Shown here piece after piece: positions 1 through 50,572 of a stretch of 50,572 bases of DNA. The notes below the pieces were generated by a model, which was given only the letters and a program-made list of their open reading frames with translations, was not told the DNA's origin and did not search any database. The first letter of the stretch is position 1. The number at the start of each line of letters is the position of its first letter. Made by a program: the position numbers and the translations under genes. The stretch covers positions 1 to 50,572 of the forward strand of contig JAFCGN010000004.1 of NCBI GenBank assembly GCA_017608045.1, written 5' to 3'. The DNA is from Candidatus Parvarchaeota archaeon (lineage in GTDB: Archaea; Nanobdellota; Nanobdellia; JAFCGN01).

Positions 1-744
1 TACCCCTCCAAAAAAACTACCTAAACCAAGATTTAATCTTATGTTAAAATCATTATTTTCCTTAAAAGCAATAAGATTTTCAATAATTAATTTAAACCCT
101 TTTAAAGAAATTTCTTTAGTTATAAAATTGCTTTTTTTTGATGTAAAAGATTCTATACAATGTGTTAAAGCATCAATTCCTGTGTATGCAGCAATCTTTT
201 TAGGAATTGTAGTAAGAAAAAAAGGGTCAATTATGACATATTTTGGAATTAAAAAAGAATTGACTATTGCTTTTTTTTTATTATTTTCATCTTTAAAAAC
301 AGCGATATTCGTAGCCTCACTGCCACTGCCTGCTGTTGTAGGAATTGCTAAAATATCAGCTCCTTTTCTAAGAATATTTTCATTTTTAAAATCCTTCTCA
401 TTCAAATTATTTTTTTGTAATATAGAAATAATCTTTGCAGTATCGATACAACTGCCTCCGCCCAACCCAATAATTAAATCATAAGATGTGTCTTTTACGT
501 ACTCATAACAAGAAAAAATCATTTCTTTTGTAGGTTCAGAATTTATTTTAGAATAAACATCAAAACATTTTATTTTATTATTAATATTTTGCTTTAATTT
601 TTTTATAAAACCCGCTTTTAATCGGCCTTTACTAGTTATTACTAATACATTATTATAATCACCGATTATGTTATTTATTTCTTTTATAGAATTTTTTCCC
701 ACAATAAGTTTATTTATTGTTTCAATCTGGAACGTTTTCCTCAT
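1..744 (-). CDS. Iron-containing alcohol dehydrogenase family protein (3' end outside window)
   Basis: Manual minus-strand translation, open to the window edge: MRKTFQIETINKLIVG...DLIIGLGGGSCIDTAKI...AIPTTAGSGSEATN...IPKKIAAYTGIDALTHCIESF, typical Fe-ADH motifs. Not in the ORF track. Confidence 0.85.
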   Translation of the reverse strand, partial: MRKTFQIETINKLIVGKNSIKEINNIIGDYNNVLVITSKGRLKAGFIKKLKQNINNKIKCFDVYSKINSEPTKEMIFSCYEYVKDTSYDLIIGLGGGSCIDTAKIISILQKNNLNEKDFKNENILRKGADILAIPTTAGSGSEATNIAVFKDENNKKKAIVNSFLIPKYVIIDPFFLTTIPKKIAAYTGIDALTHCIESFTSKKSNFITKEISLKGFKLIIENLIAFKENNDFNIRLNLGLGSFFGGV

Positions 745-2092
745 AAAATCTCCCCCATCCTATTTCTTTAAGTTGTTCTTCTGACACTTTTGAAGGACAT
801 CCTAACATTAAATCCTTACAAGATTTGTTTTTTGGAAATGCTATAACTTTCCTAATATAATCTTCTCCTGCCATTAAACAAATTAGTCTACTTAAACCTA
901 AAGCAATACCTCCTAAGGGAGGAGCTCCTAATTCTAACGCTTCTAATAAAAAACCAAACTGTTCAAGCACTTCTTTTTCACTTAAACCTATAATATTAAA
1001 AATTCTTTTTTGAAGTTCTTTTTTATGAATCCTTATTGAACCCCCTCTAATTTCCCAACCATTTAATACTAAATCATAAGATCTGGCTTTTAATTTAAGC
1101 AAATCTTTATTTTCAGAAAAATTTTTAGGCATAGTAAAAGGATGGTGCATCGCTTGAATATCTCCTTTTTCATTTTTTTCAAACATTGGGAAGTTTGTTA
1201 TCCAAACAAATTTAAACCTTTCATCTTTTTTTCTTAAATCAGGCTTATCAGAACCATATTTTTTAATAGCTTCTTCATAAGTAATTTTTTCAAAAGGAAT
1301 TTCTAGTTCTAAATTTAAAACTTCCTTAAATATGTGAAAAATTAATCTTTCACATAAATCCATTATGTCTTCTTCATTAACAAAACTCATTTCTAAATCT
1401 AATTGCGTGAACTCGGGTTGCCTGTCAGCTCTTAAATCTTCATCTCTTAAACACTTAGCGAATTGATAATACTTATCAAAACCAGCTATCATTAATAATT
1501 CTTTAAAAAGTTGTGGTGATTGTGGTAAAGCAAAAAATTTGTTCTTATGCACTCTGCTTGGAATTAAGTAATCACGAGCTCCTTCAGGCGTGGATTTAGC
1601 TAAGAGAGGAGTTTCAATTTCTAAAAATTGTTCTTTATTAAGAAAATTTCTTGCTGAATTCTTAACTTTATGCCGTAGGATGATATTATTTTTAAGATTT
1701 TTTTCTCTTAATTCCAAATACCTGTATTTTAATCGAATATCTTCATTTGAGATTATACTTTCACTATGTAATTCAAAAGGAAGACTTTTAGAAAGATTTA
1801 ATACAGTTAATTCATTAACCACCACTTCAATACTTCCTGTAGGAATATTAGGATTTTCTTTAAGTCTTTTTTTTACTATTCCCTCTACTTTAATAACAGA
1901 TTCTCTGCTAAGATTATTTACTTTTTTTTTTTTTTTTTTTACTAATTGTGTTATTCCATAACGATCTCTTAAATCAATAAAAGCAATATTACTTAATTCA
2001 CGGATATTATGAATCCATCCTGATAAGATTACTTTTTTATTTACATCCTTCCTTGTAAGCTCTCTATAAGTATGTGTTCTAAATCTTCTTAT
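722..2092 (-). CDS. aspS: Aspartyl-tRNA synthetase, bacterial type, lacking the GAD insertion domain; probable AUA start
   Basis: Track ORF 722..1825 begins at an internal GTG. The frame stays open upstream to ATA 2092-2090 and encodes the OB-fold (IRRFRTHTYRELTRKDVNKKVILSGWIHNIRELSNIAFIDLRDRYGITQ). Catalytic core has ALPQSPQLFKELLMIAGFDKYYQFAKCLRDEDLRADRQPEFTQLD and GSDKPDLR running directly to FVWITNFPMFE..MHHPFTMP. Confidence 0.9.
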   Translation of the reverse strand: MRRFRTHTYRELTRKDVNKKVILSGWIHNIRELSNIAFIDLRDRYGITQLVKKKKKKVNNLSRESVIKVEGIVKKRLKENPNIPTGSIEVVVNELTVLNLSKSLPFELHSESIISNEDIRLKYRYLELREKNLKNNIILRHKVKNSARNFLNKEQFLEIETPLLAKSTPEGARDYLIPSRVHKNKFFALPQSPQLFKELLMIAGFDKYYQFAKCLRDEDLRADRQPEFTQLDLEMSFVNEEDIMDLCERLIFHIFKEVLNLELEIPFEKITYEEAIKKYGSDKPDLRKKDERFKFVWITNFPMFEKNEKGDIQAMHHPFTMPKNFSENKDLLKLKARSYDLVLNGWEIRGGSIRIHKKELQKRIFNIIGLSEKEVLEQFGFLLEALELGAPPLGGIALGLSRLICLMAGEDYIRKVIAFPKNKSCKDLMLGCPSKVSEEQLKEIGWGRFYEENVPD

Positions 2093-2343
2093 AAAAAACC
2101 CCCTCTTCTTGAATACTATTATTAGAATTGTTATTTATAAATTTTTAGACTTTAGAAGATTTTATGAGGTTTTAACTTCATGGTTTAGATTCACCCAGAG
2201 CTTGTTACTAATCTTGACTGCTTCTTCTTTCTTTATTGTTTTTAATACATTATGTTTAAAAATGGGAGATGTAGTTTATGCTAATAATAATTAGAAGAGA
2301 ATTCTTCTTTTTATTAAAAAATTTAAAAAGGTGAAAAGAAAAA

Positions 2344-2502
2344 ATGGATGAACATAGAAGAGGAAATTTTAGTAGATTTTCTCGAAAAATGTATAAGGCT
2401 GTTTGTAGTGAATGTGGCAGGGAGTGTGAGGTTCCGTTTAAACCTGTTGAAGGAAGGCCTGTTTATTGCAGAGAATGTTATGCAAAAAGAAGAAGATTTT
2501 AA
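2344..2502 (+). CDS. Small CxxC-x17-CxxC zinc-binding protein (52 aa)
   Basis: Manual translation MDEHRRGNFSRFSRKMYKAVCSECGRECEVPFKPVEGRPVYCRECYAKRRRF*, preceded by an AGGTGA Shine-Dalgarno-like site. It overlaps the 5' part of track ORF 2348..3340 in another frame. Confidence 0.75.
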   Translation: MDEHRRGNFSRFSRKMYKAVCSECGRECEVPFKPVEGRPVYCRECYAKRRRF

Positions 2503-2596
2503 GTTCTTGAATACATTTTTTTTATTTTTAATTTTTTATTTGCTAACAGGAAAGTATTTTAAAAAAAATTTTTTTACTATGCATATGTTTTTGGCT

Positions 2597-3340
2597 ATGA
2601 AAGTTGGAATAAAGGACATTGATGTTTTTCTAAAGAGCATAGATTTACTTGAAAAAGAAGGAATAAAAATTAATGGTTATGAACTTCAAATAATCAAAGG
2701 AGATTCTATTCAAGAAGTTGTAAAAGCTATTGAAAAAATAAGAGAAAATTTTAATCCAAATTTTCAAGGATTGCATCCTCCTTTTCCAGTATATGCAGAT
2801 AATACATTTTCTAAGTGGGAAAGATTATCTTCAAGCATGAATATGGATTATACTGTTATGCACCCTTCTGTTAAAAAGAATAGCATAACATTTCTTAGGG
2901 AAAGCGTTTTTAATTGTTTAAATAAAGCAAGAGGCAGGGTTTTTGTGGAAAATATGGTAACTCGCTTAAACCATTTTGGTGCGAATCTTATTGATGCTGC
3001 TTTTTTATCAAAAAATGTTCTTTTTGATATGCATCATGCTATTTTTGAGTACGAAAATAGTGGGAGATTAAGAATTAATCCTGTTGAGCAATTGAAACTT
3101 GTTTTTGATTCTATTGTTGCAGTTCATTGTGCTGATAGCATTAATGGAGAAGCAGCAGTTCCTAAGAATGGAGGCACAAAACTTTTCAGAGAATTAATGA
3201 AAATTTTGTTTAAAAAGAAAAACATATTTTTTATAGCAGAACCAAAAGACGGGCATTTAAACCAATATACTGGTCATATGGAAACATGCAGGCAAATATG
3301 GAAGTTATGGGAGGAATTTAAGAGCAAAGAACTGAATTAA
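2597..3340 (+). CDS. Xylose isomerase-like TIM barrel protein (sugar phosphate isomerase/epimerase-like)
   Basis: MKVGIKDIDVFLKSIDLLEKEGIKINGYELQI...GLHPPFPVYADN...VMHPSV...VFVENM...FDMHHA...VHCADS. The N-terminal 83 aa of the track ORF overlap the small zinc protein and are probably not coding. Confidence 0.6.
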   Translation: MKVGIKDIDVFLKSIDLLEKEGIKINGYELQIIKGDSIQEVVKAIEKIRENFNPNFQGLHPPFPVYADNTFSKWERLSSSMNMDYTVMHPSVKKNSITFLRESVFNCLNKARGRVFVENMVTRLNHFGANLIDAAFLSKNVLFDMHHAIFEYENSGRLRINPVEQLKLVFDSIVAVHCADSINGEAAVPKNGGTKLFRELMKILFKKKNIFFIAEPKDGHLNQYTGHMETCRQIWKLWEEFKSKELN

Positions 3341-4395
3341 TTTTTATTTTTTAAAAAATCATTTATTAAAACTCCAGCTCCTATTGAAATAAAAACTATT
3401 TTTATTAGGTTTCCAATATAAGGTATCCAAGGAATTATGGAGAGAATAAAAGCACCAACTAATAATTGCTGAAATAAATTTTGATTTTTTAATTTTAATA
3501 AAGATTCAAATTCTTTTCCAATCCAAAAACTAACTAATGTGCATGATAAGAAAATAAACAAACCATATGCTGCTCCTGCAAGTATTCCTAACTTGTATCC
3601 AAAAACTGTTAAAAAAAGAAAGACAATTAGAAATGGAAAGAATAATAGGAATGAAAGACCAACAAAAAAATTGAGAAAATTATTTTTAAGGTATTCTTTT
3701 TGGAATTTTTTTATTATCTCTGGCTTAAATTTTATGAGAATTAATCCTAAAAATGCAGTATTAATTATAGTTGCTATTAATCTTATAAATTTGCTCCAAA
3801 AAAAGAATTTAATGAATTTGGGTTCTTCTTTTTCTTTAACAATTTGTGAATAATTCATTAAACCTCCAATAAAACTTTTATTCCCATATTCTATTTCACT
3901 GCTTTCTATTGTTGCGTTCCCGTATATTTTTCCATTAATGAAAATCTTGTCTGCACCCGCTATTAAATTCTTGTTTATTATGCCTTTTATTTCAATATTG
4001 TTAGCACCCACCCACACATTTGTATTATTCCCATTAAGAATTGCACTGTTTCCAGATACTAATACGTCTCCAACAACCTTGTTGTTTTGGTAAATCTTGT
4101 TTCCGAAACACAATAAATCATCTCCAACACTACCATTTAATTTTATATTTTCACCTAAGCAATACAAATCACCGCTAATATTAGCATTTAAATTAATGAA
4201 AGCACCAATAACTACAACATCACCATTAATGTTTGAGTTAATGGCAACATTGCCTCCAAGTATGTACACATCATCATTTATGTTTTTACTTATAACAACA
4301 TTTTGTTCAGAAATGAATTTCATTGCATAAGTGTTTGAAATAAAAAATAAACATAAAACTGAAAATAAAATGCTTTTTGTCAGAGTTGCTTTCAT
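3337..4395 (-). CDS. Bactofilin/polymer-forming-like beta-helix protein with signal peptide and C-terminal TM region
   Basis: Signal peptide followed by repeats such as DVYILGGNVAINSNINGDVVVIGAFINLNANISGDLYCLGENIKLNGSVGDDLLCFGNKI, then several hydrophobic segments. Confidence 0.65.
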   Translation of the reverse strand: MKATLTKSILFSVLCLFFISNTYAMKFISEQNVVISKNINDDVYILGGNVAINSNINGDVVVIGAFINLNANISGDLYCLGENIKLNGSVGDDLLCFGNKIYQNNKVVGDVLVSGNSAILNGNNTNVWVGANNIEIKGIINKNLIAGADKIFINGKIYGNATIESSEIEYGNKSFIGGLMNYSQIVKEKEEPKFIKFFFWSKFIRLIATIINTAFLGLILIKFKPEIIKKFQKEYLKNNFLNFFVGLSFLLFFPFLIVFLFLTVFGYKLGILAGAAYGLFIFLSCTLVSFWIGKEFESLLKLKNQNLFQQLLVGAFILSIIPWIPYIGNLIKIVFISIGAGVLINDFLKNKN

Positions 4396-4449
4396 TGTTA
4401 TTCTTTAGTATATTAACACTTTTAAAGATTGCTTGGTATTTTCATTTTA

Positions 4450-5163
4450 ATGATAGATGCTGTTTTAATTGACATTGATAACACAATAATTGATTTTGTT
4501 ACTACAAAGAGGAATGCTATTAAAAGAGCTATTGATGAAATGCAGTTAAGGGGGTTGAAAATTAGTAAGGAAGAAGCAGAAAAAAAGATTATGGAGGTTT
4601 ATTCTGAAAGCAGGCATGGAATGGAAGATAAAAAAGTTTTTCAGAAGTTTTTGAAAAAATTAGGTTATGTTGAAAAGAATCAAGAATACTTTCGAATACT
4701 TTATTCAGGAGTTAATGGTTATCGTCAAGAGAGAAGCAAAGGATGGATTGTTTATGAAGGAGTTTGTGAAACGCTTAAAAACATAAAAGAAAGTGGTTTG
4801 AAATTAGGTGTTGTAACAGATGCCTTGAATGAAAAAGCGTATCTAAGATTGACTAATACGCAACTTGATTTTTATTTTGATGTTATCGTGACAAGAAGTA
4901 TAAGCAAGGAATACAAACCAAGCGGAAGACCTTTTTTAATTGCTTTGAATAAATTAAAAGTTAAACCGCAAAATGCGATTTTTGTTGGAGATAATCCAAA
5001 AAGAGATATAGCAGGAGCAAAAGCAGTTGGATTAATCACAGTTTATGCTTCATATGGAACTACTGATAAAGGCACTATTCTTTTCAATCATGAGAATATT
5101 AAAGCAGATTATGTTATAAGCGATATAAGAGAACTTAGTGACATACTTGAAAATCTAAAATAA
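4450..5163 (+). CDS. HAD family hydrolase
   Basis: MIDAVLIDIDNTIIDF (motif I), LGVVTDA (II), K in EYKPSGRPF (III), IFVGDNPKRDIAGAKAVG (IV). Confidence 0.85.
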   Translation: MIDAVLIDIDNTIIDFVTTKRNAIKRAIDEMQLRGLKISKEEAEKKIMEVYSESRHGMEDKKVFQKFLKKLGYVEKNQEYFRILYSGVNGYRQERSKGWIVYEGVCETLKNIKESGLKLGVVTDALNEKAYLRLTNTQLDFYFDVIVTRSISKEYKPSGRPFLIALNKLKVKPQNAIFVGDNPKRDIAGAKAVGLITVYASYGTTDKGTILFNHENIKADYVISDIRELSDILENLK

Positions 5164-5218
5164 GTTATGTAAAATTTAAAAGAAATATTTAAAATATGTG
5201 TTTTTCCACTTGTTAATT

Positions 5219-5611
5219 ATGGATTATTTTTCAAAAGATTTTAAGGAAATACCAGTTCCTGTTGAAACGCAGTTTAAACCTTGCTATAATTTATTTATAC
5301 GCGGAAGATGGATTTATGCTACTTTTTTTACAAAAACAAATAATAAAAAAAAGCAAATTATTTTTGAAGGTGATTTTGATTTAAAAACAAGTAAGTTTAA
5401 ATGCTTTGTTGCGTATGATAATAAAAATTACAAAAAAGAATACAATGTTCATAACATTGAAGCAATGGTGTGTTTATTAGATTATTTAAAAGATGAAACA
5501 AACAATTTCGAACAGCAAAAACAATTTGATATAACAAACCTTCTAAAATTGGATTTTTTAAATAATGAACTTTATTTTACATTTGAGAAGAAAAGAGAAA
5601 TTAAGCATTAA
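5219..5611 (+). CDS. Hypothetical protein upstream of herA-like gene
   Basis: ORF starting MDYFSKDFKEIPVPVETQF; no family recognised. Confidence 0.5.
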   Translation: MDYFSKDFKEIPVPVETQFKPCYNLFIRGRWIYATFFTKTNNKKKQIIFEGDFDLKTSKFKCFVAYDNKNYKKEYNVHNIEAMVCLLDYLKDETNNFEQQKQFDITNLLKLDFLNNELYFTFEKKREIKH

Positions 5612-5654
5612 AATTCATTAATTATTTAATTATTAAAGTATTTAGTTTATTAAA

Positions 5655-7004
5655 ATGGTTCATGAAATCATCCTTGGCAGAAGTCCAAAAGGTATAAAGA
5701 AATATGGGACAGATGGAACAATTTTTATTGGAAAGCAGTATATAACAATGGGTAAGGATACGAGTTTAGCGAATAGAGTTCTACTTGATGTTGTTAACCC
5801 GCATGTTCTGCTTATTTGCGGTAAAAGAGGTTCAGGAAAATCTTACACTATGGGTGTTATTGCAGAAGGAATTGCTTCTCTTCCAGATGAAGTGAGAAAT
5901 AAGATAAGTTGTTTGTTTTTTGATACAATGGGGATTTATTGGACAATGAAATATCCGAATATGAGAGATGATGATTTGCTTGATGAGTGGGAGATTGAAA
6001 GCAAAGGGTTTGAATCAGAAGTAAGGGTTTTTGTTCCAAAAGGAAAATTAGAATTATTGAGGTCTCAAGACATACCTGTGGATGGCGCATTTTCCATAAG
6101 TTGCAAGGATTTAAGTGGCATTGATTGGTGTTCTTTGCTTGAAATCAATGTTAATAGTAGTGTAGGCATATTAATTAATAGGGTTATAATAAAGTTGTTA
6201 AGCACTGGAAAATCATATGATATAAGAGATATTGTTAAAGAAATAAATAAAGATACAAAATCAACATTAGAAGTGAAAGAGGCAGCAATAAATTCTTTTG
6301 AATCTGCAGATTCTTGGGGGCTTTTTAGCAAAGATGGAGTAAGTGTTAAGGAATTGCTTTCTCCAGGCAAGATAAATGTGGTTGATATCAGCATGTATGC
6401 TCATATTGGTGGTGGTTTCAGTATAAGAGCCCTTATTGTAGGATTAATTTCAAAAAAAATACTTGAAGAAAGAATTATTGCAAGAAAACTTGAAGAAAAA
6501 GAAGATATTGAAAGGGGTTGGAGGTATTTTCAAACAGAATATGTTGTTGGAGAAAAAGAGCATGTTCCTCTTGTATGGATTTTTCTTGATGAAGCTCATG
6601 AATTTCTTCCAAGAGAAGGGAAAACTTTGGCAAGCAATTCTTTAATACAAATTATTAGAGAAGGAAGACAACCCGGCATAAGTTTTGTGCTTGCCACGCA
6701 ACAACCAGGAAAGATTCATACAGATGTTATAACTCAGAGTGATTTGGTTTTAAGCCATAGAGTAACTTCAAGAATTGATATACAAGCATTGAATAACATA
6801 ATGCAAACTTATTTGGCAGGTGATATACAAACACTTTTAAACATGCTTCCTCCATTAAAAGGAAGTGCTATTGTGCTTGATGATAAAGTAGAAAAAATGT
6901 ATCCTATACAAATAAGGCCAAGAATTACATGGCATGGGGGTTCTGAGCCTTCATTAATAAAACCAACTAAAAAGTTTTCTTATGAGACAGAAGGTTTAGT
7001 TTAA
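5655..7004 (+). CDS. HerA-like ATPase (DUF87-type)
   Basis: Walker A ICGKRGSGKSYTMG, Walker B VWIFLDEAHEFLP, and IIREGRQPGISFVLATQQPGKIHTDVITQSD. Confidence 0.85.
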   Translation: MVHEIILGRSPKGIKKYGTDGTIFIGKQYITMGKDTSLANRVLLDVVNPHVLLICGKRGSGKSYTMGVIAEGIASLPDEVRNKISCLFFDTMGIYWTMKYPNMRDDDLLDEWEIESKGFESEVRVFVPKGKLELLRSQDIPVDGAFSISCKDLSGIDWCSLLEINVNSSVGILINRVIIKLLSTGKSYDIRDIVKEINKDTKSTLEVKEAAINSFESADSWGLFSKDGVSVKELLSPGKINVVDISMYAHIGGGFSIRALIVGLISKKILEERIIARKLEEKEDIERGWRYFQTEYVVGEKEHVPLVWIFLDEAHEFLPREGKTLASNSLIQIIREGRQPGISFVLATQQPGKIHTDVITQSDLVLSHRVTSRIDIQALNNIMQTYLAGDIQTLLNMLPPLKGSAIVLDDKVEKMYPIQIRPRITWHGGSEPSLIKPTKKFSYETEGLV

Positions 7005-7005
7005 A

Positions 7006-7782
7006 TCAATCATATGCTTTAATGAATTGCAGAATACTTTTTCTTACTTTTTTTCTATCTGCTTCAAAAAGAGTTGTGTGTCCGGAACGCTCTAAAATAA
7101 TTTTTCTTATTTTTTTTGAATTTGCTTTTTCTTCTATTATTTTTGGAGTGTCATACCCTCCTAATTTATCTTTTTTAGAATAAATTAATAGAAGAGGCTG
7201 TTTTATATATTTTAATCTTTTTTTTATATATTTCATATACTTTGTGATGTCATATAATGTTTTGATTGGTATTTTTGAGTATCTCTTATGTTTTAAATAA
7301 AACTTATGAACAGAGTAAAGTTCGTTGAAAGGATGGAGAGGGATGAATTCTCTTGAATGACCTTTGCTTAAAAAAGAGATTATTTTTTCTTCCCAATCTT
7401 TTAATTGTAATGGGGATTTTAAAATTACTCCTCCCTTTATCCAATTATTTTTACTGAGCATTTCTAAAGCAATCATTCCTCCAAGAGAATGTCCTATTAC
7501 AAAGATTTTTTTGAACCCCATTTTTTTAAGGGTTTTTGCGCCTTCAAAAGCAGATTTATAAATTTCTTTTCTTATGCTTTTATTTCTTAAATCTTCAGGT
7601 TTCGTGCCATGACCTTCAAGCAAAACCGAATTCACAGTAATATCGTGTTTGTTTAAAAATTCTGCTAAGGGTCTAAGAGTGTATGGCCCGCTTCCTAATC
7701 CATGAATCATTAAGCAAGATGTTGTGCCACCAGGCAAAAAATAAGGTTTATAAATTTCATCTATTAATTTTTTTTTTACCAT
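7006..7782 (-). CDS. Alpha/beta hydrolase (esterase/lipase-like)
   Basis: GGTTSCLMIHGLGSGPYTLRPLAEFLN, nucleophile elbow IGHSLGGM, LLIYSKKDKL, GHTTLFE. Confidence 0.85.
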   Translation of the reverse strand: MVKKKLIDEIYKPYFLPGGTTSCLMIHGLGSGPYTLRPLAEFLNKHDITVNSVLLEGHGTKPEDLRNKSIRKEIYKSAFEGAKTLKKMGFKKIFVIGHSLGGMIALEMLSKNNWIKGGVILKSPLQLKDWEEKIISFLSKGHSREFIPLHPFNELYSVHKFYLKHKRYSKIPIKTLYDITKYMKYIKKRLKYIKQPLLLIYSKKDKLGGYDTPKIIEEKANSKKIRKIILERSGHTTLFEADRKKVRKSILQFIKAYD

Positions 7783-8118
7783 TTTATTAATTAAATGCTT
7801 TTTATTAATATAAAAGTTATTTTATTTTAAGAAATGTTTTTTATTTCATTTAAATTTTCTAATTGCCACTCCTAAAAAGTTTAACTTGTTTGTTTTACCT
7901 TCAATTCAGAAGGAGAAAAACGTAATCCTATTCCTGTAAAAGAAACAATATTATGTAATTAGCAATAATGAAGTAAGAACAGCTCTAATTTTAACCATGT
8001 TTTTCACAAATTTCTTTATTGTTAAATTGTTTATGGGTATTTTGTTGATTTTTGTTTTAACAGAATTTATAAGAAAAGGTTTAAATATGCTTTGAATGTT
8101 TTAAAAAAAGGTGAAAGT

Positions 8119-8556
8119 ATGGTTTTTCCTGAAATATCTCCTGAAATGCAACAAAAACTTGTAGAATTTGACACGCTTAAACAACAATTAGATGCTATTG
8201 AAAAAAATCTTATTCAATTAGAACAAAAAAGGAATGAATTAGTTTTTGTAGTGGATTCCTTGAATTCTATTAAAGGACAGAGTGGGGAAAAAATTCTTGT
8301 TCCTATTGGAAGCGGTGTTTTTATACCAGCGATTTTAGAAAAAAATGACAAACTTCTTGTAGAAATTGGTTCAGGAGTTGTTTTGAAAAAAAATCTTGAA
8401 GAAGCTCAAAAAATACTTGAATCTCAGTCAAAAGAAATTGAAAAAATTGAGATTAAAATGAGGGCTGATGCAGATAAAATGGCTGTAAGACTTGGCGAGC
8501 TTGAACCAGAAATAAGAAGTTTTTACAATGAACTGCAAAAACCTAAAAAGAAGTAA
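8119..8556 (+). CDS. pfdA: Prefoldin alpha subunit
   Basis: Coiled coil with central LVPIGSGVFIPAILEKNDKLLVEIGSGVVLKKNLEEA; GGTGA site 4-5 nt before ATG. Confidence 0.8.
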   Translation: MVFPEISPEMQQKLVEFDTLKQQLDAIEKNLIQLEQKRNELVFVVDSLNSIKGQSGEKILVPIGSGVFIPAILEKNDKLLVEIGSGVVLKKNLEEAQKILESQSKEIEKIEIKMRADADKMAVRLGELEPEIRSFYNELQKPKKK

Positions 8557-8594
8557 AAAAAAGATTTATTTATGAGTTTGTTCTTTTAGCTTAT

Positions 8595-9566
8595 ATGTTT
8601 AAATTTTTAAAGAAAAAACTGAGTGAAAGCATAAAATTAATTAGTGGAACCAAAGAAAAACCAAGAAAAGTTGCGAAGAAAAAACAAAAAGGATTTGTTG
8701 AAAAAATAATTAAGAAAGCAACAACAAAAAAAATCGGAGAAGAAGAATTAAATAAGTTTTTGGAAGAAATGGAATTCAGTTTGTTAGAAAGCAATGTTGC
8801 TTATGAAGTTGTTCAAAAAATAAGTTATGACTTGCGACAAAAATTAATTGGTATGGAAATAAAAAGAATGCATTCTCAGAAGATAATAAATGATTTGATT
8901 AGTGAAACAATAAAGTCAATTTTGTTAGAACCGAATGAAAAAAAATTTTTTGATGAAATAAAGAAGTATAAACCTTATGTTATTTTATTTGTAGGCATTA
9001 ATGGAAGTGGAAAAACAACAACACTTGCTAAAATTGCTTATATGTTAAGAAAAAAAGGATTCTCTTGTGTTGCTTCTGCAAGCGATACTTTCAGGGCTGC
9101 AAGCATTGAACAATTAGAAATTCATTCAAAAAATGTTGGTTTTGGATTAATTAAACATGATTATGGAAGCGATGCAGCAGCAGTAGCATTTGATGCAGTA
9201 AAACATGCTAAAGCAAAAGGAATTGATGTTGTTTTAGTTGATACTGCGGGCAGACAGCATAGTGATAAAAATCTTATGAATGAACTTGAAAAAATTAAAA
9301 GAGTTGTTAAACCACACTTAACAGTGTTTGTAGGGGATTCTCTTGCAGGAAATGATGTTATTATACAAGCGCAAGAGTTTAACAATTTAATTGGTTTTGA
9401 TTATTCTATTTTAACAAAAGCAGATGTTGATGAGAAGGGTGGGGCAATACTTAGTGTTTCTTATGTAACAAAAAAACCAATACTTTTCCTCGGAGTTGGG
9501 CAAAATTATAGTGATTTATCAATATTTAAAAAAGACAAAATAATTAATAAAATCGGGTTGAATTAA
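8595..9566 (+). CDS. ftsY: Signal recognition particle receptor FtsY
   Basis: VGINGSGKTTTLAKIA, DTFRAASIEQLE, VDTAGRQHSDKNLMNEL, LTKADVDEKGGAILS. Confidence 0.93.
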   Translation: MFKFLKKKLSESIKLISGTKEKPRKVAKKKQKGFVEKIIKKATTKKIGEEELNKFLEEMEFSLLESNVAYEVVQKISYDLRQKLIGMEIKRMHSQKIINDLISETIKSILLEPNEKKFFDEIKKYKPYVILFVGINGSGKTTTLAKIAYMLRKKGFSCVASASDTFRAASIEQLEIHSKNVGFGLIKHDYGSDAAAVAFDAVKHAKAKGIDVVLVDTAGRQHSDKNLMNELEKIKRVVKPHLTVFVGDSLAGNDVIIQAQEFNNLIGFDYSILTKADVDEKGGAILSVSYVTKKPILFLGVGQNYSDLSIFKKDKIINKIGLN

Positions 9567-10016
9567 ATGGGGTTATCTGAAGCACAAAAAAAGGCGTTAG
9601 TTTTTTTTGCGCAAAAATTAAAAGAGTTTCCAATTCAATGGGTTCTTGTTGGTTCTGCGAATCTTGCTCTTCAAGGTGTTAAAATAAATGTTAATGATAT
9701 AAATATTGCTACAAACAATGATGATATTTTTCACATAAAAAACATATTTTGTGATTATTGTTTAGGAGGAATAACACGGTCAAAACAAGATGCAGACATA
9801 CTTTTATGCAAGCTTAAGATTTATGGCATAGATATTTTGATTTTAGGTGATTCAAAATCAAAGATTTACACGCGTTATTTTGGGACGCCTTTAATAGAAA
9901 AAAGATATTTTCTTGGAGAATGGATACCTTGTTTGGATTTGGAAATGGAGTTAAGAAATTATAGATTGGTTGGTATGAAAGATAAAGTTGATGTTTTAAA
10001 AGAGTTTCTTAAATAA
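9567..10016 (+). CDS. Nucleotidyltransferase-fold-like protein located between ftsY and ffh
   Basis: WVLVGSANLALQGVKINVNDINIATNNDD resembles the GSxAL...DIDI motif of MNT-fold proteins, with the second acidic position as N. Confidence 0.5.
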   Translation: MGLSEAQKKALVFFAQKLKEFPIQWVLVGSANLALQGVKINVNDINIATNNDDIFHIKNIFCDYCLGGITRSKQDADILLCKLKIYGIDILILGDSKSKIYTRYFGTPLIEKRYFLGEWIPCLDLEMELRNYRLVGMKDKVDVLKEFLK

Positions 10017-10057
10017 TTACCAAATTCTTTAAAAATAGGATTTATCTTTTAATTTCT

Positions 10058-11401
10058 ATGGTTTTAGATAAATTAAGCACGTCTTTAAAAGAAAGCATGA
10101 AGAAAATATTAAAGACAACTCATGTGAATGATGCTTTAATTAATGACGTGCTTAAAGATATACAAAAATCCCTTATACAAGCAGACGTAGATATAAAACT
10201 TGTTTTTGAATTAACTAAAAAAATAAGAGAAGAAATAAACAAGAGAAAAGACAGGTTTTCTCAAAAAGAATTAATAATAAATACAATTTACCAAGAGTTA
10301 GTAAGTATTCTTGGAGAAGGGAATACCATAACTATTGAAAAAAAACAAGAAATTTTTTTATTAGTTGGTTTGTTTGGAAGTGGAAAAACAACGACATGCG
10401 CTAAACTTGGAAGATACTATCAAAAAAGAGGTTTAAAAGTTTGTCTTCTTGGCCTGGATACATTTAGGCCTGCTGCTATGAGACAATTAGAGCAATTAGC
10501 AAAAAAATTAAACATTCCAGTTTTTATTGATGAAAAAGAAAAAAACCCTGTTAAAATAATAAGGAAGTATAAAAAAGAACTTAAGAATTATGATTTAATC
10601 ATCACAGATACTGCTGGTAGAAATGCTCTTGATGAACAATTAACAAAAGAAATAAAAAATATTGAGAAAGAGCTTAAACCTTCCTACACTTTTTTAATTC
10701 TTCCTGCAGATATTGGGCAAAACGCAAAAAATCAAACAATTGCATTTAAGGATGCAATAAATATAGATGGCGTTATCATAACAAAACTTGATGGAACTGC
10801 AAAAGCAGGAGGTGCTTTAACTGCTTGCGCATTTACTAAAACAAATATTCAATTTATAGGTGTTGGAGAAAAGGCAGAGGATTTAGAGGAGTTTAAACCA
10901 AAGAAATTTGTTTCAAGACTTTTAGGCATGGGTGATTTGGAAACCCTTCTTAAAAAAGCAGAAGAAGTAATAGATGAGGTTCAAGCAAGAGAAGTAGGAG
11001 AAAGGCTTATGAGTGGTAAGTTTAATCTTTTTGATTTAAGTTTTCAACTTGAAAGCATGAGAAATATGGGGAGTATTCAAAAAATAGTGAGCATGATCCC
11101 TGGTTTGAGTATGGCAAACCTTCCTAAAGAATTATTAGGTGTTCAAGAGAATAAATTAAGAACTTTTAAAATTATAATGGATTCAATGACAAAGGAAGAA
11201 CTTATGAACCCTGAAATAATTAGAGCAGAAAGAATAGAAAGAATAGCAAGAGGCGCTGGTGTGAGTGAAAAAGATGTGAGAGAGCTTCTTAAACAATACA
11301 AACAAATGAAAAAAATTTTGAAAAAAATGAAAGGCGCGGGACAACCTAAGAATTTAAGGCAATTAATGAAACAATTCAAAGGAATAAAAGGTTTGATGTA
11401 A
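10058..11401 (+). CDS. ffh: Signal recognition particle SRP54/Ffh
   Basis: VGLFGSGKTTTCAKLG, DTFRPAAMRQLEQLA, ITDTAGR, ITKLDGTAKAGGAL, Met-rich M domain. Confidence 0.95.
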   Translation: MVLDKLSTSLKESMKKILKTTHVNDALINDVLKDIQKSLIQADVDIKLVFELTKKIREEINKRKDRFSQKELIINTIYQELVSILGEGNTITIEKKQEIFLLVGLFGSGKTTTCAKLGRYYQKRGLKVCLLGLDTFRPAAMRQLEQLAKKLNIPVFIDEKEKNPVKIIRKYKKELKNYDLIITDTAGRNALDEQLTKEIKNIEKELKPSYTFLILPADIGQNAKNQTIAFKDAINIDGVIITKLDGTAKAGGALTACAFTKTNIQFIGVGEKAEDLEEFKPKKFVSRLLGMGDLETLLKKAEEVIDEVQAREVGERLMSGKFNLFDLSFQLESMRNMGSIQKIVSMIPGLSMANLPKELLGVQENKLRTFKIIMDSMTKEELMNPEIIRAERIERIARGAGVSEKDVRELLKQYKQMKKILKKMKGAGQPKNLRQLMKQFKGIKGLM

Positions 11402-11542
11402 ATGGTGAAAAAATTAAAATGCGATGCGTGTGGGAGGGAGGTTGAAACAACGTTTCTTGGAAAAATAAAAGGCACGTATGTTGGAAAAGGCAAAAACAGG
11501 AAAATTTATTGCAGTATGTGTCAAAAAAAATTAAACAAATAA
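11402..11542 (+). CDS. Small zinc-ribbon-like protein (46 aa)
   Basis: Manual translation MVKKLKCDACGREVETTFLGKIKGTYVGKGKNRKIYCSMCQKKLNK*; two CxxC knuckles. Below the ORF-track size cut-off. Confidence 0.7.
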   Translation: MVKKLKCDACGREVETTFLGKIKGTYVGKGKNRKIYCSMCQKKLNK

Positions 11543-11612
11543 TGGTTGAGGCGAAAGTTTTTAAATAAAAAAATAATGAAAAAATTGATATAAACTGGAG
11601 TAGTGATGCATA

Positions 11613-11903
11613 ATGAAAGCAAGTAAAGGTCCTCAAAGAAGAACGAGAAGCAAATTAAGAAAAAACATTAGAGAAAAAGGGAAAATAAGAATAACAAGAT
11701 ACTTGCAAGAATTTAAGATAGGGGAGAAAGTGTTAATTGATGTTGATCCAAGTGTTCAAAAAGGAAGACCTTACAGAAGGTTTTTTAATAAAATTGGAAA
11801 AGTTGTTGGTAAGTGCGGAAATGCATACAAAGTTGAAGTAAGGGATATCAAGAAATTGAAAACAATTATTGCAGCACCAGTTCATTTAAAGAAGATGAGT
11901 TGA
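11613..11903 (+). CDS. rpl21e: 50S ribosomal protein L21e
   Basis: GPQRRTRSKLRKNIREKGKIRITRYLQEFKIGEKVLIDVDPSVQKGRPYRRFFNKIGKVVG. Confidence 0.93.
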   Translation: MKASKGPQRRTRSKLRKNIREKGKIRITRYLQEFKIGEKVLIDVDPSVQKGRPYRRFFNKIGKVVGKCGNAYKVEVRDIKKLKTIIAAPVHLKKMS

Positions 11904-12244
11904 TGGAAATGGGTTATGAATTAATTGATGAGAGATTTTTGACAGAAGCAGAAGCAAAAGAATTATTAAAAAAATTAAATAAAAAAGAGATGATTGAAGA
12001 GCAGAAAAAAGCTTTTGAACACGTAGAAAACGCAAAAATTTCTTTGAGCAAAGCAAAAATTTTGGAACAAAAACTTACAGAATTGAATATAAGCAAATTA
12101 AAACCAAAGTTTATAGTAAAAATAATTGATTTTATGCCGAAAAATATGGATGAATTAAAAATAATACTTCAAACTTCCACAATTAGTTTTAATGAAGAAG
12201 AAATGGAGAAGATATTAAATACAGTGAAAGAGAATGGGAAATAA
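11903..12244 (+). CDS. rpoF: DNA-directed RNA polymerase subunit F (Rpb4)
   Basis: Position in the L21e-RpoF-DUF655 string; MGYELIDERFLTEAEAKELL...FMPKNMDELKIILQ. Confidence 0.8.
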   Translation: MEMGYELIDERFLTEAEAKELLKKLNKKEMIEEQKKAFEHVENAKISLSKAKILEQKLTELNISKLKPKFIVKIIDFMPKNMDELKIILQTSTISFNEEEMEKILNTVKENGK

Positions 12245-12282
12245 TTTAATATTGAGTTGTTTAATTAAAAATGTGAGAAAAA

Positions 12283-12843
12283 ATGATGCGAGAACAAAGG
12301 CGTATAGAAGAAACAGGTATTGTCTTAGACTTCCTTCCACATGGGCATCCATTAAAAGGAGGAAGGAATGCAATAGCGCAAGTTCTCGGTGATAAATTCT
12401 TAACTCTTCTTGAAGTAGAGCCAAAAAAAGATGTTCATTTAACTGTAGGAGAAAAAGTATTCTTAGGCAGGGGGAAAAAAGAAAATCCAGAAAGCAAAGT
12501 TCATCATGTGATTAGTAAGATATCTTATGAAGATTTAACACAAAGTGCTAAAATTGAATTAGAGAGGATTGTTGAAAAAAAAGTTGAGGAAGAAGAAGAA
12601 AAATATGTTAATTTTTTCAACAAAGCAGGTCCTGTGAACATAAGATTGCATTCTCTTGAATTACTGCCTGGCATTGGTAAAAAGCACATGCTTGCAATTT
12701 TAGAAGAAAGGAGAAGAGAACCTTTTAAATCCTATGAGGATATAAGCAAGAGAATAGAATTGCTTCCATCTCCACAAAAACTAATAATAAAAAGAATAAT
12801 TGAAGAAATTCAAGGTATTGATAAATACAAGCTTTTTACATAA
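12283..12843 (+). CDS. DUF655 family protein
   Basis: GIVLDFLPHGHP...AQVLGDKFLTLLEVEPKKDVHLTVGEKVFLG...LHSLELLPGIGKKHMLAILEERR. Confidence 0.85.
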   Translation: MMREQRRIEETGIVLDFLPHGHPLKGGRNAIAQVLGDKFLTLLEVEPKKDVHLTVGEKVFLGRGKKENPESKVHHVISKISYEDLTQSAKIELERIVEKKVEEEEEKYVNFFNKAGPVNIRLHSLELLPGIGKKHMLAILEERRREPFKSYEDISKRIELLPSPQKLIIKRIIEEIQGIDKYKLFT

Positions 12844-12891
12844 TCCAAATAAATGCTTAAATTAATATTTTAGTAATTTCTTAAAAAAAAT

Positions 12892-13278
12892 ATGAAAAAA
12901 TTGTTTTCCTTACTAATCTTAATGATGCTTTTTTTCCCTGTTTTTTCTGAAACAATTCCTGAAACAAACGCTTCAGTAAATAAAACTTCAAATGAAACAA
13001 GCATTTCATCTGAACAAGTTTCACCTCAAGATATAATTGATGCGTTCAAATTTTTCAAAGCTACCACGAGTAAAATAAATAATAGTTTGAAAAAAATTGC
13101 AGATTTAAAAAAAAATTTTGTTAATATGGGTTTTTCAGATAATCAATCATTAGCTATACTAATAATTCTTCTTTTAGGCATGTTTTATATATTGTTTAAA
13201 CTTCTTAAAATAGTTGCTAAATGGGCGGCAATGATTTTTATTGTTTGGATTATATTGCATATTTTAGGACTTGCTTAA
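12892..13278 (+). CDS. Hypothetical membrane protein with signal peptide
   Basis: N-terminal signal-like segment, two C-terminal TM stretches; no family recognised. Confidence 0.5.
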   Translation: MKKLFSLLILMMLFFPVFSETIPETNASVNKTSNETSISSEQVSPQDIIDAFKFFKATTSKINNSLKKIADLKKNFVNMGFSDNQSLAILIILLLGMFYILFKLLKIVAKWAAMIFIVWIILHILGLA

Positions 13279-13286
13279 TGTTTTTT

Positions 13287-13733
13287 TTAAGTTAAAGTAA
13301 TTTTTACATTTGTTTGATTTCTTTCAACAAAAACAATTAACTCATTGCTTGAAAAATGTTCTCCATTTAACATTGTTTCTTTTGGTAAAGAAGAATTTAA
13401 ACACTTTTGAGTTCCAGTGCCAAGTTTTATGCAAAAAGCATAACCATTTTTTACCCAAATAGTGTAAGTATCACCGCTTAATGTTTCAGGCATTGATAGA
13501 GTATAACTTATATTGCTTAATGTTGAGCTTCTTGCACTCATAAAATATAAATTATAAGTTATATAGTCTATTTGATTTAATAAGTAATCAATTTTTTTAT
13601 CAATAGTGTACGTCTTTAATTCTGAAGAAAGTATTTGATTAAAAAGTGCAATAATTCCTGCTATAACAGCAACACCAATAGCAAAAAATAGAATTTCTTT
13701 AACAACAAGTGTTTGAGATTTTTTGTTAAACAT
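13287..13733 (-). CDS. Hypothetical single-TM protein (pilin-like architecture)
   Basis: MFNKKSQTLVVKEILFFAIGVAVIAGIIALFNQILSSEL followed by a polar domain. Confidence 0.45.
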   Translation of the reverse strand: MFNKKSQTLVVKEILFFAIGVAVIAGIIALFNQILSSELKTYTIDKKIDYLLNQIDYITYNLYFMSARSSTLSNISYTLSMPETLSGDTYTIWVKNGYAFCIKLGTGTQKCLNSSLPKETMLNGEHFSSNELIVFVERNQTNVKITLT

Positions 13734-13768
13734 ATGATTATATGAGGAGTTTAAACTTAAAAAGAATT

Positions 13769-14677
13769 TTATTCTAATGCCTTTAAAAGCATTGGAACAA
13801 TATCAAGCTTCCTTGTTAATAATTTATTAAATTCTATTTCATTATTTTTTATCTTTCCTTTAAAAATTTTGTTGATTTTCTCTAAATCATCACTTAATAT
13901 GAATAAAATTGTTTTGTTTTCAATTATGTTTGAAATAATAAAACACAAAGTATGATAAACATTTTTTTTCATTTCTTTCATTTCTTTCAAAATTTCTTTT
14001 TTTCTTTTTAATAAATCAAAATTATTCACTTCTATTTGAGCAATCCCTACTTCTCCTGCTTTTGATAAAAATTTTTTAAAATCATAATTCAAGAGTTCAT
14101 TAATACTCTTTCCAGATATATCTGTTTTTATTTTAAGAATTTCTTCTTTAAATTCATCTAAATTTATTTCTAAAAGTTTGGCAATTTCTTCAGCTGTTTC
14201 TAAATCATTATCTGTTGTTGAAGAAGATTTAAATCCTGATGTATCACTAATAATAGCGCTTAAAATTAATCCAAGAATTTCAAGAGGAACATCAACCCTG
14301 TTTTTTTTGAAAAGTTCGTAAATAATGGTGCAAGTGCTTCCATAAGGTTTGACAATAAAGTCTATTGGCGAATGATATGAAAAATTAATTCTGTGGTGAT
14401 CAACCACTTCAAGAATTTCTGCTTTTTCTATGTCAAAAGCGGATTCACTAAAATTATTATGATCCACGAGAATTACTTTTTTTCCAGACACATTTTCAAT
14501 AAGCTTTGGTTCTTTCACTTTCCATTTATTTAAAACCCATTTAGTTTCTTTTTTTAAAGGACCTAAAATTCTTGGTTCTGAGTTAAATCCAACCTGATTT
14601 TTTAAATAACTTAATGAAATTGCAGCGCACACACTATCAGTATCAGGATTCTTATGACCAAAGATTAAAATTCTCAT
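13769..14677 (-). CDS. ppaC: Manganese-dependent (family II, DHH) inorganic pyrophosphatase
   Basis: GHKNPDTDS, LVDHNN, VDHHR, ISDTSGFKSS, C-terminal LTRKLDIVPML. Confidence 0.88.
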   Translation of the reverse strand: MRILIFGHKNPDTDSVCAAISLSYLKNQVGFNSEPRILGPLKKETKWVLNKWKVKEPKLIENVSGKKVILVDHNNFSESAFDIEKAEILEVVDHHRINFSYHSPIDFIVKPYGSTCTIIYELFKKNRVDVPLEILGLILSAIISDTSGFKSSSTTDNDLETAEEIAKLLEINLDEFKEEILKIKTDISGKSINELLNYDFKKFLSKAGEVGIAQIEVNNFDLLKRKKEILKEMKEMKKNVYHTLCFIISNIIENKTILFILSDDLEKINKIFKGKIKNNEIEFNKLLTRKLDIVPMLLKALE

Positions 14678-14744
14678 ATTCCTACAAAAAAGAAGTAAAT
14701 CTTTTATAAATGTTTTTTTAATTCTTGAAATTTTACCTTGTTAG

Positions 14745-16064
14745 TTAAGGCATTAATCTTTTCATGTCTCTTGGGAGGAATATTGCTTCCCTGATATTAG
14801 ATAAATTCAGCATTTGCTTTACAAATCTTGCGGGTCCAAGCCCGAAACCTCCGTGAGGCGGGCAACCATATTTGAAAAAGTTGAAATAAAAGTCAAGAAG
14901 TTTTAAGTTTAATCCTTTTTCTTTTGCTTGTGAAACAAGTTTTTCATATCTATGCTCTCTTTGAGCGCCTGTTGTTATTTCAACTCCCTTGTATAATAAA
15001 TCAAAACTTAAACTATTGTTTTTTGAATCTCTCATATGATAAAAACTTCTTACTTTCCAAGGATAATCTGTAATAAAAACAAAATCGTGATTAAATTTTT
15101 TCTTTACGTACTCACCAATAATTCTTTCATCTGTTGTGCTTATGTCCTCTCCTTTTTTTATTTTGCTTCCATTTTTTTGAAGTATCTTATAAATTTCTTC
15201 CATTTTTAAACGAGGGAAAGGTATTTTAGGAATGATTAAATCAATATCGAAAACTTCTTTTACCTTACCCCCCCACTTTTCTTTTATTTTTTTTATTGAA
15301 TAAGCTATCATGTTTTCTTCAACTTTCATTACATCTTCAAAAGAAGTTATGTACGCCATTTCTAAATCAAAACTTGTGAATTCAGTTACATGCCTTGATG
15401 TAGAAGAAGGATCTGCTCTAAATACTGGTGCAACTTCAAAAACTTTTTCAAATCCCGCACTTAAAGCCATTTGTTTAAAGAATTGAGGTGATTGTGCAAG
15501 ATAAGCTTTTTTATCAAAATAAGGCAGTTCAAATACTTCTGCTCCTCCCTCGCTTGCTGCACCAATTATTTTTGGAGTAAAAATTTCAATAAACTCGTTT
15601 TTTAATAAATACTCTCTTGAAAAATTTATGAAATCACTTAGAATCTGAAATATTAACGTGTTTTTTTCTGTACGCAAATCAATCCATCGATTATCAAGTC
15701 TTTTATCAAGTCCTGTTTCAGAATTAAAATCAATTGGCAGGTTTGGAGCACTTTTTGACAGTATTTCATACTTCTTAGCAATTACTTCAACTCCTTTTTT
15801 GCACAATTTACTTTTTTTAACAATGCCCTCCAAAGAGATTACACTTTGGATTGGAATACTACTTATTTCTTTCAAATCTTTTTCATTAAAATTCTCTTTT
15901 TTAAAAGTTATTTGAACAGAACCCTTAATATCTTTAAGAACAAGAAAAACAAGATTTTTTCCAATAGGTCTTATTTTTTCTATAAATCCTGATAAAACAA
16001 CTTTTTTATTATCATTTTTTGGAGTTACAAAATCTGTTTGTTTTCTTTCAGCTAAATCAATCAT
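14745..16064 (-). CDS. aspS: Aspartyl-tRNA synthetase, archaeal type
   Basis: YLAQSPQFFKQMALSAGFEKVFEVAPVFRADPSSTSRHVTEFTSFDLEMAYI; GAQREHRYEKL; GCPPHGGFGLGPARFVKQMLNLSNIREAIFLPRDMKRLMP. Confidence 0.92.
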   Translation of the reverse strand: MIDLAERKQTDFVTPKNDNKKVVLSGFIEKIRPIGKNLVFLVLKDIKGSVQITFKKENFNEKDLKEISSIPIQSVISLEGIVKKSKLCKKGVEVIAKKYEILSKSAPNLPIDFNSETGLDKRLDNRWIDLRTEKNTLIFQILSDFINFSREYLLKNEFIEIFTPKIIGAASEGGAEVFELPYFDKKAYLAQSPQFFKQMALSAGFEKVFEVAPVFRADPSSTSRHVTEFTSFDLEMAYITSFEDVMKVEENMIAYSIKKIKEKWGGKVKEVFDIDLIIPKIPFPRLKMEEIYKILQKNGSKIKKGEDISTTDERIIGEYVKKKFNHDFVFITDYPWKVRSFYHMRDSKNNSLSFDLLYKGVEITTGAQREHRYEKLVSQAKEKGLNLKLLDFYFNFFKYGCPPHGGFGLGPARFVKQMLNLSNIREAIFLPRDMKRLMP

Positions 16065-16115
16065 ATTCTCTACTAATCAACATTTTATTTTAAAATTTAT
16101 TGGTTTTTAAACTAT

Positions 16116-17003
16116 TTAAAAATATTCTTTAAGTGAAGAAAGAAGGTCTTCGTATTTCAATTCTCTCTCAAATACTATTACATTATTTTTTATTTTCTTA
16201 TTTAATAAAGATGCAATTACATCCTTATTTTCACTTAATATGAGTGCAAAAGTTTTTTTGTTTGTTAAATCAGTAATTAATGTTAAAACAGAATGAAACC
16301 CCTCTTTTCTTAATTTTGACATTTCATGAAGAATTTCTTGTTTCTTTTCAATAAGGGATCCATCAATTGATTTTAAAATCACAATTCCAATTCTTTTATT
16401 ATTAATATTTTCTTCTTTTAAGTTTTCAAAAAACATTTCAAAAATATTTTTGTCCATTTTTAAATTTTTCATAAATTCTTTTGCAAAATTATTTAAATTT
16501 AAAAGAAGAGAATTGCTTAATGATTCTGCTGCTTTATAATCATTTTTTGTGTAATTAGTAAGCCCTTTTGTACTGTATAAAATCCCGCATAAAAGCAGGC
16601 TTCTGATTTTTTTAGGAATAAAAATATCTTCTTCTTCAAAAAGTTCAAAAATAAGCGTGCACGTGCTTTTATATGGTTTTGTTATAAAAGTGATTATGTT
16701 TTCATGCTTAAATGAAATTTCATGAGTGTCTATTACGCCAAAAATTTTTGCTTTTTCAACACTTTCATTAAATTTACTTAAAAAATTGTGATTCACTAAA
16801 ATAACTTTTTTATTTTTTAGATTATCTACTTTTTTTGGTTTTTCAACATTATATTTTTTTAATAAATACACAACTTCTTTTTTTAATTTCTTAAATACAA
16901 CAGGTTCTGCTCTCATTTTTTGTTTATTTATTAAAAAACTTAAACTTATTGCAGAACAAATGTCTTCAATAGTTTCTTCTTTAGTTCCAAGAACAAAAAT
17001 CAT
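16116..17003 (-). CDS. Degenerate paralog of family II pyrophosphatase (probable pseudoenzyme)
   Basis: Collinear with ORF 13769..14677 over its length, but GHKNPDTDS is GTKEETIED, VDHNN is VNHNF, DHHR is DTHE, and SDTSG is YSTKG. Confidence 0.75.
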   Translation of the reverse strand: MIFVLGTKEETIEDICSAISLSFLINKQKMRAEPVVFKKLKKEVVYLLKKYNVEKPKKVDNLKNKKVILVNHNFLSKFNESVEKAKIFGVIDTHEISFKHENIITFITKPYKSTCTLIFELFEEEDIFIPKKIRSLLLCGILYSTKGLTNYTKNDYKAAESLSNSLLLNLNNFAKEFMKNLKMDKNIFEMFFENLKEENINNKRIGIVILKSIDGSLIEKKQEILHEMSKLRKEGFHSVLTLITDLTNKKTFALILSENKDVIASLLNKKIKNNVIVFERELKYEDLLSSLKEYF

Positions 17004-17028
17004 GTTATTTACACTTAATCAAGTTGGT

Positions 17029-17685
17029 TTAATAAAATTTATTTTTTATTTCTTTTTTTCTTTCCATAATTTTGAAAAGCAACCAAAAGAATATTGTGCA
17101 TAATAATGAAATTGAGACAATTAAAATCCAAGAATGAATATGCTCTGGAAATATGAAAAAAAGCAATAGTCCAACAAGAATGATGAAGCCAATATAACTT
17201 ATAAGAAATTTTTCCTTGTCTAAAGTAATTTTATTTATATTTTTAATAAAATCATATGTTTGTTTTCCAAAAGTTTTTTTTATTCTTGAACCGAATATTG
17301 TTAAAAAATCTTTTAAAAAAAGAAACATTAAAAAAAAGCTTGAAAGAAAGATTACAGCATCATATGTTATATTTGACCAATAATCCTCCCATGTTATTAA
17401 AAGCCCAATCTCATCAGCAAATAAACCAAGTCCAATCCCATAAAACATAGAACCCAAGTATGTTAAATTTTTATTAGAATAGTTTAATCCGAGAAAACCG
17501 CCAAACAAAATTAAAATTGTTCCAAAGAAAAAATGGTGAATGTGATAGTCTTTAAAAGTTATCCAAGTTGTAGGGTTAAAAATAACAAAAATCCTTGCAA
17601 TCATGAATGAAAAGATAAAGCAAGAGAACATAATAAATGGCACTGCCTTATTTCTTCTTTTAACATAATCAAGAATTTTTGCCAT
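17029..17685 (-). CDS. Hypothetical multi-pass membrane protein
   Basis: Several hydrophobic segments; DYHIHHFFFGTILILFGGFLGL. Confidence 0.65.
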   Translation of the reverse strand: MAKILDYVKRRNKAVPFIMFSCFIFSFMIARIFVIFNPTTWITFKDYHIHHFFFGTILILFGGFLGLNYSNKNLTYLGSMFYGIGLGLFADEIGLLITWEDYWSNITYDAVIFLSSFFLMFLFLKDFLTIFGSRIKKTFGKQTYDFIKNINKITLDKEKFLISYIGFIILVGLLLFFIFPEHIHSWILIVSISLLCTIFFWLLFKIMERKKEIKNKFY

Positions 17686-17768
17686 GATGTGTAAAAAAAC
17701 TTACTTTAATTTAAATCTTAAGATTTTAAAGAAATAAACTTAAAAATTAAAAACTTATTTGATATGAA

Positions 17769-17833
17769 GGTAAATGATGAAGCTCATGAGCACTGAGATT
17801 ATCCAATGAAGAAAAGATGGGCGGACAGATACC
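17769..17833 (+). ncRNA. Candidate archaeal C/D-box sRNA with two guides
   Basis: Intergenic. Terminal stem GGTA (17769-17772)/TACC (17830-17833); C box ATGATGA 17774-17780; 12-nt guide; D' CTGA 17793-17796; C'-like ATGAAGA 17806-17812; ~13-nt guide; D-like CAGA 17826-17829 (non-canonical). Confidence 0.55.
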
Positions 17834-17885
17834 ATTTATTTTTTAAACAAATTATTTAAGTGAAAAAAGATTAAATTATTTCTGA

Positions 17886-18632
17886 ATGAAACCCGAACTC
17901 CAACCACACCTTATGATATCAAAGTCAAGTCCTTTTGTTTTGCTTCCTGGAGATCCTGGAAGAGTGTTGCGTATAAAAAAGTTTTTGAAATCTTCAAAAC
18001 AAATTGCATTTAATCGAGAATATAGAACAATTATTGGTTTTTACAAAGGTGTTGAAGTGACAGTAACTTCTACAGGAATTGGTGGTCCAAGTTTAGCTAT
18101 TGCACTTCATGAACTTGTTAAATGCGGAGGCAAATACTTTATTAGGGTTGGAAGTTGCGGTTCTCTTCAAAATTATTTAAAAATAGGTGATTTAATCATA
18201 CCTAACAAAGTTTACAAAGATGATGGAACATCAAAACTTTTTTCAAAAACGAAGTTTGTTAAACCATCAAAACGTGTTTATGATGCGCTAATTCAAAGTG
18301 CTAAAAAAACAAGCAATATAAGATTTTTTACAGGAATAAATCGTTCTCATGATTGTTTTTATTTGAAGAATCAGAAAAAAATCAGTGAAGAATTTCATAA
18401 AAAAGGTTTTTTAAGTGAAGAAATGGAAGCAGCAACTTTGTTTTCAATGAGCAAATATCTTGGTGTTGAAGCAGGTGCTGTTCTTAATTGTGTTGATACA
18501 TTTTCTCAAAAACCTGAAGAAGGTATAAAAGAATATGCTTTGAAAAACAAGAAAGCAATGCTTGGTGAAAAAAATGAAATCATGGTCTCTTTAGAGGCAT
18601 TAAAAAAAATATCGAGAGGTGAAAAAAAATAG
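17886..18632 (+). CDS. udp: Uridine phosphorylase / nucleoside phosphorylase family
   Basis: VLLPGDPGRVLRIKKFL, TVTSTGIGGPSLAIALHEL, IRVGSCGSLQ, SEEMEAATLFSMS. Confidence 0.88.
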   Translation: MKPELQPHLMISKSSPFVLLPGDPGRVLRIKKFLKSSKQIAFNREYRTIIGFYKGVEVTVTSTGIGGPSLAIALHELVKCGGKYFIRVGSCGSLQNYLKIGDLIIPNKVYKDDGTSKLFSKTKFVKPSKRVYDALIQSAKKTSNIRFFTGINRSHDCFYLKNQKKISEEFHKKGFLSEEMEAATLFSMSKYLGVEAGAVLNCVDTFSQKPEEGIKEYALKNKKAMLGEKNEIMVSLEALKKISRGEKK

Positions 18633-19228
18633 CAAAAGGAAAAGTTAAGTTTGGACAAGAGCTAAAAAATGAGTTCAGCACATTTGGACTTGTCTTAATA
18701 CCTGTAGCAATTGCAATAAATTGGGTGGGTGCGTATTTTGCACAATTACTTAAACTACCAATATGGCTTGATACTATTGGAACAATGATTTCTGCAATAC
18801 TTGTTGGACCATGGAATGCAGCAATAGCTGGTGCTCTTACTAATTTAATTAAATGGATAACCTTTGATCCAGTAGCAGGGCCTTATGCAATAACAAACGC
18901 AGCAATTGGTATAACCTTAGGCATGCTTTACAGAAAAGGATGGTTTTCAGCAAAACCAACAGTTAGTCAAATAATTAAATCAGGCATCATTATTGCAGTA
19001 GTTGCAACTGTAATCTCAGCACCAATCACCGTGTATATGTTCGGCGGTGTGACAGGCGGCGGAGTTGATTTAATAACAGCAATGCTTTTAGGAACAGGAG
19101 GCATGGGAGGATTGCTTACTGCAGTATTTAGTTCAGAATTAATTGGTGACTTGCTTGATAAATTAATAAGCCTTGTTGTTGTAGGGGTGATTATTGAAAA
19201 CATACCTAAAAAATATTTTAAACAATAA
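18629..19228 (+). CDS. ECF transporter S component (substrate-specific membrane subunit); probable AUA start
   Basis: Frame (I/M)AKGKVKFGQELKNEFSTFGLVLIPVAIAINWVGAYFAQLLKLPIWLDTIGTMISAILVGPWNAAIAGALTNLI. Track ORF begins at internal GTG 18725; upstream AUA at 18629 is preceded by GAGAGGTGA. Confidence 0.8.
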   Translation: MAKGKVKFGQELKNEFSTFGLVLIPVAIAINWVGAYFAQLLKLPIWLDTIGTMISAILVGPWNAAIAGALTNLIKWITFDPVAGPYAITNAAIGITLGMLYRKGWFSAKPTVSQIIKSGIIIAVVATVISAPITVYMFGGVTGGGVDLITAMLLGTGGMGGLLTAVFSSELIGDLLDKLISLVVVGVIIENIPKKYFKQ

Positions 19229-19276
19229 ATTTCATTTTTTATTTTTTTATTTTATATTGTATGTGAGGCAGGCAAT

Positions 19277-20050
19277 ATGGCTTTAATGATAACAAGTTTT
19301 ATACAAAAAGATTCTTTTATTCAAGAATTAAATCCTATTTCAAAGATTTTTCTCATACTTCTTGTTATTACAAGCATAATTATTTTAGATAATCTTTACA
19401 TTACTTATTTTTTTCTGATTAATGTCTTTTTTTTAGCTTATTTGGCAAAAATTGAAAAAGAATTTGTTAAAGGCATAACAATTGTAATGCTACCCATTGC
19501 AGTGTGGTTTTTAATAATACATGGTATTGTAAATCCTGCTGGAAAAACAATTCTTTTTAAAATATGGTTTATACCTTTTAGAAAAGAAGGTTTATTGTTT
19601 GCTTTGAATTTCGGAAGCAAGTTAGTAACTATTATTTCATACTTTTATTTTTTTATTATAACAACGTATCCAGGAGATATTGTGGGTTCTTTTTCAAAAA
19701 TAGGTTTGCCTTACAAAGCAGGATTTCTTATAAATTCTTCTTTGCAAATGTTGCCTTTAATGCAACGCAGAGCAGAAAAAATACTTGAAGCACAAGAAGC
19801 AAGAGGTTTAAAAGTAAAAGGAAAATTAAAAGATAGGTTTAAAGCATACACGCCTCTCATTATTCCATTAATACTTGGTGCTTTGATGGAAGCTTATGAA
19901 AGGGTTTTAGCAATAGAAATAAGAGGATTTAGTGCAAAAGTTAAGAAAACGCATTACAGAGAGGTTAATTTTGAAAAAAAAGATTTAATTTTTTGTTTTA
20001 CTTATTTATTTTTAACATTAATTTTGATTATTGGAGGCGGAAATTTTTGA
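19277..20050 (+). CDS. ECF transporter T component (EcfT)
   Basis: Multi-TM protein with RAEKILEAQEARGLKVKG (Ala-Arg-Gly coupling motif). Confidence 0.85.
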   Translation: MALMITSFIQKDSFIQELNPISKIFLILLVITSIIILDNLYITYFFLINVFFLAYLAKIEKEFVKGITIVMLPIAVWFLIIHGIVNPAGKTILFKIWFIPFRKEGLLFALNFGSKLVTIISYFYFFIITTYPGDIVGSFSKIGLPYKAGFLINSSLQMLPLMQRRAEKILEAQEARGLKVKGKLKDRFKAYTPLIIPLILGALMEAYERVLAIEIRGFSAKVKKTHYREVNFEKKDLIFCFTYLFLTLILIIGGGNF

Positions 20051-20910
20051 ACCAAACAATAATTGAATTTAATAATTTCAAATGGCATTATTCAAATAAT
20101 AGAAAGTTTAGATTAGATATTCAAGAACTAAAGATAAGAAAAGGAAGTTTTGTTGGAATAATTGGACCAACAGGTGCGGGAAAAACAACTTTTTGTTATT
20201 CAATTATGGGTGTTGTGCCTCATTTGCAAAATGGAAAAATGGAGGGTAGCGTGAGAATTGAGGAAATTGAAACTAAAAACTCTTCTTTAAATGTTCTTTC
20301 TCAAAAAGTAGGTCTTGTTGTTCAAAACCCCTTAAGTCAGATGAGTGGTGCGGGATTAAATGTTGAGGAAGAGATTGCTTTTGGACTTGAAAACCATGGT
20401 TATTCAAGGCAAGAAATGATAAAGAAAGTAAAAAAAATTATTGAATTAATTGGATTAAAAGAATATGCACGCAGGAGTCCTTTTGAATTAAGCGGCGGGC
20501 AGCAACAAAAAGTAGCAATAGCAAGCATTCTTGTTTTAGAGCCAGAAATTCTTGTTTTAGATGAACCAACAGGTTATTTAGATCCATTAAGCACGGATAT
20601 GATTTTTACTCTTGTAAAAGAATTAAAAAAACAAGGAAAAACAATAATTTTTGTTTCTCATAAATTTGAATACCTTAATGAACTTTGTGATGAAATAATC
20701 TTAATAAATAAAGGAAAAATTATCAAAAAAGGCGCGCCTACTGAAATTTTTAGTGATATTTCATTGCTTTCTAAAAACAATCTCGGTGCTATGGATGTAA
20801 CAAATCTTTTTGCCAGACTTAAAAAAGCTGGAAAATGGAAAAAAAGGTTTGCTGTTAGTGTTGAAGAAAGCGAAAAAGAGTTAAGAAGTGAGTTTCCATG
20901 GATGAGATAA
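20047..20910 (+). CDS. ECF/ABC transporter ATPase (EcfA1); TTG start
   Basis: IIGPTGAGKTTFCYS, FELSGGQQQKVAIASIL, ILVLDEPTGYLDP. TTG 20047 follows GGAGGCGGA and overlaps the ecfT stop. Confidence 0.88.
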   Translation: MNQTIIEFNNFKWHYSNNRKFRLDIQELKIRKGSFVGIIGPTGAGKTTFCYSIMGVVPHLQNGKMEGSVRIEEIETKNSSLNVLSQKVGLVVQNPLSQMSGAGLNVEEEIAFGLENHGYSRQEMIKKVKKIIELIGLKEYARRSPFELSGGQQQKVAIASILVLEPEILVLDEPTGYLDPLSTDMIFTLVKELKKQGKTIIFVSHKFEYLNELCDEIILINKGKIIKKGAPTEIFSDISLLSKNNLGAMDVTNLFARLKKAGKWKKRFAVSVEESEKELRSEFPWMR

Positions 20911-21707
20911 TAAAAATTGAAAAACTTACATTTGTGTATCAGTCTGCAAATGTTAAGGCATTAGATAATGTGAGTTTTTCAGTAAGGAAAGGCGAAGTAG
21001 TTGGAATAATTGGTCAAAACGGAAGTGGAAAAACAACGTTAGTAAAGCATATTAACGGTCTTCTTAAACCAACAAGAGGCAATGTTTTTGTAAATGGGGT
21101 TAATACAAAAAGCAAGGAAATAGATGAATTATCAAAAACCGTTGGGTATGTTTTTCAAAACCCTGATGACCAAATATTCAGTAATTCTATAATAGATGAA
21201 GTTAGTTTTGGCCCAAAAAATTTGGGTTTTGGAAAAAGAAGAATTAAAGAATTAGTTGAAGAAGCATTAAAAACAACTGGTTTAGAATATGTTAAAAAAA
21301 ATCATCCTTATGATTTGCCTTATAATAAAAGAAAATTGATTGCAATAGCTTCTATTCTTTCAATGAATACTGAAGTAGTGATTTTTGATGAGCCAACAAC
21401 AGGACAGGACTATTTAAACAGGAGGATTGTTATAAAAATCATTGAAGAGCTTAAGAAAAAAGGAAAAACAATTCTTGTTATTTCTCATGACATGGATTTC
21501 ATAGCAGAAACTTGTAATAGAGCAATAGTGTTAAAAGAAGGAAAAATACTTCTTGATGATACTACTGACAAAATTTTTATGAAAAAACAAATTTTGAAAA
21601 GCACGAGGTTGAAACCACCGCAAATAACGAGGTTAGCACAAAGGTTTAAAAGAATTTACGATGGAACACTAAGTGTAGAAGGTTTTTTTAATCAAATGTA
21701 TAAATAA
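20898..21707 (+). CDS. ECF/ABC transporter ATPase (EcfA2), degenerate signature motif
   Basis: IIGQNGSGKTTLVKHINGLL, YVFQNPDDQIF, VVIFDEPTTGQD; the signature region reads YDLPYNKRKLIAIAS. Confidence 0.88.
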   Translation: MDEIIKIEKLTFVYQSANVKALDNVSFSVRKGEVVGIIGQNGSGKTTLVKHINGLLKPTRGNVFVNGVNTKSKEIDELSKTVGYVFQNPDDQIFSNSIIDEVSFGPKNLGFGKRRIKELVEEALKTTGLEYVKKNHPYDLPYNKRKLIAIASILSMNTEVVIFDEPTTGQDYLNRRIVIKIIEELKKKGKTILVISHDMDFIAETCNRAIVLKEGKILLDDTTDKIFMKKQILKSTRLKPPQITRLAQRFKRIYDGTLSVEGFFNQMYK

Positions 21708-21750
21708 TGAGGGGATAAATTTAAAAATCTGGTTTTTTTAAAATAAACGA

Positions 21751-22530
21751 ATGCAAGAATATATTGTTGATTTGCACACGCATATAAGCAAAAAAACGAA
21801 TCCTTTAATTCTTGCTGAAAAATTAAGTGAAGGAATAACAGGTCTTGCAACCATAAATGAAGTTAAAGGAATTCTTAGTTATGACGATGCTTTAAAATTA
21901 AGAAAATTAAAAGAAATTAAAGTTACTGAAATAAAAAAAGGAATTATTGCAAGAATAACTTATGGAAAAAGAACAGGATATTTTATAAAAGCGCAAGAAA
22001 TACTTGCAGACAATCATGTTCTTGCACTTGGTTGCAAAGAAACAATACCCACTTTAAAAAATCCATTAGAAGTAATAAAGAAAATAAGAGAAAAAAGAGG
22101 TTTTGCAATACTCAATCACCCTTTCATAAAGAGTAGCAAACTAAAAATAAAAAAGTATTCAACTTTGAATATGAAACAAAAAGAAAGATTAAAAGAATTG
22201 TTTAAAGAAGCAGATGCTGTTGAAGTATTTAATGCTCAATGCATAAATTTACTGCCTGATTTTTTAACTTTTCGTTTTATGCCTTTATTATTATGTGCTA
22301 AAAAAGCAAATGAGAAAGCTGAAATTCTTGCTAAAAAACTTGATGTTCCAGGAATCGCTTCAAGCGACGCACATAAAAGAGTGAATCAAGTTCATGTGAG
22401 CGGGGTATTAGTAAAAAATTTTAAGAATTTTACTCTTAAAAAATTGTTTAACAATATAAAAAATAAGGATTTTGAATTAAAGAAACAATACATAAGTAGA
22501 ATAGACTTTTTTAAATCACATTTTTTGTAA
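21751..22530 (+). CDS. PHP domain metal-dependent phosphoesterase
   Basis: DLHTHISKK, LNHPF, EVFNAQCI, GIASSDAHK. Confidence 0.75.
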   Translation: MQEYIVDLHTHISKKTNPLILAEKLSEGITGLATINEVKGILSYDDALKLRKLKEIKVTEIKKGIIARITYGKRTGYFIKAQEILADNHVLALGCKETIPTLKNPLEVIKKIREKRGFAILNHPFIKSSKLKIKKYSTLNMKQKERLKELFKEADAVEVFNAQCINLLPDFLTFRFMPLLLCAKKANEKAEILAKKLDVPGIASSDAHKRVNQVHVSGVLVKNFKNFTLKKLFNNIKNKDFELKKQYISRIDFFKSHFL

Positions 22531-22580
22531 AAAAAATAAAAATACTAAACTTTAAAAAAAGTATTTTTCGATAAAAAAAT

Positions 22581-23582
22581 ATGAATGGCATTGTTTTAGA
22601 TATGCATAATCATGTTGGAACAATAATTCCTCTTAACAAAATTCTTTCTGTCTTAATTTCTCCCGGAATTATTGGTTTAAGTCATTTGAATGATTGGAGA
22701 AAAAAAATAGATGGGAAAGAATATCTTGTTTCTCTTGATTATGAAAATGCACTTAACATTCCGTCTTATCTTGAGAAATTTAAAGAAAAAGGATTAAGAA
22801 AAAAATATGTTGATTTAATGAGTGAAACCCAACTTAATGCAAGCTTGCCTGTTGAAATTAGTTTAACTCTTAATAAGATAAAAGACAAGAACTTATTATT
22901 CAATAATTATTTCATGAATGAGGAGGGAGTGAAAGAAAAATTAAGACCTAAAAACCTGGATTCTGAAATAAAAACAGAATTCTTTTTTGAAGAAATCATT
23001 CCAAAACTTCTTTCAAGAATAACTATGAATGTGAGAGTTAATGATGAAGTGCATGAAACGCAAGGTTATTTTTTAAGAGCTCAAGAAATAATAACCACAA
23101 CTTATCACCTTACTTCAATAGGCGTTAAAGAATATTTTTTAGATTATGAACCTAAAACGCGAGAATACAAGGGATTAAAAGAGGTTCTTGAAAACCTTTC
23201 TTCAAATAACATGATTGGAATTAATCACCCGTTCATTCTTCAAGGAAGAAAAGGATGCTACAAAATTTGTTTTAATAAAAGAGGATTAGAAGAACTCTTA
23301 TTAAATAATAAGAAGATATCAATGATTGAAGTTCATAACGGGCAAATACCTTGCATTCTTAACTTTTTGAATACAAGAGTTGAAGAATTCGCGAAAAAGT
23401 TTTCAAACAAGTATTACAACCTAATTCCTTATTCTTCTTCAGACACTCATATTTATTCTAAAATTATTAAAAAAAATGGGATTATCTTAAAAAAAGATTT
23501 TATTAATAATTTGAATGAAAAAAATTTTTTTGAACAAATAAAAAATAATTACTTGGGTTTAAAAAAGAAGAATTTTTTTTAA
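22581..23582 (+). CDS. PHP-domain-like protein, diverged paralog of the upstream gene
   Basis: LDMHNHVGTI, GYFLRAQEI, GINHPFILQGR, MIEVHNGQI, PYSSSDTH. Confidence 0.65.
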   Translation: MNGIVLDMHNHVGTIIPLNKILSVLISPGIIGLSHLNDWRKKIDGKEYLVSLDYENALNIPSYLEKFKEKGLRKKYVDLMSETQLNASLPVEISLTLNKIKDKNLLFNNYFMNEEGVKEKLRPKNLDSEIKTEFFFEEIIPKLLSRITMNVRVNDEVHETQGYFLRAQEIITTTYHLTSIGVKEYFLDYEPKTREYKGLKEVLENLSSNNMIGINHPFILQGRKGCYKICFNKRGLEELLLNNKKISMIEVHNGQIPCILNFLNTRVEEFAKKFSNKYYNLIPYSSSDTHIYSKIIKKNGIILKKDFINNLNEKNFFEQIKNNYLGLKKKNFF

Positions 23583-23629
23583 TTTTTTCCGCAAAAAACT
23601 TTTTTATTACAAGAGTATTAATTCCTTTT

Positions 23630-24493
23630 ATGAAAATTGTTTGCGTTGGCAATCTTAATCAAGACATAACATTGTTCATGAAGCGTTATCCAAGAAAGCA
23701 TGAGAAAATTGAAGCTCAAAACATTTTAATAAGTAATGGAGGCAGCAGTGCTAACACCGCTTGTTGGCTTTCGAAATCAAGGATTCAAACAATAGTTCTT
23801 GGCAGTGTTGGTGATGATAGTGCTGGAAGAGCACAAATAAAAGAATTAAGGAGTTATGGTGTGAAAACAACGCACATAAGAGTGAGTGAGTTAAGCACTG
23901 GTAGAGCAATAATAATGCAGACAAGCACTGATAAGAGAATGATTAAGCATGCGGGAGCGAACACAGAAATAAGATTAAACAAGAAATTATTAAGAAATGC
24001 TCGTTGGGTTCACGCGAGCAGCATGAATAAAGAATTAAGAAATGAATTATTCAACTATTGTTATGATAATAACATAATTCTTAGTTATGACCCTGGAAGT
24101 AACACACCATCAAGAAAGGAATTAAAAATGATAAAATATCTTTTTATTAATGAAGATGAATTGAGAAGAATAACAAAAAGATTAAACATTGTTGATTCTG
24201 CTAGGAAATGCGGTGCTGAGAATGTTCTTGTTGGCTTAAATAATGGTGGTGCAATTTTTGTAAATAAAGATTTCATGGTTTCAATCCCAAAAATAAAGAT
24301 AAATGATTTTGTTGATGGAACAGGTGCTGGTGACGCTGGGAATGCAGGATTCATTTATGGCATCTTAAAAGGAAAAAAAATAATTGATGCTGTTAAACTT
24401 AAAGTTATTCTAAGCAATTATAAGATAGGTTTTGAAGGCGCGAGAACAGGAATAAAAAATATTAAATTCTTTTATAAATACTTAAAAAAATAA
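23630..24493 (+). CDS. PfkB family carbohydrate/nucleoside kinase
   Basis: NGGSSANTACWLSKS, GSVGDDSAG, FINEDELRRI, DFVDGTGAGDAGNAGF. Confidence 0.88.
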   Translation: MKIVCVGNLNQDITLFMKRYPRKHEKIEAQNILISNGGSSANTACWLSKSRIQTIVLGSVGDDSAGRAQIKELRSYGVKTTHIRVSELSTGRAIIMQTSTDKRMIKHAGANTEIRLNKKLLRNARWVHASSMNKELRNELFNYCYDNNIILSYDPGSNTPSRKELKMIKYLFINEDELRRITKRLNIVDSARKCGAENVLVGLNNGGAIFVNKDFMVSIPKIKINDFVDGTGAGDAGNAGFIYGILKGKKIIDAVKLKVILSNYKIGFEGARTGIKNIKFFYKYLKK

Positions 24494-24514
24494 TTTGTAA
24501 CACTCCTGAAAGCA

Positions 24515-25180
24515 CTAAACATTAATCCTTATTTCATTATGGGAATAACTATTGAATAATTCGCGGGCTTTAACATCATTTATTAAGTACTTATTCAAGC
24601 GACCTACTTCATACAATTTATTAAGCAACCTAATGTCTTCAATATCCCTGTGTTCCATGCGACGCAATTTATCTTTAAGAATCTCAGATAATGGTGCTGT
24701 AAAAACAGGAATTAAACATGGCTTTCCCTGTTTTTTTGACTTAAAATAAGGAACACTAAGAACATTCCCCTCAGGTTTTTCTGTTTTAATTGCATAATCA
24801 AATCTTAATTCTCTCTTACTTCTTGGATTATTACTTAAGAACGTGCCATAATGAATTCTCACTCCATCAACGGACTTGGTTGTTTCTTCTTTATGAAAAG
24901 TAGAATTAATTAATTCTCCAAAACTTAAAAAGGATTCAAGAACCCTGCTTTCAAGATTAGAAGTATCACCTTGTAAATTATAAAAATCAAGATCAATATC
25001 ATTAGTATTCCTCAATAAAACACGCTTTATAACATCCTGAGATTCCTTGCTTTTAATGCCTGATGAAGCAAGAATGTAAGCTTGAACTGCTAAACCACCA
25101 ACAAGCCTGACTCCCATTCCTTGCTCTTCTGAAACTTCTGAAAGCCAGTTTAATTCATCCAAAACATCTGGTAATTTCAT
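24515..25180 (-). CDS. AbiEii-like nucleotidyltransferase-fold protein
   Basis: VRLVGGLAVQAY...RNTNDIDLDFYN...APLSEILKDKLRRMEHRDIEDIRLLNKL. Confidence 0.65.
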   Translation of the reverse strand: MKLPDVLDELNWLSEVSEEQGMGVRLVGGLAVQAYILASSGIKSKESQDVIKRVLLRNTNDIDLDFYNLQGDTSNLESRVLESFLSFGELINSTFHKEETTKSVDGVRIHYGTFLSNNPRSKRELRFDYAIKTEKPEGNVLSVPYFKSKKQGKPCLIPVFTAPLSEILKDKLRRMEHRDIEDIRLLNKLYEVGRLNKYLINDVKARELFNSYSHNEIRINV

Positions 25181-25245
25181 GACACTTGAAATACTAAACA
25201 CCTTTATAAATCTTACTCCTTGTTAATTACTAATTAGTGGTGAAA

Positions 25246-26262
25246 TTAATCTCTAACGCCTTCTGCTGTAACTCTGAAAACTGCTTCTCCTTCAGGCAAA
25301 CAAGGACTGTCAATTAAACGTGCAATACGTTTCTCTCCCTTGCTTTTGCGTAAATAAACCCTGTATGTGCTTGCATGCCCTACTATGTGCCCTCCAATTG
25401 CTTGTGTTGGATCCCCGAAAAACATGTCTGGTTTGCTCATCACTTGATTGCATATGTAAACAGCTAAATTATACCTGTCTGCTAAACGCTGCAAGAAATG
25501 AAGATGTTTGTTTATTTTTTGTTGTCGTGTTGCTAAGGTTCCTCTTCCAATATACTCACTTCTAAACAAACCCATTAATGAATCTACAACAATTAATTTC
25601 ACATTTAAATTCTCTTTTTCAATAAGTTCTGGTATTTTTTCAGCTAACAATATTTGATGATCACTGCTGAATGCTCTTGCAACTTTTATTCTTGATAATG
25701 CTTTTTTAGGATCCATACCAACAGCTTGAGCTAATTGCATGATACGCTCAGGTCTGAATGTTTTTTCTGTATCAATAAAAACACAATCCCCATCCAAACC
25801 CCCTTTTTCTTTAGGCAATTGAACATTAACTGCAAGCTGAAATGCTGTTTGAGATTTTCCACTTCCAAATTGCCCGAAGAATTCTGTTATTGCTTGTGTT
25901 TCTATTCCCTTCCCTCCTAACAAATTATCCAATTCCTTGCTTCCAGTCGTAATATAACCAACTTTTTTTCTTTTATTAAGCAAATCCTCTCCTGTAACAA
26001 AATTCATTTTAAGCATTTTTCGTGCACTACTGATTATTTTTTGTGCTGTTGCAGAACCCAAACCCGTGTCTTCGCTTAATTGTGCAGCAGGCATGACAGC
26101 AATACTCATTAAATCAGTATATCCTAATTCTTCTAATTTTTCTGCTGTTTTTTCTCCAACTCCAGGAATATCTCTAAGACTTAATTTTAATTTTTCATTT
26201 TCTTCTTTTGATTGAGTCTCATTTGTGCTTTCTTCTGTGCCTTCAAAAAGTTCTTCTTCCAT
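25246..26262 (-). CDS. radA: DNA repair and recombination protein RadA
   Basis: HhH N-terminus [85 protein letters not shown]. Start placed after a GGTGA site. Confidence 0.95.
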
Positions 26263-26411
26263 GCAATCACCTGTGTTCATTAATACTTTTACACCTTCTT
26301 TTTAAAAGAAATTAGATAGTGCAGTGCCACTATTCCTATAATCTGTTAAATTTAAAACCTTTTAAATTTTAAACCTAAAACCATATATAATTTTTTTAGA
26401 TTAAAAATACT

Positions 26412-26627
26412 ATGTATATTGTGGGTAAATGTTATAAATGCGGGGAGTGGATTGCATTCTTGAGAGTGCAAAAAAGTGTGAAATGTCCAAAATGCAGTAG
26501 AGTGCTTAAAGTATCTAAAGTGCTTCAGAACAAACATTACTTTGTTGATAATGCGAGAATAGCAGGAGAAATAATCAAAAAATTTCATGAATCCCAAGGA
26601 GATGTAGGGTTTTTTGTATTCAAGTGA
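26412..26627 (+). CDS. DUF1922-like zinc ribbon protein
   Basis: GKCYKCGEWIAFLRVQKSVKCPKCSRVLKV. Confidence 0.7.
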   Translation: MYIVGKCYKCGEWIAFLRVQKSVKCPKCSRVLKVSKVLQNKHYFVDNARIAGEIIKKFHESQGDVGFFVFK

Positions 26628-26641
26628 ATTAATAATATATT

Positions 26642-26738
26642 GCCTGGGTGGCGGAGTGGTTTAACGCGTCGGTCTCGAATAATTCTTGAGACAACCGATG
26701 CCCGAAAGGGCGCACAGGTTCGAATCCTGTCCCAGGCG
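26642..26738 (+). tRNA. tRNA-Ser(CGA) with a 13-nt intron after position 37
   Basis: Acceptor GCCTGGG/CCCAGGC, discriminator G, anticodon stem TCGGT/ACCGA, long variable arm GCCCGAAAGGGC, T arm ACAGG-TTCGAAT-CCTGT; anticodon CGA 26676-26678; intron about 26680-26692. Confidence 0.88.
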
Positions 26739-26778
26739 CTTTAAATAATAAAAAGTATAATAAAAAGTGAGGGAAAAA

Positions 26779-27213
26779 ATGAATAAAAATAATAATTATT
26801 TTTTGTTAATAAGCACTACATTGATTTTATTGCTTCCTTTAATGACTGCTACTTATATTTTTTTAGTTAAGTCTAAACTGATTATATTTTCTTTTTTTTC
26901 TTTAATTTTATTAATTAGTTTCTTATTAGGTGTTTCTGATAAACAAGAAAAACCAAAAAAAATTTTGATCATGCTTTCACTTGGAATAATTTTATCCTTA
27001 ATTCAATTATTTTTTTTAAATAAATTTGGCAGGAATCCTATTTATTTAATTGCATTTCCCATTTATCTTTGGGCTTGGACAGCTATATATGCTGCAGGTC
27101 TTCGTATAAAACCAAACAATTTACATCCAAATGACATGCTTGATGCTTTAATAACGAGTTTAGCAGGTCTTGGCACTTTAACATGGTTATGGTTTAATAT
27201 TTTCGGAATATAA
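26779..27213 (+). CDS. Hypothetical four-TM membrane protein
   Basis: Hydrophobic ORF; ATG at 26779 preceded by GTGAGGG. Confidence 0.55.
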   Translation: MNKNNNYFLLISTTLILLLPLMTATYIFLVKSKLIIFSFFSLILLISFLLGVSDKQEKPKKILIMLSLGIILSLIQLFFLNKFGRNPIYLIAFPIYLWAWTAIYAAGLRIKPNNLHPNDMLDALITSLAGLGTLTWLWFNIFGI

Positions 27214-27252
27214 TAAAAAAGTTATAAATAAAAGAACTTTTTTTATTAATAA

Positions 27253-27498
27253 ATGGGAATTAAATTAATCTTGTTTAAGGGACCTATTGAAGTTGAAGTT
27301 GAACTTGGACTTGGGTTTATGGATAAAAAAGATTTTAATAAAATGCTTAAAATTGTGAAATCCTTGGAGGACAGGGAGTTTGATGGAGTTAATAAGGTTT
27401 GGCGTGCTCCAATAACTCTTAATAATGTTGCTGTAATAGAACGGTTTTTAACAAAAACAGAATTAGAGAGAATTAATGCTTTGCTAAAAAATGCATGA
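27253..27498 (+). CDS. Small hypothetical protein with HARP-like sequence
   Basis: MLKIVKSLEDREFDGVNKVWRAPITLNNVAVIERFL resembles the 'R-x-FD-x-xx-K-x-W-x-xP' pattern of HARP-type domains. Confidence 0.5.
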   Translation: MGIKLILFKGPIEVEVELGLGFMDKKDFNKMLKIVKSLEDREFDGVNKVWRAPITLNNVAVIERFLTKTELERINALLKNA

Positions 27499-27815
27499 TT
27501 ACTCTGCATTTGTTTTCCTGACTCTTAACACGATTTTTTTTCTTTTTTTATTATTATTCTTTTTTTTGATTCATAATACTATTAAAACAAAAGTGTTTTT
27601 AATAATCTTTAAGCAAGTAATTAATGCTTTTTTTATTTATTTCCTTTTTTTCAGTAATATTTTGTTTTTTTAAAAAAGAGGGAAAAGGAATGTTTATAAG
27701 ATAATTATAGTCATTATTAATTTCTCTTCCATAATAATCATAATTTATTGTTTTTTTCTTCTTTTGATGTTCTCGTAATTTATTACTATAATAATTCATT
27801 TATAATAATCCTCGC

Positions 27816-28748
27816 TTATTTCTTTTTTAATCTTTCTTTAACAGCACTTATGATTAATGGTAAACTAATTGTTGCATCACCATAAACAGTTTGGTACATA
27901 GCATCAGGGCTTATTTTCCCCCAACTTATTCCTTCTGATAATGTTGCCCCGCTTAATCCTCCCCATTGCGGGGAATCTGTTGTTAATTGAACCGCGTATT
28001 TATGATTAGTGTCAGCGAATTGTTGGGCTTGGAGGATAAAATTCTTTGGAACGCCACCACCGATTAATAAGCAACCAGTGCGTTTTGCAGTCCATACTAA
28101 TTCATTTACAAATTCGTGCCAATCCAAAAAAAGGTCTACGTCAAGTTCATTAAATTGCTTGAACAACCATATTTGCATTCCAAACCCGCAGTCAGGCAAG
28201 GAAGGGCAAAAAATCGGCACATTATTTTCATATGCTATTCTAACCCACGAATGAGATGCTGGAAATTTTTTGCTTAATGCTTTTCCAAATTCTTTCATTA
28301 ATCCTGCGGAAGAATACTTTTTTTTTGGAAGAGTTTTTAGAACATTTTGACTGAAATCTTCAAGGGATTCATAAACCTCGTCTTTCATATAAATATCATA
28401 AATTCTGTCTATTTTTTTCTTTCTTAGTTCTGCATCATCTTTATCTAACGCACCAATATAATGCTTATTCCCAATAGCATTAATTAAATCATGAGTTATG
28501 TTAGCGCCAGTTGTGACAATCCCATGTATCCACTCATTTTCTATCATTTCAATAACTAATTCTGTCATTCCAGCAGGAATCATTGCACCACTTAATCCGA
28601 GGAAATTCCTGCATTCCTTATCTTTAAACATTTTTTCAACAATATCAGTAGCTTTGCTTAATCTTCTTGCATTAAAACCAGTGCTGCCCATCTGCTTTAT
28701 TAAATCATTAACATTATTAGTTGGTTTTATTGCTTTAATAGGCTTCAT
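27816..28748 (-). CDS. dys: Deoxyhypusine synthase
   Basis: MIPAGMTELVIEMIENEWIHGIVTTGANITHDLINAIG; GGGVPKNFILQAQ; SGATLSEGISWGKI. Confidence 0.93.
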   Translation of the reverse strand: MKPIKAIKPTNNVNDLIKQMGSTGFNARRLSKATDIVEKMFKDKECRNFLGLSGAMIPAGMTELVIEMIENEWIHGIVTTGANITHDLINAIGNKHYIGALDKDDAELRKKKIDRIYDIYMKDEVYESLEDFSQNVLKTLPKKKYSSAGLMKEFGKALSKKFPASHSWVRIAYENNVPIFCPSLPDCGFGMQIWLFKQFNELDVDLFLDWHEFVNELVWTAKRTGCLLIGGGVPKNFILQAQQFADTNHKYAVQLTTDSPQWGGLSGATLSEGISWGKISPDAMYQTVYGDATISLPLIISAVKERLKKK

Positions 28749-28827
28749 AAGAAAATAATTACGAAAAAACGCATTATAAGAGTTACTCTAAACATTTTTG
28801 TTTAAGTAATGATTACTCATTAATTCA

Positions 28828-29016
28828 ATGAAGGTTTATTACTCTTGTTTAATTGATGAAAATAATAATTTTATTGATGCAACATGGAATTCTTCCCTTC
28901 AAAAATTCGGATTCCCTGTTAATTTAGATTGGGATGGGAAGCAATCATTAAAGTTAGGAGTAATTCCTTGTGATGATATTATCATAATTCATAATTCTTT
29001 TCAAGAAAAACAATAA
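28828..29016 (+). CDS. Small hypothetical ORF, possibly interrupted by an in-frame TAA
   Basis: 62 codons, TAA at 29014-29016, then 29 further open codons in the same frame. Confidence 0.35.
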   Translation: MKVYYSCLIDENNNFIDATWNSSLQKFGFPVNLDWDGKQSLKLGVIPCDDIIIIHNSFQEKQ

Positions 29017-29106
29017 TGTAAACATAAGGAAATAAAAGAAATTAAAAGCGAAAAAAGAAAGGTTTTCAATTTTTACAAGGAATTAAATAAATGGTTAAAT
29101 TCTTGA

Positions 29107-29748
29107 TTATTTTAGTTGGGCTATGAAACAATAATAATCCTTGTTATCCTTCCATGAATCAAGAATTTTGAAGTCTTTATAATGATTAAGAATTCTTTTT
29201 TTATTATAAATGAAATGAGTGAGTCCTGCTTCACCACCAATGGTAGGCACGTAAGTGTTAGGAGCGATTTTTTTAGCTGTCTTAACTAAGCAATAACGCA
29301 CTTTTCCATTACTAATCCTGCCGCATAACGTGATAAAAATAAAGCCCTTTGGTTTTAAGACTCTTTTTAATTCATTAATAGCGAACCTGATTTTCTTTTC
29401 AGTATTGTGTTGTAATACTTGCACGCTAATAATAGCATCAAAACTATCATCCTCGTATGGTAATGTGTTAAAAACGTCTCCTACTTTAAGATCTGCTTTA
29501 AAATCGTTTTTAATTAAGAAATCATTAAAGATTTTTATTCCTTCAGTTGAGATATCAATACCACTAACTTCAAATCCTTTTAATAATAATGGGAGTGAAT
29601 TCCTGCCTGTGCCACAACCAAGATCAAGAACTCTTTTAACACCGTTTTCTTTAAAGAAATCAATAATTTTATTCATGCTTTCATGAGGTTTCATAACATC
29701 ATAATAAGCGTAATCCTTTTTTTTATAAATCTCATCCCACTCATACAT
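29107..29748 (-). CDS. Class I SAM-dependent methyltransferase
   Basis: VKRVLDLGCGTGRNSLPLLLKGFEVSGIDIS; DAIISVQVLQH; LKPKGFIFITLCG. Confidence 0.88.
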   Translation of the reverse strand: MYEWDEIYKKKDYAYYDVMKPHESMNKIIDFFKENGVKRVLDLGCGTGRNSLPLLLKGFEVSGIDISTEGIKIFNDFLIKNDFKADLKVGDVFNTLPYEDDSFDAIISVQVLQHNTEKKIRFAINELKRVLKPKGFIFITLCGRISNGKVRYCLVKTAKKIAPNTYVPTIGGEAGLTHFIYNKKRILNHYKDFKILDSWKDNKDYYCFIAQLK

Positions 29749-29911
29749 GAAGAATCAATAATATTTTTTGATTTTAATTATTTTCTTTTTATATGATTAT
29801 TTTTATTTAGAAGGATTAGTTGAAATAACAAACTCCTTTTGAATTAATTACATAATCCTTAGAAACGTAATTACTAATTATTTGTGTAATTGTTGATTTA
29901 AGAATAATTCA

Positions 29912-30580
29912 TTATTCATTCTTTTTTTCTAATAAATCTGTTGCATTAATTATTGGAACATGAAATCTCTCGTAATCTTCAAAAATTCTTGGGCAAGCAG
30001 TATTCACAAATGCGTCAAATGTTTTACCATCTTTTTGGCTTCTAAAATCAAATAGGATTTCAGGAGTTAAATTATTTCCCATAATCCTGTAATGCTTTTT
30101 CCCTAATTTATCCAAGTACGCTTCTACTTTTTTTACTAAACTCAGATTGCATTGCCCGGGTTTAATGCTTACAAGCACTCCTATTATCCTAGCTTCTGTT
30201 ATTATTTTATCTTTCATCACTGCTTTTATTCTTGCAATTCTTTTTATTTCTTCTTCTTTTAATTTTCTTAATTCATTTGTTTCAGGGTTAGCAATAAAAA
30301 CCGTAACATTAGGATTCCTTTCCTTAATACCTATTGGATGAAATTTTCCTGTGCCTAAATAAAGAATTATCTCGTGTTCTGGAATTTTTCCTCTGCATCC
30401 GAGGACATTACCTTCATAAATAAGATTTTTAATTTTTTTTGCTAACATTTTTGCTTGCAATTCATATTGAATTGTTGAAAAAAGAGAAACTCTTTTATTT
30501 TGCGCAAATTTCTCTATTTTTTTAATAAAACTTTTTTCTAATTCCTTTTTTGAATGCACGGGCACGTATTCAATCCTCAT
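29912..30580 (-). CDS. Dph2-like diphthamide synthesis protein lacking the N-terminal domain
   Basis: YVPVHSKKELEKSF...VSLFSTIQYELQAK...GNVLGCRGK...LYLGTGKFHPIGI...GVLVSIKPGQ...DAFVNTACPRIFEDY matches Dph2 domains 2-3. Confidence 0.75.
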   Translation of the reverse strand: MRIEYVPVHSKKELEKSFIKKIEKFAQNKRVSLFSTIQYELQAKMLAKKIKNLIYEGNVLGCRGKIPEHEIILYLGTGKFHPIGIKERNPNVTVFIANPETNELRKLKEEEIKRIARIKAVMKDKIITEARIIGVLVSIKPGQCNLSLVKKVEAYLDKLGKKHYRIMGNNLTPEILFDFRSQKDGKTFDAFVNTACPRIFEDYERFHVPIINATDLLEKKNE

Positions 30581-30621
30581 AAGTGCAATATATTTTTTCA
30601 AAATTAAAAGCATTTGGTTTT

Positions 30622-31185
30622 TTACAAACTCATTAAAAAACCAGCAAGCAAGGGAACAATCAAATTATCATCAATGAAAGTTATTGCTTCGCTTAAAGAG
30701 AGTATTGCAGAACAGATTAACGAAAAAAACAAGTTATACTTAGTGCTTAAGATAAGAAAACAACTTGTAAAAAAAACAATCATTCCTTCCAAAGTTTTAT
30801 TTCCGTATATTTTAATTTTCCCAAAATATGATCCATAAATTGTTGCTAAACTATCACACACTCCAAGAATAAAAAGAGAAGTTATAGCAATTTTTTTAGG
30901 AAATAACCAGATTGTAAGAAAAGCACCTAAAGTGAAATAAAAAGCACCTTTCCCAAGAATAGTGTTTTTTCTTTCAAAAACATCCAAGAAAAAACTAATT
31001 AAAAAAATTTTTTTTCCCTGATTTACATAAAAAATTGTTAAGGAGCCAAAAAAGAGCAAACCAAGAAGAAAAAGCGGGACAAACGCATCAAAATAATAAA
31101 CAAAAAAAATAATAATAAGAGCATAAAAAATATGAAATACTTGCCTTCTTAATTCAAGAAATTTCTCACTTAATAAAAAGTTCAT
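30622..31185 (-). CDS. Polyprenol/dolichol kinase or phosphatidate cytidylyltransferase-like membrane protein
   Basis: Multi-TM; GVCDSLATIYGSYFGKIKIYGNKTLEGMIVFF. Confidence 0.65.
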   Translation of the reverse strand: MNFLLSEKFLELRRQVFHIFYALIIIFFVYYFDAFVPLFLLGLLFFGSLTIFYVNQGKKIFLISFFLDVFERKNTILGKGAFYFTLGAFLTIWLFPKKIAITSLFILGVCDSLATIYGSYFGKIKIYGNKTLEGMIVFFTSCFLILSTKYNLFFSLICSAILSLSEAITFIDDNLIVPLLAGFLMSL

Positions 31186-31237
31186 ATCTAACTAAACCCC
31201 CAATCTCTTTAAATAATTATTTAGCATTAAAATTTTT

Positions 31238-31663
31238 ATGATTAAGTATGAGTTTTCAGCAGGATGCGTGGTATTTAAAAACAATAATGGAAAAATAAAT
31301 TTTCTCATTGTTCAGCATGAGAGAGGGCATTGGAGTTTTCCAAAAGGACATATAGAACTTGGTGAAACAGCAAAAGAAACAGCTTTACGAGAAACAAGAG
31401 AGGAAACAGGACTTAAAGTAAAAATAATCAAAGATTTAAAATATGTGGAGTTCTTTTTTAGAAATAAAGCAAAAAATCTTGTTTTAAAAAAAGTTCATTT
31501 TTTTCTTGCTAAAGCTAAACCACAAGACAAAGTTAAACTTAGTTTTGAGTTCAAGGACTTCAAATGGCTTGCTTATCATGATGCAAAAAGAAAAATAACA
31601 TATAAGAATGATAAGCAATTATTAGAGAAAGCATTTAATGAATTAAAAAAAAGAACACAATAA
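31238..31663 (+). CDS. Nudix hydrolase
   Basis: Nudix box GHIELGETAKETALRETREETGL; FPKGHIELGE. Confidence 0.9.
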   Translation: MIKYEFSAGCVVFKNNNGKINFLIVQHERGHWSFPKGHIELGETAKETALRETREETGLKVKIIKDLKYVEFFFRNKAKNLVLKKVHFFLAKAKPQDKVKLSFEFKDFKWLAYHDAKRKITYKNDKQLLEKAFNELKKRTQ

Positions 31664-31682
31664 TTAACAGATTAGCACTCGT

Positions 31683-32048
31683 TTGGAAATGCTTTTAAAT
31701 CAAAGAATATTTGAAAGTTTTATGGCTTATAATAAAAACAGTGATTCTAATAATGAAGAAGTAATAAGAGTGCGTTTTCCAAAAGGAGACGAGCAAATGG
31801 GCAGGGTTATTAAATTGCTTGGAAACTGCAAAATGCATATTAAGTGCGAAGATGGCAAGGTAAGGTTAGGACGCATACCAGGAAGCAAACGCAGGAAAAT
31901 GTGGATAAGATTAAATGATTTTGTTATAATTAAACCTTGGGAAGTTCAAGGAGATTCTCGATGCGATATTATTTATAATTATCCTCGCAGCCATGTTGAT
32001 TGGCTTAGACGCAGAGGAAAATTAAAGAAATTTGAAGAAGAATTTTAA
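31683..32048 (+). CDS. Translation initiation factor aIF-1A
   Basis: VRFPKGDEQMGRVIKLLGNCKMHIKCEDGKVRLGRIPGSKRRKMWIRLNDFVIIKPWEVQGDSRCDIIYNY. Confidence 0.93.
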   Translation: MEMLLNQRIFESFMAYNKNSDSNNEEVIRVRFPKGDEQMGRVIKLLGNCKMHIKCEDGKVRLGRIPGSKRRKMWIRLNDFVIIKPWEVQGDSRCDIIYNYPRSHVDWLRRRGKLKKFEEEF

Positions 32049-32051
32049 AAA

Positions 32052-32351
32052 TTAAAACATTTTCACAATTTGACAATGCACTAAATTATTTATCTTAATT
32101 ATGTTTTCTTCATTTATTAAACCCATTTTAAGACAAAAGCTCACACTTTCCTCTCCAACTGCATTAATTATTGTCGCATTTTTAATTTCACTTGAAATCT
32201 CTTCTTTTCTTTTTATTTCCCCACTATAAAATCTTGGGTTTACAAAAAACTCAATTTCATTATTATCATATTTTTTCCCAAAACACGCTTCATCACAAAG
32301 TGTTGCTATTCTTTCTTTACCTATTGTTTTAATCCCAAAAATTATTGACAT
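32052..32351 (-). CDS. DUF424 family protein
   Basis: ATLCDEACFGKKYDNNEIEFFVNPRFYSGEI...NAVGEESVSFCLKMGLI, located downstream of aIF2-beta. Confidence 0.7.
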   Translation of the reverse strand: MSIIFGIKTIGKERIATLCDEACFGKKYDNNEIEFFVNPRFYSGEIKRKEEISSEIKNATIINAVGEESVSFCLKMGLINEENIIKINNLVHCQIVKMF

Positions 32352-32365
32352 TTTCAACAACAACA

Positions 32366-32764
32366 TTATCTTAAAGGATATTTTGCTCCACAAGCACCGC
32401 ACTTAAGAAATGTTATCCTGCCTTCTTTCACTATTTTTGTATCAGGTTTCCCGCATTCTCTACAAATCACATATTCTTTAACATATTTTTTTATTTTTTC
32501 ATTTATTGTATTAGAACTGTATTTCCCTATAAAAATTGCTTTTTGTCCATGCATTTCAGCAGGAGCAGCTAATTCTTTATTAAGATATTTTAATAAATCC
32601 TTACATTCTCTTCTAATATATTGACAAATTTTACCAAAATTAGTTATTATTGTTTTATTTCCTTGCACCATTCCCTGCACTCTTGGCACTTCAAATCTGC
32701 TAACATCCTTCTTAATTTCAGGCAATTGCTCTCTTGCTTTTTTCAACATTTCTTCATAATTCAT
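32366..32764 (-). CDS. Translation initiation factor aIF2 beta subunit
   Basis: FEVPRVQGMVQGNKTIITNFGKI; C-terminal zinc ribbon VICRECGKPDTKIVKEGRITFLKCGACGAKYPLR. Confidence 0.93.
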   Translation of the reverse strand: MNYEEMLKKAREQLPEIKKDVSRFEVPRVQGMVQGNKTIITNFGKICQYIRRECKDLLKYLNKELAAPAEMHGQKAIFIGKYSSNTINEKIKKYVKEYVICRECGKPDTKIVKEGRITFLKCGACGAKYPLR

Positions 32765-32849
32765 ATTATTTTACATAAAAATTTCTTTTAAAAACTTAAT
32801 GCTGTTCAGGGTTTTGCTTATAAAATCCAATTTTTTATTTAATATTAAT

Positions 32850-33623
32850 ATGAGGGTTAAATTAAGTCAACATTTTTTAATAAACAAGGAAATAATTAAA
32901 AAAATTGTTAGTAAAAGCAATTTAACTAAAAAAGACATTGTGCTTGAAATTGGTGCTGGCACAGGCAATCTCACACAAGAGCTTTTAAAAACAGGTGCTA
33001 AAATTATTGCTATTGAAATTGATAAAAGATTAGTATCAAAGTTAAAAGAAAGATTTGGAAATAAAAAAAATATTAAGATAATTCAAGCAGACATTCTAAA
33101 ATATGAAATACCTCAAAGTATAACAAGAATTGTTAGCAACCTGCCTTATGAAATAAGCGCACCAATAACAGAAAAACTAATTAAAGAATGGAATGGAGAA
33201 TATTGGTGCGTTCTCATGTATCAACAAGAATTCGCTGAAAAAATGCTTGCGGCACCCGGCGTTCCCTGGTTTAGTAGAATAAGTTTTTTAATAAACACTT
33301 ACACTAAATGCAAAGAATTATTCCTTGTAGGAAGAGAGAATTTTCATCCAATTCCAAAAGTTGATTCAATGGTTGTAGAATTGCATCCATTAAAGAATTT
33401 TGATGAAAAATTAATTTTTTTTGCTAATTGTTTATTCAATCATAAAAACAAAACAATAAAAAATTCTTTGATTTCTTCAAGAAAAAAACTTAATATGGAA
33501 AAAAAAGATATTTCTATGAAGTTAGAGAAAGTAAACAAGGAAATAAGTAATAAGAAAGTTTGGCAAGCAGAATTGAAAGAAATAAAAAAGGTTTATAATG
33601 TTTTCAAAAAGTTTTTGCCTTAA
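32850..33623 (+). CDS. ksgA: 16S rRNA dimethyladenosine transferase (KsgA/Dim1)
   Basis: LSQHFLINKEII, VLEIGAGTGNLTQELL, IVSNLPYEISAPI, QQEFAEKMLAAPG, FHPIPKVDSMVV. Confidence 0.93.
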   Translation: MRVKLSQHFLINKEIIKKIVSKSNLTKKDIVLEIGAGTGNLTQELLKTGAKIIAIEIDKRLVSKLKERFGNKKNIKIIQADILKYEIPQSITRIVSNLPYEISAPITEKLIKEWNGEYWCVLMYQQEFAEKMLAAPGVPWFSRISFLINTYTKCKELFLVGRENFHPIPKVDSMVVELHPLKNFDEKLIFFANCLFNHKNKTIKNSLISSRKKLNMEKKDISMKLEKVNKEISNKKVWQAELKEIKKVYNVFKKFLP

Positions 33624-34464
33624 AAAAGAACAGGAATGATGAGAATAACATTAAGATAAAAACATCTGAAAATTTTATTCCAGGAGTTATAATGACTTTT
33701 ACAATATTATTAACTTTTGCATGAACATTAATTAAAGTATTTATTGTATCTTCAATAGACTCGCATCCCAAACTGTTTTCAAGAATTATTTCAAGATAAT
33801 TGCTTCTAAGCCCAGAAGGGATTAATTTCAATCTATAATTATGTCTTTCCCCTCCACTTAAAGTAAAATTTTCACTAACAAACTCTCGCAAATCATAATT
33901 TTGATTTAAATCGCTAAATTTTAAATAAAGAAGTTCAGGCTCAGAAGGAATATTAAAATTATATTCCATTTCTCTTAACCCCTTATTAACAACACTAAAA
34001 ATCATGGAATCAGATTCTCCTAAATAAATTGCAAAACCATCTTCAGGATCAGGACTTACATCCATAAATGTTAAAGGATTTTCAGGGAAAAGATAATTTG
34101 AAGAAGAGGTATTGTATGTTTCAGAACCTGAAGTATAAAAAATTGTGGAAGTAAAATTGAACATTTGATGATAGTCCTCACATAACATTTCATCAACTTT
34201 AAAAACTATTGTTAAAACATCTCCGGGTTCAATTTTGTCAGGAATTTTAGAATACAAAATATATCCTTTGTCCATATCAAGACTTTCATTAAGAATACTT
34301 GTTGTTTCATTTCCTGCATTTTTTAGAAATACTTTAATTAAAGGATTATTAAAAACATAGTCATTGCTTACTTCCAATCTTTCAATAACAAGTTTTGGTT
34401 GTGCTTCAGTTGTGCTTAATAATAAAAGCCACAACAAAATAAAGATTAAGCTTTTTTTTATCAT
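33604..34464 (-). CDS. Hypothetical secreted/membrane-anchored beta-rich protein
   Basis: Signal peptide MIKKSLIFILLWLLLLSTTEA and C-terminal TM segment. Confidence 0.5.
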   Translation of the reverse strand: MIKKSLIFILLWLLLLSTTEAQPKLVIERLEVSNDYVFNNPLIKVFLKNAGNETTSILNESLDMDKGYILYSKIPDKIEPGDVLTIVFKVDEMLCEDYHQMFNFTSTIFYTSGSETYNTSSSNYLFPENPLTFMDVSPDPEDGFAIYLGESDSMIFSVVNKGLREMEYNFNIPSEPELLYLKFSDLNQNYDLREFVSENFTLSGGERHNYRLKLIPSGLRSNYLEIILENSLGCESIEDTINTLINVHAKVNNIVKVIITPGIKFSDVFILMLFSSFLFFFKAKTF

Positions 34465-34602
34465 TGTTAAATAAAAAACATCTTTTCTATAAATTTGTTT
34501 AGTAAACAGAATTGTATGTTCTGAATCACCTTTAATATTTGTCTTATTCACATTCTTTAATTCTTTTCCAATCAACAGCTCTTTACTCTTCAAATAATTG
34601 CT

Positions 34603-35184
34603 TCACTTACCTTTGCCTTCATTTCTTCTTATGCTTGGCCTGTTTTTTTCACTGCCACGCCCTTTTTTATGCAAACCCCTGCTTTTTTTACCTGCACTTG
34701 TTAAACCCCTGTTTACTCTGTTTGTGTGCGCTTGATAACAAATCCAATTTAAGTCCTTATCATTCCTAATGCTTGGATGATGTTTATCAAGCAAGATAAC
34801 TTCAAACCATTTATATTTTCCGTCATCCCCTACTTCATATGAATTAAGAACTTCTAAATTTGGAAATTTTTTGTTCACTCTTTCTTCTGCAATCCATTGT
34901 AAGCTTTTTTTTGGACTGAATTTTCTTAAACCTGCTTTTTTAGGCTTTCTCCCTCGTATATTAGTTGGTCTGTTCCTCCCGCCTTTTTTTATTCTTATTC
35001 TTGCTAACACAACTCCTTGTTTTGCTTTATAACCTAAAGAATGTGCTCTATCTAATCTTGTAGGCTTTTCTATTTTAATAACAGCAGGTTGTTTTCTCCA
35101 TTTTATCAATCTTTGTGTATAAATTTCTTTCAAGTTCTTGCGTGGACTTTTCCACAATTCCCGCAGATATTTATAAAATCCCAT
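34603..35184 (-). CDS. rpl15e: 50S ribosomal protein L15e
   Basis: [17 protein letters not shown]...[28 protein letters not shown]...[36 protein letters not shown]. Confidence 0.95.
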
Positions 35185-35261
35185 TTTAATCACCTTTGTC
35201 ATCAGGAAACCCATCATAGACTTAGGAATATGAAATTAAAAATTGATTTATAAGCATTACC

Positions 35262-35843
35262 ATGGATTTTCATCTTACAATAAGTTTTAAAACTTTTATT
35301 TTTTATAAGAATACCATGAGTGCATTTATTTTTCCTAAAGGAATTGACATAATTTACTCTATACTAATAATTATTGGAAGTTTTATTTTAGGAAGAATTT
35401 CAGGAAACTTAATAAAAGAAATGTTAAGAAAGTTCAAAAAATCAAATATTCCAGAACAATTAAAATTAGATGATGTAATGATTTCCTTTGCTTCAAACAT
35501 AGTTAGTTTTTTAATCTATTTATTTGGCTTCTTAATTGCTCTCATGTTTCTTGGTTTTTCAAAGACAATTATTGAAATTTTTAGTGTTGTGTTGGTTTTT
35601 GCAATACTTGCTGTAATCGTGTTTTCATTAAAAGATTTTATACCAAATGCTGCAGCAGGAATCTACTTATTAAAATCAAAATTAGTTAAAGTAGGTGATT
35701 ATGTAAAAATCGAGGAATATGAAGGAGAAGTAAAAGAAATAAATTTATTGAACTCAGTTCTTGAATTAAAAGATGGAAGCAGGGTTACCTTGCCAAACTC
35801 AATCATCATTAATGAGAATATTGTAAAGGAGGTAGTTAAATGA
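35262..35843 (+). CDS. Short MscS-like mechanosensitive channel domain protein
   Basis: DFIPNAAAGIYLLKSKLVKVGDYVKIEEYEGEVKEINLLNSVLELKDGSRVTLPNSIIINENI. Confidence 0.75.
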   Translation: MDFHLTISFKTFIFYKNTMSAFIFPKGIDIIYSILIIIGSFILGRISGNLIKEMLRKFKKSNIPEQLKLDDVMISFASNIVSFLIYLFGFLIALMFLGFSKTIIEIFSVVLVFAILAVIVFSLKDFIPNAAAGIYLLKSKLVKVGDYVKIEEYEGEVKEINLLNSVLELKDGSRVTLPNSIIINENIVKEVVK

Positions 35844-36067
35844 TAGCTTTTTTGCTTTTAGTGACAAAAACAGGAAAAGAAATAAATGTTGCAGAAAAAT
35901 TACTTAAGGAAAAAATTGTTCAAGAATCAAATATTGTGTACGGAGAATACGATATTATATTGAAAGTAAAAGCGAGAAATATGAAGGAGTTACAGGATTT
36001 TGTAACATCTCTTAGAAAAAATAAAAATATTGAAAGAACAATAACAATGATTAGTGTTGAGTCATAA
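35840..36067 (+). CDS. Stand-alone Lrp/AsnC ligand-binding (RAM) domain protein
   Basis: IAFLLLVTKTGKEINVAEKLLKEKIVQESNIVYGEYDIILKVKARNMKELQDFV; no HTH. Confidence 0.8.
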   Translation: MIAFLLLVTKTGKEINVAEKLLKEKIVQESNIVYGEYDIILKVKARNMKELQDFVTSLRKNKNIERTITMISVES

Positions 36068-36663
36068 TGTTTGAATTATTTGAAGTGCTTTACAATTTTG
36101 TGGTTGACTTAATGAATTGGTTAGGCCCGCTTGGATTATTTCTTGGAATGATAATTCAAGCAATTGTTGCACCAATTCCAAGCGAACTTGTTTTGTATTT
36201 TGCAGGAACTTCTATGGGTTGGAGAATTGGAACAATTTTTGGAGGATTAGGCGAACTTGCAGGAGCAATTATTGCTTTTTGGATAAGTTTAAGATTTGGA
36301 AGACCAATTGCTGAAAAACTTGTTGGAAAAGAACACCTTGAATTTGCAGATGAATGGTTTGAAAAATATGGTTCTTGGGCTGTTTTATTCGGACGATTGC
36401 TTCCTTTTGTCCCTTTTGACGCTATAAGTTATGGCGCTGGACTAACTAATATGAGCAAGAAGAAGTTCATGATAGCAACTGCGTTTGGCGCTTTTCCAAG
36501 AGCATTATTTTATACGTATATTGGTTATGCAAGCATTAAACAAATAGAAACAACAGGCTTTGAAAGCACGTTTAAGTGGTTATTATTTATTGCAGCATTT
36601 TTTGTTTTATTACTTATATTTATACCCAAGCTTATTAAAAAAAATCTAAACAAAACACAGTAA
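36067..36663 (+). CDS. DedA family (SNARE-associated/VTT) membrane protein
   Basis: GPLGLFLGMIIQAIVAPIPSELVLYFAG; FGRLLPFVPFDAISYGAGLTNMSKKKFMIATAFGAFPRALFYTYIG. Confidence 0.88.
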   Translation: MFELFEVLYNFVVDLMNWLGPLGLFLGMIIQAIVAPIPSELVLYFAGTSMGWRIGTIFGGLGELAGAIIAFWISLRFGRPIAEKLVGKEHLEFADEWFEKYGSWAVLFGRLLPFVPFDAISYGAGLTNMSKKKFMIATAFGAFPRALFYTYIGYASIKQIETTGFESTFKWLLFIAAFFVLLLIFIPKLIKKNLNKTQ

Positions 36664-36716
36664 TTGTTAAAAAATAACCCTAATATTTATAAAAAGAATT
36701 AATTATCTTTTTTTTA

Positions 36717-37538
36717 ATGAAAACTGAAAAACATATAAATATTAAACTTTATAACAATTTTCAATTACAAGAAATTATAATGAAAACAGATCTTGAAAGC
36801 CCAAATTATATTGAGTTTGTAAACAGACTTGAAAGAGAAGATTCAAAAAATATTAATCTTGAAAAATATCTTGATTTAATTACAAATACAATAAATGATT
36901 TGTCAAATTTTGTTTTAGAACAAATCCATGTTAACAAAGGACGTGTTTTAGCTTTAGAAAAAGAACTTTCTGGAATTAGAGGTTTTAAATCAAAATTTGA
37001 TTCTAAAGATATAAAAAGCGTTTATAATGTGCTTAAAATGAAAATAGTTTATGATTTAGAAGAAACTCAAGTTAAAAGCTTGGACTTCAATGACTCATTG
37101 CTCAGAAAAATTGGCACTGATGAATTTAAAGCAGATTTTGATGTTTTCAGCAAACAAATGGAAAGAGAATACTTGCCAATAGTCAATGATTTTTTTAATA
37201 ATAACAAAATGTTTTACACTTCACAAGAAAAAAAAGAAATCCTTTTTTTATATAGTCCTTTTCGTTCTATGATATATACACCCTTATCTTTAATTTTTAC
37301 TTTACCTTTTGCTAAACAATTAGGTGCAAATGGGTTGGCTATTGTGGGTAGCAGTGCTGTTTATGGGTATTTAGAAGAACTTTTTTTAAGACATAAAAAA
37401 ATTAAAGAAAATAGAAAAGGTTTAATGTATGTAATTAAATCGCATTATATTCCATTGGCTTTTGTTGATGATAGAAACACAATCAATGTCAAACCAATTG
37501 AAAAAGGTTTGCAAGATTTAATTAAAGAGCATTTTTAA
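36717..37538 (+). CDS. Hypothetical protein
   Basis: ORF with a hydrophobic segment near the C-terminus; start uncertain (alternative ATG at 36780). Confidence 0.5.
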   Translation: MKTEKHINIKLYNNFQLQEIIMKTDLESPNYIEFVNRLEREDSKNINLEKYLDLITNTINDLSNFVLEQIHVNKGRVLALEKELSGIRGFKSKFDSKDIKSVYNVLKMKIVYDLEETQVKSLDFNDSLLRKIGTDEFKADFDVFSKQMEREYLPIVNDFFNNNKMFYTSQEKKEILFLYSPFRSMIYTPLSLIFTLPFAKQLGANGLAIVGSSAVYGYLEELFLRHKKIKENRKGLMYVIKSHYIPLAFVDDRNTINVKPIEKGLQDLIKEHF

Positions 37539-37587
37539 TAAATTCAAAAAATAAAGTTTAATAAAGAAAAAAATTTTTTTATAAATT

Positions 37588-38139
37588 ATGATTGATTTTT
37601 TGTCTTTAGACGAGTACTTATCCTTGAATATTGCTCTTAATAATTACAATTCCTTGTTTCACATAATTTCTTTAATTCTTGCACAAGTATTTGATTTTAT
37701 GACAATTTTCTTTTTTTTCCTCATACTTGCTTTTTTTACAAAAAAACGCAAGCACACTATGTTTTTAATTATTTTAACTACATCCACTGCTATTGGGTAT
37801 ATTCTTAAATTAATCGTTCAACGCTCAAGACCTTATTTTTTTGGAATAACAAATTATGCAAATTCTTTAGGTTATTCATTTCCGAGCGGACATTCAATTG
37901 TTGCATTTGCTCTTGCTTTTTATTATGCTAAAGACAAGAGCGTTCAAGCAAAATTGAATTTCTATGGTTTAGCAATGCTTGTTGCTTTATCAAGAGTTGT
38001 GTTAGGCGTGCATTACCTCAGCGATGTTATTGCAGGTGCTTGTATAAGCATGTTCATTGTTAGTTTATATTTTTGGAAAGAGAAAGAAATCAATAAAAGA
38101 ATTAATAAATTTTTGAAAATTATGATAAAACGCATTTAA
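37588..38139 (+). CDS. PAP2 superfamily phosphatase
   Basis: KLIVQRSRPY (KxxxxxxRP), SFPSGHS (PSGH), SRVVLGVHYLSDVIAG (SRxxxxxHxxxD). Confidence 0.9.
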   Translation: MIDFLSLDEYLSLNIALNNYNSLFHIISLILAQVFDFMTIFFFFLILAFFTKKRKHTMFLIILTTSTAIGYILKLIVQRSRPYFFGITNYANSLGYSFPSGHSIVAFALAFYYAKDKSVQAKLNFYGLAMLVALSRVVLGVHYLSDVIAGACISMFIVSLYFWKEKEINKRINKFLKIMIKRI

Positions 38140-38190
38140 AAAAAATAAAAATCCAAAATTCTTTAAAAACAAAAATAATTATAAAGGTTT

Positions 38191-38829
38191 ATGACCGTGC
38201 TTGTTTGTGTTGCTCATCCAGATGATGAAGTTCTTGGTTGTGGTGCAACAATTGCAAAATTAAGCAAAAAAGAAAAAGTAATAACCATAATTTTTAGTTA
38301 TGGTGATGCATGGCCTCCATGGATGGTTGATAAAAAAGATTTAATAAAAACAAGAGTGAAAGAAAGCAAACTTGCAGCAGAAATTTTAGGCGTGAAAAAA
38401 ACGTACTTTATGGGATTAAAGGATACGAGAGTAGAAGCTGAATGGGATGTTAATAAAGAAAAAGCATTGCATAGGTTGTTTGAAAAATATAAACCAAGCA
38501 AAGTTTTTACGCATACAGCACGGGACAAACACGTTGATCACGCAGCAGTTAATAAAATCGTGAATAAAGAATTAAGAAAACAAAAATTGCTTGGAAGAGA
38601 AATAAAAGCATATTATTTTGAAATAAATTTTTGGAGCTTTTTAAATAGTGGAGAACCAGTGTTTGTTTTTGATGTTTCAAAGACTTTTGGAAAAAAGCTT
38701 GAAGCACTTGATATGTTTGAATCTCAAAAGTCTCTTATGATTTTTCTTAAACCAATGGTGATAGCTAAAGCATATTTTTATGGAAAAGAGCATGGTTATG
38801 AAAGAGCAGAATATTATTTTAAGGAGTGA
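38191..38829 (+). CDS. PIG-L/LmbE family deacetylase
   Basis: VCVAHPDDEVLGCGATIAKL; FTHTARDKHVDHAAVNKIV. Confidence 0.9.
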   Translation: MTVLVCVAHPDDEVLGCGATIAKLSKKEKVITIIFSYGDAWPPWMVDKKDLIKTRVKESKLAAEILGVKKTYFMGLKDTRVEAEWDVNKEKALHRLFEKYKPSKVFTHTARDKHVDHAAVNKIVNKELRKQKLLGREIKAYYFEINFWSFLNSGEPVFVFDVSKTFGKKLEALDMFESQKSLMIFLKPMVIAKAYFYGKEHGYERAEYYFKE

Positions 38830-38833
38830 TAGA

Positions 38834-40009
38834 ATGGAGCAAAGAAAAAGAAAACCAAGAATACTTGTTTCTGCTTTTGGCGTTGGATACGGGCATTCCA
38901 CAAGAACTTATGCTCTGATTAAACAATTAAAAAAATTCGCTAATGTAAAAATTGTTGCTTACGATTTATCTTACGATTTTTTTCAAAAAATGAATTTAAA
39001 TCCAATTAAACTAAAAGGAAGTATAAAGTATAGAGACACAACATTTTCTTTTTCTTTGTTTTCTCTATTAGCAGATAATATAAAAATCCCATTTTATTTA
39101 AACAAAAACTATGAATTATTAAGTGATTTAATAGACAAATTCAAACCAGATTTAATAATTTCAGACAGCGAACCATATTTGTCTCTCACAGCAAGAATTA
39201 AAAAAATTCCAAATGTAATGTTAATAAATTGGTTTAGCACATTAAACGAGTATAATTATCTTCCAACAAGATTAAAGCATGGAAGCGTAAGAAATCAACA
39301 ATTCATTATTTCCAAACTCATGGACCTTGCTTTAAAAGAAACAGATTTAATTTTAAATCCTTCCTTTGGTATTGAAAAATCATTTGTAAGCAAACTAAAA
39401 TATACAGGTGTTTTTGTAAGAAAAAAACCAGATGAACTCCCAAGAATAGAAACACTGAAAAAAAAATATAATCTCCCGGAAGAGTATTATCTCGTAAGTT
39501 TTGGTGGTTCATCATATGGAAAGAATTTGTTAAAAGAGCTTATACCCATTTTTATGAAATACGATGACAAAAAATTTATCATAAGCACAAACAATGCAGT
39601 AAGAAAAAAACAAGTGAAGAAAAACCTCATACTCTTGCCTTTTATTGATGATTATTTAGAATACTTGAAACCATGCAAGGGAGTTATTTCTCTTGCCGGG
39701 CACTCAACAATAAGTGAAGCATTGTGTTACAAAAAACCAATATTTGTTGTTCCCATATTAAATCATATTGAACAGCTTGGTAATGCGAGCATGCTTGAAA
39801 GAAGAGAATTTGGAAAAACTGTTTTCTTAAAAGGAGATGAAAAAGATGTTGAATTGCTTGAAAAAAAGCTTAATTCTTTTTTTAGACATGAAGTATTTTT
39901 TGAAGAAGTTTTAAACAGCACAAAAATTGATTGTAATGGTGTTGAAGAAAGCGTTGGTTTTATAAAAAGATTATTGGAAAATATTAAGAAAAAAAGAAGC
40001 AAAAACTAG
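38834..40009 (+). CDS. MurG/UGT-like glycosyltransferase (GT28-type)
   Basis: FGVGYGHSTRTYALIKQL; VSFGGSSYG; GVISLAGHSTISEALCYKKPIFVVPILNHIEQLGNASMLER. Confidence 0.85.
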   Translation: MEQRKRKPRILVSAFGVGYGHSTRTYALIKQLKKFANVKIVAYDLSYDFFQKMNLNPIKLKGSIKYRDTTFSFSLFSLLADNIKIPFYLNKNYELLSDLIDKFKPDLIISDSEPYLSLTARIKKIPNVMLINWFSTLNEYNYLPTRLKHGSVRNQQFIISKLMDLALKETDLILNPSFGIEKSFVSKLKYTGVFVRKKPDELPRIETLKKKYNLPEEYYLVSFGGSSYGKNLLKELIPIFMKYDDKKFIISTNNAVRKKQVKKNLILLPFIDDYLEYLKPCKGVISLAGHSTISEALCYKKPIFVVPILNHIEQLGNASMLERREFGKTVFLKGDEKDVELLEKKLNSFFRHEVFFEEVLNSTKIDCNGVEESVGFIKRLLENIKKKRSKN

Positions 40010-40033
40010 AATTCTTAAAAACTTTAATCATAA

Positions 40034-40438
40034 TTACATTTCTGAAAGCTTAAATAATCTTTCTTTAAGATAATTAATCTTTTTTATTAAATAAAGCATT
40101 TCTTTTTTATCAATAATAAGGTTATTCTTCCAATCTGAAACTACTAATCTATTATGCCCGAGTTTTTGCAATTTTTTAGTGTTTAATTTTTTAATTAAAA
40201 AATATGTTTCAATAAATTCTTCCATGCTCTTAGAATAATTATTGTCGCGGATTAACAATAAATCCCTGTCAATATTTACTTCCATATTTTTAAAATAAGA
40301 AGCAGTATTATTCATAGCTTTTAAAACAACATTAGCACAGGATTTAATAGTTGGTAAAGACAATTTCTCCATGTTAGAAATTAATTTTTCAGCTTTAGAA
40401 AGATTTATTTCTGCTAATTCCCTCCATTCTTCTTTCAT
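40034..40438 (-). CDS. Hypothetical helical protein (HEPN-like)
   Basis: EEWRELAEINLSKAEKLISN and other amphipathic helices; fold assigned by appearance only. Confidence 0.4.
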   Translation of the reverse strand: MKEEWRELAEINLSKAEKLISNMEKLSLPTIKSCANVVLKAMNNTASYFKNMEVNIDRDLLLIRDNNYSKSMEEFIETYFLIKKLNTKKLQKLGHNRLVVSDWKNNLIIDKKEMLYLIKKINYLKERLFKLSEM

Positions 40439-40483
40439 AATATTAGAATAATTGGTTAATCTTTAATAATTTTTTTACATTAA

Positions 40484-40984
40484 TTAAAACATCCAATCTG
40501 TTTTGTTTAAATCATCGCTTATTTTTTTATAAAGTTTTTTCGCTTCATTCAGAAAATCTTTTATTTTCTGAAATTCAATTCTTCTCGTGCCAAACCCTTC
40601 TTTTATGATAAAATAATCCCTGTTTGATTCAAAAAAATATTGTTTCCTATTTTTTGCATCCACGAGTTTTGGGAGAAGAGTTATGGCTTCAAGAGTTTTT
40701 TTATTCAATCCCAATCTTGCTTCGTATTCTTTTGTGAAAAAATTAATTAAAAAGATCTCATTTTTTGGAAGTCTTGAAATATTTTTCATTTTTTCTTCTC
40801 TTTCAAGGAATGCTTTCACCATGAACTTTATTGCTAAATTAACATGTTCTAATGAATTCAAAAACAATGTTTTTTCTTTAACTAATGGAAATGTTACATA
40901 AAGCATATGGTCTGCAATAATTAACTCTTTTCTTGCTTGATCAAGCAAATCTAACTTATTTTCAAAATTCAAAAACTCAACCAC
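40484..40984 (-). CDS. Hypothetical helical protein (HEPN-like)
   Basis: LLDQARKELIIADHMLYVTFPLVKEKTLFLNSLEHVNLAIKFMVKAFL. Confidence 0.45.
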   Translation of the reverse strand: MVEFLNFENKLDLLDQARKELIIADHMLYVTFPLVKEKTLFLNSLEHVNLAIKFMVKAFLEREEKMKNISRLPKNEIFLINFFTKEYEARLGLNKKTLEAITLLPKLVDAKNRKQYFFESNRDYFIIKEGFGTRRIEFQKIKDFLNEAKKLYKKISDDLNKTDWMF

Positions 40985-41061
40985 CCCTAATTAATTAGTA
41001 TTTTTTAGTATTAATAAGTTTTAATAAATTCATTATTTTTTTAAGTTCTTACTCCAAAAAC

Positions 41062-41069
41062 TTTATAAA
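41062..41069 (+). promoter_or_regulatory. TATA-like box upstream of L10e
   Basis: TTTATAAA about 27 nt before ATG 41093, with an A-rich stretch just upstream (BRE-like). Confidence 0.5.
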
Positions 41070-41092
41070 CCTTTTTTTTATTGAGTTAAAAC

Positions 41093-41629
41093 ATGGCAAG
41101 ATTAAGACCTGCTAAATGCCACAGAAGTATTGAGAAAAGAGCATTTACTCGCAAGAGCAAGTATAAGAAGAAATCTTTTGTAAGAGGCATTCCTGGTTCA
41201 AAAATACAAATCTTTGATATGGGTGCAAAAAACAAAAAATTTCCTATAAGAGTGTCTCTTTATGCAAAAGAAGGCAAGGTTGTTAGACATAATGCTCTTG
41301 AAGCTTCAAGAATAACTGCAAACAAGTACTTGTCTGCTAAAGTTGGAAAAGAAAATTATCATTTTAAAATCAAAACATACCCTCATCACGTATTAAGAGA
41401 ACATGCAATTGCCGCAGGAGCTGGAGCAGATCGTTATTCTTCAGGTATGCAAAAAGCTTTTGGAAAGTGCGTTGGTGTTGCAGCTAGAATAAAAAGAGGT
41501 ACAGAAATTGCGTACGTGGAAATTGATGAAAACAACATTTCTTATGCAAAAGAATGCTTAAGAAAAGTTGGGCATAAGATGCCATGCAAAACATTCATTG
41601 AAATTCAAAATTTAAATGAAAAAAATTAA
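41093..41629 (+). CDS. rpl10e: 50S ribosomal protein L10e (L16 family)
   Basis: MARLRPAKCHRSIEKRAFTRKSKYKKKSFVRGIPGSKI...YPHHVLREHAIAAGAGADRYSSGMQKAFGK. Confidence 0.95.
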   Translation: MARLRPAKCHRSIEKRAFTRKSKYKKKSFVRGIPGSKIQIFDMGAKNKKFPIRVSLYAKEGKVVRHNALEASRITANKYLSAKVGKENYHFKIKTYPHHVLREHAIAAGAGADRYSSGMQKAFGKCVGVAARIKRGTEIAYVEIDENNISYAKECLRKVGHKMPCKTFIEIQNLNEKN

Positions 41630-42318
41630 ATTCCTTTTCTCAACAAGATTTTATCTTTTTCAATTTCTTCAATTACTTTTCGCATCATTTTTACAGCAAG
41701 TATTGGGTGTTTTCCAATTGCTGTTTCTTCTGAAAGCATTAAAGCATTAGAACCGTCAAGCACTGCATTTGCAACATCACTTACTTCTGCTCTTGTAGGT
41801 CTTTTATTTACAACCATTGATAGAAGCATTTCAGTGGCTGTAATAACATATTTCTTCAAACTATTGCATTTCTTTATAATTAATTTTTGAAAAAGTGGCA
41901 CTTTTTCAATTGGCAAATGAGTTCCAAGGTCTCCACGAGCAACAAGCACCCCATCACTTGCCTTTATTATTTTATGTATATTCTCAATACCTTTTTTTGA
42001 TTCTATTTTTGACAGAAAAAAAATTTTTCTTGGCTTAAAAAAACTTCTTATCCTTCTTATTTGTTCTTCTGATTCTGTAAAAGAGACAGCAAGATAATCA
42101 AAATCAAGATTTTTAATAAAAGACAGCATTTTGTCTCCACTTATATCAATAAGCACTTTACATCCAACATTTCTTAATTTATCGCTAACTTCAAGACATT
42201 CTTTTTTTGAAGCGTATTTTGTATTTATTCTCCCAATTGTCATACCTTCTTTATGCATTAAATTTAAAATCCTATAATTCCAAGAAGACGGACCTATTGT
42301 CGCAATTATATCTATCAT
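41626..42318 (-). CDS. Minimal pyruvate kinase-like protein (A domain only; B and C domains absent)
   Basis: IIATIGPSSWNYRILNLMHKEGMTIGRIN...LSKIESKKGIENIHKIIKASDGVLVARGDLGTHLPIEKVPLFQKLIIKKC...ATEMLLSMVVNKRPTRAEVSDVANAVLDGSNALMLSEETAIGKHP. Confidence 0.85.
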   Translation of the reverse strand: MIDIIATIGPSSWNYRILNLMHKEGMTIGRINTKYASKKECLEVSDKLRNVGCKVLIDISGDKMLSFIKNLDFDYLAVSFTESEEQIRRIRSFFKPRKIFFLSKIESKKGIENIHKIIKASDGVLVARGDLGTHLPIEKVPLFQKLIIKKCNSLKKYVITATEMLLSMVVNKRPTRAEVSDVANAVLDGSNALMLSEETAIGKHPILAVKMMRKVIEEIEKDKILLRKGI

Positions 42319-42319
42319 T

Positions 42320-43015
42320 TTAAAATAAATGCTTTTTGCTTTTATCTTTTTTATGTATTTTTTTAAAAATAACACCTGCTAATAAAGAAATAATAAAAAG
42401 CAAAAAAGATTTGAAAATTGAAATTAAAAAAATCAATTTAATTGTTTTATAAAAAAAAGTTTCTGGAAAAAGCACGATTAATTTATCTGTTCTTGGATTC
42501 AGTAACCATAAATCATTATTAAATAAGATTTCATGAAATAACACCCATTCTGTATGAAAACTTTGTTTTGTGATCGCAAAAAAAATAAAGAAAACAAGAA
42601 GTGCAAGGCTTGAAATAACAAAAATTAAAGCACTATTCTTGAAAAACTTTTTTTGATCATACGCGAAAACAAGTATTAGAAAGAATAAAAAAATCGCTCC
42701 GCACAAAAATTCGTGAAATAAGCACTTATTAATTAAATTTCGCACATCAACTAAATGAAGCAAATCTCTTTGACTGAAAAAAGAAGAATTCAAAAAAGAA
42801 TTATTCCCTGTTTTAAAATAGTTTATAAGACCTTTTGTTATTGTGCTTGTAGTATTCTTATCTATTAAATCATTAACTCCATTAACGAAGAATTCTTTTT
42901 CATAATATTCTTGATTAAAAACAATGAAAGACGTTGAACTCAATAAATTAAATAACAAGAAAAAAAGAGCAGCAATCATGTTTAAAAAAAATATTTTCAT
43001 AGATTTTTTCTTCAT
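42320..43015 (-). CDS. DUF1461-like integral membrane protein
   Basis: FHTEWVLFHEILFNNDLWLLNPRTDKLIVLFPETFF, flanked by TM segments. Confidence 0.75.
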   Translation of the reverse strand: MKKKSMKIFFLNMIAALFFLLFNLLSSTSFIVFNQEYYEKEFFVNGVNDLIDKNTTSTITKGLINYFKTGNNSFLNSSFFSQRDLLHLVDVRNLINKCLFHEFLCGAIFLFFLILVFAYDQKKFFKNSALIFVISSLALLVFFIFFAITKQSFHTEWVLFHEILFNNDLWLLNPRTDKLIVLFPETFFYKTIKLIFLISIFKSFLLFIISLLAGVIFKKIHKKDKSKKHLF

Positions 43016-43093
43016 TTTTCTGCAACCTATTGTTTTCTATTAATATTCTATAAAACAATAATAAATTAATAAAAAGTTAAACTTATGTTTTTT

Positions 43094-43927
43094 ATGTTAG
43101 ACAATTCTTATACTGAAGATTATTTAAAAGTAATAGAAGAGAGAGCAATAAAAAACTTTTTGCCAAAAGTAAAAAAACAATTCGCAGAAATAATTAAATT
43201 AAGCATATCAGATGAGGATATAAGATACTTTACATTAAAAGGATTGAACAGAGCTCATGACGGTTTTTATTATAGTGGTTGCAGTAGTTCAAAAAAGAAT
43301 CATACTATTGAAAATAATGAAGTTTTTGGATTATACATGCATAATCTTAAAGTGCTTGGAACAACAATGGCATTTTGCAGATTAGAAGGATTAAATAATT
43401 ATGAAACGAGTGTTGCTGCAAGTGGTGCTGTTTTCCATGATATCACAAGAAATTTATATGGAAATGCGTGGGCAAACAAACTAAATTTAGCGCATCCACT
43501 AACAGGATGTGAATTCGTAAAAAAAATCCCGTTAAGAGGGGTTTTTTATGAAAATAATAAGAAGATAAATTATAACATTAAATCAGAAACACGCAAAGAA
43601 ATAAGTGAAATTGTTTTAGTTCATTTCGGAAGATTTACTGAAGGAATCATTAAACATTTTAAAGATGAAATGCCTTCATTATTTGAAGAACCTAATTCAA
43701 TACAAGACCTTCTTGAAAGAATAGAAAACCCATCAAAAATAGAAAGAATTGTTCAGTATGCAGACAAAGTGGGGAGTTTAAAATTTGCAAGTTATGTCCC
43801 TGGAATTAAAGAAATGCATTTCACAGAATTTGAACAAAACGAACCAGAACTTTTTAAGCAAATAAAAAGATTAGATTATTTGCTTAAAATTGAACCAAAA
43901 GAATTAGTGCATAAATTCAAACATTAA
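43094..43927 (+). CDS. HD domain protein
   Basis: YMHNLKVLGTTMAFCRLEGL...AASGAVFHDITRN...HPLTGCEFVKK...IVLVHFG...YADKVGS. Confidence 0.7.
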   Translation: MLDNSYTEDYLKVIEERAIKNFLPKVKKQFAEIIKLSISDEDIRYFTLKGLNRAHDGFYYSGCSSSKKNHTIENNEVFGLYMHNLKVLGTTMAFCRLEGLNNYETSVAASGAVFHDITRNLYGNAWANKLNLAHPLTGCEFVKKIPLRGVFYENNKKINYNIKSETRKEISEIVLVHFGRFTEGIIKHFKDEMPSLFEEPNSIQDLLERIENPSKIERIVQYADKVGSLKFASYVPGIKEMHFTEFEQNEPELFKQIKRLDYLLKIEPKELVHKFKH

Positions 43928-43976
43928 AGAACAAAGAAAGATAACTTTTTATATTTGTTCTTTTTTTATTTCACTC

Positions 43977-44522
43977 ATGATAGGAGTTATAATTAGCATA
44001 ACTTTCCTTATTGTATTGTGGTTTATAATAATATACAATAATTTCATAAGTCTTCAAAACAGAGTAGAGAATTCATGGTCTCAAATAGAAGTTCAATTAA
44101 AAAGAAGAGCAGATTTAATTCCAAACCTTATTGAAACTGTTAAAGGATACATGAAACATGAAAAAACAGTATTAACTGAAATAACAAAAGCGAGAACAGA
44201 ATTAATGAAGGCAAAAACAATTTCTCAAAAAGCTAATGCTGATAATAAACTTGCAAACACATTAAAAACATTGTTTGCTGTTGCTGAAAATTACCCTAAA
44301 CTCAGGGCAAACGAGAATTTTAAAATGCTTCAAGAAGAATTAGCAGGAACAGAGAATAAGATTGCTTACGCAAGACAATTCTATAATGACTCAGTAATGA
44401 TTTTAAACACTAAAATAAAACAATTTCCAACAAACATTGTAGCAAAAGCAATGAACTTGAAAAAAAAGGATTATTTCAACGCAGAGCCAAGCGAAAGAAA
44501 AAGCATAAAAGTTAGATTTTAG
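43977..44522 (+). CDS. lemA: LemA family protein
   Basis: YNNFISLQNRVENSWSQIEVQLKRRADLIPNLIETVKGYMKHE...ENFKMLQEELAGTENKIAYARQFYNDSV. Confidence 0.93.
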   Translation: MIGVIISITFLIVLWFIIIYNNFISLQNRVENSWSQIEVQLKRRADLIPNLIETVKGYMKHEKTVLTEITKARTELMKAKTISQKANADNKLANTLKTLFAVAENYPKLRANENFKMLQEELAGTENKIAYARQFYNDSVMILNTKIKQFPTNIVAKAMNLKKKDYFNAEPSERKSIKVRF

Positions 44523-44554
44523 ATTCATGTTTTATTAATCTTTTTGGTGATTTA

Positions 44555-45424
44555 ATGTTCTATGAAGAAATACAAAAAAATAAAATTAAAAGTTGGTTGT
44601 TAGTGTGTTCATTTTTTGCTATTATTAGTGTTCTTAGTTATGTTATCTTATATTATACTTATTTTGGGGAGAGTGCAATAATTTTTGCTTTCCTAATAGC
44701 AGTCATATCCTCATATATTACTTATTATTATAGTGATTCCCTTGTTTTAACTTTCAGCAGAGCAAGGCCTGTGAAAAAAACTGAATACCCTTTTCTTTAT
44801 AATATAACAGAAGGATTAGCTATTGCAGCAGGCATTCCAAAACCAAAACTTTTCATTATAGATGATGATGCGCTTAACGCTTTTGCAACAGGTAGAGACC
44901 CTGAACACAGCGTTATCGTAGTTACTAAAGGTTTAATTAAAAAATTAAACAGGGAAGAATTAGAAGGCGTGATCGGGCATGAAATGAGTCATATTAAGAA
45001 CTATGATGTGAAATTTGCCACATTAGTTGTTGTTTTAGTTGGCATGGTAGCAATTTTATCCCGTTTTTTTATTCGCTCTCAATTTTGGGGGAATAAAAAA
45101 GAAAAAGAAGGAGCAAGCATTTTATTTTTTATAGGATTAATCTTATCAATATTCGCTCCTTTATTCACAAAATTAGTTCAATTAGCAATAAGTAGAAAAA
45201 GAGAATTTTTAGCAGATGCTTCTTCAGTAGAATTAACACGCAACCCTTCAGGATTAATAAATGCTTTAAAAAAAATCAGTGAAAATCCAGGAGTAAAAAG
45301 TGCTTCCCAAGTCACTGCAGGATTATTTATAAGTAATCCCTTCAGGAAACAAAACCTTATTAAACTCTTCAGCACGCACCCTCCAATTGAAGAGAGAATC
45401 AAAGCACTTGAAAAAATGGCATGA
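44555..45424 (+). CDS. htpX: M48 family zinc metalloprotease (HtpX)
   Basis: NAFATGRDPEHSVIVVTKGLIKKLNREELEGVIGHEMSHIKNYD; SRKREFLADASSVELT; STHPPIEERIKALEKM. Confidence 0.94.
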   Translation: MFYEEIQKNKIKSWLLVCSFFAIISVLSYVILYYTYFGESAIIFAFLIAVISSYITYYYSDSLVLTFSRARPVKKTEYPFLYNITEGLAIAAGIPKPKLFIIDDDALNAFATGRDPEHSVIVVTKGLIKKLNREELEGVIGHEMSHIKNYDVKFATLVVVLVGMVAILSRFFIRSQFWGNKKEKEGASILFFIGLILSIFAPLFTKLVQLAISRKREFLADASSVELTRNPSGLINALKKISENPGVKSASQVTAGLFISNPFRKQNLIKLFSTHPPIEERIKALEKMA

Positions 45425-45426
45425 AT

Positions 45427-46050
45427 TTATTTCAAAACTTTGCCTGTTTCTAAATACCACAAGCATAAATCTAATTCACCAAGAGTTAAATTTGTTTTAT
45501 TGCCAATAATTCTAAGAACTTTTTCAATTTCTAAATACTTACTTTTTGTAATTGTTTTAGGAGGATTAATTAAGCCATATTTTACTAACAAATCAACAAT
45601 GTGGAAGTCAATAATAGCATAATCAAAAAATCCAATATTCCTAAGAAAATGGCTTGCTTCTTTCATACCCACGCCTTTAACATTATTCACTAACCACTTT
45701 CTTAAATCATTACTTCTTAATTCACTTAATGCTTTCATTAATGCTTCCACTTGCTTTCTTGCTTCAATAATATATTTTGCTCTTGTGTTCGGAAACCTAT
45801 GCCCTAACCTCTTTAATTTTTCAGCAAGCTTTTTTTCAGGTAATTCTAAAAACCCTTTCCCTATATTGTTTTGTATCTTAATACTTCTTTCAGCATTATA
45901 ATTTGCTGTGAGAATGCAATAACATAATTCATTAAAAATTCTTTCTTTAGAACACTTACCAATTTTTTTGAATTCATTAATCCTTTCATCAATAATTTTT
46001 CTAACATTTGTTCCTTGCAGTTCTTTAATGCATTTCAATAAGTTTTCCAT
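45427..46050 (-). CDS. Ogg2-type N-glycosylase/DNA lyase (HhH-GPD)
   Basis: ELCYCILTANYNAERSIKIQ; WLVNNVKGVGMKEASHFLRNIGFFDYAIIDFHIVDLL (HhH, catalytic K and D). Confidence 0.85.
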   Translation of the reverse strand: MENLLKCIKELQGTNVRKIIDERINEFKKIGKCSKERIFNELCYCILTANYNAERSIKIQNNIGKGFLELPEKKLAEKLKRLGHRFPNTRAKYIIEARKQVEALMKALSELRSNDLRKWLVNNVKGVGMKEASHFLRNIGFFDYAIIDFHIVDLLVKYGLINPPKTITKSKYLEIEKVLRIIGNKTNLTLGELDLCLWYLETGKVLK

Positions 46051-46100
46051 TAAAAATTAAGGAAATAAGAAACAACATTTAAACATTATTATCAAGAATT

Positions 46101-46568
46101 TTATCCTTTTTTCTCAAAAATCTCGTAAAGAAAGCAACCAATCCTTCCAATAACATAACCTGCGAGAGTCATAAAAAATCCTTTAGCATCACCAATAACA
46201 GTGTTAGTAACAAACGGAAAGTAATTCGCTAAATTAAGATTAGTCTTACTTAATTGATCAAAAACACCTGAAACAACACCGCTTCCAAAATAACTAAGTC
46301 CTAAAAGACTCGCTAAAGAATTCGTGTTATCATTAAAAGAACCTAAAGTTTCATTTTCTTCAACTTCTTTCGTGTTAGTAAGAAAAGAGAGGTAATTCTT
46401 TAAATTATGATTAGTCTTACTTAATTGATCAAAAACGCTTGAGTAAATACTACTCTTAAAATAATCAGGTCCTAAAAGACTCTCTAAAGACTTCGTGCCC
46501 TTCTTAAAAGAACTTGTAGTTTCATTTTTTTTAACCTCTTCTATTAAATACAAATAATCCTCCAACAA
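46101..46568 (-). CDS. Small membrane protein with internal tandem 57-aa repeats
   Basis: Two aligned repeats EV(K/E)(K/E)NET..SF...T.SL.SLLG..YF.S...S.VFDQLSKTN.NL.NY..F.TNT; Gly-rich C-terminal hydrophobic segment. Confidence 0.65.
   Translation of the reverse strand: MLEDYLYLIEEVKKNETTSSFKKGTKSLESLLGPDYFKSSIYSSVFDQLSKTNHNLKNYLSFLTNTKEVEENETLGSFNDNTNSLASLLGLSYFGSGVVSGVFDQLSKTNLNLANYFPFVTNTVIGDAKGFFMTLAGYVIGRIGCFLYEIFEKKG
46197..46538. repeat. Two tandem direct repeats of ~171 bp (46197-46367 and 46368-46538)
   Basis: Identical core GATTAGTCTTACTTAATTGATCAAAAAC and in-phase 57-aa protein repeats. Confidence 0.75.
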
Positions 46569-46586
46569 AAATCACCATTTGTAATT

Positions 46587-47048
46587 TTACTTAAAAGCTT
46601 TATAAAGAAGACCTGCTAACCTGCCAACACCATAACCAAAAAGAGTGACTAAACCCCCTTTCATTCCTCCAATAACTGAAGAAACAGAAGCGCCTACAGC
46701 AGCGCCCCCAACACTTCCTGCTGTTGTTTTTGCAATTTTAGATACTAAACCATCACCTTCACTCGCAGAATAAGCTTCTTTAGCTCCAACAAAGAGTCCA
46801 TACACAGTACCTACGGCTCCATATATAACAGCTTGAAGTAGTGTTGGTAAATATAATAAAGCATCACGAGCTTCGCTCGGAAGGACAGAATGTGTTTTAC
46901 CTATTTGGTCTAAAAATCCTGCTGCAAAACCACCACCAAAACTTACTGTATTTAAATAATCGTTTTTCAATAACTTAGCTATTTTTATATCTTTTTGCTC
47001 TTTTCTATGCAGTATGTTATAAAGTTCAGAGTTAGGAATTTCAGACAT
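46587..47048 (-). CDS. Gly-rich multi-TM protein sharing the 'DQ(I/L)xKT' module with the adjacent gene
   Basis: SFGGGFAAGFLDQIGKTHSVL and C-terminal GGMKGGLVTLFGYGVGRLAGLLYKAFK, compared with FDQLSKT and GDAKGFFMTLAGYVIGRIGCFLYEIFEKKG in ORF 46101..46568. Confidence 0.6.
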   Translation of the reverse strand: MSEIPNSELYNILHRKEQKDIKIAKLLKNDYLNTVSFGGGFAAGFLDQIGKTHSVLPSEARDALLYLPTLLQAVIYGAVGTVYGLFVGAKEAYSASEGDGLVSKIAKTTAGSVGGAAVGASVSSVIGGMKGGLVTLFGYGVGRLAGLLYKAFK

Positions 47049-47172
47049 TTTAAAACCCTCACATTATTTTACTATTATGTAATGGTAACTTTCTCTTTAA
47101 AAATATTTCTATTATGATTATTCTTCTAAAACCATAAATATTAGTATTGCTTATAAACTAATTTGAAGGGGG

Positions 47173-48126
47173 ATGAATTTAATTAAATTATTAGAAAAAA
47201 AAGCGATTAATTCTAAGATAAAGATTATTTTTCCTGAAGGTAATGATGAAAGAATTATTAATGCAGCAAAAAAAGCGTATAGAAAAAAAATATGCACGCC
47301 TTTGCTTGTAAGTGCTAAAAAAGGAAAATTATTTTTTAATCATTTAACAAGCAAAAAATTAAAAGAATATGCAAAGAAGTATAGTAAAAAGAAAAAAATG
47401 AGTTTAAGTGTTGCTGAAAAAATAATGCAAGACCCTTTATTTTATTCTGCTATGGCATTAAAAGAGGGAGATGCTGATGCAATGATTGCTGGCGCTCAAT
47501 ACACATCAGGCAATGTAATTGCTGTTTCAAAGGACATAATTGGGTTAAAAAAAGGAATTAAGGTTGCTTCAAGTTATTTTATAATGAGTTTGCCTTTTTT
47601 TAAAAATAAAGAAGGAGGTAATTTAATTTTTGCCGATGCTTCAGTAAATCCATTACCTAATGCTTATGAATTAGCGGATATTGCAATTACAAGTGCTGAA
47701 ACAGCTAAAAAATTACTTGGATGGGTGCCTCGAGTGGCAATGCTTTCTTTTTCTACAAAAGGAAGTGCATCTCATGAAATAATTGATAAAATTGTTCAAG
47801 CAACAAAGATAGCAAACAAAAAAGCGCCTCAATATTTTATAGATGGTGAAATGCAAGGAGATGCTGCATTAATTGAATCAATTGCAAAGAAAAAAATGAA
47901 AAAAATAGGGAAAGTTGGTGGAAAAGCAAATGTGCTAATTTTTCCTGATTTGAACGCAGGAAATATTTGTTATAAATTAGTTCAAGTTCTTGGAAGAGCC
48001 ACAGCTTACGGACCCATACTTCAAGGATTCAACAAACCTGTTAGTGATTTATCGAGAGGAGCTAAAGAAAAAGACATTTATGGTGTTATAATAATTATGA
48101 GTATTCTAGCAAGGAGAAAAAAATGA
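47173..48126 (+). CDS. pta: Phosphate acetyltransferase
   Basis: IIFPEGNDERIINAA; ALKEGDADAMIAGAQYTSGNVI; FADASVNPLPNAYELADIAITSAETAK; NVLIFPDLNAGNICYKLVQ. Confidence 0.93.
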   Translation: MNLIKLLEKKAINSKIKIIFPEGNDERIINAAKKAYRKKICTPLLVSAKKGKLFFNHLTSKKLKEYAKKYSKKKKMSLSVAEKIMQDPLFYSAMALKEGDADAMIAGAQYTSGNVIAVSKDIIGLKKGIKVASSYFIMSLPFFKNKEGGNLIFADASVNPLPNAYELADIAITSAETAKKLLGWVPRVAMLSFSTKGSASHEIIDKIVQATKIANKKAPQYFIDGEMQGDAALIESIAKKKMKKIGKVGGKANVLIFPDLNAGNICYKLVQVLGRATAYGPILQGFNKPVSDLSRGAKEKDIYGVIIIMSILARRKK

Positions 48127-49316
48127 AGATTTTAACACTTAATTGCGGAAGTTCATCAATAAAATATGCTGTTTTTTTTAAAGAAAAAAGAATTGCTTTT
48201 GGAAAAGTTGAAAGAATAGGTGAAAGAAGTTCAATAATCAAGTATTCTTCTGAAAAAAAATCATTTGAAAAAGAAGCAAAAGTGAGCACTTATGTTCAGG
48301 CATTTAAAATAATGATTAACAATTTGACAAATAAGGAGTTTGGTGTTATAAAATCAAAAAAAGAGATTAACGCAGTTGGTCATAGAGTGGTTCATGGAAA
48401 AGAACTTCACGAATCTATTATTATTGACAAATTTGTTTTAAGAAAAATTAAGAAATTGTTTGATGTTGCACCACTCCATAATCCTCATAATTATAAAGGA
48501 ATAATAACTGCAAAAAAATTATTTCCAAAAATCCCGCATGTTGCAGTATTTGATACTGCTTTTCACAATACCTTGCCTGAAATAGCTTATTTATACGCTT
48601 TACCGCAAGAATATTATAAAAAATATGGTATTAGGCGTTATGGTTTTCATGGTATTTCTCACAAATATGTAGCACACGAAGCAGCAAAAATGCTTAAAAA
48701 ACCATTAAATAAATTAAAAATGATTACTTGTCATCTTGGAGCTGGAAGCAGCATTACAGCGATTAACAAGGGAAAATCTGTTGACACAAGCATGGGGTTT
48801 ACTCCCTTAGAAGGTTTAATTATGTGCACGCGTTCAGGAGATGTTGATCCAGGATTACATTATTTAAAAAGACATGTTTGGGAAGGACAAAAAAATTTTT
48901 ATGATATATTAAACAAAAAAAGCGGATTGTTAGGAATCTCGGGAAAAAGCAAGGATATGAGGGTTTTGTGGAAGAATTACAATAAAGATAAAAACTGCAG
49001 ACTTGCAGTTAATATGTATTCTTACAGATTGCTTAAATATTTAGGCAGTTATATTGCTATTTTAAATGGTGTGAATGCAATTGTTTTTACAGCAGGTATT
49101 GGAGAAAATGCTTATTATGTGAGAAAAAAAGTATGCGATAAATTAAGATATTGTGGTGTTATTCTTGATGAGAAGAAAAATAGAAAAACAATAAATGGTA
49201 AAACAGGATTTATTAATACTAAAAATTCAAAAGTAAAAATTTTAGTAATCCCAACTGATGAAGAAAAAATGATTGCTCTTGAAACCAAAAAAACAATTAA
49301 AGGAAGGATAAAATGA
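48123..49316 (+). CDS. ackA: Acetate kinase
   Basis: LNCGSSSIKYAVF; GHRVVHGKE; FDTAFHNTLPEIAYLYALP; RYGFHGISHKYVAHEAAKML; HLGAGSSITAINKGKSVDTSMGFTPLEGLIMCTRSGDVDPG. Confidence 0.95.
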   Translation: MKILTLNCGSSSIKYAVFFKEKRIAFGKVERIGERSSIIKYSSEKKSFEKEAKVSTYVQAFKIMINNLTNKEFGVIKSKKEINAVGHRVVHGKELHESIIIDKFVLRKIKKLFDVAPLHNPHNYKGIITAKKLFPKIPHVAVFDTAFHNTLPEIAYLYALPQEYYKKYGIRRYGFHGISHKYVAHEAAKMLKKPLNKLKMITCHLGAGSSITAINKGKSVDTSMGFTPLEGLIMCTRSGDVDPGLHYLKRHVWEGQKNFYDILNKKSGLLGISGKSKDMRVLWKNYNKDKNCRLAVNMYSYRLLKYLGSYIAILNGVNAIVFTAGIGENAYYVRKKVCDKLRYCGVILDEKKNRKTINGKTGFINTKNSKVKILVIPTDEEKMIALETKKTIKGRIK

Positions 49317-49669
49317 TTAAAGGAATAGGTGTTGATATTATTTCTCTTGAAGACTTAAAGCAAAAGATTGAAAAACTGGGTGATGCATTCTTAAAAAGAA
49401 CTTTTTTTAACTCAGAATTAAATTATGCAAAAAAAAATAATATGATAGAACATTTAGGAACCACTTTTGCAGGTAAAGAAGCAGTTTTTAAAGCATTAAA
49501 AAAAGATTATTTTGAACCTAAAGAAATTGAAATTAAAAGAAAAAACAGAATGCCCATTGTTTGTTTTCATGGAAAACTTAAAAAATTAAATTATGAAGTA
49601 ATGCTTAATTTATCTTTTAATAAAACAAACGCAATCGCTATGGCAATAATATTAGAAAACAAAAAATAA
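49313..49669 (+). CDS. acpS: Holo-ACP synthase-type 4'-phosphopantetheinyl transferase
   Basis: IKGIGVDIISLEDLKQKIEKLGDAFLKRTFFNSELNYAKK; HLGTTFAGKEAVFKALKKD. Confidence 0.85.
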   Translation: MIKGIGVDIISLEDLKQKIEKLGDAFLKRTFFNSELNYAKKNNMIEHLGTTFAGKEAVFKALKKDYFEPKEIEIKRKNRMPIVCFHGKLKKLNYEVMLNLSFNKTNAIAMAIILENKK

Positions 49670-49677
49670 AAAAAGTT

Positions 49678-50370
49678 TTATTCTTCAGATTCACTTGCTA
49701 AAAAAGCCCACCAAGGTTTCTTTGTTCTTATGACTTCTCCATTTTCAGCATCAACTTGTGCTTGCACTTGCATTCTCATCTTGAACAAACCTAAAAATTT
49801 AGCTTGTTTTTTAACTTGAACTTCATAAACTGCTTTAACCTGCTCACCTTGTTTTACTTCCTTTAATTCTATTGTGCAATTATTTTCAGCAGAACAAGTT
49901 TTTAATTTTAATCTCTCTAATGCTCTTTCTGATGCTGTATCAGGCATTACTTTAACCTCAACATTTTTTCCGTTACTTAACTTTACCTGTAATTTTGTTC
50001 CATTTTGAGTTTGTTCTTGAGTCATCTGCATGGATGTCATAGCTTCAATATTTTCAGATTTCAGTTTTATTTGGTTATTGCTCTGAATTTGCACTTGAAC
50101 TTGTTTTCCTCCTTGCATTGTAAGAACCCCTGATTTAACTTGAATCTGTGTTTGTTGTTGTACTCCTATTTGTGTGTCTTCTCCTTGATTCTGTGTTTCA
50201 TGTATTATTTGCGTACCATTTCCTGTAACTTCAGGATTTCCACTATCTTCTGGTTGTCCTGTAACTTCAGGCCGTCCTTGATTTAATTGCCCTTCAGGAC
50301 CAGTTCCTGCAGCAAAAACTACAGAGCTTACTAAAACACACATAATCAAACTCAATAATATTTTTTTCAT
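49678..50370 (-). CDS. Secreted Gln/Val-rich hypothetical protein
   Basis: Signal peptide MKKILLSLIMCVLVSSVVFAA; low-complexity GRPEVTGQPEDSGNPEVTGN linker; basic-aromatic C-terminus TKKPWWAFLASE. Confidence 0.6.
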   Translation of the reverse strand: MKKILLSLIMCVLVSSVVFAAGTGPEGQLNQGRPEVTGQPEDSGNPEVTGNGTQIIHETQNQGEDTQIGVQQQTQIQVKSGVLTMQGGKQVQVQIQSNNQIKLKSENIEAMTSMQMTQEQTQNGTKLQVKLSNGKNVEVKVMPDTASERALERLKLKTCSAENNCTIELKEVKQGEQVKAVYEVQVKKQAKFLGLFKMRMQVQAQVDAENGEVIRTKKPWWAFLASESEE

Positions 50371-50410
50371 TTGAAATCCCCTTGTGTACTCATAAATTAA
50401 TTATACTATT

Positions 50411-50572
50411 TTAAAATTTTCTACGAACAACAACTCTTATTTTTTGCTTTCCAACTGTCTTCGGGACTTCAAAAAAACTAAGTCTTCCTTTATGTTTAAT
50501 TGGTTTAATTCTACGAATATCCTCAAGAACAAACCCATACACTGGATATTTTGTTTTTCCACGAATTAACAA
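50411..50572 (-). CDS. Partial CDS, C-terminus of unknown protein (5' end outside window)
   Basis: Manual translation LLIRGKTKYPVYGFVLEDIRRIKPIKHKGRLSFFEVPKTVGKQKIRVVVRRKF*, open to window edge. Confidence 0.5.
   Translation of the reverse strand: MLIRGKTKYPVYGFVLEDIRRIKPIKHKGRLSFFEVPKTVGKQKIRVVVRRKF

Follow-up and report, generated by a model that had tools for sequence, protein, structure and literature searches.

What kind of RNA, if any, is encoded by the 65-nt intergenic element at positions 17769–17833 (+) of this archaeal contig, and which molecules would its two guide-like segments address? The initial annotation read it from the letters alone as a box C/D sRNA whose downstream guide targets 16S rRNA C1402. 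Our analysis, which draws on sequence, conservation, guide–target complementarity, covariation of the terminal stem, and the presence of fibrillarin and Nop5, makes it highly probable that the element is a double-guide archaeal box C/D sRNA, with 16S C1402 and C34 of elongator pre-tRNA-Met as its predicted targets. Throughout, the window is the whole stretch analysed (50,572 nt, contig C2 of a 775-kb assembly in 20 contigs that is 92.5 per cent complete; G000), and G001 is a sister genome of the same genus.

Layout of the locus and its conservation in the genus

The element lies between a membrane-protein ORF (17029–17685, −) and a phosphorylase-family ORF (17886–18632, +) and reads GGTA-A-ATGATGA-AGCTCATGAGCA-CTGA-GATTATCCA-ATGAAGA-AAAGATGGGCGGA-CAGA-TACC. 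The box layout first proposed for it was correct to the base. Its parts are as follows:

17740–17747, +: TATA-like TTAAAAAT, candidate promoter element from sequence only, about 21 nt 5' of the stem
17769–17772, +: 5' arm of the terminal stem, GGTA, pairing with 17830–17833
17774–17780, +: C box ATGATGA, an exact RUGAUGA match, kept in G001, G006, and Methanobacteriota
17781–17792, +: D' guide AGCTCATGAGCA, predicted by complementarity to target C34 of pre-tRNA-Met at the exon–intron junction
17793–17796, +: D' box CTGA, identical to the consensus CUGA
17797–17805, +: D'–C' spacer, unconserved, the main internal divergence between G000 and G001
17806–17812, +: C' box ATGAAGA (ATGAGGA in G001 and G016; mostly GTGATGA or ATGATGA in Methanobacteriota)
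17813–17825, +: D guide AAAGATGGGCGGA, predicted by complementarity and N+5 to target 16S C1402 (E. coli numbering)
17826–17829, +: D box variant CAGA, the same in G001, CTGA in the other aligned homologues
17830–17833, +: 3' arm of the terminal stem, TACC, complement of 17769–17772

The guides measure 12 nt (D') and 13 nt (D), each directly 5' of its own box, and the internal D'/C' pair (CTGA, 9 nt, ATGAAGA) is also present in homologues. Checked against the box C/D consensus, the C box is exact, and the D box is CAGA in both G000 and G001. The upstream TATA-like TTAAAAAT noticed in the initial annotation is there, but it sits in A+T-rich surroundings and is not strictly conserved in G001; as a promoter element of the sRNA it is only plausible, and weakly so. 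Separately, a 10-nt palindrome, GCTCATGAGC (window 17782–17791), makes up the core of the D' guide, where GCUCAU is able to base-pair intramolecularly with AUGGGC of the D guide.

The homologue in G001 is 87 per cent identical to the locus (58/67 columns), whereas the 80-nt flanks of the two are 58 and 53 per cent identical, close to the 56 per cent of shuffled sequence. Unchanged between them are the C box, D' guide, D' box, the stretch AGATGGGCGGACAGATACC, D box, and GGTA/TACC stem, as is the D-guide core AGATGGGCGGA; the differences fall in the spacer and around C'. An alignment of relatives had been suggested as a check on the annotation, and in G001 it shows three boxes (C, D', D), the two guides, and the stem retained, with the flanks at background. 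Such conservation of boxes and guides amid divergent flanks supports the C/D sRNA reading.

The D guide, its CAGA box, and 16S C1402

The claimed complementarity of the D guide to 16S rRNA is borne out in the organism's own gene: the 16S sequence contains CCGCCCGTC, which gives the best rRNA match of the guide (9 bp, one of them G–U), and the fifth nucleotide 5' of CAGA pairs with the C1402 equivalent, in keeping with the N+5 rule. Because 333 of 1000 random guides equalled the best D-guide score against 16S and 23S, this match is non-significant alone. The same C1402 register is found in G001, G002, G006, G015, G016, G025, G074, Methanobacteriota, and one Thermoplasmata MAG, and it is kept in relatives with a canonical CUGA D box, as expected if the annotated target is right.

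Pattern searches fix this register by construction, and the sequence model R1, the source of G016 and G074, includes the D guide. One homologue was found without the D guide: G006, from another family, was located by BLAST via the C/D' half only. It reads GATGATGA-AGCTCATGAGCA-ATGA, followed by GACGGGCGAT-CTGA; its D box is canonical, and N+5 again falls on C1402. Both guides and a CTGA D box are also carried by G016 (another family) and by the order-mate G002, which ends at a contig edge, and the C1402 guide occurs with different D' guides in G015, G025, G074, and the Thermoplasmata MAG (L198). Conserved boxes and guides, divergent flanks, and a constant N+5 register thus uphold both the reading as a C/D sRNA and C1402 as its target. 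That the D guide directs 2'-O-methylation at the C1402 equivalent is a supported prediction.

The module has a wide but uneven distribution. Methanobacteriaceae carry the full sRNA as GCC-ATGATGA-ACCCTATGAGCT-CTGA-GTGATGA-ATGATGGGCGAG-CTGA-GGC, and the pattern with both guides occurs in at least dozens of named genomes, with Methanobrevibacter, Methanosphaera, and other Methanobacteriaceae among the matches listed. Of the 154 Methanobacteriota genomes, 146 contain a C'-guide-D module, and a reversed control pattern had no match there. In the organism's own phylum, the C'-C1402 module was found by a strict pattern in 6 of 380 genomes and is therefore patchy.

Several sets of matches were rejected. 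Bacterial matches to the both-guide pattern lack the boxes and are due to chance, as are most of those BLAST matches of the sRNA in 190 relatives that were weaker than about E 0.001, which lay in coding DNA. Real matches to R1 in 383 genomes were the top few only. The D guide of G032, GATGGGCTGG, was ruled out as a C1402 guide by an inserted base, and in G030, G010, and G048 the tRNA guide is present with no recognisable C1402 guide. Within the D guide, at 17816–17823, nearly all homologues have GAUGGGCG, which forms a G–U wobble with G1405 despite an available G–C pair; GACGGGCG is found at this stretch only in G006 and G002 (alignment A2).

The weak point named in the initial annotation was the CAGA D box, which is indeed non-consensus but is a milder problem than feared. 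It could mean that the D side guides methylation poorly, that the genus mainly methylates tRNA-Met C34, and that the role of the D guide at the 3' end of 16S rRNA is limited to binding or chaperoning. CAGA is found in both genus members against CTGA in the remaining aligned homologues, and chaperone roles of archaeal C/D sRNA guides have been discussed (PMC4644070). We consider this alternative unlikely, as the D-guide core and box are fully conserved between two species whose spacer and flanks are not. Moreover, CAGA changes the U of CUGA and retains the GA needed for the tandem sheared G–A pairs of the k-turn. The concern is further reduced because CAGA is kept in the genus and is also the D' box of likely tRNA-Leu(CAA) C34 guides, members of the same class, in G048 and G032. 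By these comparisons CAGA looks like a tolerated D-box variant.

Guided methylation at C1402 would be dispensable if a protein did the work. Bacteria methylate this ribose with RsmI (m4Cm1402), a protein-only enzyme acting on the same residue and the same ribose as those addressed by the D guide. An RsmI-like protein is a very improbable substitute here: TIGR00096 had no match at E ≤ 10 in G000, G001, or G002, and matched only below its curated cut-off in two Methanobacteriota genomes. Ribose methylation of the equivalent residue has been reported as Cm1376 in P. abyssi, Cm1639 in yeast, and Cm1703 in human (PMC7005279), the P. abyssi residue being numbered Cm1369 elsewhere (PMC11542601).

The D' guide and C34 of pre-tRNA-Met

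The initial annotation is supported in its reading of a C/D sRNA with a C1402 guide but was incomplete, as it left the D' guide unassigned. A DNA search of the assembly itself found no elongator tRNA-Met gene among its 20 contigs (92.5 per cent complete), and the target sequence was taken from G001. There, tRNA-Met(CAT) has a 34-nt intron, and its junction reads GGCTCATGAG. The D' guide forms ten contiguous pairs with this gene, nine Watson–Crick and one G–U. The paired stretch starts at G31, crosses the anticodon, and extends into the intron, with C34 at N+5. Against 34 tRNA genes, 32 of 1000 random guides (3.2 per cent) did as well.

A second lineage shows the same arrangement with other letters. 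Intron-containing tRNA-Met in two Methanobacteriota genomes reads GGCTCATAGGGT, and the Methanobacteriota D' guide ACCCTATGAGCT pairs over 12 nt (one G–U) with its own pre-tRNA-Met, again with C34 at N+5. The guide follows the pre-tRNA-Met junction, being CUCAUGAG in G001 and CUCAUAGGGU in Methanobacteriota. Because it changes with the intron sequence between lineages, this is the strongest evidence for tRNA-Met C34 as the probable target.

Grosjean et al. 2008 (PMC2584109) report that the guide for Cm34 in intron-containing tRNA-Met is an sRNA encoded apart from the tRNA; because part of its pairing lies in the intron, the methyl group must be added before splicing. They mention 18 candidates. 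The hallmarks of the sR49 type, a guide lying partly on the tRNA-Met intron and encoded outside the tRNA gene, are found in G001 and in the two Methanobacteriota genomes. Like Pyrococcus sR49 and the other Cm34 guides, the locus is non-intronic and would address C34 across the exon–intron boundary of pre-tRNA-Met; a possible difference lies in its second guide, which is predicted to address 16S C1402.

Other tRNA genes and guides were seen along the way. The window holds an intron-containing tRNA-Ser(CGA) at 26642–26738 (+), a gene that ARAGORN misses when run without its intron option, and contig C17 of the same genome (L056:1867-2079) has a tRNA-Arg(CCT) with a predicted 137-nt intron that includes a tandem duplication of a unit about 48 nt long. 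Loci with a C box, the guide AGGTCTTGAGC, and CAGA or ATGA as the D' box occur in G048 (L114), G010 (L117), and G032 (L144); these loci in related families are likely tRNA-Leu(CAA) C34 guides. The tRNA-Leu(CAA) intron of G186 (C6:16502-16538; L013 / L115) contains CTCTTGAGCA-CTGA and ATGATGA, which may be a C/D guide encoded in the intron and directed at C34 of the same tRNA, or no more than the splicing (BHB) helix.

The element as a probable C/D sRNA and its relation to known systems

The C/D geometry of the locus is above chance. A strict scan of both strands of the 50.6-kb window (exact C box, CTGA D' box, C' box with at most one mismatch, NNGA D box, and 4-bp terminal stem) gave one match, which is this locus, and none in 60 dinucleotide-preserving shuffles. 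In an alignment of 25 homologues, 89.6 per cent of the pairs in the terminal stem, which is five pairs long, are standard, and in 31 cells both partners have changed; its covariation score was matched by none of 500 shuffles and in no shifted register. The single-strand fold is uninformative, with an unexceptional energy (z −0.81). At the gathering score, Rfam has no family for the locus or its Methanobrevibacter homologue, and the Rfam matches to the locus, all sub-threshold, are C/D snoRNAs. Scans for sigma-70 promoters and bacterial terminators were empty and, given bacterial models and an archaeal host, uninformative.

Two further rivals, a fortuitous resemblance to a C/D sRNA in A+T-rich intergenic sequence and a leader belonging to the phosphorylase gene downstream, would accommodate the unremarkable fold energy and an rRNA complementarity that is non-significant by itself, but the first is scarcely credible in view of the conservation, stem covariation, and wide distribution, and the second equally so because G001 keeps the upstream gene and has a different downstream gene, and an unrelated gene adjoins the sRNA in G006.

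For the double-guide sRNA, the protein partners presupposed by the initial annotation are both encoded in the genome, with fibrillarin and Nop5 genes adjacent to each other (L001). The C/D motif would fold into a k-turn and the C'/D' motif into a k-loop, with L7Ae, Nop5, and fibrillarin as the proteins that bind them. The D guide would then direct 2'-O-methylation of the 16S residue equivalent to E. coli C1402, and the D' guide, spanning the exon–intron junction of elongator pre-tRNA-Met, would direct that of the wobble C34 before splicing. We infer from the sequence that the locus is transcribed, that the RNA assembles into an RNP, and that both residues are methylated, as well as the timing of these methylations with respect to splicing.

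With archaeal box C/D sRNAs (fibrillarin–Nop5–L7Ae) the locus shares box order, spacing, 12–13 nt guides, the N+5 rule, a terminal stem, and the 65-nt size; it departs from them in having CAGA where they have a CUGA D box, and no Rfam family covers it. The eukaryotic guides of the C1402-equivalent residue, which we take to be SNORD43 (U43) for 18S Cm1703 and snR70 for yeast Cm1639, are likewise C/D guides, though they are snoRNAs and the locus is an archaeal sRNA. We know of no tRNA-Met guide on either. The equivalence of the eukaryotic and E. coli residues is documented (PMC7005279, PMC11542601). Both marks are of already known archaeal kinds, which the locus extends; a description of one sRNA with both guides was not found in the article texts searched.

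A more speculative reading, which we offer tentatively and would not favor, is that one sRNA has been kept as a unit in DPANN and Methanobacteriota, archaeal groups that lie far apart, where it makes the two 2'-O-methyl marks that come together in the P site when AUG is decoded (Cm34 in tRNA-Met, Cm1402 in 16S rRNA), and that the two marks are functionally coupled through their common guide RNA.

The C1402 ribose methyl occurs in bacteria, where a protein enzyme makes it, in eukaryotes, where a snoRNA guides it, and in archaea (Pyrococcus). The locus described here is a candidate archaeal guide for this widely common mark, present in nearly all Methanobacteriota genomes searched, and since Methanobacteriota include culturable species, a direct test is possible.
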